A stretch of DNA of 64,000 nucleotides from the NCBI GenBank assembly GCA_015501585.1, contig JADNRY010000001.1, positions 1,364,001 through 1,428,000 of the forward strand, in the 5' to 3' direction. Positions 1 to 64,000 of the stretch are shown in pieces; the stretch's first letter is position 1; each line of letters starts with the position of its first letter. This DNA comes from Rhodocollybia butyracea. Lineage: Eukaryota; Basidiomycota; Agaricomycetes; Agaricales; Omphalotaceae. Both the position numbers and the translations under genes were made by a program. The notes below the pieces were generated by a model. It did no database searches. It saw nothing but the letters and a program-made list of their open reading frames with translations, and was not told the DNA's origin.

Positions 1-945
1 ACCCGGTTCAGAGGGCTGAATGCCAATACTCCGTGGCAGTCACATATCTCTGTTGCGGCGATAAACACGTTACAAATGCATTCCGAGTTAATAAAGCATC
101 TACACCTGCGTGTAGACCATGGCCTTTTGCATGAATTTGCCTACGAGCAACCGTGCTCGCTCAATATAGACTCGAGTCATAATGTACCTTGCTCCATAAC
201 AATACCGCTTCCGAATCTCACCTCTCTATCTGTGGATTACATCTCCCGAAACTGCTTCTACTTTCCCTTCCAAGCACTAAATAACCTGAACCATCTCACT
301 CTTAGCAATGAAGGATTCTCCTTCTTCCAGAAATCTGTCTCTCGTTCCATGCCTGATCTTGACTTCCCCGAACTAACGTCGTTCGTAATATCGCAGTCAC
401 CCAGTTTCTCCCATCTGTGTCGGGTGATGTCTGTGACGAACGCATCGCCATTCATCAAGCAGGTAGTTTTGAATCAAATGCCAAGTTTAGTCGACCTCGC
501 CATCTCGAGCCATGCGATTTCAAAAGCCGTTTTTCCGGAGGTGTCAGCTCTCAAAATTGTCAATTCACCTGACGAATTTACTGCCAAGTTTTGCAGGGTA
601 TTCCAGTTCTCGGCGCTTAGATCGTTCGAACTTGTCTATACTCCTCCCAAACACGCTACTAGTTCGATGTCGTGGACCGCCCTGGCCTATGATATCGTCT
701 GCTTTATTCGTCGCTGTACAGCGATTCAGAGGGTCACTGTACGGAATGTTCATGAGCACTTTTATCCTAATGCAGAACTCGTTCGAGGGATGACTTTCGA
801 AACCGGGATCAGCCCGGACGTTTATATCATTGGTTTTCCGATCTATTGCTCTGCAGAGGACGACGCTAACGAAATGTTGAGCGCAACGTCGATAGTGGAG
901 TTTCTTTCAGGTTTCGAGGTTAGAGGTTCTGCTTATAGCCGTTGA
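1..945 (+). CDS. F-box/LRR-like protein, 3' part (5' end outside window)
   Basis: The frame is open from base 1 through the stop TGA at 943-945, so the Met at 76 is internal and the gene begins left of the window. About 314 residues are visible. They show repeated leucine-rich segments of the kind seen in the C-terminal part of basidiomycete F-box proteins (LTSLSVDY, LNHLTLSNEGF, FPELTSFVIS, LRSFELVY). The F-box itself would lie upstream and is not seen, so the family is inferred from these segments. No intron is needed. A decayed copy lies at about 9400-9760 and has the same position relative to a P450 gene. This suggests that the F-box-like gene and the convergent P450 duplicated together. 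Confidence 0.55.
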   Translation, partial: TRFRGLNANTPWQSHISVAAINTLQMHSELIKHLHLRVDHGLLHEFAYEQPCSLNIDSSHNVPCSITIPLPNLTSLSVDYISRNCFYFPFQALNNLNHLTLSNEGFSFFQKSVSRSMPDLDFPELTSFVISQSPSFSHLCRVMSVTNASPFIKQVVLNQMPSLVDLAISSHAISKAVFPEVSALKIVNSPDEFTAKFCRVFQFSALRSFELVYTPPKHATSSMSWTALAYDIVCFIRRCTAIQRVTVRNVHEHFYPNAELVRGMTFETGISPDVYIIGFPIYCSAEDDANEMLSATSIVEFLSGFEVRGSAYSR

Positions 946-1464
946 CGTATGCCGAACCTACCCGCCCCTCTTGGACTCATAATCTACTGGTCAATATTAA
1001 TCGGATTTACATTGTATTTTTATTCTCTGAAGTATATACTTAGGTACGCATACATCTAAAGGAAACCAATCGAACTGCTTTTTCCTATGCACCAAGCGAC
1101 GACGAAAGCATGGTTAACTAGGTGCGTATCCCAGCCATCTCTATCTTTTGTTATTTCATCACATCTACGCTTTAGGTGGCCATACGGCCTCGATTCCGGG
1201 ATTTCAATTGTGCACAGCTTCGGACAACCCGAGAGAAACAGTACTATAGTCGAAGTCTCTGCTTTGGACCTATAATTAAAAGGGTCCAAGCACCCAATCA
1301 AGGCCAACTTCCAGGTAATAAAAGGGCTATGTTGCTTTCGAGTTTGGGATCAAGTTCTGGAGAGAACGACGATCATTCGGTTACTTCCTCAAAAGTATAT
1401 TTCCATCGCGAAATCGTTGTACAAATACAAGAAAAAAAAATACCACCTCGGTAGCAGCGGGCTA
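946..1464. other. Intergenic, convergent 3' ends
   Basis: This is the space between the converging F-box/LRR-like gene and the first P450. Short open frames here have no recognisable product. The sequence near 1381-1435 resembles 9880-9925, which lies in the same place downstream of the third P450, so it is part of the duplicated unit. I see no RNA gene. Confidence 0.4.
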
Positions 1465-3686
1465 TCAATCTACCATTGCTGTCGCCAAAATCAACTCGCG
1501 TGCTTGCACGTCGCGAGGCGTAATGGAAGACTGGTATGGTTCAGGGTGACTTTGAAACATGATTCGTATGAGAAAACAGAAAAACGTAGTCTCAAAGAGA
1601 CACGTACCGGAGGAAAGTCCTAGTATACTTTCCAGGGATATTAATCTCATTACCTTCATCGTCCTTGGCTTTGCGTAGATCCAATGTGGCCAGAACAGAA
1701 GCAATTGCAAGCCAGACTGTATTGTCCGCCATGTAACGGCCCACGCAAACTCTGCAAGAATAAAGCTGTAGGAGAGACGATATCATTGAACACCAAATCG
1801 ACGAACCTCCGACCGAAACCGTAAGCGTGAACGTCGTTGATGCTCGTAAATGGCCCAGTCGGAGAGTTTAGGAACCGTTCGGGCATGAATTTATCGGGGT
1901 CTGGATACACATTGGGGTCTCGATTCATAGCCCTAGGAATATCTGTCAGAGGCTCACGAGCTTCTTGGAAAGAGACATGATCTCACCAGACGTTAGAAAC
2001 AACAGCACATCCTAAACGAAAGGATATCGACTTGAGATCAATACAAAGGGGAGCAAAAGTTTCAAAAACCTTTGGGGATGTGGTAACCTCTATAAAAGTC
2101 ATCTTCGGTTGAAACATGAAAGAGTCCTGTATATCAAAAATCAAAAAAACACTTAGTCTGTTGATTGAAAGATACATCTCATACCAAGGGGAAGGGGCGG
2201 GTGTATTCGCATTATTTCTCGATAAATAGATTCAACATATGGAAGAGACTGTCGGTCCTCAAAAGTAGGTAGTCGATCTCTCCCAATGACCCGGTCAATT
2301 TCGGCTCGCCCTTTGGACTGAACGTCAGGATATTGTGCCATGGTGAGGAGGAAGGAGCCGATGGAGGACAATGTCTATTGAGGTCCAGATCATGAGAATG
2401 CCACAAATTCAGTTTGAGTGGAGATTTCATACCGTATCTGACGCAGCTGCGGAGAGAAATGATTATTTTGGATTTAAGCATCACACAAACACATGAGAAG
2501 ACCTAGGCCCTCACCCAGGAAGCTACCGGTACCCAGTGCCCTGATATCTTCGATCTTTTCAGGCCTTCCCTCACTTTCGAGAGCCAGTTCAGCGATGAGA
2601 GAAGTACCAGCGCCTGTTCTCTGGAATCTACGGGATTAGAAAAGCGAAGTACCTTGAATGTAGTCGTACTTGCCAGGTTGTTTACTGCTTTATCGAACGG
2701 GATAGTGTCCGCCTCTTTGATAGCTTGGACACATTTATTTGCTATTTTTTGAAACCCACATCCAGGGAACCAAGAAGGCATGAAGCGCAGCCAAGGAAAT
2801 AGTTCAACGGCGGGGAAGGACTCTACAAAGGCTTGTGCCAATGAATTGGCAGTTTCTACCGCCTTCTGGGCAAGAGGATCTTTGGGACTGATGTCTAGCC
2901 CGTATAGTGCAGCATACATGAGGCCCTGAGAGAGTCTCAATATCAGAGTACTTATTCAGCACAATATCCAGGCATTAGATAGGCCAATTACATACGACAT
3001 TGTGTGTTGTATGAAGTCTTCTGGCGCAGCTGTCAAGCTACGCAAAAACTGGTGGATTTTCATATACTGAGCTGCATAGAAGCGGTCGCGCGCAGATTGA
3101 CGGAAGATTTGCTGGTAAAGTCTCCTATGTCTCCGCCATTTATTTGAATACCGCTAATAGATTTGGCACCAGACAAAGTTAATCGGTGTCAGTTTAGGCA
3201 AGTCAGAGTATTTACCTCCAAACCAATTACATCATCTGCTCCGCACCTTCAATGGAAAGAAAAAGATGCGGATGAAGCAAGCATGCTGAATAAATCAAAT
3301 TCAGACTCACGCTTTCATCATGTTGGTCATTGGTCGATCCGAGTAAATACGAGCACGCTTGTCTAGCAGATCTACGGCAACCTGGATATTGTTGATAATG
3401 AGCATGTTATTTTCATGAATGTAGACAAGATCTCCTGTAAGAACATTATTCCGGGAATCAGTATTATCTTGTACACGGTGTAAGGAAGAATAAGTAACCA
3501 ACCATATTCTCTTCCCCATTCTTGATATTGGATCCAGGCATCGAGAGTTGGCATGCTCGGTGATTTGGGACCCGGAGGGTAGGATCCTACAAAGGATTGA
3601 CGTCGTCGACGAAAAAGATTTAGTAGACATGATGTAAGAACTACGATTCCAGACAGGACCCAGAGTAAGGATGCAGCGGGTGTCAT
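1465..3686 (-). CDS. Cytochrome P450 monooxygenase, tandem copy 1
   Basis: A microsomal class II P450 that would be anchored in the ER membrane and receive electrons from NADPH-P450 reductase. Its substrate is unknown. Thirteen exons join in frame. In order they encode an N-terminal membrane anchor (MTPAASLLWVLSGIVVL), the proline-rich hinge SYPPGPKSPSMP, the C-helix YSNKWRRHRRL, an I-helix AASDT, the K-helix EIMR (ExxR), FMPERF, the heme loop FGRRVCVG split by an intron, and an end at LILATAMVD. AASDT comes from a 14-nt exon at 2433-2446, and a 25-nt exon lies at 1987-2011. The start was chosen because it aligns with copies 2 and 3 and lies 41 bp from a TATA box. I found no frameshift. The general family resembles basidiomycete P450s often labelled O-methylsterigmatocystin-oxidoreductase-like. 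I do not assign a CYP number. Confidence 0.88.
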
Positions 3687-3726
3687 GGTCGACTAAGGCA
3701 AGTCTTGTATGAAATTTTTTCCCATC

Positions 3727-3733
3727 TTATATA
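3727..3733 (-). promoter_or_regulatory. TATA box of P450 copy 1
   Basis: TATATAA on the minus strand, ending 41 bp before the ATG. The same motif, with similar flanks, precedes copy 2, and a related one precedes copy 3. Confidence 0.6.
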
Positions 3734-4949
3734 GAAATGCACCTACCGAATGGTTTACAGTGTCGCATACCAAGCGATAGATCCTAAATCGGGCGCACCT
3801 GTATATGTATGTATTTGACGAAGATCTAAGCAGTCTGAATACCCAAAATGGTGATCAGGGGCATTCTTAAACTTCGCTTTGAGTTTCGTTTTGAGCTGCG
3901 GACCGTTCCGAGCCTGCAAACTGTCCCTTTGTTCGATGCAACACACTGCAAAGGCTAGCGTGAAGACAACAGTTGCGAGAGAAACGGCAACGGCTGGAGT
4001 CAAACCTCAATACACTTGCATCCTAAAAAAATTGTTCGATAAGATCCCACCAAGTAGTGCAAAACCAGAGGATATAGACCAATACTTACTGGACCGGATG
4101 TCCTCGTTGTGATCAAGATAGTCTCAGATGAAACAGGTATAGAAATATCCAATCTCGGGTAGATTTGGGAGAAGCTTAGCCTCGCGTTCCTGCCCTGGGC
4201 TCAGGATGGTTTTACACAACGCTATGCGTAGTGACCACAGCATCACTAACTCTTCAAATGATTTTTGACAAACAACTCTGTCGAACTAGCCTAGTACGAG
4301 AAAGAGATAATCTGGATAATCTGGATGTCGCAAAAAGTTGGAGTGTCCCGCCCTGTCCGGTCAGCCAACTTCTCAGAGGGGCTTAGGACTATTGTGGCTC
4401 ATCGGTCCCGGAAACTCCCGAGATGGCCCTTAGTTCGCGAGTTCGGTAATCGGCTCGACCAGGAACTGGATAAACGCCGAGGATGGACGATTGGTTGAAC
4501 AATGGGGCCTAGTCGAATCTCTACAGCGATCCCCAGAATGTAAAGTGAGCAAGTGACCTGATGCTGATGTTGGGCTTGTCGGAAGACAGGAATTCCGTTC
4601 GGTAGTTTAGGAAAAGGAGACGAGCATGTGGGATAGCAAATGTCCCGGCGTGATACCGACCCAACGAACGACAATCCATTCACGAATTTTTTTCCCCAAC
4701 CCATTAGCCCCAACTCTTGTTCCCCTACGATTCAAGTCCATCTCATCGTCCATAGTAACGGAGATACAACATACAGCGGGTGATAAGATAGAGTAGCGGC
4801 GGTCATCTGTTCAAGTGAAGGACCTGGCAAAGAGTGGTCGTACTTCTGAGGATCAATCACGAGAGGTTCGCTTGTAGTGTTCCATTTAAATTGTGAAATC
4901 GAATACAAAGCAAACAAAAACATTACTTTACTCAGCTATCAATCTACCA

Positions 4950-7138
4950 CTACATAGTAGCTGTCGCCAAAATCAACTCGCGTGCTTGCACGTCGCGAGG
5001 CGTAATGGAAGACTGGAATGGTTCAGGGTGACTTTGAAACATAATTCGCATGAGAGAAACAGAAAAACATAATCTCAAGAAGACACGTACCGGAGGAAGG
5101 TCTTAGTATACTCTCCAAGGATATCAATCTCATTACCTTCATCGTCCTTGGCTTTGCGTAGATCCAATGTGGCTAGAACAGAAGCAATTGCAAGCCAGAC
5201 TGTATTGTCCGCCATGTAACGGCCCACACAGACTCTGTGAGAATAAAGCTGTAGTAGAGATGATAAAGTGAACAACAAATCAACGAACCTCCGACCGAAT
5301 CCGTAAGCATGAACGTCATTGATGCTCGTAAATGGCCCAATTGAAGAGTCTAGGAACCGCTCGGGCATGAACTTATCGGGGTCTGGATACACATTGGGGT
5401 CTCGATTCATAGCCCTAGGAATATCTGTCAGAGGCTCACGAGCTTCTTGGAAAGAGACATGATCTCACCAGATGTTAGGAACAACAACACATCCTGAACG
5501 AAAGTATATCAACTTATCAATACAAAGGGGAGCAAAAGTTTCAAAAACCTTTAGGAATGTGGTAACCTCTGTAAAAGTCATCTTCGGTTGAAACATGAAA
5601 GAGTCCTGTATATCAAAAATTCAAAAAAATTCAGTCTGTTGGAAGATACATCTCATACCAAGGGGAACAGGGGGTGCATTCGCATTATTTCTCGATAAAT
5701 AGATTCAACATATGGAAGAGACTGTCGGTCCTCAAAAGTAGGTAGTCGATCTCTCCCAACAACCCGGTCAATTTCGGCTCGCCCTTTGGATTGAACGTCA
5801 GGATATTGTGTCATGGTGAGGAGAAAAGAGCCAATGGAGGACAAGGTCTATCGAGCTCCAAATGATGAGTTCCATATATTCAGTTTGAGTAGATTTAATA
5901 CCGTATCTGATGCAGCTGTCAAGGGGAGAAATGATTACATTGGATTTAGTATCACACAAAAACATGCAAAGACCTAGGCCTCACCCAGAAAGCTAGTGGT
6001 ACCCATTGACTTAATATCTTCAATATTTGCACCCTCACTTTCAAGAACTAGTTCAGCAATAAGGGAAGTGCCAGTGCCTGTTTTCTGGTATCTATGGGAT
6101 TAGAAAAGCAAAGTACCTTGAATATCATCATACTCACCCAGTTATTTAGAGCTTTATCGAATGGGATGCTGTCTGCTTCTTTGATAGCTTGGACACAATT
6201 GTTTGCTATTTTTTGAAACCCACATCCCGGGAACCAAGAAGGCATGAAGCGCAGCCAAGGAAATAGTTCAACGGCAGGGAAGGGCTCTACTAGTACTCGC
6301 CCCAATAAATTGATAGTTTCTACCGCCTTCTGGGCAAGAGGATCTTTGGGACTGATGTCTAGTCCGTAGAGTGCAGCATACATGAGGCCTTGAGAGAGCC
6401 TTGTAAGGAAAAACAGCATTCAGCTACAACTCAGCCACCAGATAGGCCAGTTACTTACGATGTCGTGTGTTGCATGAACTCTTCGGGAACGGCTGTCAAA
6501 CTACGCAAAAACTGGTGGATTTTCATATACTGAGCCGCATAGAAGCGATTGGAAGTGGATTGACGGAAGATTTGCTGGAAAAGTTTCCTATTTCTCCGCC
6601 ATTTATTTGAATATCGCTGTTGTCCAGAGGCAAAATCAATTGGTAGAAGTTCAAGCAAGTCGGAATGTTTAATTACCTGGATACTAAGTATACCATCTGC
6701 TCCACACCTTGTGAAGGAAAAAGTGCGGTATAAATGAAACAAGCATGGGATAATCCAAATTCAGACTCACGCTTTCATCATGTTCGTCGTTGGTCGATCC
6801 GAGTAAATACGAGCACGATTATCTAGTAGATCTACGGCAACTTGAGTATTGTTGAGAATGAGCATGTTATTTTCACGAATGTAGACAAGATCTCCTGTAA
6901 CATCATTCTGAGAATCAGGATTTTGTACATTGGTATAAAGAAGGATAAGTAACCAACCATATTTTCTTCCCCACTCTTGATATTTGATCCAGGCATCGAG
7001 AGTTGGCATGCTCGGTGATTTGGGACCCGGAGGGTAGGATCCTACAAAGGACTGACGTCGACGAAGAAGATATAGTAGCCATGACGCAAAAACTACAGTT
7101 CCAGACAAGACCCAAAGGGAGGATGAAGCAGGTGCCAT
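4950..7138 (-). CDS. Cytochrome P450 monooxygenase, tandem copy 2
   Basis: This gene is very close to copy 1, with the same 13-exon structure. It starts MAPASSSLWVLSGTVVF at 7138. An in-frame ATG 15 bp further upstream is possible, but 7138 matches copy 1 and suits the TATA distance. Conserved parts are the hinge SYPPGPKSPSMP, YSNKWRRNRKL, AASDT (14-nt exon at 5902-5915), EIMR, FMPERF and FGRRVCVG. The end is LILATATM at 4950-4952. One in-frame 6-nt loss is seen after the LESEG segment. I saw no disabling change. Retention of two near-copies suggests a recent duplication, either for dosage or still diverging. The substrate is unknown. Confidence 0.88.
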
Positions 7139-7184
7139 GGTTGACAAAGGCAAGTTATGTTTGAATAATGAAACGCTCTTCCAC

Positions 7185-7192
7185 TTTATATA
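7185..7192 (-). promoter_or_regulatory. TATA box of P450 copy 2
   Basis: TATATAAA on the minus strand, about 46 bp before the ATG and equivalent to the box in copy 1. Confidence 0.6.
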
Positions 7193-7417
7193 GAAATAGA
7201 GCTACTAAATGCTTTAAGGTGTTGCATACCAAACGATAGATCCTAGGTTGACGCACCTATCTATGTTTGTATTAGTTGTACGAAGATCCAAGCAGTCTGT
7301 AATGTCCAAATGGTGATCAAGGGAAGTCTTGAACTTTGTTTTGAAATTGCAGACCGCTCCAAGCATGAAAAAATTCGGCCCCTTGTTCGATGCAATACAC
7401 TGTAAAGGCTAGCGTGA

Positions 7418-7700
7418 ATACACAACAGTCACAAGAGAATCGGATAAGGTCAACAAAACTTGCACTTGAAAAAAACGCAAAGTAGTCTGCTAAAGATGCT
7501 GTGCGTTCCTGCTCGGGATAGTTTTGCCCCGGCTATGCTAGGAAGGAAGGAAGGAAGATAGCTAAATACACAACGGTCGCAAGAGAGTCGGATAAAGTCA
7601 ACAAACCTTAATACACTTGCACCTGAAAAAACGCAGAATAGTCTGTTAAAGATGCTGCGCGTTCCTGCTCGGGATAGTTTTTCCCCGGCTATGCTAGGCG
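7418..7700. repeat. Two-copy tandem repeat, period about 150 bp
   Basis: The block from CACAACAGTCACAAGAGAAT at about 7420 to CCCCGGCTATGCTAG near 7540 recurs from about 7567 to 7698 with a few substitutions. Both copies contain GCGTTCCTGCTCGGGATAG. A GAAGGAAGGAAGGAAG microsatellite sits between them. The repeat lies upstream of P450 copy 2 and is absent as a pair in unit A. Confidence 0.7.
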
Positions 7701-7934
7701 TAGTGGCCATAGCCTCTGCAAACGATTTAACTTCCGAACTAGGCTAGTACGAGGAAGAGATAATCTGAATGTTGGAGTGTCTCACTCTGTCCGGTCAGCC
7801 AACTTCTCAGAGGGGCTTAGGGTCTTCTGCTGTGGCTCATCGGGCCCAACAGCTCCTGAGATGACTCTTCCTAGTTCTCGCTAAGTAATGTCCAGCTTTA
7901 CCTGAACTGGATAAAAGCCAAAGATCTCTGTGAC

Positions 7935-8205
7935 AAACAGAGTACGAATGTAACGCCCCACTTCTGCCTACCCCCTCACCATTCTGATACAGCCCCGCCC
8001 TACCGCGGAATTCTTTGTGTTGTACGCATTTTTTTATCATTGATAAATTTTTTTTTTTTTAGTTTGTTATTAATATAATTAGTTTCGTTTTTTCGCACTT
8101 GATAAAATGCATACTTTTGTAGTGTTACGCTGGACTAAACTGCACCGCCTTACACGGAACGTGTTAGTATAGTAAGTAGCACTCCTGACATACCTCTTAC
8201 TATTT
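7935..8205. other. Extra DNA inside unit B, possible inserted element
   Basis: Compared with unit A, unit B carries about 270 bp of additional AT-rich sequence between the blocks ending near AACTGGATAAAAGCC and beginning GATCCCCAGAGC. It contains a T12 run at about 8049. I see no coding frame, no clear terminal inverted repeats and no clear target duplication, so its origin is open. Confidence 0.4.
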
Positions 8206-8327
8206 GCACTGATCCCCAGAGCATAAACTTTGTGAGTGACCTGGTAGTCGCGATGTTGTGCTTAGGAGTTTTGGAAAATTTAGCCGGTAGTTTGGGAAAA
8301 GGAGATGGAAAATGTGGCGATGAAAAG

Positions 8328-8673
8328 GTTTTTTTTTTTTTTTGGAACGTTGCTCGTGTCAGCGACGAGAGTCGCTCTAACAGCTGAGCACCATCAGGCG
8401 AACGACAAAGTCGTTCCCGTCCGACCGTTAGGATTTGCAGGGCACAAGGCTGAGCGACTTTTTAAGGAACGTTGAAGCCACTGAGGAGATGCTATACGCA
8501 CTGGCGCCAGGATGACGCCTCGTGTGGGACTACGTACTGGGTCTCTCCTCCCTTCGCCTAATAAATTAGCATAATCATAAGAACAATAAAAACAGATGTC
8601 TCCCCTTGCTCAGACCCCGATGCGCTACACCACTAAAACCGGGCCAGTCTCCTCCATAGCCATGTGGAGGGGA
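8328..8673 (-). mobile_element. SINE-like retroposon with poly(A) tail and 13-bp target duplication
   Basis: The 346-bp insert is bounded by a perfect direct repeat TGGCGATGAAAAG at 8315-8327 and 8674-8686. At its left end on the + strand is a T tract (8329-8343), which is the poly(A) tail of a minus-strand element. Near that tail the minus strand can form a tRNA-like D-arm (GCTC AGCTGTTA GAGC) followed by a hairpin with stem CTCGT/ACGAG and a 7-nt loop. At the other end the sequence GGTTTTAGTGGTGTAGCGC resembles a tRNA 5' region or A box. There is no coding potential. A target duplication plus a 3' A-tail is the signature of LINE-mobilised elements, so a SINE is the natural reading. The tRNA ancestry is inferred. 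Confidence 0.75.
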
Positions 8674-9050
8674 TGGCGATGAAAAGTTATATAGCTGACA
8701 ATCAATATTCGTGCTCAAGTTTTCTAACCCGTTGGCTCTCTCGTTCTCCTACAACAATTTAAATCCATACCGACCGGGGGAGATGCCCGAACTGGTTTTC
8801 AGTGAACACACAGTAGGCGAAAATTGTCTGAAATTGGCGAAGGCTGAAGAGTGGCTGTGCTTCGGATCCGAGGAAGGAAGGAATAACCGGCGCGGTCCTG
8901 TTGAGGAACAGCCGGGGCCCAGCGCAACACACCACCGATCCGTTGCAAAATTCCTAGCAACCATCTGCAATATCTTCAACAGCAGCGTTGGCCTCGAATT
9001 GTGCTCACTAAAGATTTTTCTGTCGATTAGTGCACAAAGGAGCAGAGCCA

Positions 9051-9320
9051 CTAGCCTCTCGTATACCCGACGCGGAATCCAGCGACCCGCCTCCAGTTGT
9101 AATCAGGGTATCGAGCAAGTGGGTGTACAGGCGACAGTCGATACAAAGTAATTGAAAGTAGGACAAGAGTGTAGAAACTAGGATATGCTATGAGGGCTAC
9201 ATGGGCAGGAGAAGCGACGTGATAGCTCAAGAAGGTTGGAAAAGCTGGAATATTACCCAAAACCGCGATGCAAATGGGCGTGATTGTGAGCTTGAACCAG
9301 AGATGGGTGGCTTGTGGTTG
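9051..9320 (-). pseudogene. N-terminal fragment of a different cytochrome P450
   Basis: The minus-strand translation has hydrophobic segments (FLSYHVASPAHVALIAYPSF, then FYTLVLLSITLYRLSP) followed by VHPLARYPD. This pattern matches the membrane anchor and the RLSPxHPLAxYPGP hinge of another basidiomycete P450 group. The expected PGP is lost (PDYNW), and the frame soon stops near 9051. No catalytic part follows downstream, so this is a relic unrelated to the three tandem copies. Recognition rests on the hinge motif only. Confidence 0.5.
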
Positions 9321-9399
9321 GAAAAACTGGTGATTTTCTATCTCGGAAACAGTATACTTTCTGGTTCATGTCAATATTCCATCTCTGTCGCGACAATCA

Positions 9400-9760
9400 C
9401 AAGTGCAACCGTCCCTTGTACTCGAGACGCAGCATACCTTGTTCCATAGCAATACCTCTTCTGTTTCGAGTCACATCAACTCTCGTGCACATCGAAGGAT
9501 TCTCCCATGCCCTATCTCAACTTACCCGAACTCACCCAAAACACCGTGGTCACGAACAGGTTGTTTTGCGAACTTGGCCAACCTCAATCTTGTGTGCATC
9601 ATCTTTCCTGGGGTTTCACTTTGTGAATCGCTAACTCGCCACACCAACTTTTGTACAGTATTCTAGTTCTCGGCGCCGAAACTTGTGCATGCTCTCAATC
9701 ATGCCAATTCGATATTATGGATATACAATATCGTCTTGAGGTTTTGGAACGAGAGGTTCT
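9400..9760 (+). pseudogene. Decayed copy of the F-box/LRR-like gene at 1-945
   Basis: Scattered blocks match the first gene. CTTGTTCCATAGCAATACC corresponds to about 190-210, CGAAGGATTCTCCC to about 309, CTTACCCGAACTCACC to about 365, and TATTCTAGTTCTCGGCGCC to about 600-620. The frame is broken and large parts are missing. Its position just downstream of P450 copy 3 mirrors the intact gene beside P450 copy 1. Confidence 0.6.
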
Positions 9761-9930
9761 AGCCATACCTCAACTCAAGAGGTTTTAAAGTTTGCCTTCG
9801 AGAGACAAGAGCGGCCGAGTCGATGAAAGGTATTAGATGGTTGAACAACCTCGTCGAGACGGAATCGTTCAATCGCCATACTTTCATGAAACGTTTCATT
9901 GCAGATTTATTGTACAAATACACAAAACAA

Positions 9931-12110
9931 TTACATAGTACTTTCAGCTGTTGCCAAAATCAACTCACGCGCTTGCAGATCGCGAGGCGTAATGGAAGAT
10001 TGGTATGGTTCAGGGTGACTTCGAGATTTTTATGAGACGACCAGAGAAACATAGGCTCAAGAACACACGTACCGGAGAAAGGACTTGGTATACTCTCCGG
10101 AAATATCAATTTCGTTACCTCCGTCATCCTTGGCCTTGCGTAGATCCAGCGTAGCTAAGACAGAGGCAATAGCGAGCCAAACGGTGCTGTCAGCCAGGTA
10201 ACGGCCTACGCAGACTCTAAAAGTAAAACCACGGCTGTTAAGTAGGAGAACGTTATTGGACAGAAATTGATGAACCTTCGCCCAAATCCATACGCATAAA
10301 TGTCGCCAATGCTCGTGAATGGTCCGGTTGGAGAATCAAAAAAACGTTCGGGCATGAATTCATCGGGATTTGAGTATAATTTCGGGTCTCGATTCATAGC
10401 CCTAGGGACATCCTTCATGAGACGAACTTAGAAGAGGACATGATCTCACCAGATATTGGGAACAACCACACATCCTAAACAAAATCATACTAAGATCAAT
10501 ATTCCAAAGGTTTACAGACTTACCTTTAGGAATATGGTAACCCTGGTAAACATCGTCCTCAATGGAAACGTGAAAGAGCCCTGTATATAATCTTAAGAAA
10601 TATCTGGTCTCTCAAGATGTGGAGCGCATACCTAGGGGAAGAGGTGGGTGCATTCGCATTATTTCTTGATAAATGGATTCAATATAAGGAAGAGAACGTC
10701 GGTCCTCAAAGGTAGGTAGCCGATCTCTCCCGATGACGCGGTCAATTTCGGCTTGCGCTTTGAGATGAACTTCGGGATGTTGGGTTATGGTGAGCAAAAA
10801 GGAGCTTATGGAAGACATTGTCTACCCAGCCCAAAATAATGAGTTCCGCAGAGTGAATTCAGTTCGAATAGAGACGCCATACCGTGTCTGCCGCAGCTGA
10901 GGAAAACATAAGGTTTTTCTGAATTTAGCATTGCAAAGACAAGATTGGATCTTACCAAGAAAGCTCATGGTACCCATTGCCTTGATTTCATCAATCTTCG
11001 TTGGATTTCCCTCATTTTCATGAGCTAGCTCAGCAATAAGGGAGGTACCAGTTCCTGATTTCTGAAATACAAGGAATTAGAAAAGCAAAGCAGCTTGAAG
11101 ACGTCACATTTACCAAGTTATCCACTGCTTTGACAAATGGAATGGTGTCTACCTCCTTGATATATTCGGTCAACTTGTTTGCTATGCGCTGAAACCCACA
11201 TCCAGGGAACCAAGAAGGCATGAAACGCAGCCATGGAAATAGTTCGACACTGGGGAAGGGCTGTATTATTATTTGTCCTAACATAGCAACAACTTCGACA
11301 GCCTTCCGGGAAATAGGATCTTTAGAACCAATATCCAGCCCATATAGGGAAGCAAATATAAGACCTTGAGAGAGTCTTGTAAAAAACAGTTTTCAGCTAA
11401 CTGTCATAGATGGGCCAGTAAGACATACGATGCTGTGTGCTCCATGAATTCCTCTGGGACAGCTGCCAATTCACGCAAAAATCGGTGAATTTTCTTATAC
11501 ACAGCTGGATAAAAGCGGCTGTTGGCGTTTTGACGAAAGTGTTGCTGAAAAAGTTTCCTGTTTCTCTGCCATTTATCTGAATATTGCTGCAAATTGTTAC
11601 CATTAGCGCGAAGCTATAGGTAATCAGCGCGACGAGGCCGGTTGATGTTTACCTGTAGGGCAATGATACCATCGAATCCAGACCTTGTAGAGGAAAAAAA
11701 CTCAGTGGTGACTTCCGGAAACTATAAAGTCAAACTCACACTCTCATCATATTTGTCATTGGTCTATCCAAGTAAATACGAGCACGCTTGTCCAGCAGAT
11801 CTGTAGCTGTACGAGCATCGTTTAAAATGAGCATGTTGTGTTCGTGGATGTAAACAAGATCTCCTTCGAAAACATTCCAAGGATCAGTGTTTTGTGCATT
11901 GGCCTCGGTAGTTGTAAATAACCCACCATACTCTCTCCCCCACTCTTTATATTGGACCCAGGCATCAAGAGCTGGCATGCTCGGGGATTTGGGCCCAGGA
12001 GGGTGGGACTCTACAAAGGACTTGCGACGTTGTGGAAAAAAATATAGTAAAGCGACGGCAAGACCTGCAATTCCGAATAAAGTTGATAACGAAGATGGGG
12101 CAGAAGCCAT
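9931..12110 (-). CDS. Cytochrome P450 monooxygenase, tandem copy 3
   Basis: A more diverged member of the same tandem family. It starts MASAPSSLSTLFGIAGL at 12110 and has the hinge SHPPGPKSPSMPAL, the C-helix YSDKWQRNRKL, the I-helix AAADT (14-nt exon at 10883-10896), the K-helix EIMR, FMPERF, FGRRVCVG across an intron, and the end LILATAESTM at 9931. The exon joining DNL to KSGTGTSLIAELA uses slightly different splice borders from copies 1 and 2. All joins keep the frame. Its larger distance from copies 1 and 2 suggests an older duplication, with copies 1 and 2 arising later. The substrate is unknown. Confidence 0.87.
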
Positions 12111-12150
12111 AGTATGTAAATCAACGAAGGGAATTCCGTATGTTTACACC

Positions 12151-12160
12151 CTATATAAAG
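12151..12160 (-). promoter_or_regulatory. TATA box of P450 copy 3
   Basis: CTTTATATAG on the minus strand, about 41 bp before the ATG at 12110. Confidence 0.55.
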
Positions 12161-12433
12161 AAACTGCGTATCGTGTTATGATAAAGAAGACTCACGATCG
12201 CTACGTTGTCCTGTCAGAACAACCTTCTAGTCTCCAATTCTATGATCTACCGGACATGGTCAGTTGATGCGAATCTCATCCTTCGAAACAGTGCCTGCCA
12301 AACTTCTGCTCGATGATCACTCAAAGGACACGGGCAGCCCATCGTAGTAAAGAGTAAGGAGTCTAAGAACTAACACCGTAGAGTTGTATGGGCAGACATG
12401 GCTCCCTAACCTACACACATTGTTACAAGCGGA

Positions 12434-14857
12434 TTAAGGCCTTTTCAGGCTAATACAGGTTCCACAACAATCCCGAGGAGCAATAATTTCGTCAGAACCC
12501 CTGTTGGAAGAAGTGTAAAGGTCAAGCGTGGCGTTGGCAGGAGCCAATAGGCCAAAGTCACGGTGTGAATCTGTTACATGTAGAGAGCGTTCGCGCAAAC
12601 TGCGTATCAATAACGAAGACTTGAGCAAACAAGAACCTGTTAAAGAAGGTAGGTTTACCTCCTGGTTAAAATATAATGTCTGGGATCCCAACGGACGGAT
12701 AATGCGCAATTCAAGCCTCTCCAAACGTTGGGTTGTTCCTGAATAACTCTCGGCGAACACTGGTTAAGGAAACAAAACGCACTGCGCACATTACTTGACT
12801 AGTAATTCAAGAGTCAGGAATATATGATAACTATAACCATATTCCTGCATAATTTTCTGGCCATGATCGCCTTCATCATGAGTTATACTAATCCCACCAT
12901 TGACGGCGTGAAATCGATCCCACAAACCGTCGATGTCTCCGTCAAGAACTCCTCTACAGTGAAAACATTCAGACTTATCCTCCCTAAGACACAAGGGCTT
13001 ACCATCATCCAGCACAAGGATCAAATCTCCAGTAGGCATTCTAAGTTGCCTCATCCTCTGGTTATTCAGCGAGCGGATAAACATATCTTGCAACCGTTCC
13101 CGCTCAACAAGGGATTCTTGAGCATATGTCAGATACTCTGGATCCCAGTTCAGGTAGAGGCCAGTATCGGAGAGTTGGAGGCAGGTGGTATTTGACATGT
13201 ATACAGAGTATCCAAAAAGTGGAGCACGGGAAATGATTAAATTACTGAGCAAGGGAGCACTCGAGTTGGAGTTTGGTTTTGCGTCCAGGGCCTCAGAGAG
13301 AGAAAAGAGGAATAAGCCATTGTTCTATTGAAAAGAGGCTTAGAATATACAATATATAGACATGCTGAAATTGATCACATACGGTAGCAACAGCGACATG
13401 GTCTTCGTATATTGCTAAATATTTTGATCGACTTCTACTCGAGCCTAGCTGGATTTGAATCATGCGCTCATACAATGAAGACAGGCCGTGTTCGAAATTC
13501 TGGATGACCACGACTCTTGAACTGGCCAGCATTGCAACGAGATGGCGTCCGCAAGAAGAAACATGCACTGAAAAAAATGAGCCGAGGAACGAAAGGGTGA
13601 AACAATTGCACGTACCTGCAATAAATTCATCGACAACTCGGGGCGAGGATACCGTCGAAGAAAAGTCAGTTTCTTCGACATCCGTGCGCTGGTTCATCAG
13701 AGCTGCATCTTGTCTCGGAGTCGACTGAGCCAGCACGGTGAACTTGCGTGAACCAAACTCTCGCCGTGTAGAAGGTACATCGAAAATGCATCTGCCTGTC
13801 TCCCGGGAAAATATACGTAACGCATTTACACCGCAAATGAAAACATGCCTAGTGTCTACTTCGACGTAGTTGATTTGGCTGAGACGACGAAGTCGAGGTT
13901 TAGGTGCATCAAAGGAGGGAGCGTTTGCCACAACGAGAGCAAAAGCGGCGGCAGGATCTTCAGGCTCTTGAATCGGTGTGATCGTTTGTATGAGATTTAA
14001 GGAGAGAATATCATACAAGAAAGCATGATCCCAAGCTCCAACCAACAACGTTGGGTAGACAAAACGGAAGGCACGGGTAGGCTGAGGCATTGTCAAGATT
14101 GCCCAGGGTTTGAAATGACCTTTGGGATAAGTGTCGGAATGCTCCTCAGAGGCATTCTCCCAGGCGGATACCTGGTCTGGAAGGGTTTTGGTCTGGCGAG
14201 ATTCTAGAGGGAAGTCGTTGACTAGACGCCAAACTTCTTTACTACCTCCCAAACGATCAAAGATGAGGAAGCCTTCACCATACTCAAGATGAGCATAACT
14301 CTTGACGTACGACTACGAACACTGAGCTATCATAGCTATGAGTGTGATATTAGACGAAATGTACCTGGGGCAATGACCACAAGACTTTATCGACTGTGAG
14401 ATCAGTGACTATCAAACCACCATGTCGGAAACTGGTGATAATGAATCCAGCCTTCTCGTCAACCTTTATCCTATGTACGGCAGATCCTGAGCCGTTGTAC
14501 GTCACATAGCGCGAAGAGGCCTTGCCAGTCCAACTCTTGGAGATGTGTGAACGTCTTTGACCTAGAGGTTTCAGAATCAACGCTGCGATGAGATAATGGC
14601 CCAATTATCTGCGCACAGAAACTTTTCCAACTGGTGACACCATCCAAGGACTTGGGAGAGAACAAGGAAGGTAGTTGGCTGAAATTTATGGCCGTAGAAG
14701 CGATAAAGCCAACAGACAAGATATGATATATCGTCGACTCGTTTTGGTCAACAAAGTGTTTCCAGCTTTTGCAGACGAGTTGAAACTCCCTGATACACGG
14801 CAAATCCAGAAAAGAGATTATAGAAAAAATTAATTCTGTAGGAAGTTGAGCCAACAT
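12434..14857 (-). CDS. F-box domain protein (about 700 aa), putative SCF substrate receptor
   Basis: The N-terminus carries an F-box: AQLPTELIFSIISFLDLP at residues 2-19, then REFQLVCKSWKHFV. F-box proteins bind Skp1 and bring substrates to SCF ubiquitin ligases. The rest has short beta-rich segments that could form a WD40-like propeller (AVHRIKVDEKAGFIITS, GGLIVTDL, VSSCGRHLVAMLASSRVVVI). It ends in EIIAPRDCCGTCISLKRP. The ATG at 14857 was chosen, since TTG nine bases earlier is not a likely start. Introns join FC|QRRSHIS, PQ|SYVKSYAH, IAG|VHVSSC, VAT|NNGLF and a tentative EY|VFAES near 12764-12840. It is divergent from CSN3 across 150 bp. The F-box architecture is clear and the target is unknown. 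Confidence 0.8.
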
Positions 14858-15007
14858 GAGTGTCAACGAAGAAGATATGTAACGTCATACTTAGACTGGG
14901 TATCGTTTGATCAAAGTAAAGGACCAGCGCTTGTCTTTTTCTTTACTACAGTCACTGCTTCGAAATACAGTACTGAGTCTTTCATTAGCAAATTTTCCAG
15001 CTTAACA
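14858..15007. promoter_or_regulatory. Bidirectional promoter between F-box gene and CSN3
   Basis: Only 150 bp separate the two start codons. No TATA box is obvious in either direction. Both products would act in cullin-RING ligase biology, since CSN regulates cullins and the F-box protein is a cullin-1 adaptor. Shared regulation is therefore plausible but inferred. Confidence 0.5.
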
Positions 15008-16735
15008 ATGGCGCCAGATAGTCAAAGCATCGATGGCTTGGTACAACAGATCACGGCCAGCAACAATCTCGAAGCTCTGGCACATACTTTGCGTTCACCA
15101 GGATCTGGCAAAGATGTACGCGAATTCATCCTCGCAAGTCCTCTGTCGTCTGGCCAGGACCCCCTTTCTGTGCTGGATCTAAGAAATAATACGCTCGGAG
15201 TGCTGTATATCTTGTATGTGGCGTTCTTTCACTTTCATCCTACTGTAAATGACTTTTCTCTTTCTCTCCTTAGATCTGCTCGTATAAACATGTCTATGAA
15301 TGCAAGCAGTGGCGTGCAAAGGCCACCTTGGGCCCTTGTTGCCCAGTTTGCCCAGATTTTCATACCAGAGCAGGCACGCCTGGCACCAGAACGAATGGTC
15401 ATGCTTGCTAAGGGTTCGATGCGACTGGCTGAAGAGCAAGGAAATGTGAGATTATCGTTACTTCAATATCTCCAAGTATTAACGATTTAAATAGCGCAAA
15501 CTGGCAATACCTGTATTATATTCCATTGCCACTCGTCTTGCCGCCACGCCCGGTACTCTCACTCCAATTCATCCTCTTTTGCTTCTCGTTTGTCTTCAGA
15601 CAAAACACATTACTCCAGAAATCTCTCGTCTGCTTATCGAACACCCTATCGAGGACGTTTACCTGTTTCCAGTTGCCTATCCCGAGCACCTGTTGACCCC
15701 TAACGACAATATTGCATATCATTATCTCGGTGGCATCATCCTCACCAAAACAGAACACTACACAACCGCTCTCGACTACTTTGAGACCGCAATTACCTCT
15801 CCTGGTGCCAGCGGCGCGCCTCCGACGGGTCTTCAGCTCGAAGCGCTCAAAAAACTGCGCCTGGTGCAGTGTATCGCCCTTGGTGGACCACAAACGTTAC
15901 CAAAATATGCTTCACCCATTCTCCTTCGTATATTCAAAAGCTCTCCATATCAGAATCTAATCAACGCGTTTCCAGGCTCTCCCTCTCAGTCTAAAGACCG
16001 AGGAGAAGGATCCAGCTCATCGTCCGGGAACAGCCGTTTAAAACAGCTCATAGCAAAAGATCGCGAGCTTTACATGGCAGAGTTTAATCTCGGATTAGTC
16101 GAACGCCTAGCCAAAGAGGCGCCAAAATGGATTGTCAAGAGATTGACGGAGACTTACGTTACGCTCGGTTTGGCTGAAATCGGCAAGTACGTCGGGATAG
16201 AAAACGAGGGACAAGTGAGGACCCTGGTGTTGAGCATGGCAAGTTGTAGCACTTTCCCCAATCCGGGTTGTTTTTGCTAAAGGCTCTAACCTTAGATCGA
16301 ATCTAAAACCATACTCGCTACCATCTCTGATTCCGGAATCGTTACCTTCCATGACGCACCTGGTACAGCCGAGGTCAACGTAGAAGACATGCGTATGCTT
16401 CTCGGTGGTCCACCTAGTGGCCTCGGCTCGCAGAAACTTTCTATTCCAGTCCTGCTTCAAGCTATACAGGAACAGTCGGCATACCTCACTCAACTTGATA
16501 TGGATGTCGGACGCAGCAAAGAGTTTATCTCGAAGGCAATCAAGATAGGTGGCACTAGTTCTGGTGTGTATATTAGGTCGCTATATTTTTCTTTGAAACT
16601 CACTGTTGTCTTGTAGGCATGATCGGTCCCGGTCCTGGTTTTGGACCTGGAGGAGGTTTCGCCGACGACGACGAATACCCTCCTGCGCCTGGAATGTACA
16701 GCATGGATCGGGAGGACACAGTGATGTTTACTTGA
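15008..16735 (+). CDS. CSN3: COP9 signalosome complex subunit 3
   Basis: A PCI-domain subunit of the COP9 signalosome, the complex that removes Nedd8 from cullins. The start MAPDSQSIDGLVQQITASNN is followed by helical repeats, by LLIEHPIEDVYLFPVAYPEHLLTPND, which resembles other fungal CSN3 proteins, and by DNIAYHYLGG. The PCI/winged-helix part includes YMAEFNLGLVERLAKEAP, the stretch from WIVKRL to TLGLAEIGKYVG, and SGIVTFHD. The end is an acidic glycine/proline tail (GPGPGFGPGGGF, then DREDTVMFT). Four introns interrupt it. The third, after LVLSM, needs a GC donor (GCAAGT) to keep the frame and join IESKTILATISD. Length, about 480 residues, is normal. Confidence 0.87.
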
Positions 16736-18954
16736 ACTTGAAGCCCTACATTTTTGGGGCTAGGACTCTGTACCACTTCGGTTGATACAATCTTCAAAAT
16801 CATAACGTTTTCAGTACAAATACAACTTTTTATTTTGACTTGAGTACTCTAGTAACGATGAAGATACGTTGCGCTAAACTGACTATACTAGCCACGAACA
16901 GAGGTCCACAGTAAGTGGCGGACGAGAAAAAGAGGTGTAAGAGCGTAAAGTATAGATAGAAGAGAAGCAAAACTAAAAAGGAGTGTGGTAGTATTTTTGA
17001 CTACGAGCTTGGATTCTGTACAGTAAACGCGGATTCAAGGAGGAAGAGGTGGGAGCGATGAGGAGGAGTGGGGTGTGTTATCAATGAGCCAATGAGCGTG
17101 GGGTAAAATTACGATGGGAGGATAGACAGAATAGAGGACGAGGGATATAGGGAAGATGAGCGGTAGCAAGTGGGTGCGGTGCATGTGGCAGGTGCACGTA
17201 ATGACTAGAGTAGTCGAGATACAAGAAATAAAAAACGAAAATAAAAAGAACCCGAGGAAAAGATATTTATACATTCTATTGCAAACCGATTATTGTGCGA
17301 TGATGAACAATGGAAAAAGAGTCCAATGCAGGAAGACGATGACAGGCGAGGAAAGGTCGTGGGTGTGTCGTCGTGAGCAATGACGCGGTGGAAGGAAGTA
17401 TCCATTTCATGCGAGCAAAACGTGCATGTGGACTGGAAGGGTGTGTGGCGGATAGAAAAAGTAGGTATGTCAAGAACAGGTATGCCTGAAGGGTATGCGT
17501 GCAATACTGCAGAAAGAATCATCAGTAAAGGAAACACAGGTAGAGAGAATACATACATAACCGACAAGTACACCAGAAGAAGCATCACAATCATAATATA
17601 GACATGAAGCTGCACAAGAAAATGGGCGCAGAGAAAAATATAGAACAGGTACCGCATGGGTGAAAAATAAAAGGAAGTGAATAAAAAAGACCAAGAAACA
17701 CAGATTGTTTATACACGCATAAGAGCCTTTCACCGAACTTCTAATAAAACAACGGTGAGAGGAGGGTGAAGAGGGTATGAAAGAATGAAACAGCGGGAGT
17801 TGTGAAAATAGGAATGGCAAAAGGACAAATATGCAGATGATACTTGATACAGTGATGCGAGTCAAAAGGAGAGAACAGAATGGAGTCAGGGTTGGAAGTC
17901 GAACGAGAAGATAGGAATGAAGAAGAAAAACACGAGCACCTTGAAAGGATGAAAGAAGGGGAAAAGTGCTCGGAAGTAATAGAGATATAGTAGAAGAAAA
18001 AAGAATATAAGGACAATAATAGATGGAGACAGGGAATGTTGACAGATGATAAGATATGCTGAACTTCCAAACCCAAGATCGTTCCAAAAGAATGAACAGG
18101 CATCAACACCAGCCTTTAAACAATAACCAAAGGCAGGATAATCGTCAACGGCATCGCTCTCCCACTAATGGGCTAGGAAAGCAGGTGCCGAGAGTAGCAA
18201 AGACGACAGGTGTGTGATGTCACATTAATAAATAGCAATGGCGTCAGCCAGTGCGTATCGTATACAGCGTTCCGAGTTCGTTGAATGAGTTGGGGCTACA
18301 CCTCCGCTTCAATAACAGCAACCCAACTCTTTTTTTTACACTGGCACGGGTGACTTCTGGTCTCCACACCACGCAAGTCACCGTCCAGATCAAACAAAAG
18401 AAACGTGCAAGATGCCGAGTGAGAGATGACTGATGAGGAGAAAATGCGATGCGAAAACACAGTGACAATATAGTTGGAGATGATTTGGGTAGGTCTGAGA
18501 TCGAAATCGAGACCTAGGAGGGCGGTAGTTGAAAGCAAGTGCGCTGGTGAGAACGCGAGATAGTGCGCGGATGTCCGAAAAACGATGAGCCATATGACGG
18601 GTGAATCTAGAGATGTTGAAGCGTCGCACGATGCAAAGAACAAGGAATGAGAGAAAGCCTAAGCCAGATGCCGAAGAATGAGGGAAATATACAGTGATGC
18701 GTTAATGTCGACCGCATCTCACGATACCCAGAATGAAGAGAAATAATAATGATAAAAAGAATTTTCAAAGCAGGGCTAAAAAAACACTTCTTTCGGCGGA
18801 TGGCAACGGGAGAGGAGGTCAAGATGCAAGCAATATCTAATCGGCTAGGCGGAAAAGGTTTTGAGCGTGGTTCTGCCAAATTTGTCAAACAATGGAAAAC
18901 CAATGGGACGATGACTCTTTACCTTTACACCATGTGACGTTGTTCAGAGCAAGT
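16736..18954. other. Gene-poor, purine-rich (+ strand) region
   Basis: For about 2 kb the + strand is dominated by A and G. The complementary strand therefore yields long frames rich in Ser, Phe, Leu and Pro (for example around 17470-18087). Their composition follows from the base bias, and no motif supports a protein. CSN3 ends at the left, and the disordered-protein gene ends at 18955 from the right. The region could be a long 3' UTR of that gene. I see no RNA gene. Confidence 0.4.
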
Positions 18955-20091
18955 TTAAACAAAAGCAAAGGTAGGAGGTGGTAACTCCTCTGGGCTAGGT
19001 GAGTTCTGGAAGTTCGAACTCGCAAAGTACGCAGCGGCAGCAGCAGCAGCAGCTTCTCGTTCCTGCTCCGATTCATCAGTCAAAGGACCTCGTTTGGCTG
19101 TCAGGCGGAGAAGAGTAGCAGGCTCATCATCTGACATGAGGAAAACACCTTCACTCGGAGACCGAAGATGCTTGTTACTACGCCTTTTACCGGTGGGGCT
19201 AGGAGTAGAAGAGACAGTAAACGGGAACGAGGACAACGAAGCAGCGATAGGTGCAGTACGAGGCCCATTCAAAGTGAAGTGAGACACAGGCCGCGAACGA
19301 GTCGGAGTAACAGGAGGAGTGGAATCTTCCTCTGAATCTTCCGTATCGGTCAAGTCGTCGCAAATCGGAAAGACGTCTCGGGAGACTTTGCCGTTGCGAG
19401 AACGCATGTGGGAAGAAACAGTGGGCTCTGACCGAGACATGTTGGGAACCGACGAGTTGAATGCGCGCGGAACGGGAATAGCCTTGGAAGGAGTATTTGC
19501 TGGAACGGGTTGTCTACGGCGAGCTAGCTTGCCTGTTGGACTAGAGGCAAGAGTTGGAACGAAAGCCTGCTGACTGGTTGGTTTGGATTGAAAATTGTTC
19601 GAGTCATCCAAAAATGGATCGAAAAGGTTGGCATTTGGTTTATATGTTGGAGAAGGAACCTCAGCCCGCGAGGTAGGAATTGGAGGAGATTGTTGACGTG
19701 CATTGTTTCGTCGACCTCGTACCGCGGAATGGGAGCTGCTCCTAGACGAAAAGGTGAGTTTTTTTTGCTCTACGAAAGATGTGGAATTCGACCTTGTTGT
19801 TGACTTGTCCTTGGACCCACGGCCTCTAGCACTTTGCTTTTCAGTGCTAGGCGGAGATTTTTTGAGAATAATCTCCGGAGAAGGCTTGAGGGCATCTTGG
19901 GCCGGCGCTTTTGGCTGTTTTGCCTTTGGCGATGACCGAGGCTTTGCCTGTACTGGTTGTTGTCGTTGTACAGGCTTTGAGAGCGATAAAAGGCCTGGAG
20001 TTCTTGTCGGCTGAACGACGACAGGTGCGGAAGGATGCCTTCGGTGAGCAAAAGGAGCCAGTGCTGATTGTTGTCGGTGAACAAGGATCAT
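18955..20091 (-). CDS. Conserved fungal protein, intrinsically disordered, unknown function
   Basis: A single uninterrupted frame of about 378 residues from MILVHRQQSALAPFAHRRHP. The frame continues upstream to 20193, but I chose the Met at 20091 because the extra residues look like translated leader. The block SAPVVVQPTRTPGLLSLSKP looks like a conserved signature. The protein is rich in Ser, Pro, Arg and Lys, with basic stretches (KPRSSPKAKQPKAPAQ), an FDPFLDDS motif, an acidic segment DDLTDTEDSEEDS, RSPSEGVFLMSDDEPATLLR, and a run of eight alanines before the end (EREAAAAAAAAYF). SP/TP sites such as TPPVTPTRSRP suggest phosphorylation. There is no catalytic domain and no membrane segment. 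A role in the nucleus or in signalling would be a guess. Confidence 0.7.
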   Translation of the reverse strand: MILVHRQQSALAPFAHRRHPSAPVVVQPTRTPGLLSLSKPVQRQQPVQAKPRSSPKAKQPKAPAQDALKPSPEIILKKSPPSTEKQSARGRGSKDKSTTRSNSTSFVEQKKLTFSSRSSSHSAVRGRRNNARQQSPPIPTSRAEVPSPTYKPNANLFDPFLDDSNNFQSKPTSQQAFVPTLASSPTGKLARRRQPVPANTPSKAIPVPRAFNSSVPNMSRSEPTVSSHMRSRNGKVSRDVFPICDDLTDTEDSEEDSTPPVTPTRSRPVSHFTLNGPRTAPIAASLSSFPFTVSSTPSPTGKRRSNKHLRSPSEGVFLMSDDEPATLLRLTAKRGPLTDESEQEREAAAAAAAAYFASSNFQNSPSPEELPPPTFAFV

Positions 20092-22109
20092 GATAGTAGG
20101 GAATTGAAGGGGGAAAGAGGAGAAAAGGGAGAAGACGGGGAGGTCGTTGTTTCTTGCGGAATGTTGTGCAGAGCTGAAGTAGAGGAAGAACAAAATGAAA
20201 AGTCGTCGTTTTTGTTACCCGGATCAAAAGTTCGCACGGGCTTACGCAATTGTTTCAGCCACAAGCTTCTTCTTTTTTCTTTCGGGCAGTAAATATTTTT
20301 GAACCGGTCCAACTGAGTAAGTATACTAGCTGATACTTTTTCTTCAGAGTTTGCTTTTTCTCGCTTTGACCGACGCTCTTTGTTTCTTTTTCTTTCCTTT
20401 TTTCTGAGGACAATGAAGCTCCACAGCCCTGCTTTCATATAACCATAACAGGCACAAAGTTGATCACGTAATTTGGAGACCCTGACTAAGTTTGTTCGCC
20501 TCAAATCTCCACCGAAGTTAACAACTACTAGCACCATCATACTTTTACTTAGAACAAGAAGTTCCAGTAAAGAAACCATCAACTCCGACTGTCTGGTCAC
20601 TTTTGCGCCGTGTTTTCATCTGTCCATCACTGTTTTCATGTGGCTCGTAACTTTGACACGGTATCTAACACCCAGGCACTGGCTCTGCGACTCGCTCGGA
20701 TTTAAGCTCATCTTCTACTCTCTTTTCGAGCTCTCATTCGCAGGCCTCGAACTTGGTACTAGTAGGTAGGGACCAATCATCAGATATCCCTCTCCGCCGG
20801 GGCCTATACTCAAACTTTTAATGAGGCTAGGTCGTAACCTGAAGATACCAGATTGGGCATAATCCATTGTAAAGAACTAAAGAACTACCACGGCCATCAT
20901 TCAATCGTTCTCCAAACTTCCTTTTCGCAGCCGCTTGCGAACCTGCAAGATCTTGCCTGCCCTCCTGAAGCTTCCTGACTGAACTGACGACATCTTATTA
21001 TCCAGACCGACTTATCTTCCGCAGTCATCGTAGTCCGCAACTTGGAAGATGACTGGCCCGCTGACTAGATGCGAGTCTTGGAAAGGTATCAGGCCTCACT
21101 GGCCTTCAGTCACCGCAGCCTAGATTTCTCCCCTGATTGTTTTATCTTGCGCACGAGATTACAGATTAACTCAACGTGTTAACATCGTTCTCAAAGATTG
21201 GCTTCAAGTAAAGCCTATGGCTATATTCGGAATCGGAATCAGAAACGGGAACCGTTTTAGAATTTTCACTTATCGTGGTAGGATGATCAGCCTCATGGTG
21301 ATCTAAGCTCTGTCAGACGACACAAGAAATGGTATTAGCTTGCATTGGGACCCAGTTTTCTATCTACGGTTTGATACTTGTTGTTGTACACGTTTTTCCT
21401 ATCAAAACTATACAATATGTACCCAAAACTGAAAAATCGACGACTGCACATTTTTGATTGTATACAACATTCAGTTGTGATCAGAAGCAGAGCAACACTA
21501 GCACTGCTGAGTCGGCCTCAATGGGACCGCTCTGGCCATGCTTTCAGCTCGGGCATACATGTACCCGGTGGTTCTACAACCGCCTCAATTTGACAGGAGA
21601 AAAATCTTATTGGCTGAGGTGGCTGGACTTGAAAGTATTCAACGGCCCTTGGGATTGCTTCGCTGAATGCTCTGCAAGCCCCTCGATTAATTACCACAGC
21701 GGACTTCATGCAACCTGTAGCGATTATTATCAAGGTAATTAATTCAAGTTAATTCACGCACAACTGCATATATATTACAGCACTACTACTACTTAGTACT
21801 TGACCTCAACAGGATTGGCAGGAGACAAGACGGCTATGCACAACCCAGACCCTTTTCTACCGGAGTACCGTGAGCATAACTTTAAGGTTCTGCTGTGCAT
21901 CATGGCAGTTTGAGCGACCTCGGTACAGGTTATTTGGCCTATACATTTGAGGTTTCCTGGGTTATCGATTACCACCATCATTCAACACACACCGCCTTCT
22001 ACGATAAAGTCAGCTTTGACCGACAGGATGGCAAATTACGTCAAGAGCGGTGCGTCGGTGTGTCGGAATGGGTCGGGTAGTTCAAGTTATATGGAGCGCT
22101 TGACCTCCA

Positions 22110-22400
22110 GTGACTGATACAGTTCACTCCGATGGTCAAACTCTGACTCAAGTTACGGTCTTACACTCTTTAGTGGAACTCGGCTCTATCTAAGCCTCGG
22201 GGGTACCCAGCGAAACCGCAGACGTCGGGATAAAGTTTCGGAGCAGTAAGTGATTGATGCAGTTAACTGACAATAAGTATCTCCGATAGTAGCCGATGGT
22301 TCATACGTCGAGACTCAAAGTACAGCCTTCAGGTTATACCCCTGGGTGGAACTCGGCACTACCTAAGTCTCGCCGATACTAGCGAAACCTAAGTATGTTT
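22110..22400. repeat. Degenerate two-copy direct repeat, period about 170 bp
   Basis: TGGAACTCGGCTCTATCTAA near 22173 recurs as TGGAACTCGGCACTACCTAA near 22350. It is preceded in both copies by a GATACAGTT/GATGCAGTT block and followed by AGCGAAACC. Many differences separate the copies, so the repeat is old. Confidence 0.5.
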
Positions 22401-22703
22401 GCGAGAAGACCTAAGAAGACAAGTCGGTCCTGGCAATGTAACAGCTCGTTGGGGGCACTGGGACTAGCCACCCTCTCCTTTTTTTGCGGACCTTAGGCTT
22501 GTGATCATCTCTCTGTGCTCGTCTTTCCCAGTTGGACATTTTTTATCGGACCGTCCTGTCCCTGTTTACACGGTCCGCCTTCGAACACTGGGCAAGATAC
22601 AAGGAAATCATTTCATTTTCTGGGACGCGTGCCATTTGCCTTGTATCAGCTGAGCGTCCCAAAGTTTGCTGATATCACCGTGACGCTGCCATCGAATATC
22701 CTC

Positions 22704-22710
22704 TATAAAT
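22704..22710 (+). promoter_or_regulatory. TATA box of the secreted glycosidase gene
   Basis: TATAAAT, about 40 bp before the ATG at 22750. Confidence 0.5.
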
Positions 22711-22749
22711 TGTGGTGAATGGCATCTTTCCCTCGAGTTCCCATCGAAG

Positions 22750-23957
22750 ATGTTACTGATAGGCTCTCTCCCGCTGTTTCTACTAGCAGCTCCATTCGTG
22801 ATCGCTCGTCCCAGCCTCCTTCCTACTCGAGCTGCTGATAAGCTTATCAACAATGTCACCATTTTTGACCCCCCTTCTTTTTATTCCATCCCGAGGACGC
22901 TATATGCAAGGACTGTTCTACTTGAGACAGACGGTGACGAGAAGAATGTCCTGCTCGCAACCTGGGAAAACTACTCTCCAGAGCCACCGTACTTTCCAAT
23001 TCACCGGTCGACGGATGGGGGCTCAACTTGGGAAGAGATTTCACGAGTGACAGATCAGGTTAATGGATGGGGTTTGCGGTATCAGCCATTTTTGTACGAA
23101 CTTCCTAGCGCATTCGCAGGATTTGCCGCGGGCACCATCTTGTGTGCGGGAAATTCAATCCCAGCCGACTTGTCTGCAACACAGATCGATTTGTACGCGA
23201 GTACAGATAAAGGGTGTGTCGCTAGCGCTAGAATTCTTAATCCCTTCTTCATTGATACGATTACAGTCTCACTTGGTCCTTCGTATCCCATATCGCGAGT
23301 GGGGGTGTCGCAGAACCCATCAATGGCGACACCCCTGTATGGGAGCCTTTCCTCATGCTCTTCGAGGATGAGATGATTGTATTCTATTCTGACCAACGGG
23401 ATCCCAACTTTGGACAAAAACTCGTCCACCAAACTTCTGCCGACCTCTTGACCTGGGGCGCGGTGGTAAACGATGTTGCAGTTGATGTATTTGACGACCG
23501 ACCAGGAATGACCACGGTTACTCTGATGCCCAATGGTTCATACATCATGACTTATGAATTCTTTGGAGCTCCCGAGGCCGCGTTTGCAGCTTATTACCGA
23601 ATTTCGGACGATCCTACAAAATTCGACTCTGCGCCAGGCCAAGTTATTCGAGCAACGGATGGGACTGTTCCTACCAGCTCTCCGTACATTACTTGGAGCC
23701 CAGTTGGTGGACCAAACGGTACCCTAGCAGTGAACGCTGCAAGCGACACAGACGTTTATTTGAACCGATGTCTTGGGGCTCCAAACTCTTGGACGCGCGT
23801 CTCGACTCCAGAAAGCGCTTCGTACACCCGGAATCTTCGTGTTCTTCCGGACGGTACTTTACTTATTACTGGTGGGGGCGTGCTGAGTGGGTCAGATAAT
23901 TCGGTCACCACTAGCAGCATGGACTTGAGTTCTGTAACTGTCGCTGCATGCACATGA
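22750..23957 (+). CDS. Secreted BNR/Asp-box glycosidase, GH93-like (exo-arabinanase family)
   Basis: A signal peptide (MLLIGSLPLFLLAAPFVIA) is followed by a beta-propeller-type sequence. Two Asp-boxes (SxDxGxTW) are seen: STDGGSTW near residue 90 and STDKGLTW near 155. The second is created by splicing the single 53-bp intron at 23214-23266. Family-like blocks follow: GDTPVWEPFLMLFEDEM, FYSDQRDPNFGQKLVHQTS, RPGMTTVTLMPNGSYIMTYE and YITWSPVGGPNGTLAVN. The length is about 384 residues. GH93 enzymes release arabinobiose from arabinan outside the cell. That activity is inferred from family resemblance, and a broader sialidase-fold assignment is safer. No disabling changes were seen. Confidence 0.78.
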
Positions 23958-24362
23958 AAAGAAATAAGTAAATACATGTAGTTGTTGTGATAGCATGGTA
24001 CTGGAAACTCTACGGCGGTGAAGGAATTCAATGTACGCCAAAGCATGAGTAACAAGAGTATGAGCGGGAATGAAGGAGAGAGCAAAGCCGAAGCACCGAA
24101 GCGATACTAAGAGACTAATCACAGTAAAATACATCGAGTTTACATGATACGCAAAGATACTAGATACAGATAGAGCGTCGGAGTAGAATACATAGAATGC
24201 GAGGTGAAAAAATTAATACATACTTTGGAGAACACGACCTTCCTGAATGTGGAAGTGTAAGCGAGATCTCACTTCTAAGTATCAATTTCGTGGCGTAAAG
24301 TCGACCAGGTTCTAAATCAACGGAAAAAAGTCAGAGCTGGAGTAAATTCACAGAAAAAGTAG
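23958..24362. other. Intergenic, nothing recognised
   Basis: About 400 bp between the glycosidase stop and the tail of FunK1 copy 1. No RNA gene or repeat is apparent. Confidence 0.4.
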
Positions 24363-26830
24363 CTACTTGGATCTCTTAGCCTTGGGTTCCGGATCGAAAG
24401 ACGTACTACTTCGCTTTTCCCCCCGTTGAGTGTCCTGCGCAAGAACTTTAACGGGTATCAGGGTAATTTCGGATAGCTCATCCAATTCTTGTGACTGCAG
24501 CGCTCCAGCCCATTGAGTGTGTATATCAGCAACCACCAGTCGGGTAATTCTTTTCCGCAAGCTGATAAGCGGCAATAAGATATCTGGAAAGGTTTGCAAG
24601 AATTATGAACGCAGGTGCAAACGTAGGGGACATGGATTTCGCAACAGCTGGCAATTTTGCTGGATTCTTGAAGAAGGGCATACGATAACCATTCTGCATC
24701 TCCCCATTGAAAATTTGCTCCATCCAACGTTGGCGATCCATGCGGCTAGGAGATGCGTGGTCCGTGTCTTCGTTGAAAAAGAGTACCCAGGTCAGAATCC
24801 ACCATATGGACTCAAGATCATGTAAGGGATTATAAGCAAAACCAATCTCGGCATGAACAGGAGTTGAGATAACAGGGCGATTTCGGACAGCGCGCCGGCC
24901 AAACACCTTGGTTGCCAAAGGCCCATTCGTAAGCGGGGCTTCTACTTGGTGAAAAAGATATTCGTGAACAAGTGCTTCGCAGCCATGAAAAAGGGAGTTC
25001 CCTGTTGAAAACTGGTGAGGAGTGGTTCCAAAAAAGAAATGTAATTACTCACAGTGCGTACTTGATGATGGTGAGTAACGTCGGTCACTTTCCTAGAATA
25101 CTCAAAATCTCCAAGCAACCCAGTACCTTGCTCTGAGCACCAATACAAATTCCCCCCCACTGATGTCTCGATGAGCCCAACCGGCCTGGTGGATAAAATG
25201 AAGGGCTTTATCGCCGGAATTTAGCTAAATTTGAAAAATGCTCTGGAGCAGCGAGAGCTTACCAACGACGACTTCAGTCAAACCATTGATGATATTGCCA
25301 AGGTTTCGCTCGTTATATATTGTCGTAGCATACTGCTTAAAGACGATTCTATAGTGGTACCTTCGACTGTGAACAGGTTGCTCACGAGCAAGCGGTTGAC
25401 GAGGTGGAAGATGAGTACGAGTTGAAGTTGACGAGGTAGTGGACTCGGAAGTAAGGGACTGAGACGGATGATTCCTATCTGACGGTAAGCTGGGGCCAAC
25501 ACTCTGCTGTGAGGCGGGAGCAGGAACTAGGGTAGTAACGAGATTGACTACGGGTTGACCTGCCAAGTCGTATCCGCCCAGCATCACAGTCTTCGTATCG
25601 TCTACTTTGTCATCCACAGTAACTTTACAGAATGCGAGGGGAGTGAGGGTTCGTTGGCGGACGACTTCGGCCATTTCGTGAGCTTCAGGTTCATCCAAGT
25701 TCTTGATGTCGTTGATGATTCGCTGTAATATTTAATGTTCTGGTACGCGGTCAAATTCGAGCCATAGATCTTTCAAAACACGAATTTCGCCCTCCCGGTC
25801 TTTGACTTTCCAGATTCGGGTTCCGCGACCAACGCGGAAGAGTCTAATATAATGGATATAGTCGTGTAGACTTTCCCTTCGATTTCAATGGTGTATTGTC
25901 TACGACCCTCATCAACGTGGGAGAAGCTAATCGTAGGATCCCATCCCATCTTAGAGGGAGAGGCGAAGGCGAATGAGAGAAAGAGTTGGATCAGTAGGTG
26001 TGGTTCCTGTAGAAAAAGAATGCATTGAGGAAAGCGACAAGTACAATATAGGCAAATTGTCAAACCTTCATAAAGTTGAACGGTTTAGACTTCAATAGAA
26101 CAGCTCGGCTAAGGAACCAAATCCGCATGTCGCAATTCTCGACGGTAATTCCAAACGTGAAGCGTCTGCAGGGATCCAATCTCAGAATCGTGGACATATC
26201 ATAGACCACCTTCCGAACATTCTGCAATGATACTTGGTTAGGAAAAGTCATCGCACCGAGATTACACTTACGTCGTTGACCTTCGCAGGTATATTGAGCT
26301 TTTTGGCCTGAACTGGTACAGTATGGTGGTATTTCCAACGTGTGTCGACTTCAAAGATAGATGTTCGAAGACGATGTCAGGACGCGACCCAGATCCTAGA
26401 TCCGAGTCCTGAGCCGCATACGGTTGCATTGTAAGGCCGAAAGTTGGCTTTAAAGCTTTTCCACCATGCTCCTTCCCTGCATCGACAATGGCACGAAAGA
26501 TATCTGCCATTGGTTTGAGAACAATTGTTTCGTGTTCGCTCCTCGCTGCAGGTTCTTTAGGGAAAGCAGTCCATCCCCGTTCCTCCCATGCCTTCTCGGA
26601 TTCCAAGGTTGTCAAGACTTGTCTGAGCTTCCTTCTCTTCAAGTATTCAGGGAGCGGCGGTAAGATGTGGGTGCAAAAATCCTCGACCGACACTTCAGGG
26701 ATCATGGTGGGTAAGGTCTGCAGAACACTGTCTCTTTTCGCTTCTAAAAGAGGAGGCGCTGGTTTTCTTTCCTCGTGCCAGCGTATCGGGAGAACTGAGT
26801 CTAGGTCGTGGTGGTTCAGCGGCAAGATCG
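24363..26830 (-). pseudogene. FunK1-type protein kinase, copy 1 (several frameshifts)
   Basis: FunK1 kinases are a large Agaricomycete family of divergent protein kinases. The recognisable order is an N-terminal FunK1 region (IPEVSVEDFCTHILPPLPE, FPKEPAARSEHETIV, SRPDIVFEHLSLKS), the N-lobe (GRGTRIWKVKDREGEIRVLK), RRYHYRIVFKQYATTIYNER, the catalytic loop HRDIS, LLGDFEYSRK, NPLHDLESIWWILTWVLF, and the C-terminal tail ending at 24363. It is broken by comparison with copy 2. A 10-nt loss near 25832 shifts the N-lobe frame, and a run of seven Gs (minus strand, 25152-25158) shifts the frame right after HRDIS. A further deletion follows SLKSTH, and the expected ATG is missing at the start. I consider it inactive unless some breaks are assembly errors. 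Confidence 0.8.
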
Positions 26831-27303
26831 CCAGACGCGGTCACATGAGTGGGAGGCACACTTTCGGCCCGGTGATCAAGGGAAAATGGATAGAGCTGGA
26901 TCCTCTCTCTCCTACTTATACCTCCGTATAGCAGGTTTCTATCTTAGTAGGTCACGGTCGTCGCCGTTGTTTTCTGAGTATTATACTAAAAGCGTTGGAA
27001 AGGCGGCCCACGCAGAGTGGATCCACGCCATTGTTCGCTGTCCGAGAGTCATTCGAACAAGTCTCGGCAAACTTTCTCAGTAAAGGTTCATTGTCAAGGA
27101 GCGTTCCCTGCAGTTCAATCAACTTATTTAGATCAGGCGTTGAAAGAGGGGTAACGGAAGACAAATCCTGTTACCGACCCGCCAAGTCTGATACAGGTAA
27201 CAGTGACTCCAAGAATTTAAAAAATACCTCAACAGCCTGAGTTTGTATTGTGCTCTACGTTACAAGGGCAAATCACACGTCAATCCAGATATTCATATTC
27301 GCG
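26831..27303. other. Intergenic between FunK1 copy 1 and the ATPase
   Basis: The proximal part resembles the region upstream of FunK1 copy 2 near 36190 (CAGACGCGGTCAC, ACACTTTCGGCCCGG). A 70-residue minus-strand frame at 26952-27164 has no recognised family. No gene is called. Confidence 0.35.
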
Positions 27304-30300
27304 CTACCAAGCTAATTTAGCCAAGAACGACTTTGGATGACCACGATTCCACCACTTTCGAGCCTCATCAATGGACAAGATAACAACGCCATATGCCATT
27401 GGGAGGAAGAAGTACTGTGGCTTTATCCCACGGGTAAGAAACACGGTTTGGAAGACTCCAAGATACGAGAAAAAGCTACAAAAACAAAACCTTAGTCAAA
27501 TCCCCTCGACCCAAAATAGCTACACTCATACGTACCAAGCCAAAGAAAGGGCACATAGCATCGCTGGGAACAGATAAACATTGCGAGTCTTCGATCCTCC
27601 AATAGGATTCTGCTGGAACAATGAACGTCGGCGCGTCCGCGTTGCAAGTAGATTGAACCACTGCATTATTACAAGATTGAAAAAGACTAAGGGGAGTCAA
27701 TGTTAGTCGGAATCAAGAAAAGGGTTAACAAGTGACACACAAATTGACTGAGCTTCATTTTTCAGCTCGGCGAGCAAATCTGGGTCTATATCGTAGTTGC
27801 CATACTTCAACCAAAGGGCAGAAAACGGAACGCCGTTGAGCTGGAACCCGAAAAAAAAATGCACTAAAATGTCAATATAAGCTAGAAAGTTCAAGGAAGA
27901 ATAGCAACAGAACACTAACCCAACCATACCAGTAAGTGACTCAAGTATACCCAAAAAGAAGTATGCGTGAAGGAACAGTCTCCAATCCACAAGGCGATCC
28001 TTCTTGCGATCACGAGGCTTGCGCAGCAATAAGTCCGCCTCGGGCTTTTCAAAAACAAGTGAAATTGCGGGAAGAACATCGGTAATGACACATATGAGGA
28101 CCATTTGGAGAGAACTAAGGGCCTGAGGTACGCCTGAGTGTAGAATGAGACAGTGTGTTGAGCGCTACGCGACCTTCGAGACATACCAAATAGAACATTA
28201 ACGACAACGGGTATGAGCTCAGAAAAGCTCCCTGTACCATTCACAAATAAATCATAAGAGAAACAAGAGAAACACACGTTGATGGACTAACCAGCAGGAA
28301 GAAGGTATAGAATAGATTTGCGTAAATTTTCAAAGCACAGTCTTCCGTATTCAATCCCAGTGATAATCGCAGAGAACTTGGAGAGTAAAATGAGATCGGC
28401 TGCTTCCTACAGAAACATGAGTAAGTGGATCCTTCCGTAGACGAAACCCAAGCCTGACAATCGCTACTTCTGACCCTCCAGCGACTGCGACTCCAACGTC
28501 AGCTTGCCTGAGGGCAGGAGCATCATTAACTGGATCTCAACGTTAACAAAAATCGAGGCAAATGAATATCGATAATTTCGCACCTCCATCTCCAGTCACT
28601 GCAACAGTAGATCCTGCTGCTTGGAAAATCTTCACGATCTGAAGCTTTTGTTGTGGACTTGTGCGGGCAAACACCAGCTCGTCAAACTAGAGTTGTTAAC
28701 CTGAGCCAATACGCCGCCTCGAAATGCAACAAAACGTACCGTTAAAACCTGTTTCCACTGTGATTCTGTCAAAGTTATTATCTCTGAGCCACTCAAAACA
28801 AGACTGGTGAGTCGATCGCCAGGTTCTTTATCGCTGTTGAACTTTGGTATCTCATCGAGAGGCTTGTCGTGAGGTAGATCAGAAAGATGTTGAACCTCGG
28901 TCAAAGGGGTCGTGATGATTCCAACTTGGCGAGCTACCGCGGCAGCGGTGAGATCGAAATCCCCAGTAACCATCGCGAAACGAATTCCCGCCCGTCTACA
29001 AACAGTCACAGTGTGTGCTGTGTCATCCTTAGGAGGATCAACGAGAGCCACAAGTCCGATGATACAGAGACCTGTGTTCAAGGCAATGAGCTGGTCTTCA
29101 ACATGAGTAGGATCAGATGTCAAAGTTTCCTCGTCGAAGTCGCCGGGAGTGATAATGCGTCTAGCAAGAAGTAGAACGCGCTGTCCACGGCTAGCAAATT
29201 CTTCCTGAACAGAGGAAATACCAGTGATAGTCGGGGTGTCAAGTGGCAATGTGGTGCCAGAGGTGTCAATGAAGTTGGAGCAACGACTTATGAGTACGTC
29301 GGGGGCCTGAGGCGAATATGATAAACAAAGTAGATAGAAAAAATATATTGTACATACACCTTTGACGAGCAGCAGTAGATCGGAAGGGTTGTAATTGTTT
29401 GAATCGAACACCGGAAATGAGGGGTTTGCGAATTTCGATCTGAACAACTTAATGGCAAATTTATTCTCTTCGTATTATGTATCTAGTCAGTCAGTAAAAA
29501 AAATGCGAGCGAGATAGTCAGCTCACTGGAGTTAAATGCAACCTTCCCAACCTCTTCCCAAATACCTCGGAGGTACGAGACCGGCGAGATGTCCTCGGAA
29601 AATCGTAAAAGGCCGGAATCTGGTATAACACGGGATCAGCAAATGGCAATAATCAGTATATCATAAGACGAAATAGACCTGTGGCATCTCCATGGACCTT
29701 TCTTGAAGCAACAGGTACTGAGCCTTCGCCCTTCTCGTAGTGACTGTTATCCTCGAACAGAGCATCGTTACACAAACCAGCAACTGCAGCCAGTGCCTTA
29801 ATGCTAGACTTGCTGGCCATTGCAAGGGCATCGGGAGCGGAATAAGCATCGCATCCGATAGCAATTGACGCAACCGTCATTTGGTTCGTCGTCAGCGTAC
29901 CGGTTTTGTCGCTGAGGAGAACATTAACGGATCCAAGACTTTCGACAGTTGACAGTGATTTGCAGAGGACTTCTGACTTTCGCATTGCACGGGCACTACA
30001 AACTCAAGATGAGAATAATAATATAGAGTAGAAATCACTGAAAGCAAACATGACAGTGAGCGAAAGAATGACACAAAAGGGCATTCCGTCTAAAAATTGG
30101 GTGTGCACGAGTAAATTAGGAGTAAAGACACTGAAGACAACCTAAAGAACGTACCAGGAATAAAAGCAACAGCTACGGAGACACAATCAACGAGAAGAGT
30201 AGATACAGAGATGAACCCAGGATGATCTTGACGGAGCCAAGCAGCCCATAGAACTAGATATAGCATGTTAACCTACGGCACAGGTATAGGCGTAAAACTT

Positions 30301-31737
30301 AACACTCACTCACAATAATAGACGCAACAGTGAATGCCATCGACGCAATGAGCATCACAAAGCGGAGAATTTCAACTTGAATCGTGGTGGGCTTCGAACG
30401 TTCAGTTGTGGCCTGTTTTGCAATTCGACCGAACACTGTAGAGTCCCCCAATCCAACACAGATTCCAACACCACTCCCACTGGTGCAGAGCGTTCCTTGC
30501 AGTGCAATGTTATGAGATTCCATGACTATGGGGGGGCATTGTGTCATGAGGGCAATCACTCGAATAACAGAAGAACAAGAACAGACAGTTAATATCCGTG
30601 GCGTCTCTTGTTGCAGCGATGGCGTTACTTTCTCCCGTTAAGATGGAACGATCGAATCGAAGGTCGGAGGATACTTCAATGAGACGAAGATCAGCGGGGA
30701 TTTTGGAGCCAAGGGTGATTTTGACAATGTCTCCCAAGACGAGGTTTGCAGCGGGAAGTCTGAAAGTGCCATTAGAGGAGGTGGCACCATAGCTGAACGA
30801 AAGCTTACTTGGAGGTTTCCCCATCACGAGTGACGAGGATATCTGTTGGAAGCATATCAGCGATGGAAGCCATGACACGGCCTGTGGTTATATCTATGGC
30901 ATGGTCGTGAGCGAGGACCAGTTTATGAACTTGAGATACTAACCTTGCCAGGCGTTGAAGCAGGCTTGCAAAAGAATTACAATTAGAAGGACGGCTGCGA
31001 GTGCTAGATTGGCCACGGATGGATCGGGATCTCCAAGAGGGCGCCTGGTGGCTTTGTCAGTAGGACGTGGAAAATGAGAGAGCGGGTGCCACTGTTTACC
31101 AAGAAACAAAGCTCAGGACACTCCCGAGGAAAAGCAAGCCTCCGAAACCTAATAGGATGATCAGGGACTAGTGAGAATTGGCAGTACAAAGGAAGAATAC
31201 TTGCCTCCAAAGAAGTAGAAAAATATCTTTTTGGTGAGATTTCTCGGAGGAGGACTGATGACGTTCTTGCCATTTTGGCTCAAGCGGCGCGCAGCCATGG
31301 GGGAGTCAAGGCCAGTCTTGGGCGATACACCAACAAGAGTAGCGACTTCGTTGGCAGAAAGATTATGCCATTCGAGTTTGGATAAATCTGCGACGTACAC
31401 TGGTAAGCAAGTAATCAGATAAGTTAAAAGTGTCCTGAAAATATACCAGAGACATCCTTTGGGGCAGATATCTCGGGTCGTCCTTCCCTGGTGTCAGTAA
31501 CATGGATACTATCGCAGCGATGAGTAACTAACGTACAGAACCAGAACACAGGACGTACCTTAGGGTCGCGAACTCTCCAATGATCCTGGCCCTTGAATTA
31601 CCTCTACTTAGAAGAGTAATATCTGGACGAGGCAATGTTACGCTTGGGCCAGGGAGGGAAGGCAGTTCGTTCAGCGTATACACCGATTCCACATCGTCAA
31701 CTATCTTTTCGTCAGCGATCGACGCAGAAGCAGACAT
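27304..31737 (-). CDS. P-type cation ATPase, fungal Na,K-ATPase-like (type II)
   Basis: A large membrane pump that would move alkali cations across the plasma or an inner membrane at the cost of ATP. In order: a cytosolic N-terminus ([20 protein letters not shown]), the cation-ATPase N motif [18 protein letters not shown]1 ([20 protein letters not shown]), M2 ([20 protein letters not shown]), the actuator ILTGES, the phosphorylation site [19 protein letters not shown], the hinge [20 protein letters not shown], then C-terminal helices ending [19 protein letters not shown] and the stop at 27304. Many short introns were traced in part, and all tested joins keep the frame. One donor after YFFG is GC (GCAAGT). 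The residues that would settle Na/K versus another substrate were not checked. It looks intact between two dead FunK1 copies. Confidence 0.85.
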
Positions 31738-33840
31738 AGAGAGCTAAAAATCAAAGTATAAGACGTGTAATTCCTTGTGGGATTCACACTTTTGTTCATT
31801 TGCGTTGCTGCGCTTTTTATGCCGCTGGTTTTTGATCCAATACTAAAACCCTAAGAAGAACACAGTTAAAGTTTGGCGAGCTTTAGCCTGCGGGTCACCT
31901 GCTAGCCCCGCTTAAACCAGACACGGAAATGATATCTTTTTCGTTTAATGGTAACGGGTGGGCTGTCCTTTACATGCTGGCAACACGGAAAGAAGGAAAT
32001 AAGATGATACGGAATAGTTCGAACGCCAGATGAAGACCACAAGATAAGCTAACGTTGTACTCGTGTTGCACCAGCTGTGAGTCCGTGATAGTGAGATGCG
32101 TCATTATTGCTAGTAACCTGAACCTCGAAGGGATGATCTGCAGATTTCTCTTTACCTTTGGCAGGAGGCCCAAAATATCTTTCAACAGGGGACGTTACTA
32201 GTGCCTCTCTAGATGAATATCAGCTGCCTTGCCAGCAGTACCATTGGAAGAGTGATAATTATGTGTAAGCGTCGGATCGAAGCGCGAATATCTACACCGA
32301 TGTAAAAAAACGACATTGTAATGGCAGGAAGCATACATGTAGCCTACATGTTATGTTTGTCTCCCGAAGGCAGACTCTAAAACCTCTTGACACTAACGAG
32401 TCGAGGTATAGTTAGAATGTTACATATGTCCAAGGGTCAGTGATTTAGTGATGAGTATATGATAGAGTGAGCTCGCATGTTTTTGACTTTCAATATCCAA
32501 TGGTTAAACCAACCTCTTGCTTTTGCTAATACGGGTTCTGTCGACATTTAGATAAATTTGGGGTACAACCGGGGTGTTCAGGATTTATTAAGATTTAGTT
32601 CTGGAGTCAAAACAAATGAAGTCAGTCCTGAACCAAATCCAGACACAGAAATTAGTATAAAATTTTTTAACGTTTCGCTAGCACTTGGTCGGAGTCATGG
32701 TGATGAAATACCCCTCTCTATGTGAAGCTTGAGCTTGAACTTGAAGAAGTGACGGCAGTGCAGACACATGATGATGTTCACAAGCTTGGTGATCCCTAGT
32801 ACTAGTAGACGGAAATGACTCTACTGACATCGCGTATCCTCCAAGTGCAAGAGTAAATACTCTTGGCGGACCGTTTCTTTCCGTCCTTTTTCGAAAATCA
32901 TTCGAGTCGGATTGACGTTCAACTCCTATGACTATGTACCACTACCTAGTTGCTTTCTGTCAAAGCAAATTGGACTGTTTCATTCAACAAGTCATCTGCT
33001 TTAATAATCCGCCGGGAGTTGGTTGGTCTGTTGCAGAAGTTGCGACCTTCAAAGCTTCAAGGTGGCAATGAGAGTGACTCACTCTTTTCCAAAAGCTCAT
33101 GTCTCTTCCTTGTTTCCGCGTCTACCAGTGTTAATAGAGAATGACCTCAGCCATAGATCCATAGTCTTGTATACCAGACTTCTCGAGAGTGAAGAAAATT
33201 GTTCACTCATGGGAAACTCAGCCACACCTTTCTGTCTCGACTGAATGCCCAAGGACGGCAATACCTAAACAACATCTTGAAGAAATCCTACTACACTGAC
33301 TGCAAAATCTACATCGTACGGGGACATGGAAATTCTCACTTGCACAACGACGTCTTTGGAGTCTTCTGTTGAACTTCCTGACAGAACCTAGATTGCTGGC
33401 ATCCCTTTGGAGATTGTGAATGGACTTGCCGGACGATATCATGATTCGAAGAAAGGAGTGATGCAAGCAGCCCTCCGTGCCCAAACTTGAAGCTTGAGCT
33501 ATCAGCCGGTGTGTTGGAGATGCTCTAGATCCTGGTGAGGGAGGATGATGAAGAAAGGCGGGGCAATTCACATCTATCGATTTTTTTAAATATAGGAACT
33601 CATGAATAAACAACGTATTGGGTAGGTAATCTTACTCTTCGCCTACGATTCGTTGGAAGTTGAACCTCCGACAGAGCTACTGGACCTCATCTCGAATCTC
33701 ACGATGATCTGGCGACCCTAAAGCTAGTGCACGCAATCATGACTCTGGTAGACAAAGCAAGGAAAGAAACCGAATTTTTATAAGAATATCTTGAACGCAA
33801 TGGTGGGGTAATTATTCTCTGCAATGATAAGCAGTATTCA
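31738..33840. other. Intergenic, upstream of the ATPase and downstream of FunK1 copy 2
   Basis: About 2.1 kb with short open frames on both strands and no recognisable product. The first hundred bases should hold the ATPase promoter. The stretch 33330-33720 has a coding-like look on the + strand but contains several stops, and I cannot place it in a family. Confidence 0.35.
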
Positions 33841-36183
33841 GAAATCCAGAAAGGTCTAAGAGAATTGTGAAGGCAGGTGCAAAAGTGGGGACATGTATTC
33901 TGCGACAGCTTCCAAGTCCGAACGATCCTTGAAGAAAGCCAGACGGTTAAGGTTCGCATATCCCCATTGAAAGCTGGTCCATCCGAGCTTGGCGAATCTG
34001 ACGGTCGGGAGCTGCATGGGCCACGTCTTCGTTGAAAAAGAATACCCATGTGAGAATCCACCATACAGACTCGAGATCATGCAAGGGGTTATAAGCAAAA
34101 ATAGCACGATGGGTAGGACCAGAGTTTGAAAGAACGGGTCTTCCGGGGCATCAAGCAAGTCCAATAGCATGGTAAGCTTAGGACCATTCGTTTTGGGCGG
34201 GTCTTCTGGTAGATTAAACAGATATTTGTGACAGAGCGCCTCGGAAGCCATGAAAAATGGAGTTCCCTGTTGTAATCATTCAGCAGTGGTTCCGAGGAAG
34301 CAGTGCAATCACCTACAGTGCGCACTTGGTGATGACGAGTATCATCTGTCGCTTTCCGGGAATACTCAAAATCGGCGAGGAGGCCTTTGCTTCGTTCTGA
34401 ACACCAGTAAACATTACCACCACTGATATCTCAATGGACCCAGCCAACTTTGTGCATGATCAAAAGCGCTATGGTGAAAGTGATTAAGTGGGGTTCTAAT
34501 GTTAAGAGGGAACTAACACACCGATAACAACGTCCCCCAAAGTGGTGATAACATTGCTCATGCTCCGCTCGTTATAGATTGTCGTGGCGTACTGCTCGAA
34601 GACAATTCTGTAGTGGTACCTTCGACTGTGAACGGATTGTTCTGGAACAAGCGGTCGACGAGGTGGGATGTGCGAACGGGTCGAGCTGGCCAAGGTAGTA
34701 GACTCGGAAGTGCGGGACTGAGAAGGATGATCCCTATCAGAGGGTAAGCTAGGACCAACACTCTGTCGTGAGGCGGAAGCAGGAGTCTGGGCAGTAACAA
34801 GTTCGACTACCGGCTGACCTGCTAAGTCGAATCCACCCATCATCACACTCTTCGTATCGTCGGTTTCGCCGTCAACAGCAAGTTTGCAGAATGCGAGGGG
34901 AGTGAGGGTTCGTTGGTGAAAACTTTCAACCATCTTGTCAGCGGTAGGTTCACCTGAATTCTTGATGTCGTCAATGATGCGCTCCAAGATTTCATGTTCT
35001 GGCACGCGGTCAAATTCGAGCCACAGATCTTTCAAAACACGAATTTTGCCTTTGCGGTCTTTGACTTTCCAGATTCGGGTTCCGCGACCAAAAGGACTGT
35101 CCGCGGAAGAGTCCAATATAATGGAGATAGTGGTGTAGACTTTCCCTTCGACTTCGATGGTGTATTATCTACGACCCTCGTCAACATGGGAGAAACTAAT
35201 CGTAGGATCCCATCCCATCTTAGAGGGGGAAGCGAACGCAAATGAAAGAAAGAGTTGGATTAACGGTTGTGGTTCCTATAGAAAAGGAATACAATGAGAA
35301 GGCGACAACTACTATAATATAGGCCCTACCTTCATAAAATCGAACGGTTTAGATTTCAGGAGCGCAGCCCGGCTAAGGAACCAAATCCGCATTTCGCAAT
35401 TCTCGACGGTGATTCCAAATGTGAAGCGCCTACAGGGATCCAATCTCAGAATCGTGGACATATCATAGACTACCTTCACAGCATCCTGTAATGATACACT
35501 GTTAGAAAAGGTCATCGCACCGAGATTACACTTACGTCGTCAACGTTGTTAGGTACATTCAGCTTTTTAGCCTGAACTGGAACAGTATGGTGATAAATGA
35601 GATAAGAATTAGCTGCATCTCGTTGATCCGCCGTAGTAGGTTGTCTTGCCTTCCCCTTGCCTTTGGTATTCCCCCCGTGTGTCGACTTCAAAGATATACG
35701 TTCGAAGATGATGTCAGGACGCGACCCAGGTCCTAAATCCGAGTCCTGAGCCGCATACGGCTGCATTGCAAGGTTAAAAGTTTGCTCTAAAGCGTTTTCT
35801 CCATGCTTTTTCGCCGCATTGACAACGTCGCGAAAGATATCTGCCAGTGGTCTGAAAACTATTGTTTCGTGTTCGCTCCTCGCTGCAGGTTCTTTAGGGA
35901 AAGCAGACCAACCCCGATCCTTACATTTCTCCTCGTGTTTCAGGGTTGCCAGGACCTGGACAAGTTTCCTTCTCTTCAACGCCTCAGGGAGTGGCGGTAA
36001 GATGTGGGTGCAAAACTCCTCGACCGACACTTCTGGGATCATGGTGGGTAAGGTCTTCAAAACATTATCTCTTTTCACCTTCACGTTACTTGAGCTACGA
36101 AAAGCGGAGGAGCTGGTTTCCTTTCCCCTTGCCGGCGTATTGGGAGGATTGGTTTTACGTCGTGGTGGTTGAGTCGCTGCCAC
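33841..36183 (-). pseudogene. FunK1-type protein kinase, copy 2 (nonsense and frameshift)
   Basis: The start MAATQPPRRKTNPPNTPA at 36183 and the N-terminal region (IPEVSVEEFCTHILPPLPE, SRPDIIFERISLKST) are in good order. The frame then meets TAA at 35165-35167, where copy 1 has CAA (the codon after EGRR). The catalytic loop reads His-stop-Asp because CGA has become TGA at 34431-34433. A frameshift falls before the NPLHDLES block, and the C-terminal tail beyond about 33841 is missing. The N-lobe FGRGTRIWKVKDRKGKIRVL and the acidic ADFEYSRK remain. Both stops are C-to-T changes on the coding strand. It must be inactive. Confidence 0.85.
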
Positions 36184-37213
36184 CAGACGCGGTCACGTGG
36201 GATGGAGGCACACTATCGGTCCGGTTGTTCATCGTCAAGAGTAGAGTTAAGAGAATTGAACTGTGCTGTATAGATATCAAGGGCGAGAAAGATAGAGTCT
36301 CTGTCCCTTCGATCCCCTTTATATCCTCCTAATACCTGCAAGAGTTTGAAATTTAATTTGGTAGGTCTTCAAGTTTATCACCATTGTTTTCCAAATATTG
36401 TACAATCGGGCGTCTCGAAAAGGCATCAAAAACTTCTCCCGGGAAAGGCAAATCTATGTCGCTTCTCATTGTTGTCCAACAACATTCTCAGCTCCATTGA
36501 CGAGTCATTTGTGGAGAATCCCGGCTTCCAATGCTTCAGAAAATCAGGATGTGTATCGGAAGACAAGAGACAGATACCTAAGCAGTTTACTTCTCCGCCA
36601 CTCCAAGCACGATCGACCTTGGATGACCGCGATTCCACAACTTCAGGGGGTAAGAAATCCGATTTTGTAAGACTTTGAAATACGGGAAAAAAACAAGGAC
36701 AAAGACGCCAGTCAAATTCCCTTACGACTGATATGCACTAGGTCAAAGAAAGTATGCGAGGACCGTGTGCTAAATAGGGCAACTAATTCGATCACTGCAA
36801 GTAGCTGACTGTTGCCAAATGCACTGGAAACGAGACAAGTATTCATCCATGAATGTGAAGTTGGTTTAGAGCCCAGCCCATGCTTAAACTCAAAGAGGTG
36901 ATAGTTATACTACGAGACAATGAACATTAAGGTACAATGACAAGACCGGGAGATTCAGAGCTTCGAGGACAATGAGAGAACAGGGCACATATATTTAGTA
37001 AGAGGAAGAACGCAGCCTTCGACGGTGGCATAGGCATCTATGCTCTTGCTACGCGATCTGTCGCAAATAAAGCAAAGCCAAAGCAACTTGAAAAGAAACG
37101 AAAGATCTTACTCCCGGTTCAAGATCTAATAACGAATTCGTTGTGTGAAGACAGCTAGGTTCTAGAATTTAAAAAAAACGTCAGTACCGATGAAAACCAC
37201 GCAAAAAAATCAT
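36184..37213. other. Intergenic between FunK1 copies 2 and 3
   Basis: Presumed old promoter of copy 2 and unassigned DNA. Short open frames near 36346-36678 show no family signal. Confidence 0.35.
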
Positions 37214-38075
37214 TTACTTTGGTTTCTTGACCTTGGGTTCCAAATCGAGAGACGTGTCCTTTCGCTTCTTATCTTGTGGAGGATCCTGTGCAAGTTCTTT
37301 GACGGGGATCAGGGTGATTTTCGACAGGTTAGCCAACAGCGCTTTCGATTGCGGCGCTTATTCAAGCCATAGATCTTTCAGAACCCGAATTTCACCCTCG
37401 CTATCTCTAACTTTCCAGATTCGAGTACCCCGACCAAGAGGACTATCTGCAGAAGGAAGAGTCTGATATACTGATGGAAATAGTGGTGTAGATTTTCCCG
37501 TCCGCTTCAATAGTGTACTATCTACAGCTGCCATCAACATGGGAGAAGGATGGTAGGATCCCATCCCATCTTGGTGAGGTGCGAAGGCAAGCGAAATAAA
37601 GCGTTGTATCAAAAATCCTAGCTCCTACGGCAAAGGATGGGAGTGAGGAAGGCGACAACTGAATCTATGGTTATCGCCATACCTTCATAAAGTTGAACTC
37701 AATACTAATAGAGTAGTGTGGCTGAGCAGATGCGCATATCCCAATTCTGGATAATAATCCCTAACCCCTTGACTATCTTCCTTCGCTGCCTCGATGACGG
37801 CGCGAAAGATATCCGCCATCGAGTTGAATGCAGCTGTTGCATGACCGCTCAGCGCTCAGCGCTCATTGCTACAGCTTTTTTCAAAGATACCGTCCATCGC
37901 TGTTCGTTCCATTCATCTTTCTCTCTCAAGGTGTCCAAGACGTGCCCAAGCTTCCTTTTCTTCAATAAGTGATGCAGCGGCGGTAGAATGTAATTGCAAA
38001 ACTCCTCGACATCGGAGTCAGTTCGGGGATCATGCTGTCTCTTTTCGTGTCCACGTTATTTGAGCCGTTACTTTT
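37214..38075 (-). pseudogene. FunK1-type protein kinase, copy 3 (core deleted)
   Basis: Three pieces of the family lie in order on the minus strand. First is an N-terminal part (VEEFCNYILPPL near 37990, then MADIF near 37815). Second is an N-lobe piece containing SPLGRGTRIWKVRDSEGEI near 37430. Third is the C-terminal tail (ITLIPVKELAQD ending at 37214). The piece ending DLWLE joins directly to the tail near 37350, so the whole catalytic loop and activation segment are gone. Frames are broken within the N-terminal part as well. Confidence 0.75.
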
Positions 38076-38238
38076 CTTTGTGCCAACGTATAGCGTATTG
38101 GGCGAATTGAGTGTGGGTTCAAGGTTGTAACCTGTTGTAACGCAAACTCACAAAAGACAGCTTGCCACAGCGGTCACATGCTCAGGAACGAGACGGAAAA
38201 GTATTCATATTTATGTAAATCATGGGCATATTAGTGTA

Positions 38239-38335
38239 TCCTTGGTCGTATATCGGTTAGTACACCCGCTTGTCATGTAAACAGTGTTCTGCATATGTAC
38301 CGCGGGAAAGCTGGGTTCAACTCCCAGCCAAGGAG
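38239..38335 (+). tRNA. tRNA-Asp (GTC) with a 25-nt intron
   Basis: A complete cloverleaf. The acceptor stem TCCTTGG/CCAAGGA pairs perfectly, with discriminator G. The D-arm is GTAT-ATCGGTTA-GTAC. The anticodon stem is CCCGC/GCGGG with loop TTGTCAC once a 25-nt intron (TGTAAACAG to ATATGTAC, about 38276-38300) is removed one base after the anticodon GTC. The T-arm is CTGGG-TTCAACT-CCCAG, with a good B box. The intron position (37/38) is the canonical one. A T5 run follows at once. Confidence 0.92.
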
Positions 38336-38336
38336 C

Positions 38337-38341
38337 TTTTT
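38337..38341 (+). terminator. Pol III terminator of tRNA-Asp
   Basis: A TTTTT run one base after the discriminator of the tRNA. Confidence 0.8.
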
Positions 38342-39203
38342 ACAGCAAAAATAGCCGAGGGGACTGTCCACACGTATTTAAAGGCTTTTCTTGGGTTCTT
38401 TCTCAACTCGAACTAAGTACAAAATTTCACTCTATCAGGAATACATGATCACCCGATACGTAAGTACCATTTTTCTACCTCTTCGTTCTTGACTGAGCTT
38501 GAGTCTTCGTGGTCAGATTCGTCAATCTGATTTGACATTTTCGCTACCAAGGTTGCAAGATTGGATGAAGAAGAATGTCAACTAGGCTTAGGTCGAGCCA
38601 ATATTAATGTGTCTTGCCCCTATGACCACTACAGCTTACTTAATTACAGGTACGTGTTCAAACTTTTGTTTGATGATCCCAAGTACTTACAGCGTCGCAG
38701 CTTCAGCATACACGGCAAAGCTGGACAAATCACCGTGACAAATTCCATCTGTTGCGTGTAGTCGCATCTGTTCCCCGTACACGAGGACTCTAAACCATTC
38801 CGCCCAGACGACTTTATCCGGTATTTTTCCCAAGTTCAAAAGCTTGCTCTAGTCTTCCCGACCCTGCTGCAGATCCAAGAAGGTTCGAGTTTCAAGCTTC
38901 AAAGAGGTTCAAGTCCTCCTCCAGCGAGATTCATAACGCCGCCACGAAAGCCCAGCTGTACTGCGGTTGCTTGGCTCGGGACTTGAAGCTTTGAAGATAC
39001 GGCTCCGATATATACAACATGTGGTTGCAAATCTTCTTCGGACTATCTTCTGAACTCGATAGCTTTTCATACCTTCAGCTGATTCGTGACAACGCTGTAT
39101 CCATCTTTTCACGCGGATCATCCCCGTAGCTCCTCTCCAGCTCGAACATATAAAATCCGACTGATTTCCTTTACTCTCCGAGTCTTCAAGCCTGCAATAT
39201 ACA
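38342..39203. other. Intergenic, promoter of a secreted-protein gene at right
   Basis: No gene is supported. A TATA-like TATAAAA lies at 39149-39155, about 50 bp before the ATG at 39204. Confidence 0.4.
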
Positions 39204-40291
39204 ATGTTCGCTCCGAAATCTCCTCTAGCTGCTACCATCTTCTTCTTGTTCTCTCTCTTCTTCAAGGTGGTCACCGCGCAGGACTGGTACACCGTAGAAT
39301 GGGATGCACCGTACGGTTTTGTCCTCTAGCTTGTGATGCTTTCGGTTTGGTTTCATAGTTGTTCTACTTAGCGAATTCGTCTCCATGTCCGGCGATATGA
39401 TTGTTCCCGAATTGCCTACACCAGGAGGCGTGTACTCTCGCAATTTTAAGACCCCTGCTTCAGTATCCTGATATTCACTTATCTTAGGCACCCCGTATGT
39501 GTGGCCTGGCGTGCAAAGTGGTAACGGGGTGTTGCAAGCTGTGCTCGATGGGTCCAGTGGTCTTTGGTGGATAGGTAAAGGATTCCAATTACCTTATTGC
39601 TTTATGCTGCAACCGCAAGCTAACGCCTGTGTACATACTAGGTGACGGGTTCTTCGGCACGCCATCGCTACCTTGGGGAAACGGATTCAATGTCAACCCT
39701 GGTGCTACCGTTCATTTTAGCTTCTCTTCCGTAAGTGCTATGCTAGTGCATTATCTTTGCTGATCCATCGCACGCTAGTCGGGAACGACCTGGACCTGCA
39801 CGTTGTCTAGCGGTGGATTGTCTGCATCTACTACTCTCAATATCACTGGAAGTACCATGAATAGGTTCGTACCTTTTAAAGTACATGAGTGTTGCTAACT
39901 TGTACCATAACCAGAGCGATCTTTGCTGTAGAGGTGCGCACCTTTCTTGTTCTGCGGCACTAATCACATCCTAATACATGAACCGTAGTTGTACGACGTC
40001 GATTTCAACTTTGGTCCCATCACCTACGTTTGTCATATCTATCCGAAACGGATTGCACGCTGATTTTCTTTCCGATTGAACAGAAAAACGTGAAGGTCAC
40101 TGCTACTACGGCTGCCTCTGGTTGGTGCGGTAATACTCCAGGTCTCGGGACCTATGTATGTCGCTACTCTTGAGTATCCTATCGCTTCCTCCAAGCCTGA
40201 CTATGTTTTGCAGCCCCACACCATTACCGGCAATGTTGCGAGTGGAAACACTTGCTCAGTCGCGTCCATCGTGCAGAAAAGTGCGGATTAG
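39204..40291 (+). CDS. Small secreted protein, possible concanavalin-like fold, unknown
   Basis: A signal peptide (MFAPKSPLAATIFFLFSLFF, cleavage near VVTA-QDWY) is followed by a short mature protein spread over seven or more small exons. Readable blocks are VSMSGDMIVPELPTPGG, TPYVWPGVQSGNGVLQAVLD, SSGLWWIGDGFFGTPSLPWG, GATVHFSFSSSGTTWTC, TTLNITGSTMNRAIFAVE, VTATTAASGWCG, and an end at SIVQKSAD. The Trp/Gly-rich beta pattern recalls G1 peptidase or glucanase-like jelly rolls, but I see no catalytic pair I can trust. The junction between the second and third exons needs a GC donor (near 39430) to keep the frame, so the model there is tentative. Confidence 0.6.
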
Positions 40292-40525
40292 ATTTGTACT
40301 AAGTGAGGGGTGCCGATGAGACCTTGAGTCCGAGGTTCAGGGTTCTTCCGTTGAGAAGTGCAACTACTTCATGGATGCTCTTCAATACTTCAGCTAGTGA
40401 CTGTAATATAAATCTATCATCATGCGTAGACGCGCACGACTTAAGGGCGCCAATTGATGGCATCGATCTGGCGCCAACGTTTTTTGCAAAATGCACTTCC
40501 AAAACACACTCTGGCCTTTGCCACC

Positions 40526-41817
40526 ATGTCTGCGCAAAAAAAATCACCCCAAATGCTCGTCGCCGTAGTCGGCGTCGGCCTCGTCGGTTCTGAATTCATC
40601 CACCAGCTCTTATCCATCCCTACCGAATCCTCCCCCTTCCGCCTCATCTCCCTCTCCTCCTCTTCCCGCTCCGTCTTCCTGGACCCAGCCCAAGCGATAA
40701 CATCCACCGCGAAATGGAAATCCATCCTATCCGCAAGCAACGAAAAACCCAACTTCGAAACCCTCACGCAGAAATTGTCTGCGCTGATATCCTCCTCGAC
40801 GAAAGTCGCTATCGTTGATAATACATCTTCGGAAGACATAGCTGCGCTGTATCCCGTATGGCTCAAAGCCGGCATCAACGTGATCACGCCGAATAAGAAG
40901 GCGTATTCTGGAGACCTTGGGCTATACGAGCGGATCGTGAGCGCAAGCAACGAAAGCGGCGCGCGGTTCTTGAATGAGTCGACTGTTGGCGCGGGGTTGC
41001 CTGTTATATCGACTTTGAAGGAACTAGTGGCTACTGGTGACAAGGTAAGCAAGCCGTTGAACAACGGTGTGTGTCCATCGCTAATTTGAGTGGAGAAAAG
41101 GTCAAGAAGATCGAAGGTGTTTTCTCCGGCACAATGAGCTACATCTTCAACGAGTTTTCTACTGGGTCCTCCGAAGGCCCCAGCTTTTCCTCTGTCGTCA
41201 GCGTAGCTCGTGAAAAGGGGTATACGGTCTGTTATCTATTTATCTTTCTGACTTCATACGTAGGAATTGATATTTGTACGACACAGGAACCTCACCCAGC
41301 CGACGATCTGAATGGGTTCGATGTCGCCCGAAAGCTTACGATTCTCTCCCGCACTATCGGGTCTGCAGCATCACTGCCCTCCCTGCAATCCTTCGCCTCT
41401 GTCCAAACAGCGTCTCTCATCCCCGCGGCGCTCGAAGGCATCCCCACAGGCGATGAGTTCCTCCAGAGGCTCCCAGAGTTCGACTCGGACTTTGACAAGA
41501 TGCGCAAGGAGGCAAGCGAAGAAGGCATGGTTCTGAGATTCGTTGGTGTCGTTGATGGCGTTAAAGGTGAAGTGAAAGCTGGGTTGGAGAAGTACGTGTT
41601 TTTCTTTTCTTTTCTAGGAGGTTTGGTTTGGTATTGATGAATCGCGTATAGGTATCCCACCTCGCATCCGTTCGCGACTTCTCTTGGCGGATCGGATAAT
41701 ATTATCATGTTCCACACGGAGCGGTACAGCCCGCGCCCGCTGATTGTCCAGGGCGCAGGGGCTGGCGCTGCAGTGACTGCGATGGGAGTACTAGGAGACC
41801 TACTCAAGTTGGTGTAG
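40526..41817 (+). CDS. HOM6: Homoserine dehydrogenase
   Basis: Reduces aspartate semialdehyde to homoserine with NAD(P)H, on the route to threonine and methionine. The ATG at 40526 sits in a strong context (GCCACCATGTC). An in-frame ATG at 40457 is possible but less favoured. The Rossmann motif [13 protein letters not shown] is followed by [33 protein letters not shown], the catalytic-domain block [37 protein letters not shown], and the end [20 protein letters not shown]. Three introns (41045-41100 and two more) keep the frame and give about 370 residues, normal for fungi. Two pseudogene copies lie at 44.1 and 55.9 kb. Confidence 0.93.
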
Positions 41818-42545
41818 AGAATGTGAATGTAAATGTTTCAAATGCTGTTGTCGTGCACAGAAGCGTCGCACACGGGAAGTTAACGTTTTAACATCCAGTG
41901 ATCCTACGAATTCCAGTATGGTACAAGTATCGAGCTGTTATCTCAGACGAACCTCTTGGCAATTGGATAATGTAAAGGTTCGAGCCGCCGTCCATTATCA
42001 ATATTGCGGTGAATGCAGACAGAATGAAGGCTAGCTAAGTATCGGTATTTGTCTTATCATTGCATGACTTGGCAGTAGATATTGGAAACATCGGGGGATA
42101 CTACTGGAGATTTGAGCTTGTGCGACACAAGTACGGGAATATTCCGTACGTGGTTTAAGAACTCGATTTTCGCAGTGGTTAACCGGAGAAACATCCGCCT
42201 CGTATCATTTTGATTGTTTGCCCCGTTTACCTACAATGTAGTTACTAAGTAAATAATCCGATCCTATCGCTTTACCGTCATCATCGTCTCAGAGTACCCC
42301 TCTGCCTCTTCTCGCATACCCGTACTGCTACAAGCCGCGCCAGGTTTTCCGCCTCCGCTCAAGTTCAACACCGATGCCTGGCTTCTTCCCGATGGTATAG
42401 ACACTTCCATTCCTTAGGCTATTCCTCTGACCTTGCCGACTTTTCAGGCTCATTCATCTTCGCAAATTCATCTGCTACGCCAGGCGATTGATTTAAGCCA
42501 TAGCGTTAAGTCTGAATCTTTAGTATAGTGAGATCAGTTTTCCGA

Positions 42546-43629
42546 TTAGGAAGAGGATAATGACGGTGACTGTCGAAGCAAGGCGTTGAGTAAGTTGGAC
42601 CGTCCATTATTCCGATGGACGGCTATGAATGGCATAGTATCGCCCTCATTGTAGAGTGTTTTTCCTCGAAGCTCTTGTGGTATTTGTAGAACCCTTAACA
42701 CGATGCTGTTCTCAGAGCTTCCACCCTCTGGATCGTAGTCTAGGCACATCGTACACACATTTCCTTCGCCCCGCAAATCTGACACTATTCGTCCGTTAAG
42801 GATTCGAAGATGAAGAGAAAAGAAAAACCCACCTTCGCTTTCCATTATTGACGTGTTAACTACAGCACGCAAAAAGATACGATCAGCCAGGTTAACAAAG
42901 CTGAGAGTGGTAGCTGTTCGGTTCATCATGACGCTGAATGGTTGTCGAAATGAGAGTATGGGAGTGTAGCTGCAGCTGGAAATCTCTATCCCTGAGACTC
43001 TCGAAGTCTTTAAATTGCTGTAGAACCTCTGGTGATATGACGTTGTCGAGGAGGCCCTCGAAAACGTTCTCAACGCCATGGTGATCCATAAGTTGCCACA
43101 TATTCATCTCCCAGGGAACACCTTTGGGCATGACGAGGTCCCTGCCTTTGGAGAACGATTCCAAAGGTGGCAAGTCTTTATCACAGATTCTAAACCGCAG
43201 AGTTGAAGCAGCTTGATGAACATCTGGTATGCGATGTAGATAAAGGTAGCCGTGGGTTCCGGGTGGGTACGGTTGATACCCGTTACGGAGTCGTAGGTAC
43301 GGTTGATCCTTGATACGAGGTCGAACGGTATCGTAGTAACGCCGATATATAATAGCAACACTTTTGTAGAATACAGAAAGGGATGTTCTATCTCCAATGT
43401 CGATGAAATCTGACGCAACAAGACGTTCAGGATCCAGAGTGGATATGTTCTGTGAGTAATGTTTTAGCTGTACCACTCAAATAAGAATGAAAGCGCAACA
43501 CGCACGTATCTGTTTCGTGATTTTCTTCTTTGCTTTAAGGACACGGCAGAAGACACATATCGAGCGTTTAAAAGGCTGGTAACATTAAGGTGATTGACTG
43601 CCCGCAAGTTGAGAGACTGAAAAAGCATT
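42546..43629 (-). pseudogene. Unknown basidiomycete gene, copy 1 (5-nt deletion)
   Basis: The start MLFQSLNLRAVNHLNVTSLL at 43629 leads through one intron to NISTLDPERLVASDFIDIG, ESFSKGRDLVMPKGVPWEMN, VENVFEGLLDNVISPEVL, and after further introns to LYNEGDTMPFIAVHRNNGRS and a stop at 42546. I do not recognise the family. Compared with the second copy at 52.3-55.0 kb, five bases are missing after LQLHS (near 42970). That shifts the reading of the next block (ILSFRQPFSVMMNRTATTL), so this copy is probably inactive. Confidence 0.6.
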
Positions 43630-43924
43630 GGCTCAGATGTTTTAAGCGCCGATGACTTTTGGGCGCTTATTTCCTTATTTGCTTCACTGACCTTTTCATC
43701 AACATCAGACTGACCTTAGGTGACCTATTTTTCGCAAAAAAGCGCCAAGTGCTATGCGTTAGTTTAGATGTCCACAAATGGAATCGCGTCATTCTCATAC
43801 CAAATTCCTTTAGTCTCATACCGACGCTCTCTGGCAACCCCAATCCAAGCTTGTAGCGGTGGCTTGTTCACGACATTATCAAATGTTGGAATTTTTTAAA
43901 TACCTGAATCTGGAGCCCTCGTCC

Positions 43925-44763
43925 TCCTCCAGACAACATCCCTCTCAGGATGCAGGATGCGAGCTTCCAGCTCATCCCTTTAAGTTTTCAATCACCGGGG
44001 TCCGGTCCTCCAGCTGCCAACATAGCTTTTTCTTAGCTTTTTATGCTCTTAAAACCGATGCTTCTGCCGTTACCTCTTCAACGAGTTTTCAACGGGATCC
44101 TCCGAGGGCCCCAGCTTTTCCTCTGTCGTCAGTTGTAGCTCGTGAAAAGGGTATATGGTCTGTTACCTGTTATCTTCCTGAACGTCTTATACATAACAAC
44201 TGACGTTTGTAACGACATTCTTGTTTTCAGTAACCTCACCTAGCGGACGACTTAAACGGGTTTGATGTCGCGAGAAAGCTTACAATTCTCTCCCGCACGA
44301 ACGGGTCTGCAGCATCACTATCCTCCCTGCGATCCTTCGCCTCTGTCCAAACGGCGTCTCTCATTCCCGCGATTCGAAGGCATCTCCACGGGCGACGAGC
44401 TCCTGCAGAGGCTTCCACAATTTGACTCGGACTTTGACAAGATGGAAGGAGGCAAGTGAGGAAGGCATGGTTCTGAGATTCGTTGGTGTCGTTGATGGCG
44501 TTAAGGGTCAAGTGAAAGCTGGGTTGAGGAAGTACGTCTTTTTCTTTCTTTTCTTTTTTGGGGAGGTTTGGTTTGGTATTGATGAATCGTGTATAGGTAT
44601 CCTACCTCGCATCCGTTCGCGACTTCTCTTGGCGGATCGGATAATATTATTATGTTCCACATGGAGCGGTACAGCCCGCGCCGCTGATTGTCCAGGGCGC
44701 AGGGGCCGGCGCTGCAGTGACTGCGATGGAAGTACTAGGAGACCTACTCAAGTTGGTGTAGAG
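43925..44763 (+). pseudogene. HOM6 C-terminal pseudogene, copy A, with unrelated 5' fragment
   Basis: From about 44070 the sequence follows HOM6 from the FNEFSTG block to the stop, including the positions of the last two introns. This points to DNA duplication rather than retroposition. Losses include bases around the GIPTGDE block, the MRKEAS block (written as GATGGAAGGAGG) and one base in the RPLIVQG block. Upstream of 44070 the sequence is not HOM6. It matches the fragment at 55200-55390. Confidence 0.75.
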
Positions 44764-45130
44764 AATGTGAATGTAAATCGTTCCATGTTTCAAATACTGT
44801 TGTCGTGCACAGAAGCGTCAGACGACCACTCGAGTAAATCCGGGAAGTTCACTTTTCAACATCCAGAGACCCACGAAATTATGTTATCTCAGACGAACCT
44901 CTTACCAGTTGGATAATGTAAAAGGTTCGCGTGGCCATCTATTATCAATATTGCGGTGGATGCAGACAGATCGAAGTATTGTGTTATCATTTCGTGACTT
45001 TGCAAGAGATCTTGGAATCATCGGAGGCCACTGGATACTCGAGCCTGTGCGACCCAAGTAAGGGAATCTTCCGTACGTGGTTTAAAAACTCAGTTTTCGC
45101 AACGGTTTACCGGCAATTTTAGGAACATCC

Positions 45131-46213
45131 TAGTATGCTAAACTTCAGAACGGCTGTTTACTGGCTAGTTATCATCGCAAGAAGAGTGAGAAGGATGCGA
45201 TGCTCACAAAGTGAGTTCTTTCTTGGATCTCAAGACAAACTTAGTCTTACGACTTTTCAGTGTCACGGAATTCGATTCTGTCTATCCCGGTCAAACAATA
45301 TCTTTCAAAGGATCAGTCTTACGATGCTTCAAAAATTGGGAGATGAAATCGGGTCCGACAAACTGTCGGTCAACATGCAGTAGAGCATGCCTATCCAAAC
45401 TCATGATAGCTACTCTTCCCACTTCCGTGCCAAATTTCTGTACAGTAATGACCACGAGTGGCGTTGGATCCAGCCGCAAGTACCGCAAGTACTGACCTGG
45501 AACCCGTGGAACGAAACACCGGTAACCAGAAAGATCGACGTTCATACGTTTATTCCGTTGAGGAATGCGGAAAGTGTTTTCACCTTAGTGGACGTTAAAA
45601 GAGTAGCTTCAAGCTTCAACGTTCAACGTTCAACTCCAAGCCTCTCCAAGCAGTGGTGTGCCTGGAGTAAGCTCGATGAAAAGCTCGATGAAAAGTTCTG
45701 GCTGATCAAGCTGAGCTGGAGTTGAGTATACATTTGACGTATGGCAGTCCACGTGACTTGGCCGCTTCGTTCGGTCGCCGTCAGTCGTCGTCAATGTTGT
45801 ACTGAGTACTGGTCGTCACTAGTCGCTTGCAGGACTTGTAACACCATAGCAGTCAGGCCATGCTAGGCTACGTCAAGTCCATAACTTAGTAACCAACTTG
45901 AAGGAATTCGCTCGCTGGTAACTCCTGCACTCTGAAAGTGCATGTGCCATGTACGGTTTAGTCGGACTCGCACGACGGTCACGCTAGTTTTACATGCAAC
46001 TTCTGACGTATGGCGAGGTATCAGGGATTCTTACGATGATTGCCAGAGTCACAGATGTCGGAGTGGACAGGCCGATCGCGCGAGTCAGTGCGTCCTCTAA
46101 GATTTGGAAGGTAGGTATATAAACAGCGTTCACAAGAGTCTTTGCTTCAGCAAGAACCACACAACAACCCACGTACCAAACACACATTTGATATCTACAG
46201 TACACCACATAAT
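45131..46213. other. Intergenic, promoter of the adenylate-forming reductase
   Basis: Nothing recognisable in short frames. TATATAAA at 46116-46123 lies about 90 bp before the ATG at 46214 and is the likely TATA box. Confidence 0.4.
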
Positions 46214-49200
46214 ATGTCTTCCACTGTTACCTTCCCGCCCTCGGAAACTCTCAGCTTGACCTGCCTAGTTTGCTCGACTTTAATCTCAAGTACAACCCAG
46301 ACTTTCCTCTTTACATCTATGCCGAACCCGACTCTTCCACGACAAAAGAGATCAAGATGCTCGAGTACGTTCGCGCAGCCCATCGTGTTGGAGGACTTGT
46401 TCGCGGCGACTCTCAGCCTGGCGATGTTATTGCAATCGTTGCAAACATAGACGCTATAGTTTACTCCGCGCTAATTACTGGTCTTATGAAGGCTGGTTTA
46501 GTGGTACGTTAATCTTGAACGCGTAGGTCTCATCGTATTTACCTTTCTTTCCCCCCAGCCCTTCCCAATATCGCCCCGAAACTCACCAACGGCTCTCTTG
46601 CATCTAATTCGCAAAACTTCCGCCCATAGAGTGCTAATGACACAAACCACTCTGCGGGGCGTCGTCGATGGGCTCAAAGCAGAAATCCAAATGGTAGACC
46701 CGACATATGCGCTTAGCATCGAAGAGGTTCCTAGCTTGCAGCAAGCTTATCCTCGTCTTGGACGGGAGACGGTACAGGACCCTTTCGAACCCATCAGATC
46801 AACTCTTTCTCTTAACGATTCGGATAAAGCCATATACTTGCATTCTTCGGGGTCTACTGGGCTTCCGAAACCTATCTTATTCACTCATAAAATAGTCAAG
46901 GATGATAGTTCATTATGTGAGTGTGCTCAAATACTTTGAATTCTTAATTGACGTTATTTAAAGTGTTCGCTCATAAGATACGAGAAAACTTTTCAAACCC
47001 CATAATGGGTGGCTTAGGGTCAGTTCAAGTTGTGCATCTTTTGTGCAGGATGGCTAAATTATCGTAGTTTGCCGAGCTTCCACATGATGGGTGTCTGTAT
47101 CCATGTCTTCATGCCTTTGTACGGACTTATCTCAACCGCGGTATTTGCACCTACGGTGATGCGACTCGACGCCACACCCATCATTGGAACCCCCGAAAAT
47201 GTCCTGGAAGCCGCACAAATTATCAAACCTACGCTCATGATAAGCATTCCGACCTTTTTACACACTTGGGCCAATTCGGATAAGGCTGTAGAATTCTTAC
47301 GTACTCTTCGCTGTCTACAATTCGGCGGAGGACCTCTCGCACCCAGAACTGCTGAGTCCCTCATTTCTCGCGGAGTCCACGTTGTTTCTGCATACGGCGG
47401 CACAGAGTTTGGCATAGTTTCGGAGATGAGACTGGATGCTGATGAAACCTGGCAATATTTCAAGTTCAGGGATGAAGTTGATATTCGGTTGGTGCCGCAA
47501 GGAGACGGTACATATGAGGCTCAATTCTTAGTGAGTGTGTATTCTAATACATGAATACTAGCTGTTGATCGTTTATTCAACAGACGTCGGAGACGCATCA
47601 TGTTGCTGTTGAGAACCTCACAGATATAGTGGGTTATGCTACTTCTGATTTGTTTGAACCTCATCCCACTATCCCGAATCTGTGGAAAATGTGAGTGCAT
47701 CAGACGTGATTTCTGGTACGAGTCGTCTCATTCTTTCTACTCAGCGTCGGTCGAATCGACGACGTGTTGATACATTCTTCTGGCGAAAAGACTGTCCCAG
47801 CGCCTTTAGAGGCCATAATCTCGGCTAGTCCAATGTAGGTTCAACCTTATTACCTCGATCACCTTCACCTCATAGGTACTCTTCAGGCTCAGCGGCTCTA
47901 TCATGTTCGGAAGACAGCGAGATCAACCAGGAATCTTACTTGAGCCTTTACCAGAATATCAGGTTGATGTGAACAACGATGCTGAAGTGTCCAAGTTCAG
48001 GAATTTGATCTGGTAAAGTCATCTTTGCTCACTCTCGATATCTATTCTTGACTAACACAGATCTTCTAGGCCTGTTGTCGAAGAAGCAAACAGAATTGCA
48101 CCTGCTTTCAGCCGAATCTTCAAAGAGATGATTCTTGTCGTTGATCCTAAAAAGCCTCTTCCAAGGGTTGGTAAGGGAACAGTGGCTCGAAAGGCAGCAC
48201 TAGCGTTGTATGACTCGGAAATAGATAAACTGTGAGTACTACCACCAGCTGTTCCTACAATCCTAATTCTCCATAGATATGAAACCGTGGACTCGAACAC
48301 GGGGGGTAACTCGGTGGAACCACCTGAAAGTTGGAAGGCTGTCGATCTTCACCCATGGCTTGTGGATCAGATTTCGGATATTCTCTCCACTGAGGCTCCG
48401 CCTGCCACTGCAGATCTATTCGACCATGGGTTCGATAGGTATGTGTTTTACACTGCTCTTATTTACTCGCGTACAAATGGCTATATCTAGTCTTTCCTCT
48501 ACAATCCTTCGCCTTCGTCTTGTAGGTGCCCTTCGCAAATCCGGTCGTTCATCGATTTCAACTTTTGTTACTCAAAATATCATTTACAACCATCCAACCA
48601 TCACTCAGCTTACCGAAGCTATATCGAAGATGGTTATCAATCCCAATGAAGATGGAATTCGCGTTAAAACCCCGGAAGAAGCGATGGAGGAGATGATTGC
48701 CAAATACTCCAAGGGTTTAGATGCTCCACTCCCAGTATCTGGCGTCGAGATAAATCCCGAACAACAATACGTCCTCCTGACAGGCTCGACTGGAAATCTG
48801 GGAGCTCAAATTCTTGAGTCTCTGCTTCGAAGTGAATCTGTGGCTCGTGTTTATACGCTAAACCGCCCATCCAGCCAAAGTTCGATGCTTGACAGACATC
48901 GTGCTCGGTTCCAGGACAAAGCTCTCAATATTTCTCTTCTATCTTCTCCAAAGTTGGTGTTTTTAGCGGGAGAAACATCTCGCGATGATCTTGGTTTGGC
49001 TGCAGATATATTGAACGAGGTGAGCTTATGCGGCTACCATCTATAGCTAGATGATAGACTCATTCTGGTCTTCAGTTGCGCCAACACTTGACAATGGTCA
49101 TCCACAATGCCTGGAGACTCGATTTCAACCTATCACTAGCGTCTTTCGAGTCCCATGTGAAAGGTTCTCGAGTATTAATCGACCTCGCTCGCTCTAGCCA

Positions 49201-50147
49201 ACACTCTTCTTCCATGCGATTCTTGTTCACATCGTCGATTGGTTCAACGCAGTCGTGGAATGCTCAAACGCAAGGACCTTATCCCGAACATGTTGTGATG
49301 GATGCAAAGTACGCTGTAGGTGGAGGCTATGGAGAGAGTAAATATGTGACTGAAAGGGTATGTACACGCACAAAACTCCACATAATCCCTTTATGAACTG
49401 GCTCGCTACTAGATATTGGCTAAGAGTGGTCTACAAGCAACGTCGTTCCGTATTGGTCAAGTTACTGGTGCCACTGCACCGAATGGAGCCTGGGCCACTA
49501 CTGACTGGGTTCCGATCGTTGTTAAATCGAGCCTTAGTCTTGGTATACTTCCTGATGCCTATGGGGTACTTATATTTTTACCAGAAGTTTAAACGTTTTG
49601 ATACTTACAAATGTTCGCAGGTTGTTTCATGGTTACCCATGGACGCAGTTCGCGATGTTCTGCTTGATATTGGCTTTAGCCAGGAGCCAGCTCCCATAGC
49701 CGTTAATGTGGTCCATCCAAAACCGATATCGTGGACTTCTGTGATGCAACACATCAGGAGCGCTCTCGTTGAGGCGAAAGGGCTTCCTCCAGATGCACTT
49801 CCATTAGTACCTTACTCTGATTGGGTCTCTGCCGTCGAGCAGCATGCGAGGAACGCTACGGAGACCAGTACACGGCAAATGGTATGTGTCTTTTTATCTC
49901 GGCGTAACCTCTAGCTCATGTACCCCTTCCTTAGCCTGCCATGAAGTTACTTGGTTTCTACAAGCTCCAAGCGACTGTTGACAACGCTCTTAGAAAGTCA
50001 GAGCAAAACACGATGGAGAGCGTAGGGCTTACTCCATTGAGCACAGACAATGTTCAGAGGTTGAGTGAACGCGCAAGGACTCTGGAACCTTTGGATAGCC
50101 TCCTTGTACAAAAGTGGGTCAAATATTGGATAGAGGCAGGATTTTGA
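46214..50147 (+). CDS. Adenylate-forming reductase, A-T-R (NRPS-like)
   Basis: Domain order is adenylation, carrier protein, then NAD(P)H-dependent thioester reductase. Enzymes with this order activate a carboxylic or amino acid with ATP, load it on the carrier and release it as an aldehyde or alcohol. Adenylation motifs: IYLHSSGSTGLPKPILFTHK, LRCLQFGGGPLAPRTAESL, VSAYGGTEFG. The carrier serine lies in LFDHGFDSLSST, formed by splicing. The reductase has YVLLTGSTGNLGAQI, FLFTSSIGS and the catalytic YGESK. About 15 exons join cleanly from residue 17 on. Between the ATG (TVTFPPSETLSLT) and the block LPSLLDFNLKYNPDF one base is missing near 46259, so the first 16 codons are out of frame. Otherwise translation would start at an internal Met (46355). 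The substrate is unknown. Confidence 0.83.
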
Positions 50148-50781
50148 TATTCAGAATATGATGTCGCGATTAACATGAAGTTTTATCATAAGTATGTTCA
50201 ATAATCTACCTGGACTCAGATTTTACTGTATTCCAGACGACGATACAATTATTAACGAGACTAATAATATGTGTAACTTATATAATCGTTCCTGTGTAGT
50301 AACATTCAGCATTTCCCTTGGGGTTCTCTGAAAACTATACTATTTTTTCTGGGAACTGTACGAAAAACAAATGTGGAAGAAACTGACCAAGGGGTTCCTT
50401 TTCGCGCTATATGCATAGCATTTATAATGCACGCCACGGTGGCGAGCAAACAGCTAGGAAGCCCACAGTCACAAGCTCTGACCTCGTAGCTCACTCGGTT
50501 GCAGTCGGTTGCACGAAGACATCCGGCCCGTCAGCACGTGGATAGTCAAAGCTGTTTATCGCAGCTTCCAAATCGGGCATTGTCTACTTCAACGACTATA
50601 ATTTCTTTCGCATCGCCGTAAACCACAACAATACTCTTTCTTGTATGCAGTTCTAGGCAGTTTATTTACTTGTGATGTATATGCCGCATGCCACTGGCAA
50701 AACATATTTAGCTTCATGGCATGTTCTGTTGCCGGTATAAAGTATGGACAAGTACTCCATGCCAGAACCTCTAAGGCATTC
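50148..50781. other. Intergenic between converging genes
   Basis: The 3' flanks of the reductase and of the small secreted-protein gene. Nothing recognised. Confidence 0.4.
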
Positions 50782-51413
50782 TCAGTCCTCCTGACCGGGC
50801 CTGTTCACCCAGACAAAGGACTGGTTCTTGAGGTTAGCCCTTACCACATTGCCAGTGCTAAGTTCATATTCGAACATCGACACAGCTGAAAGTACGAGTG
50901 GGATCAATAGAGATATCTTAGTAAAGAAAAAAAGTAAGACATACTGTATGTAGCACCAGCTTCAAAGAAAGGGAACTGCAAGACATAAGTCGCATTCACG
51001 AGGTCATAGTCATAAATTCCGAGGACGGTGGTAGCATCCCAAGCTGAAGCACCCACTTCACTGTAAAATCAGATGCAAATTATTATTATTACAAAATCAT
51101 TGTGAGAGAAGGGGGGAAATGAGAAGCACATACTCAATGGCAAGAAGATTGGAAGGGGTAGGCTGTCCGAGTGGCTGGCAGCCAATACCAAAGAGATTAC
51201 TTCCTGATACAATAATGTCGGAGTACTCAAATGAGATATTCTGGCCTTTAAGAGAGCGTTAGGCCTCCATAAGAGTACGAAAGGAGAATGTAAAGCACCA
51301 TTGAAGAGCGTTGGCAAGCTGTCTCTTGCAGTGAAGGTAGGGGTTCCGGCTGCTCCAGCCTGAGCAACAGAGACGAGCAGGGCTGAAGCAAAGATAGCAG
51401 TGTTGAACTTCAT
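50782..51413 (-). CDS. Small secreted protein, about 145 aa, unknown
   Basis: A signal peptide (MKFNTAIFASALLVSVAQA) is followed by a short mature chain. Three introns join TLFNG|QNISFEYSDIIVSG, LLAID|EVGASAWDATTV and AGATYT|VSMFEYELSTGN. The last exon runs through NQSFVWVNRPGQED to the stop at 50782-50784. N-glycosylation sites are possible (NIS, NAT, NQS). A single Cys in the mature part argues against a disulfide-rich effector fold. I know no family. TATAAAA at 51472-51478 (minus strand) lies about 60 bp before the ATG. Confidence 0.65.
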
Positions 51414-51478
51414 CAGAATTTGTGAAGACTTTAAGGAAGGTTTGTTTTTCTTCTGCCATCGCGGTGGATGATTTTATA

Positions 51479-52044
51479 CCATCGAGAGTACGACTACTAA
51501 GTTGAGAAGACGGCTAAGAAGGTCCGTAAACACCATGATTTCTGGCAGGTCGATGCCACAGTAGCCAGATTGCCGTATGCAAGAGCGTTCTAGAAGTCAA
51601 AGCTGGCAAGACATCCCCAATGTGCCTAGTGGCACGGGTGTACGTCGCCGTGTTGATGAAAATGAATATCCAAGTCTGGGAATCATGAAATCCAAAAAGC
51701 TTAACCGAAGAGGGAGCGGTGATTGCGCGTCGGTCAGTATCAAAAAGTTACCTTGACCAATCCGCTTTCGTCATGCTGCGTGCGCAGTGGATCTTGCCAT
51801 CTCTTCGTCTTCGTTCAGGGTCGCAGGCAGGGCGGCGTGGACAGTGAAAGGGAATAAGTTATGCCGGCAACGAAAGTATGTATGCCAAAGTTGTCTATTC
51901 TGTTTAATGGAGCTGATTTGTGCAGTTGTAGTTTTAGTCTCACCAACTGAGCGACCGTAGACGGCGATGGTCTATAGAGAAGGCGAGTCTTCTCAGGCGA
52001 CATTTCCTCTTGTGGCCATATTGAGGCACAGCCGAATTTTTTCT
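51479..52044. other. Intergenic, nothing recognised
   Basis: Between the promoter of the small secreted protein and the left end of the second duplication block. No feature is supported. Confidence 0.4.
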
Positions 52045-52867
52045 TGTTGCGTTTTGACTGTTTGCCCCGTTTACCTACCGTTGGTTACTAAGTAAATAAT
52101 CTAATCCCATCGTTTTACCGTCATCGTCGCCTCAGAGTATCCCTCTTCGTGTTCTCGCATACCCGTACTGCAACAAGCCGCGCCAGATTTTCCGCCTCCG
52201 CTCAAGCTCAACACCGGATCCCCGGATGCCTGGCTTCTTCCCGATGGTATAGACACTTCCATTCCTTAGGCTATTCCTCTAACCTTGCCGACTTTTCAAG
52301 TTCGTTCACCTTCGTAAATCCGTCTGCTATAATGACGGTGACTGTCGAAGCAAGGCGTCGAGTAAATTGGGCCGTAGCTGTCCAGTGTCCCGGTTGAAGG
52401 CTATGAATGGCATAGTATCGCCCTCATTGTAGAGTGTTTTTCCTCGAAGTTCTTCTGGTATTTGTAGAACCCTTAACACGATGCTGTCCTCAGAGCTTCC
52501 ACCCTCTGAATCGTAGTCTAGGCACATCGTACACACATTTCCTTCGCCCCGCAAATCTGACACTGCTCGCCCGTTGAGGATTTTGAAGATGAAGAGAAAG
52601 AAAACTCACCTTTGCCTTCCATTATTGACGTTTTAACTACAGTATGCACAAGGACACGATCAGCCAGGTTAACAAAGCTGAGGTTGTTAGTTGTTTGGTT
52701 TATCATGACGCTGAATGGCTGTCGGAATGAGAGTATGGGAGGAGAGTGTAGCTGCAGCCGTAAATTTCTTTCCCTGAGACTCTCAAAGTCTTTGAGTTGC
52801 TGTAGAGCCTCTGGTGATATGACGTTGTCGAGAAGGAGGCCATCGAAAACGTTCTCAACGCCAAAGT

Positions 52868-53033
52868 TGTTGGATATTTATCCTGGGCTGCTCAATCGAG
52901 GCTGTGGACAAACACATATATACAAATGATGTGTAACTACAACCCTTGATAACAATCTAATAGTAGTCTTGAACCGCCATCTCAGAGCCATCTCAGAGCC
53001 ATCTAAGAGTCTAGGAGTCTTTATTAACCAACA
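52868..53033 (+). repeat. 5' LTR
   Basis: 166 bp, TG...CA. It includes a short internal triplication of GCCATCTCAGA-like units near 52977-53008. Confidence 0.92.
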
Positions 53034-53049
53034 GGTTATGGGCCCCGTG
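53034..53049 (+). promoter_or_regulatory. Primer-binding site of the LTR element
   Basis: GGTTATGGGCCCCGTG abuts the 5' LTR. Likely primer: an internal half of initiator Met-tRNA, as in copia. The exact match depends on this fungus's tRNA sequence. Confidence 0.65.
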
Positions 53050-53174
53050 TCCACACTATACATCTAGGAGTTTTATTCATCATCTAGGAGCTTTACTTTT
53101 CACCCAATCACTCAATCTCACTCATTTCATCATCCCATCCCCAATCCCTTTTCAACGACTCATATTCATTCACT

Positions 53175-54272
53175 ATGGCCACACTTTCAGCTCTTCTTAA
53201 TCTTGGAAGGAACATTCCCCTACTTTCCACTACAAATGCTGATGACTGGAGCAACTGGAAAGAGGATGTTCTGCAAATGGTGCTTAGTGCAGATGGTCAG
53301 AGCGCCAAGATTGCCACAGGGTTGACTTCACGTCCATCAGAGGCTGCTGATGCCAAGGAATGGGATCGACTCAACTCACAGGCTGCGTCCATCATTAAAT
53401 CCCTCACTAATCGAGACTGCCGAAACATCTACAAGGATAAGACAAATGCTTCCGAAATCTGGAGTGCACTTGTCTCCTATTTTGAAAAATCATCATTTTC
53501 CTCACGTTCAGCTACACGTGCTGCCTATCACCGCATTACGCATGATCCGCTTAAACCAACCAAAGTCTATCTTGATGCTTTGGATGATATGCGTGCTCGT
53601 CTTCAGGCACTACTCCCTTCTGGTGAAACAATCTCTGATAGTTATCACAAGGATATCATGCTCCAGAACCTTCATTCATCATTCGAGGCCTGGAAAACAT
53701 CTCTTCTCGCCCAACCTACTGGCGAGCCCAATCTTAAAACCTGCCGCACTGTTCTTGAGAGTGCTATGGTTTCATTTGACCCTGAGAAGAGAGCCGATGA
53801 AATTTTAGATGGGATTAATAACCCATCTGAACCATCCTCCCGTGTAGAGGCTGCTCATGCTTATGCTACAGCTTTCCGAAAGGGAAGTAAAGGAGGAAGT
53901 CGGAATGGATCTGGTACTAGGGAAAGTTTTAGTGGTAGAGGGGGAGGAAGAGGGGGAGCTTCCAATGGAAGCGGCCATGAAGATGGACAAGGATTTATAG
54001 ACAGTCGCGGAAATCGCTGGTGCGATATGTCTATGGATGGCTGTCACCGTTGTGGAGGTATGTCGCACAAGGCTTCTAACTGTGTCAAGGACATGCCAGA
54101 GGAAGTCAAGCACTGGTGTCTTAACCGCACATATGACACTGCGCACATCACTCACAATCCTCCCAATAACATCTCTTCACATTTCATTGCTCCTATTGAT
54201 ACTTATGGTTTTTCTGCTCATCCTACTTGTCCACCCTTTGAAGAGGAGGAGTATATTGATTTTCATGCTTGA
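53175..54272 (+). CDS. gag: Gag polyprotein of the LTR element
   Basis: A 365-residue intron-free protein. Residues 15-210 have the pattern of Copia-type Gag (UBN2/retrotran_gag-like): NADDWSNWKEDVLQMVLSAD, IWSALVSYFEKSSFSSRSAT, YLDALDDMRARLQALLPSGE, DIMLQNLHSSFEAWKTSLL. A glycine/arginine/serine-rich linker follows (GRGGGRGGASNGSG). A CCHC zinc knuckle CHRCGGMSHKASNC (C-x2-C-x4-H-x4-C) lies near residue 290, and the tail is acidic (FEEEEYIDFHA). The protein should coat the element's RNA and form particles. The intact frame fits recent activity. No pol frame exists between its stop and the 3' LTR, only about 50 bp. Confidence 0.9.
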   Translation: MATLSALLNLGRNIPLLSTTNADDWSNWKEDVLQMVLSADGQSAKIATGLTSRPSEAADAKEWDRLNSQAASIIKSLTNRDCRNIYKDKTNASEIWSALVSYFEKSSFSSRSATRAAYHRITHDPLKPTKVYLDALDDMRARLQALLPSGETISDSYHKDIMLQNLHSSFEAWKTSLLAQPTGEPNLKTCRTVLESAMVSFDPEKRADEILDGINNPSEPSSRVEAAHAYATAFRKGSKGGSRNGSGTRESFSGRGGGRGGASNGSGHEDGQGFIDSRGNRWCDMSMDGCHRCGGMSHKASNCVKDMPEEVKHWCLNRTYDTAHITHNPPNNISSHFIAPIDTYGFSAHPTCPPFEEEEYIDFHA

Positions 54273-54310
54273 TTATATTTATAGCTTAGGGGGAGCTCTC
54301 TTTGTTTCGC

Positions 54311-54320
54311 AGAGGGGGAG
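54311..54320 (+). promoter_or_regulatory. Polypurine tract of the LTR element
   Basis: AGAGGGGGAG ends exactly at the first base of the 3' LTR, the expected primer site for plus-strand DNA synthesis. Confidence 0.8.
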
Positions 54321-54486
54321 TGTTGGATATTTATCCTGGGCTGCTCAATCGAGGCTGTGGACAAACACATATATACAAATGATGTGTAACTACAACCCTT
54401 GATAACAATCTAATAGTAGTCTTGAACCGCCATCTCAGAGCCATCTCAGAGCCATCTAAGAGTCTAGGAGTCTTTATTAACCAACA
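54321..54486 (+). repeat. 3' LTR
   Basis: 166 bp. I see no difference from the 5' LTR by eye. It is followed by the target duplication AAAGT. Confidence 0.92.
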
Positions 54487-55199
54487 AAAGTGATCCATAA
54501 GTTGCCACATATTCATCTCCCAGGGAATACCTTTGGGCATGACGAGGTCCCTGCCTTTGGAGAACGATTCCAAAGGTGGCAAGTCTTTATCACAGATTTT
54601 AAACCGCAGAGTTGAAGCAGCTTGATGAACATCTGGTATGCGATGTAGATAAAGGTAGCCGTGGGTTCCGGGTGGGTACGGTTGATACCTGTTACGGTGC
54701 GGTTGATATTTTTTAGGTCGGGTATCGTAGTAACGCCGATATATAACAGCAAAACTTTTGTAGAGTACAGAAATGCACGTTCTATCTCCAATGTCGATGA
54801 AATCTGACGCGACAAGACGTTCAGGATCCAGAGTAGATATGTTCTGTGAGGAATGTTTGGTGTACCACTTAAATAAGTTGAAAGCGCAACACGCACAAAT
54901 CTTTTTCGTGAGTTTCTTCTTTGCTTTGGGGGCACGGCAGAAGACACATATCGAGCGTTTAAAAGGCTGGTAACATTAACGCGATTCACTGCCCGCAAGT
55001 TGAGAGACTGAAAAAAGCACTGGAGAAGAGTCATCACGTCTTAAGCGCCGTGAGACTTCTGGGCGTTCATTTCCTTCTTTGATTGACCATTCCGGAGGTC
55101 AACCTATTTTTCCTAAAAAGCGCCAAGTGTTATGCGTTAGTTTAGCTAATGGAATCGCGGTCATTCTCATACTTTCAGTCCAAACCGACGCTCTCTGGC

Positions 55200-55390
55200 A
55201 ACCCAATCCATCCCAGCTTCACCCATCATCTGAATCTGGAGCCTCGTTGGTCATTATTTTCCTCCAGACAACGCTCTCTCAGGATACCAGCTTATCACCC
55301 TTTCTCATCATCGGGTCCGGTCATCTAGCTGCATATCGTGTTTTTGCTGCTCTTGAAGCCGATGCTTCTGTGATCAGGGAACGCTTGCGA
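55200..55390 (+). pseudogene. Fragment resembling a siroheme-pathway dehydrogenase N-terminus
   Basis: One frame reads FLIIGSGHLAAYRVFAALEA followed by DASVI. This resembles the NAD-binding start of fungal precorrin-2 dehydrogenase or uroporphyrinogen methyltransferase proteins (pattern VLIIGSGxLAASRxFxALEADAxV). Only about 60 codons are present. A poorer copy lies upstream of HOM6 pseudogene A (43925-44070). The assignment rests on one motif. Confidence 0.45.
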
Positions 55391-55559
55391 GGAGATGCAA
55401 TGGAGATAGGGCAAACTTGGATGAATACAACACATCGGAAAACGTGATTGGTTCCTCTAATGAACAACGGAAGACGAGTGGTTTCGGATGATATATTTAT
55501 GATTTAATTTATGCAGCAGATTCACCCTGGGCCTAGAGCTGAAGCACTGAAGGCCCGAC

Positions 55560-55910
55560 TGGGATACCTGACACTCAAAGTTTCCTCGACCTTACGTGCC
55601 ACGTCTGTCCCTTTCTTCATTCCTTTCATCTCCACATCCCATGTCCTCAACATCAATCCTTCCAAGCCAACCACCGCCAGCGCCAAATGAACGTTCTCCG
55701 CTTCTATCCCTGGGCCCAGGCCTGAAACCTCATTGCCTAGCCGGAACACGGCTCCGTCGGATCTTGGGAAGTTGGGCAAGAGCAGAGTGGCGACCGGAAC
55801 TAGCGAAACAGCTGTGCGAGCCAAGGTGGCGGACGAAATAGAAACAACGAGGGAGAAAGCCAATGTACTCTCTGCCACTGACTGTGGTGTGTCGTGCCCG
55901 TCCTGCGATT
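55560..55910 (+). pseudogene. 5' fragment of the DUF202 gene
   Basis: Matches the promoter and first exon of the gene at 58172. Shared blocks include CGTGCCACGTCTGTC, CATGTCCTCAA, AACCACCGCCAG, CGGAACACGGCTCCGTCGGA and GCAGAGTAGCGA-like segments, with small deletions throughout. It ends near 55910, where HOM6-like sequence takes over. Confidence 0.75.
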
Positions 55911-55919
55911 CCCTACCTG

Positions 55920-57240
55920 GAGACGCCTCTATCTCCCTCTCCTCTTCCTGCTCCGTCTTCCTGGACCCAGCCCACGCGATAACCTCGACCGACAAAATTA
56001 ACTTGAAATCCATCCTATCCGCAAGCAACGAAAAACCCAACTACGAAACCTCACGCGGAAGCTATCTGCAGCCTCGACGAAAGTCGCTATCGTCGATAAT
56101 ACACCGGAAGACATAGCTGCTCTGTATCCCGTGTGGCTCAAAGCCCACATCAACGTAGGCACGCCGAACAAGATCTGGGGAGCTCGGGCTGTCCGAGTGG
56201 ATCGTGAGCGCAGGCAAGGAAAGCGGCGCGGGGTTGCCTGTTGATATACTGGTGACAAGGTTCGCAAGCCCTTAAAAAGGGTGTTATTTTTTATACGGGG
56301 CGTCTATCGCTAATGGAGTGCAGAAAAGGTCACGAAGATCGAAGGTGTTTTCTCCGGAACAATGAGCTACATCTTCAACGAATTTTCTACTGGATCCTCT
56401 GAGGGCCCCCAACTTTTCCTCTGTCGTCAGCTGTAGCTCGTGAAAAGGAGTATACGGTCTGTTTCTGTTATCTTTCTGTTTATCTTTCTGACATAGGCAA
56501 CTGACGTTTTGTACGACATTTTTTTCTTGTCTTTTTATTCAGGAACCCCATCTAACCTCACCCCGCGGACGATTTGAACGGGCTTGATGTCGCCCGAACG
56601 CTTACGCGTACGATTCTCTCCCGCGCTACCGGGCCTACAGGGCCAGCAGCATCACTGCCCTCCCTGTCCTCCTTCGCCTCTGTCCAAACGGCGTCTCTCA
56701 TCCCCGCGGCCGACGAGTTTCCTACAGGTTCCTACAGAGTAACACAGGCTTCCCGAATTCGATTCCGACGTCGACAAGATGCAGAACGGGGCAGGCGAGG
56801 CAAGCGAGAAGGCATGGTTCTGAGATCCGTTTGGTGTCGTTGATGGTGAAGTGAAAGCTGGGTTGGAAACGGCATCTCTCATTCCCGCGGCGTTCGAAGC
56901 CAAGGTTCTGAGATTCGTTTGGTGTCGTTGATGGTGTTATGGGTGAAGTGAAAGCTGAGTTGGCCTCGAAGTACGTCTTTTTATCTTTTCTTTTTTGGGG
57001 AGGTTTTGGACCTTGGTACTGACGAGTTGCGTGTAGGTAGGTATAGGTATCCTACCTCGCACCCGTTCGCGACTTCTATTGGCGGATCTGATAGTAATAT
57101 TATCATGTTCCACACGGAGCGGTACAGCGCGCGCGCACGCCCGCCGATTGTCCGGGGCGCAGGGGGCCGGCGCCGCGGTGTCATCTTTCTGGCAATGAAA
57201 GCACTAGGAGACCTACTGAAATTGCTGCAGAGAGAGAAAA
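55920..57240 (+). pseudogene. HOM6 pseudogene, copy B
   Basis: Follows HOM6 from the [13 protein letters not shown] block to the GVLGDLLKL end, with intron positions retained. Many small deletions are seen: [10 protein letters not shown] shortened, the [14 protein letters not shown] block broken, ESTVGAG lost. A stretch around [14 protein letters not shown] is duplicated locally (56819-56870 and 56905-56960). It cannot encode an enzyme. Confidence 0.8.
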
Positions 57241-57399
57241 TACTCTTAATGAGTCTTATCGTGCACAGAAGCCCTTCTCTCGCGTCCCACGACCTCGAGT
57301 AACTCTGAGAGGTTGACATTTGGGCATCATATCGAGGCTGCGCGCTGGCTACGTTCTCAGCGTGACTCACGAAAAATGTTCAATAAACTCACGAAAATG

Positions 57400-57720
57400 C
57401 AGTATCACGCAGGTACCGAAGAAGCTGTTATCTCTTACCATAATACCAGTTGGGCGGTGACATTCAGACATTCAGACACATCTGGGTTGCTTGAGGCTGC
57501 TGTTTCCTGACTACACTGTACAGTACGTGGTACGGTACGTGTGACCCCAACGAAATCCAGTATGTATGATACAGGTTGATACAGGTACCGAGGAACGACA
57601 TCTGAGTTGCTTGAGGCGCTTGTTTCCTGGTGTGACCCCATGAAATCCTTGCGAAATGCAGTATCATGCAGGTACCAAAGAAGCGCTATGTGTTATCTCA
57701 GAGGTACCTCTTACCAGTTG
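57400..57720. repeat. Local interspersed direct repeats
   Basis: ACATCTGGGTTGCTTGAGGC (about 57477) recurs as ACATCTGAGTTGCTTGAGGC (about 57598). CAGTATCACGCAGGTACCGA (about 57400) recurs as CAGTATCATGCAGGTACCAA (about 57659). They are rearranged copies of the HOM6 3' flank. Confidence 0.6.
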
Positions 57721-58171
57721 GACGGAAATGTTCGTTCCACTGTCCGCCGATGTGTAGCGATGTGTCTGTTCATTATCAATATCAACAGGTATCGCTGGTT
57801 ATCGCTGTGAATTGAAGTCTCGCTATCAGTATTTGTGTGTCATTTTATGACTAGATCTCGGTTCCTTCTAACAGATTCTATAGAACAACGAGAGAGACGA
57901 GTAGTTCGGATAATATATTTAACATTTTGCACGTTATTTAATTTATGCAATTTATGCAAGCACTTCCCCTGAAGGCCTAAAGGCCCGAATTGGGCTCCCT
58001 GTAACTTGGCATTTAAGCTTTCCTTCCTCGACCTTTACTACGTGCCACGTCTGTCTTTTCTTCATCACCACGATCTCTACATTTCTTTCATTTCCTTCAT
58101 CATCACGCCCTCTACATTTCTTTCATCATCACCACGTCCTACACACCCTTCACACTCTGCGTCGACATTCC

Positions 58172-59287
58172 ATGTCCTCAATTCCAATCCTTCCAGGCCA
58201 GTTTCCATTTCCAACTCAACCACCGCCAGGACCAACACCAAATGAACCGAACGAACATACTCCACTCCTACCGCCGTCCCTGGGCCTGAAACCCCATCGC
58301 CATCGGGCACATTGTAGTCGGAACACAGCTCCGTCGGATCCAGGGAAGCTGGGCAGGAGCAACACCAAGAGCAAGAAGAGCAGAGTAGCGATGACCGGAA
58401 CTAGCGAGGAGGCGGCTGTGCGAACGCGAACCGAGGTGACGGACGAAATAGAAACAGAAACAATAGTTACGGAGTCAGACGACTACGAGGGGGAGGAAAG
58501 CCGATATCAGTGTTCCCTCTGCGAGTCCGACTATAGTGCGTGTTCAACCTGCGCTGCTAGCGATGACGATGGCGTGGACGGGGACGGGGACGGGGAGGGA
58601 AGACTCGAAAAGCTTTCGCGCTGGACGTTGGCGTTAAGCTCGATATGGCATTGGATATGGACGGCAAGCAGGACAAGCGTGGTGCTGGAAAACACGAACA
58701 GCGTCGCGCGGGACCATCTTGCTTCTGAGAGGACGTTTCTTGCGTATGTGAGAACGAGTTTGGGGGTGACGGTCGCTGGAGTCGGTGAGTCTGCTTTCAT
58801 ACGTGCTGCCATCGTTGGTGTCGCCTAACGTATATCGTGTTTTGTAGCGCTGATACAGATGTTTGACGAGCGGCCTGCAGCTGGAGTGGATGCGAACGCG
58901 AATGCTTTTTGCGGTACGACTTTATGGAATGAGACCGCAGTTGGTTCAAGATGTTCTGCGCCTGCGCCTACACGCGGTGTAGAGATTCTGGTGAGGAATG
59001 TTGGGATATTAGCGACGTTGTTGGGTATATTCATTCTTTATATCGGTAAGGGCTTTTCGACGAGGTTTCGTTCGTTGTTCTTGACATCGCATGTAGCTGT
59101 TCTCCGGTATTTCAGCATCCAGTCGGCACTTACGAAAGGACAATTTCCTGTAGCTCGCGGGACGATAATTACGATGATTTTTGGACTAGGCTCGTTTCGT
59201 AGTGATAGTTTTCGGAGTGATGCTGGCTGTGTAAGCGCCCGTGTAGTAATCACAATGATCAGATTAGACCGTACTCTTTATTCGTAG
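58172..59287 (+). CDS. DUF202 (YidH-type) membrane protein
   Basis: A proline-rich N-terminus (MSSIPILPGQFPFPTQPPPG) and an acidic linker with a small Cys cluster (YQCSLCESDYSACSTCAASD) lead to the DUF202 core: NTNSVARDHLASERTFLAYV and RTSLGVTVAGVALIQMF. Then come a second membrane segment (NVGILATLLGIFILYI) and RYFSIQSALTKGQFPVARGT. The function is unknown. The domain is also found with VTC/SPX-type membrane proteins in fungi. In the last exon one extra T near 59204 seems to shift the frame. Without it the protein would end in VVIVFGVMLAV, a natural third membrane helix. As given it reads RSDSFRSDAG to a stop at 59287. This is an assembly error or a late C-terminal change. Confidence 0.75.
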
Positions 59288-59387
59288 GACAGTATGGATG
59301 CAAGTCATTGCAGTATAGGAGCGAGGAAATCTAGAGTACAGTGGATAATACAAAACGAAGAGAAGAATAATATACATCAACGACGAT

Positions 59388-59924
<537 letters not shown>

Positions 59925-60221
59925 TGTTGTTATGAAGAGTGAGTTGAGTTGAAAAAGTCGGCGACGGTGGTGGTGAGTAACGAAGAAGTTGGGGGCCAAA
60001 AGACGCTGGACTCGCTTCCTTTATACAAGGGATATCACGTGAAGTGGCTATGTTAGCGCTTTGTTGATCAAGATACACGCGATTTTCCCGACGCGTCTGG
60101 CACGTGAGCAGTTCCCAGGCTAAGTATAAATGCAGCGAGTCGGCTGCCAAGTTTTGTTTATCATCCCCCTTGATCTCATACCACCACCAACCAACACCTC
60201 GCCCACTTATCCTTATTCGCA
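59925..60221. promoter_or_regulatory. Shared H2A/H2B divergent promoter
   Basis: 297 bp between the two starts. A TATA box for H2A (TATAAAG, minus strand) lies at 60019-60025 and one for H2B (TATAAAT) at 60125-60131. Two perfect CACGTG E-boxes (60036-60041 and 60101-60106) lie between the TATA boxes, a likely bHLH factor site. The arrangement suits coordinated S-phase expression. Confidence 0.7.
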
Positions 60222-60809
<588 letters not shown>

Positions 60810-61260
60810 TCGAATCGTCTGCTACTCTTTGTTGTATTTTATCCCATCGGTGTACCACTTCTAGTATATTTATCCTCTTATAGTTTCCTTCTCTGTAACT
60901 AGCACATCCTGGTGTTTCTTACTCTCTGCAATGGCATCTTTATAAAAAGCCAACTTCGAGTGATTCTGTTACTTTTCCTCGCAAGATTCCGCTAGCTCCC
61001 ATACGACAAGATGAAGTCTCGGATAAGTCAGCGTCCTTTGGGCGCTCATTCAACTTGCTCCATTCCTCAATCTTCTCTTGAAAATCTTTCTACCGTTCAT
61101 AAACTTCATCAACATCTCTCGCTCCGTTCCAGTTCGCGTATGTCTTCTTTCCATTGTCCACCTGCGTGCGGGCTAAGTGCGTCAAACATCCTAGATCGTT
61201 GTAACCACCCGACTTACCAGTCGCCTCTCATCTAAGGAGTTTCTAAACTCAGCGCTAGTC
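60810..61260. other. Intergenic after H2B
   Basis: The H2B 3' flank and unassigned DNA. The piece CGCCTCTCATCTAAGGAGTT near 61222 resembles GAGCTCTCATCTGAAGTTTC near 62155, on the other side of the HSP70 remnant. Confidence 0.4.
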
Positions 61261-61261
61261 A

Positions 61262-61985
61262 TTCAAGTTGATCCCTGCCCGTTTCGAGGATCTATCCAGA
61301 AGCACTCTTGATCCCGTCGAGAAGATCCTGCGCAATTCCAAGATCGACCAGCGTGTACGAAATTGCCTTGGTCGGTGGTTCCGACCGTACGGCCATATCC
61401 CTCGTATCGTCAAACTTGTCCGATTTTTTCAACGGGAAGGAACCCGACAAGAGCATTTGCATTAACCCCGATGACGCTGTCGCTTACGGCGCCGCTGCCC
61501 AGGCTGCCATCCATATCTGAGAGAACTCAGTACTCCCGGACTTGCTTGTGAAATCCGAGGTCTTCTCTACGTACGCCCACAAACAGCCTGGTGTACCTAT
61601 CCGAGCCTTCGAAGGTGAGTGTCCTCGTACCAATTGGATAACTCCTTGGAACGTTCGAGCTCTCCGACCTGCTCCTAGTGGTGTCCCTGGATCGCGTCAT
61701 TGACACCAACACGACCACTGGTAAATACAGCCAAAATCACCATCATCAATGACTTTCCAAGGAGGAGATCGAGCACATGGTGTCTGAGGACGAGGCTGCG
61801 AATGCTCGTATCGCTGCCAAGAACGATCGCTCTCCAAAGCTCCATGCACAGTCGACGAGGCCTTCGCGTGGCTCAATCCATTGCACGAGGCGCCCAAGAA
61901 GGAGTTCGAGACGTTTACCAACCAGATTATGGATTATACAGTGCTGGAGCCACTTCTCCTGATTCCTAGGATCGAGGCTGGCGCA
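61262..61985 (+). pseudogene. HSP70 (SSA type) pseudogene, 3' half only
   Basis: Pieces of cytosolic HSP70 appear in order. From the ATPase domain come [44 protein letters not shown] and [17 protein letters not shown]. From the substrate-binding domain come SEVFSTYAHKQPGV, LSKEEIEHMVSEDEAANA, FETFTNQIMDYT and related blocks. The N-terminal half is missing, about 45 codons between the ATPase and peptide-binding parts are gone, and several frameshifts and stops are present. Confidence 0.8.
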
Positions 61986-62059
61986 GTGTCGGAGATGCTC
62001 CTTTCGTAAAGAAAATCGACCAAACGGCTCGATATTTTTTCGAGTTACATCAACGTTTA

Positions 62060-62484
62060 ACTCGACTGCCATTCCTCAGCCCCGCGTACCGGCTAAAGCC
62101 CGCGAAACATGCTATCCTAGTACTGGATTGTAATCGACTTGTCATGTTTTTTTCTCGAGCTCTCATCTGAAGTTTCTAAAGTCTCAGCGCCGGATCTCCG
62201 CTCTCGTTAACATCGTTATGGCTTCTTCACAAGGTACACCAGAGTTTGTCCTTTCTTTCGCAAAGACCGTAACTCGCCCGACGCCTCCGAACCATGGTCC
62301 ATAATCGAGCTACCAACGCATCTATTTTTCTGCGGTCACATGAAAAAGACAATCACTATCATAATCTATGTAGTCGGCAACTGGTATACCGGTATTCCCC
62401 TGACATGATGAACTTCCAGATTACACGTCGAAAAAACATCCCAGAAGAATCCCCTCTTGTCAACAACGTAGTCGCACAACTGGA
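62060..62484. other. Intergenic, upstream of the MDR oxidoreductase
   Basis: Presumed promoter and leader. No clear TATA box. No gene is supported. Confidence 0.35.
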
Positions 62485-63886
62485 ATGGTCAAACAAATCG
62501 TCCTCGCGAAAACGCCGACAGGTTTACCTGTCCCCGAGCTAGGTAAACCTGATTCGACGTTCGAGTTGAAACAGGTCGAGGTACCAGAGCTGAAAGAGAA
62601 TCAAGTCCTGGTAAGTCGCATTTTGATTCTTTTGAAAGCCTTATCTTACTGATTCTCTTGCGTTCTTGTGTTCAGATTCAAACTCTCTACCTCAGTAACG
62701 ACCCCGCCCAACGCGGCCGGATTTCCTCAAACATCGATCCCGACCGCCATTATGCCGCACCTACCCTTCCCGGCGAAGTTATGGTCGCACTCGGTATCGG
62801 CAGGGTTCTCAAATCCACATCGGCGTCTATAAAAGAAGGGACGCTGGTACAAGCCGCTGTTGGATGGACAGAACAGCGTGTTATGGATGCTAAGGATGTA
62901 CACCCGATTCCTGGGTTACCGGGTGTTAGTCCGAGTGTTTTCCTTGGTGCGCTAGGTGGAACAGGTATGTATGAGGTTCAAACGTCCATCCACAGAGCTT
63001 GGTATGGACTGATCTACCGTGTTTGATAGGCTTTACGGCGTATTTTGGCCTGAAAGATGTGTGCAAGCTTGAGGAAGGCCAGCAGATTATTATATCTGCT
63101 GCAGCGGGGTATGTCTCATACATAACAGCTTCTCAGCCTTCACTCTCTGACTTTTTGTACTTACAGCGCGACTGGGAACGTCGCCGTGCAGCTTGCAAAG
63201 AACGTCTTTAAAGCTAGCAAGGTCATCGCCATCGCCGGCTCTGATGAAAAATGTGAATGGCTGAAGAAGATCGGAGCGGACGTTGCATTGTGCGTCACGG
63301 TAGCATCCATACGCACCGTATTCAGGCTCTTACTCATTTCATCATTTCATTCTGTCTATTCCTATTACTATTAGGAACTATAAATCCCCCTCATTCCACA
63401 GCGCCCTCGCAGCAGCCGCCAAACCCTCATTCGTGGACTGTTATTTCGACAACGTCGGCGGGGACATCCTCGATACGTGCCTTGCGCTGATCAAAAAAAA
63501 ACGGGCGCGTCGCTGCGTGTGGTGCCATAAGTACCTATAATGGCGGGAATTTGGTCCTCAAGAATTGGAGTCAGATTATCCTTTGTCGGATCGTTGTTGA
63601 AGGTGGGTGAACACCTGCTTCCCTTACCCTTATTATATAGCATCTCACTGTTGAACTTTTATCTTATCTACCACAGGCTTCGTTGTCCTCGACTACTACC
63701 ACCGCCGAGATGAAGCGATCAATATTTATCCACTGCAGTGAAGGAGGGGAAACTTGTGATCTCTGAGGCTGAGACGCTTGTTCGGTGTCCGGAGTTTGAG
63801 AAGGTGCCTGAGATATGGATGCGGCTTTTTAGTGGGAGAATACTGGCAAGCTAGATTACACAAGTCGGGGATCTCTAAGTATGTAG
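62485..63886 (+). CDS. NADP-dependent oxidoreductase, MDR family (PTGR-like), with frameshifts
   Basis: A zinc-independent medium-chain reductase that would reduce alkenals or enones. The start MVKQIVLAKTPTGLPVPELG leads to IQTLYLSNDPAQRGRISSNI, FLGALGGTGFTAYFGLKDVC, the nucleotide-binding ISAAAGATGNVAVQLAKN, IGADVALNYKSPSFHSALAA and DCYFDNVGGDILDTCLALIK. All introns splice in frame. The 3' part carries three single-base homopolymer differences from the expected frame. There are nine As instead of eight at about 63493 (before NGRVAACGAIS), three Ts instead of four near 63725 (before LSTAVKEGKL), and three Gs instead of four near 63834 (before GENTGKLDYT). Read literally it would be truncated. 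The end at 63886 assumes these are corrected. Otherwise it is a fresh pseudogene. Confidence 0.7.
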
Positions 63887-64000
63887 AGTTGCCTGTAGGC
63901 GTTGAGTAAATTAGTTAGTAGATGCATGTATGCATAGGACTTAGTCCTACCAAGTCTAGGATCAAAGAGGATCAGTTTGAGCGATGCCTATTTGGGCGCT

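Follow-up and report, generated by a model that had tools for sequence, protein, structure and literature searches.

A gag-only family of Copia-type LTR retrotransposons in the genome of Rhodocollybia butyracea

Results

Structure of the element and its insertion site

The window, by which we mean the whole 64,000-nucleotide stretch of R. butyracea DNA that was analyzed, contains an LTR retrotransposon that encodes a complete Gag and no pol. The sequence data support, with a probability of about 0.75, its interpretation as a non-autonomous, gag-only LTR retrotransposon of the Copia (hemivirus) type, whose enzymes would be supplied in trans. The features of the element and of its paralogous empty site are as follows.

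42782-43288, + strand: paralogous empty site, a second copy of the host segment that lacks the element
52863-52867, + strand: target-site duplication AAAGT, left copy
52868-53033, + strand: 5' LTR, 166 bp, TGTTGG...CCAACA, 100% identical to 54321-54486
53034-53047, + strand: primer-binding site (PBS) GGTTATGGGCCCCG, complement of the tRNA-Met(CAT) anticodon half ending at nucleotide 40
53175-54272, + strand: gag ORF, 365 aa, Copia-type capsid and zinc knuckle, without pol
54042-54083, + strand: CCHC zinc knuckle, Gag residues 290-303
54311-54320, + strand: polypurine tract (PPT) AGAGGGGGAG, adjoining the 3' LTR
54321-54486, + strand: 3' LTR, 166 bp, 100% identical to the 5' LTR
54487-54491, + strand: target-site duplication AAAGT, right copy

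The initial annotation had described two 166-bp LTRs without visible difference, a PBS and a PPT in contact with the 5' and 3' LTR, the 5-bp duplication AAAGT, a full-length Gag with a CCHC knuckle, and a gap of about 50 bp between Gag and the 3' LTR, from which it took pol to be absent rather than decayed. Each of these parts was recovered. The PBS directly adjoins the 5' LTR and is perfectly complementary to tRNA-Met over 14 nt, and the longest sense ORF is the 365-codon gag frame. Its product matched Pfam PF14223 (Retrotran_gag_2; E 9.6e-10, 38.6 bits versus a cut-off of 27) and carries a zinc knuckle of the pattern CX2CX4HX4C; the distance from its stop codon to the 3' LTR was measured as 48 bp. 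In addition, CCATCTCAGAG is repeated three times in near-tandem arrangement within the LTR, and CATCTAGGAG occurs twice in the leader (53061-53100); both repeats are possible packaging or dimerisation signals.

The empty site lies approximately 10 kb upstream of the element and was identical to the filled site in 469 of 516 aligned columns. Because AAAGT is present twice at the filled site and the empty paralog has a single ATGGT in its place, the insertion was precise and, most simply, occurred later than the duplication of the host segment. That segment is present in the window at 40441-44916 and 52327-56040. Recurring in it are pieces of a reading frame that by eye resembles homoserine dehydrogenase, and a neighboring gene, one copy of which carries the element.

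Absence of pol across the family

The junction of the PPT with the 3' LTR, GGGGGAGTGTTGGATATTTA (GGGGGAG followed by TGTTGGATATTTA), was found exactly at 45 places in the genome. Pol in most copies with the same LTRs would have spoken against the gag-only structure proposed in the initial annotation; instead, all 45 junctions lay just behind a family Gag match, at 44-100 bp, and none of these 45 exact junctions was preceded by pol. The distance was 44-45 bp in 41 cases and 100 bp in four, in which the Gag match ended at residue 346-347. The LTR/PBS junction, CCAACAGGTTATGGGCCC, is common to other Copia families and occurred at 139 places. Among the 100 of these that were listed, a family Gag lay within 400 bp downstream in 48 and was absent in 52. 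Sequences were fetched for 22 of the 52; at each, the LTR end was that of a resident Copia family, either CopA or CopB, and the LTR of the window family was found at none of the 22. A same-strand RVT_2 match was located 2.5-4.5 kb downstream in 19 of the remaining 30, and no such match in 11. The family combines two LTRs, a PBS and a PPT with a single intact Gag ORF and the family-wide absence of pol, as do TR-GAG elements, the terminal-repeat retrotransposons with GAG domain.

Copy number, movement and age

The genome assembly is a draft of 95.6 Mb in 1381 contigs. When it was searched with the whole element, the 40 scored matches, out of 90 candidates, were all 1.59-1.62 kb long and 97-100% identical; 38 of the 40 covered all 1619 positions, and two stopped at position 1597, lacking the last 22 bases. 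This copy number excludes a chance origin of the structure seen in the window. A protein search with the window Gag, in which 112 of 217 candidates were scored so that family counts are lower bounds, gave at least 66 family loci (93 family rows joined by position), and the exact structure belongs to a family rather than to a single copy. Among these loci, 42 covered all 365 residues (35 free of stops and seven with stops) and 24 were shorter or frame-broken. The top score at 100% identity was reached in 13 rows, the window copy included.

Twenty-one distinct copies were read fully with their flanks, 13 from a search that listed perfect LTRs only and eight from the whole-element similarity search. 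The 5-bp target duplications matched in 20 of the 21, the exception being C727, and Gag was intact in 15 and broken in six. The duplication ACACC was common to two copies (C852 and C711). Inflation of the copy number by allelic duplication was rejected, as no two of the 21 copies had flanks that matched each other (megablast, matches >150 bp). The insertions with target duplications, together with the paralogous empty site, indicate that the family has moved in the past. At contig C535:67836-68206, beside a family copy, two same-strand LTR/PBS junctions lie 353 bp apart, possibly a tandem or nested LTR.

The LTR pairs of 17 of the 21 copies had no ungapped difference, a figure biased by the perfect-LTR selection of 13 of them; the pairs were identical in all eight copies chosen by whole-element similarity. 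The initial annotation had taken the identity of the LTRs as a sign of youth. The identity was confirmed, but as proof of age it is weak, since a difference-free 166-bp pair bounds age only loosely: at the fungal substitution rate of 1.05e-9 quoted in PMC5689174, such a pair allows up to ~8.6 My (95%). Two copies matched the window copy at 99.876% over 1619 bp, which corresponds to ~0.6 My under that rate. That copies are nearly identical along 1.6 kb is better evidence of youth than the LTRs.

Priming and candidate helpers

Two tRNA-Met(CAT) genes on contig C1, presumably initiator genes as judged from their anticodon-arm consensus, contain GCGCGCGGGGCCCATAACCCCG, and the PBS is perfectly complementary to this segment, which ends at nucleotide 40. 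No tRNA was found in the 64-kb window by ARAGORN, and a tRNA-pattern match at C927 (L098) was discarded because it gave no tRNA gene. In hemiviruses such as copia and Ty5, the primer is a tRNA half that ends at nucleotide 40 (PMC1181622).

The genome was also searched for an autonomous Copia partner. CopA (L055, L069, contig C750) has an LTR of ~348 bp and a single frame of 1458-1459 aa; 11 RVT_2 places fell in such frames, and one LTR pair was identical over 335 compared bases. Its sequence indicates a young, autonomous family. CopA and the window element have in common the junction of GAGGGGGAG with TGTTGGATATT and that of CCAACA with GGTTATGGGCCCCG, and a blastn comparison of their LTRs gave nothing beyond the 11-bp tip and an inverted match of 9 bp. 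CopB has a 1466-aa frame and has 23 bp at the PBS side in common with the window element. The Gag proteins of CopA and CopB were 10.8% and 15.3% identical to the window Gag in the tree alignment (CopB 17% in a separate comparison), and across the eight resident gag-pol Gags compared the identity was ~11-20%. CopA and CopB match the element in PBS and LTR tips, but differ from it in LTR bodies and Gag. They are the best helper candidates, by their common junctions only. The common PBS is weak evidence for a specific pairing because all of these elements use the same tRNA, and co-assembly with the Gags of CopA or CopB is not expected at identities of ~11% and 15-17%.

Relatives of the Gag and origin of the lineage

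The best Gag matches outside the family in this genome were only 23-28% identical (eight rows). Five of the eight belong to another gag-only family, and the other three (C886, C572, C581) have the appearance of Copia gag followed by a protease or RVT_2. The genome search gave no gag-pol protein whose Gag is similar, and no scored match outside the family exceeded 28% identity. In a protein collection searched with the window Gag for lengths of 0.55-1.75 times the query, seven proteins of 206-392 aa were obtained, itself included; Mucidula mucida is the source of two of them, and a partial one comes from Lentinula raphanica. Long relatives (~590-1876 aa) numbered none among 7020 candidates at E 0.001 in a search whose sensitivity depends on shared 5-residue words. 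A positive control of the same design with the CopB Gag returned 56 proteins of 597-1453 aa, down to 28% identity, 55 of which carry the integrase core PF00665. Full-length Gag relatives in other species include P0002 (~80% identity) and P0004 (~45%). P0003 has a shifted C-terminus and is probably a decayed copy. The contigs that carry P0002 and P0003 measure 1442 and 1362 bp, and one LTR plus the internal part amounts to 1453 bp; that these contigs represent about this unit is suggestive only.

A Gag tree was built from 19 sequences, among them eight gag-pol Gags and C302, whose type is unknown; it is unrooted and its distances are large. The window Gag, P0002, P0004 and P0006 formed one group (99.9/100) with no gag-pol Gag inside, and this group joined gag-only families II and III of the same genome, described below, still without gag-pol Gags (94/94 and 95.2/83).

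These results bear on the possibility that a resident autonomous Copia recently lost pol and that the truncated copy was then amplified. Such an origin has a precedent in Arabidopsis, where AT5TE33540 closely resembles an autonomous ATCOPIA63 member (PMC8704663), and a parent could be missing from a draft assembly of this many contigs. We nevertheless rejected a recent internal deletion as the main reading and regard it as unlikely, because the searches turned up no pol-bearing relative of either the LTR or the Gag, whereas Mucidula and Lentinula do have relatives of gag size. Probably the lineage already carried gag alone when several agaric species diverged, and did not arise afresh by deletion from a resident Copia.

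Further gag-only families in the genome

Four further gag-only families (II-V) were found in the same genome, one of which (IV) was read without complete LTRs. Family II (L091, L092 and L096 on contigs C201, C570 and C633) comprises 20 loci, counted by contigs, in two subfamilies 81-83% identical in protein. Its Gag is ~415-416 aa long with a CCHC motif, its LTR is ~134 bp in L096, its PBS match is 10 nt (GGTTATGGGC), and its duplications are GACTC (L096) and TTTCC (L091, by eye). In L091 the 5' and 3' LTRs are strikingly unlike, yet TTTCC flanks both (by eye), which suggests recombination or template switching between variants. Family III (L095 and L099 on C580 and C919) has LTRs of 214-216 bp and the duplications CTTTC and GTATA; its Gag, 271 aa in L095, ends in AHVAIDSGYAF, which resembles the start of the Copia protease active site, and the family may be a deletion derivative cut in the protease.

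Family IV (L100 and L101 on C997 and C501) encodes a Gag of 265 aa downstream of diverged direct repeats. The repeated LTR end was covered over 34 bp in L100 and not at all in L101, and it is the reading frame and its context, so far not complete LTRs, that mark the family as probably gag-only. Relatives at 41-51% identity are located on C984, C136, C279, C1109 and C472. Family V (L102 and L103 on C542 and C905) has a Gag of 301 aa, an LTR of ~226 bp and a 15-nt half-tRNA PBS, GGTTATGGGCCCCGC; in L103 an extra TCACA follows the 3' LTR, ahead of the possible target duplication GAAGG.

One Gag from each of families II-V was tested against PF14223, and all scored above the cut-off. In pairwise comparisons, III and IV were each other's best match (E ~1e-22), and IV and V matched at ~1e-15. 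V matched the Copia Gag of C471 (3e-13) nearly as well as it matched IV, and III matched several gag-pol frames at ~1e-8, at least as well as it matched V (1e-7 to 1e-6). In the unrooted tree, the window family (I) with II and III stood apart from all gag-pol Gags (95.2/83), and the weakly supported position of IV and V was among the gag-pol Gags (89.2/63), with V next to CopB and C302 (70.8/41). A single gag-only clade for all five families was not supported, given the position of IV and V in the tree and the pairwise proximity of III to IV. Multiple origins of the gag-only families are likely, since in some of these comparisons the gag-pol Gags come close behind the gag-only ones.

Possible selection on Gag and its predicted structure

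Among 22 copies (the 21 read fully and C652), the variants present in at least two copies were six synonymous and two non-synonymous, and the single-copy variants were 11 synonymous, 35 non-synonymous and three stops (shared versus single, Fisher p 0.006; small numbers). This pattern fits a Gag constrained in the copies that leave descendants, followed by neutral decay. Pairwise dN/dS against the window copy was 0.81 for C652 and 0.71 for C1334, values that include post-insertion mutations and are not clearly below 1; by itself, dN/dS of these two diverged copies shows no selection.

The element could also be a TRIM-like passenger, with RNA packaged and copied by a helper, a dispensable Gag and an ORF that is open only through youth. 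The match of PBS, PPT and LTR tips to CopA agrees with this, as do the two dN/dS values, the stops in seven of the 42 full-coverage loci and the broken Gag in six of 21 copies. The retention of full-length Gag in P0002 and P0004 argues against it, as does the mostly synonymous character of the shared variants, and we consider a passenger very unlikely.

A first predicted structure of the window Gag was poor (mean pLDDT 49.9), and a second was good for residues 1-200 only. The best structural match of the capsid part was a Copia capsid, which it is predicted to resemble; the lobe arrangement of the second model differs from that of Copia (rmsd 13.9 over 182 residues). The slimmest chance is given to an interfering or restriction element, the capsid of which would poison autonomous Copia particles in the manner of Ty1 p22 or Drt2, with a host benefit helping to keep the ORF. 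The predicted C-terminal capsid lobe is similar, but the match to p22 is not specific, as many capsids align with the model. Moreover, the element keeps a full-length capsid and all cis parts for its own replication, its family has many recent insertions, and its Gag is so far from the resident Copia Gags that poisoning would be inefficient.

Discussion

The gag-only, trans-supplied reading implies a simple cycle. The LTR would drive transcription of the element, the RNA would be translated into Gag, and Gag would form virus-like particles around this RNA. An autonomous Copia with compatible ends would supply reverse transcriptase and integrase in trans, CopA and CopB being the best candidates; this borrowing is inferred from the absence of pol together with past mobility. 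Gag may be retained because the RNA is captured by its own Gag (cis preference), enzymes being suppliable by others. More tentatively, and at somewhat less than even odds, fungi may host long-lived capsid-only lineages, several per genome, that have no autonomous parent of their own, whose Gag is selected through speciation and whose enzymes come from unrelated Copia elements sharing only the PBS and LTR tips.

If this is true, a retroelement can persist for long on a capsid and cis signals alone, and capsid function is separable from polymerase function; the question becomes how a Gag only ~11-20% identical to the eight resident gag-pol Gags compared obtains Pol. The genome is a natural system for such work, with many intact copies that are nearly identical, others that have decayed, four more gag-only families and a young element as candidate helper, and helper use, cis preference and interference are directly testable in it.

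Among known systems, the Copia/Ty5 hemiviruses (Pseudoviridae) share with the element a PF14223 Gag, a CCHC knuckle, 5-bp duplications, a tRNA-half primer and a predicted Copia capsid. Unlike them, it has no protease, integrase, reverse transcriptase or RNase H. The Copia-type Gag and half-tRNA primer are present, and the order of integrase upstream of reverse transcriptase is lacking, as the element has no pol; it belongs to the Copia superfamily as a derivative or satellite, not as an autonomous member. TRIM and LARD elements of Boletales are likewise non-autonomous LTR elements in basidiomycetes and are described as non-coding in PMC5689174, whereas the window element encodes Gag. The TRIM class was rejected for it, as that class needs the absence of coding capacity and the element has an intact 365-aa Gag. 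The p22 protein, which blocks Ty1 and consists of the C-terminal half of the Ty1 Gag (PMC4599808), and Drt2 are also Gag capsid proteins without pol, but the window Gag is of full length and is part of a complete LTR element.

BARE2 of barley is a Copia-type element that lacks Gag and keeps its enzymes, and it forms half of an autonomous/non-autonomous pair. The window element would likewise be half of such a Copia pair with common cis signals, and BARE2 is its mirror image.

The initial annotation placed gag-bearing elements of this kind in plants, and the literature bears this out: transposition of one TR-GAG was shown in Arabidopsis ddm1 (PMC8704663), and others were reported in sunflower (PMC9784723). 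No fungal TR-GAG-type element was found in the open-access literature searched, which yielded work on plant TR-GAG elements and fungal studies mentioning TRIM, LARD or non-autonomous elements, and a description in subscription papers is possible. Unlike for AT5TE33540, no autonomous element that shares the Gag or LTR of the window family was found. Like the plant TR-GAG elements, the window element has two LTRs, one intact Gag ORF and no pol; it differs from them in its fungal host, in the presence of several families in one genome and perhaps in its half-tRNA primer site, and the family is best filed as a fungal TR-GAG-type element.
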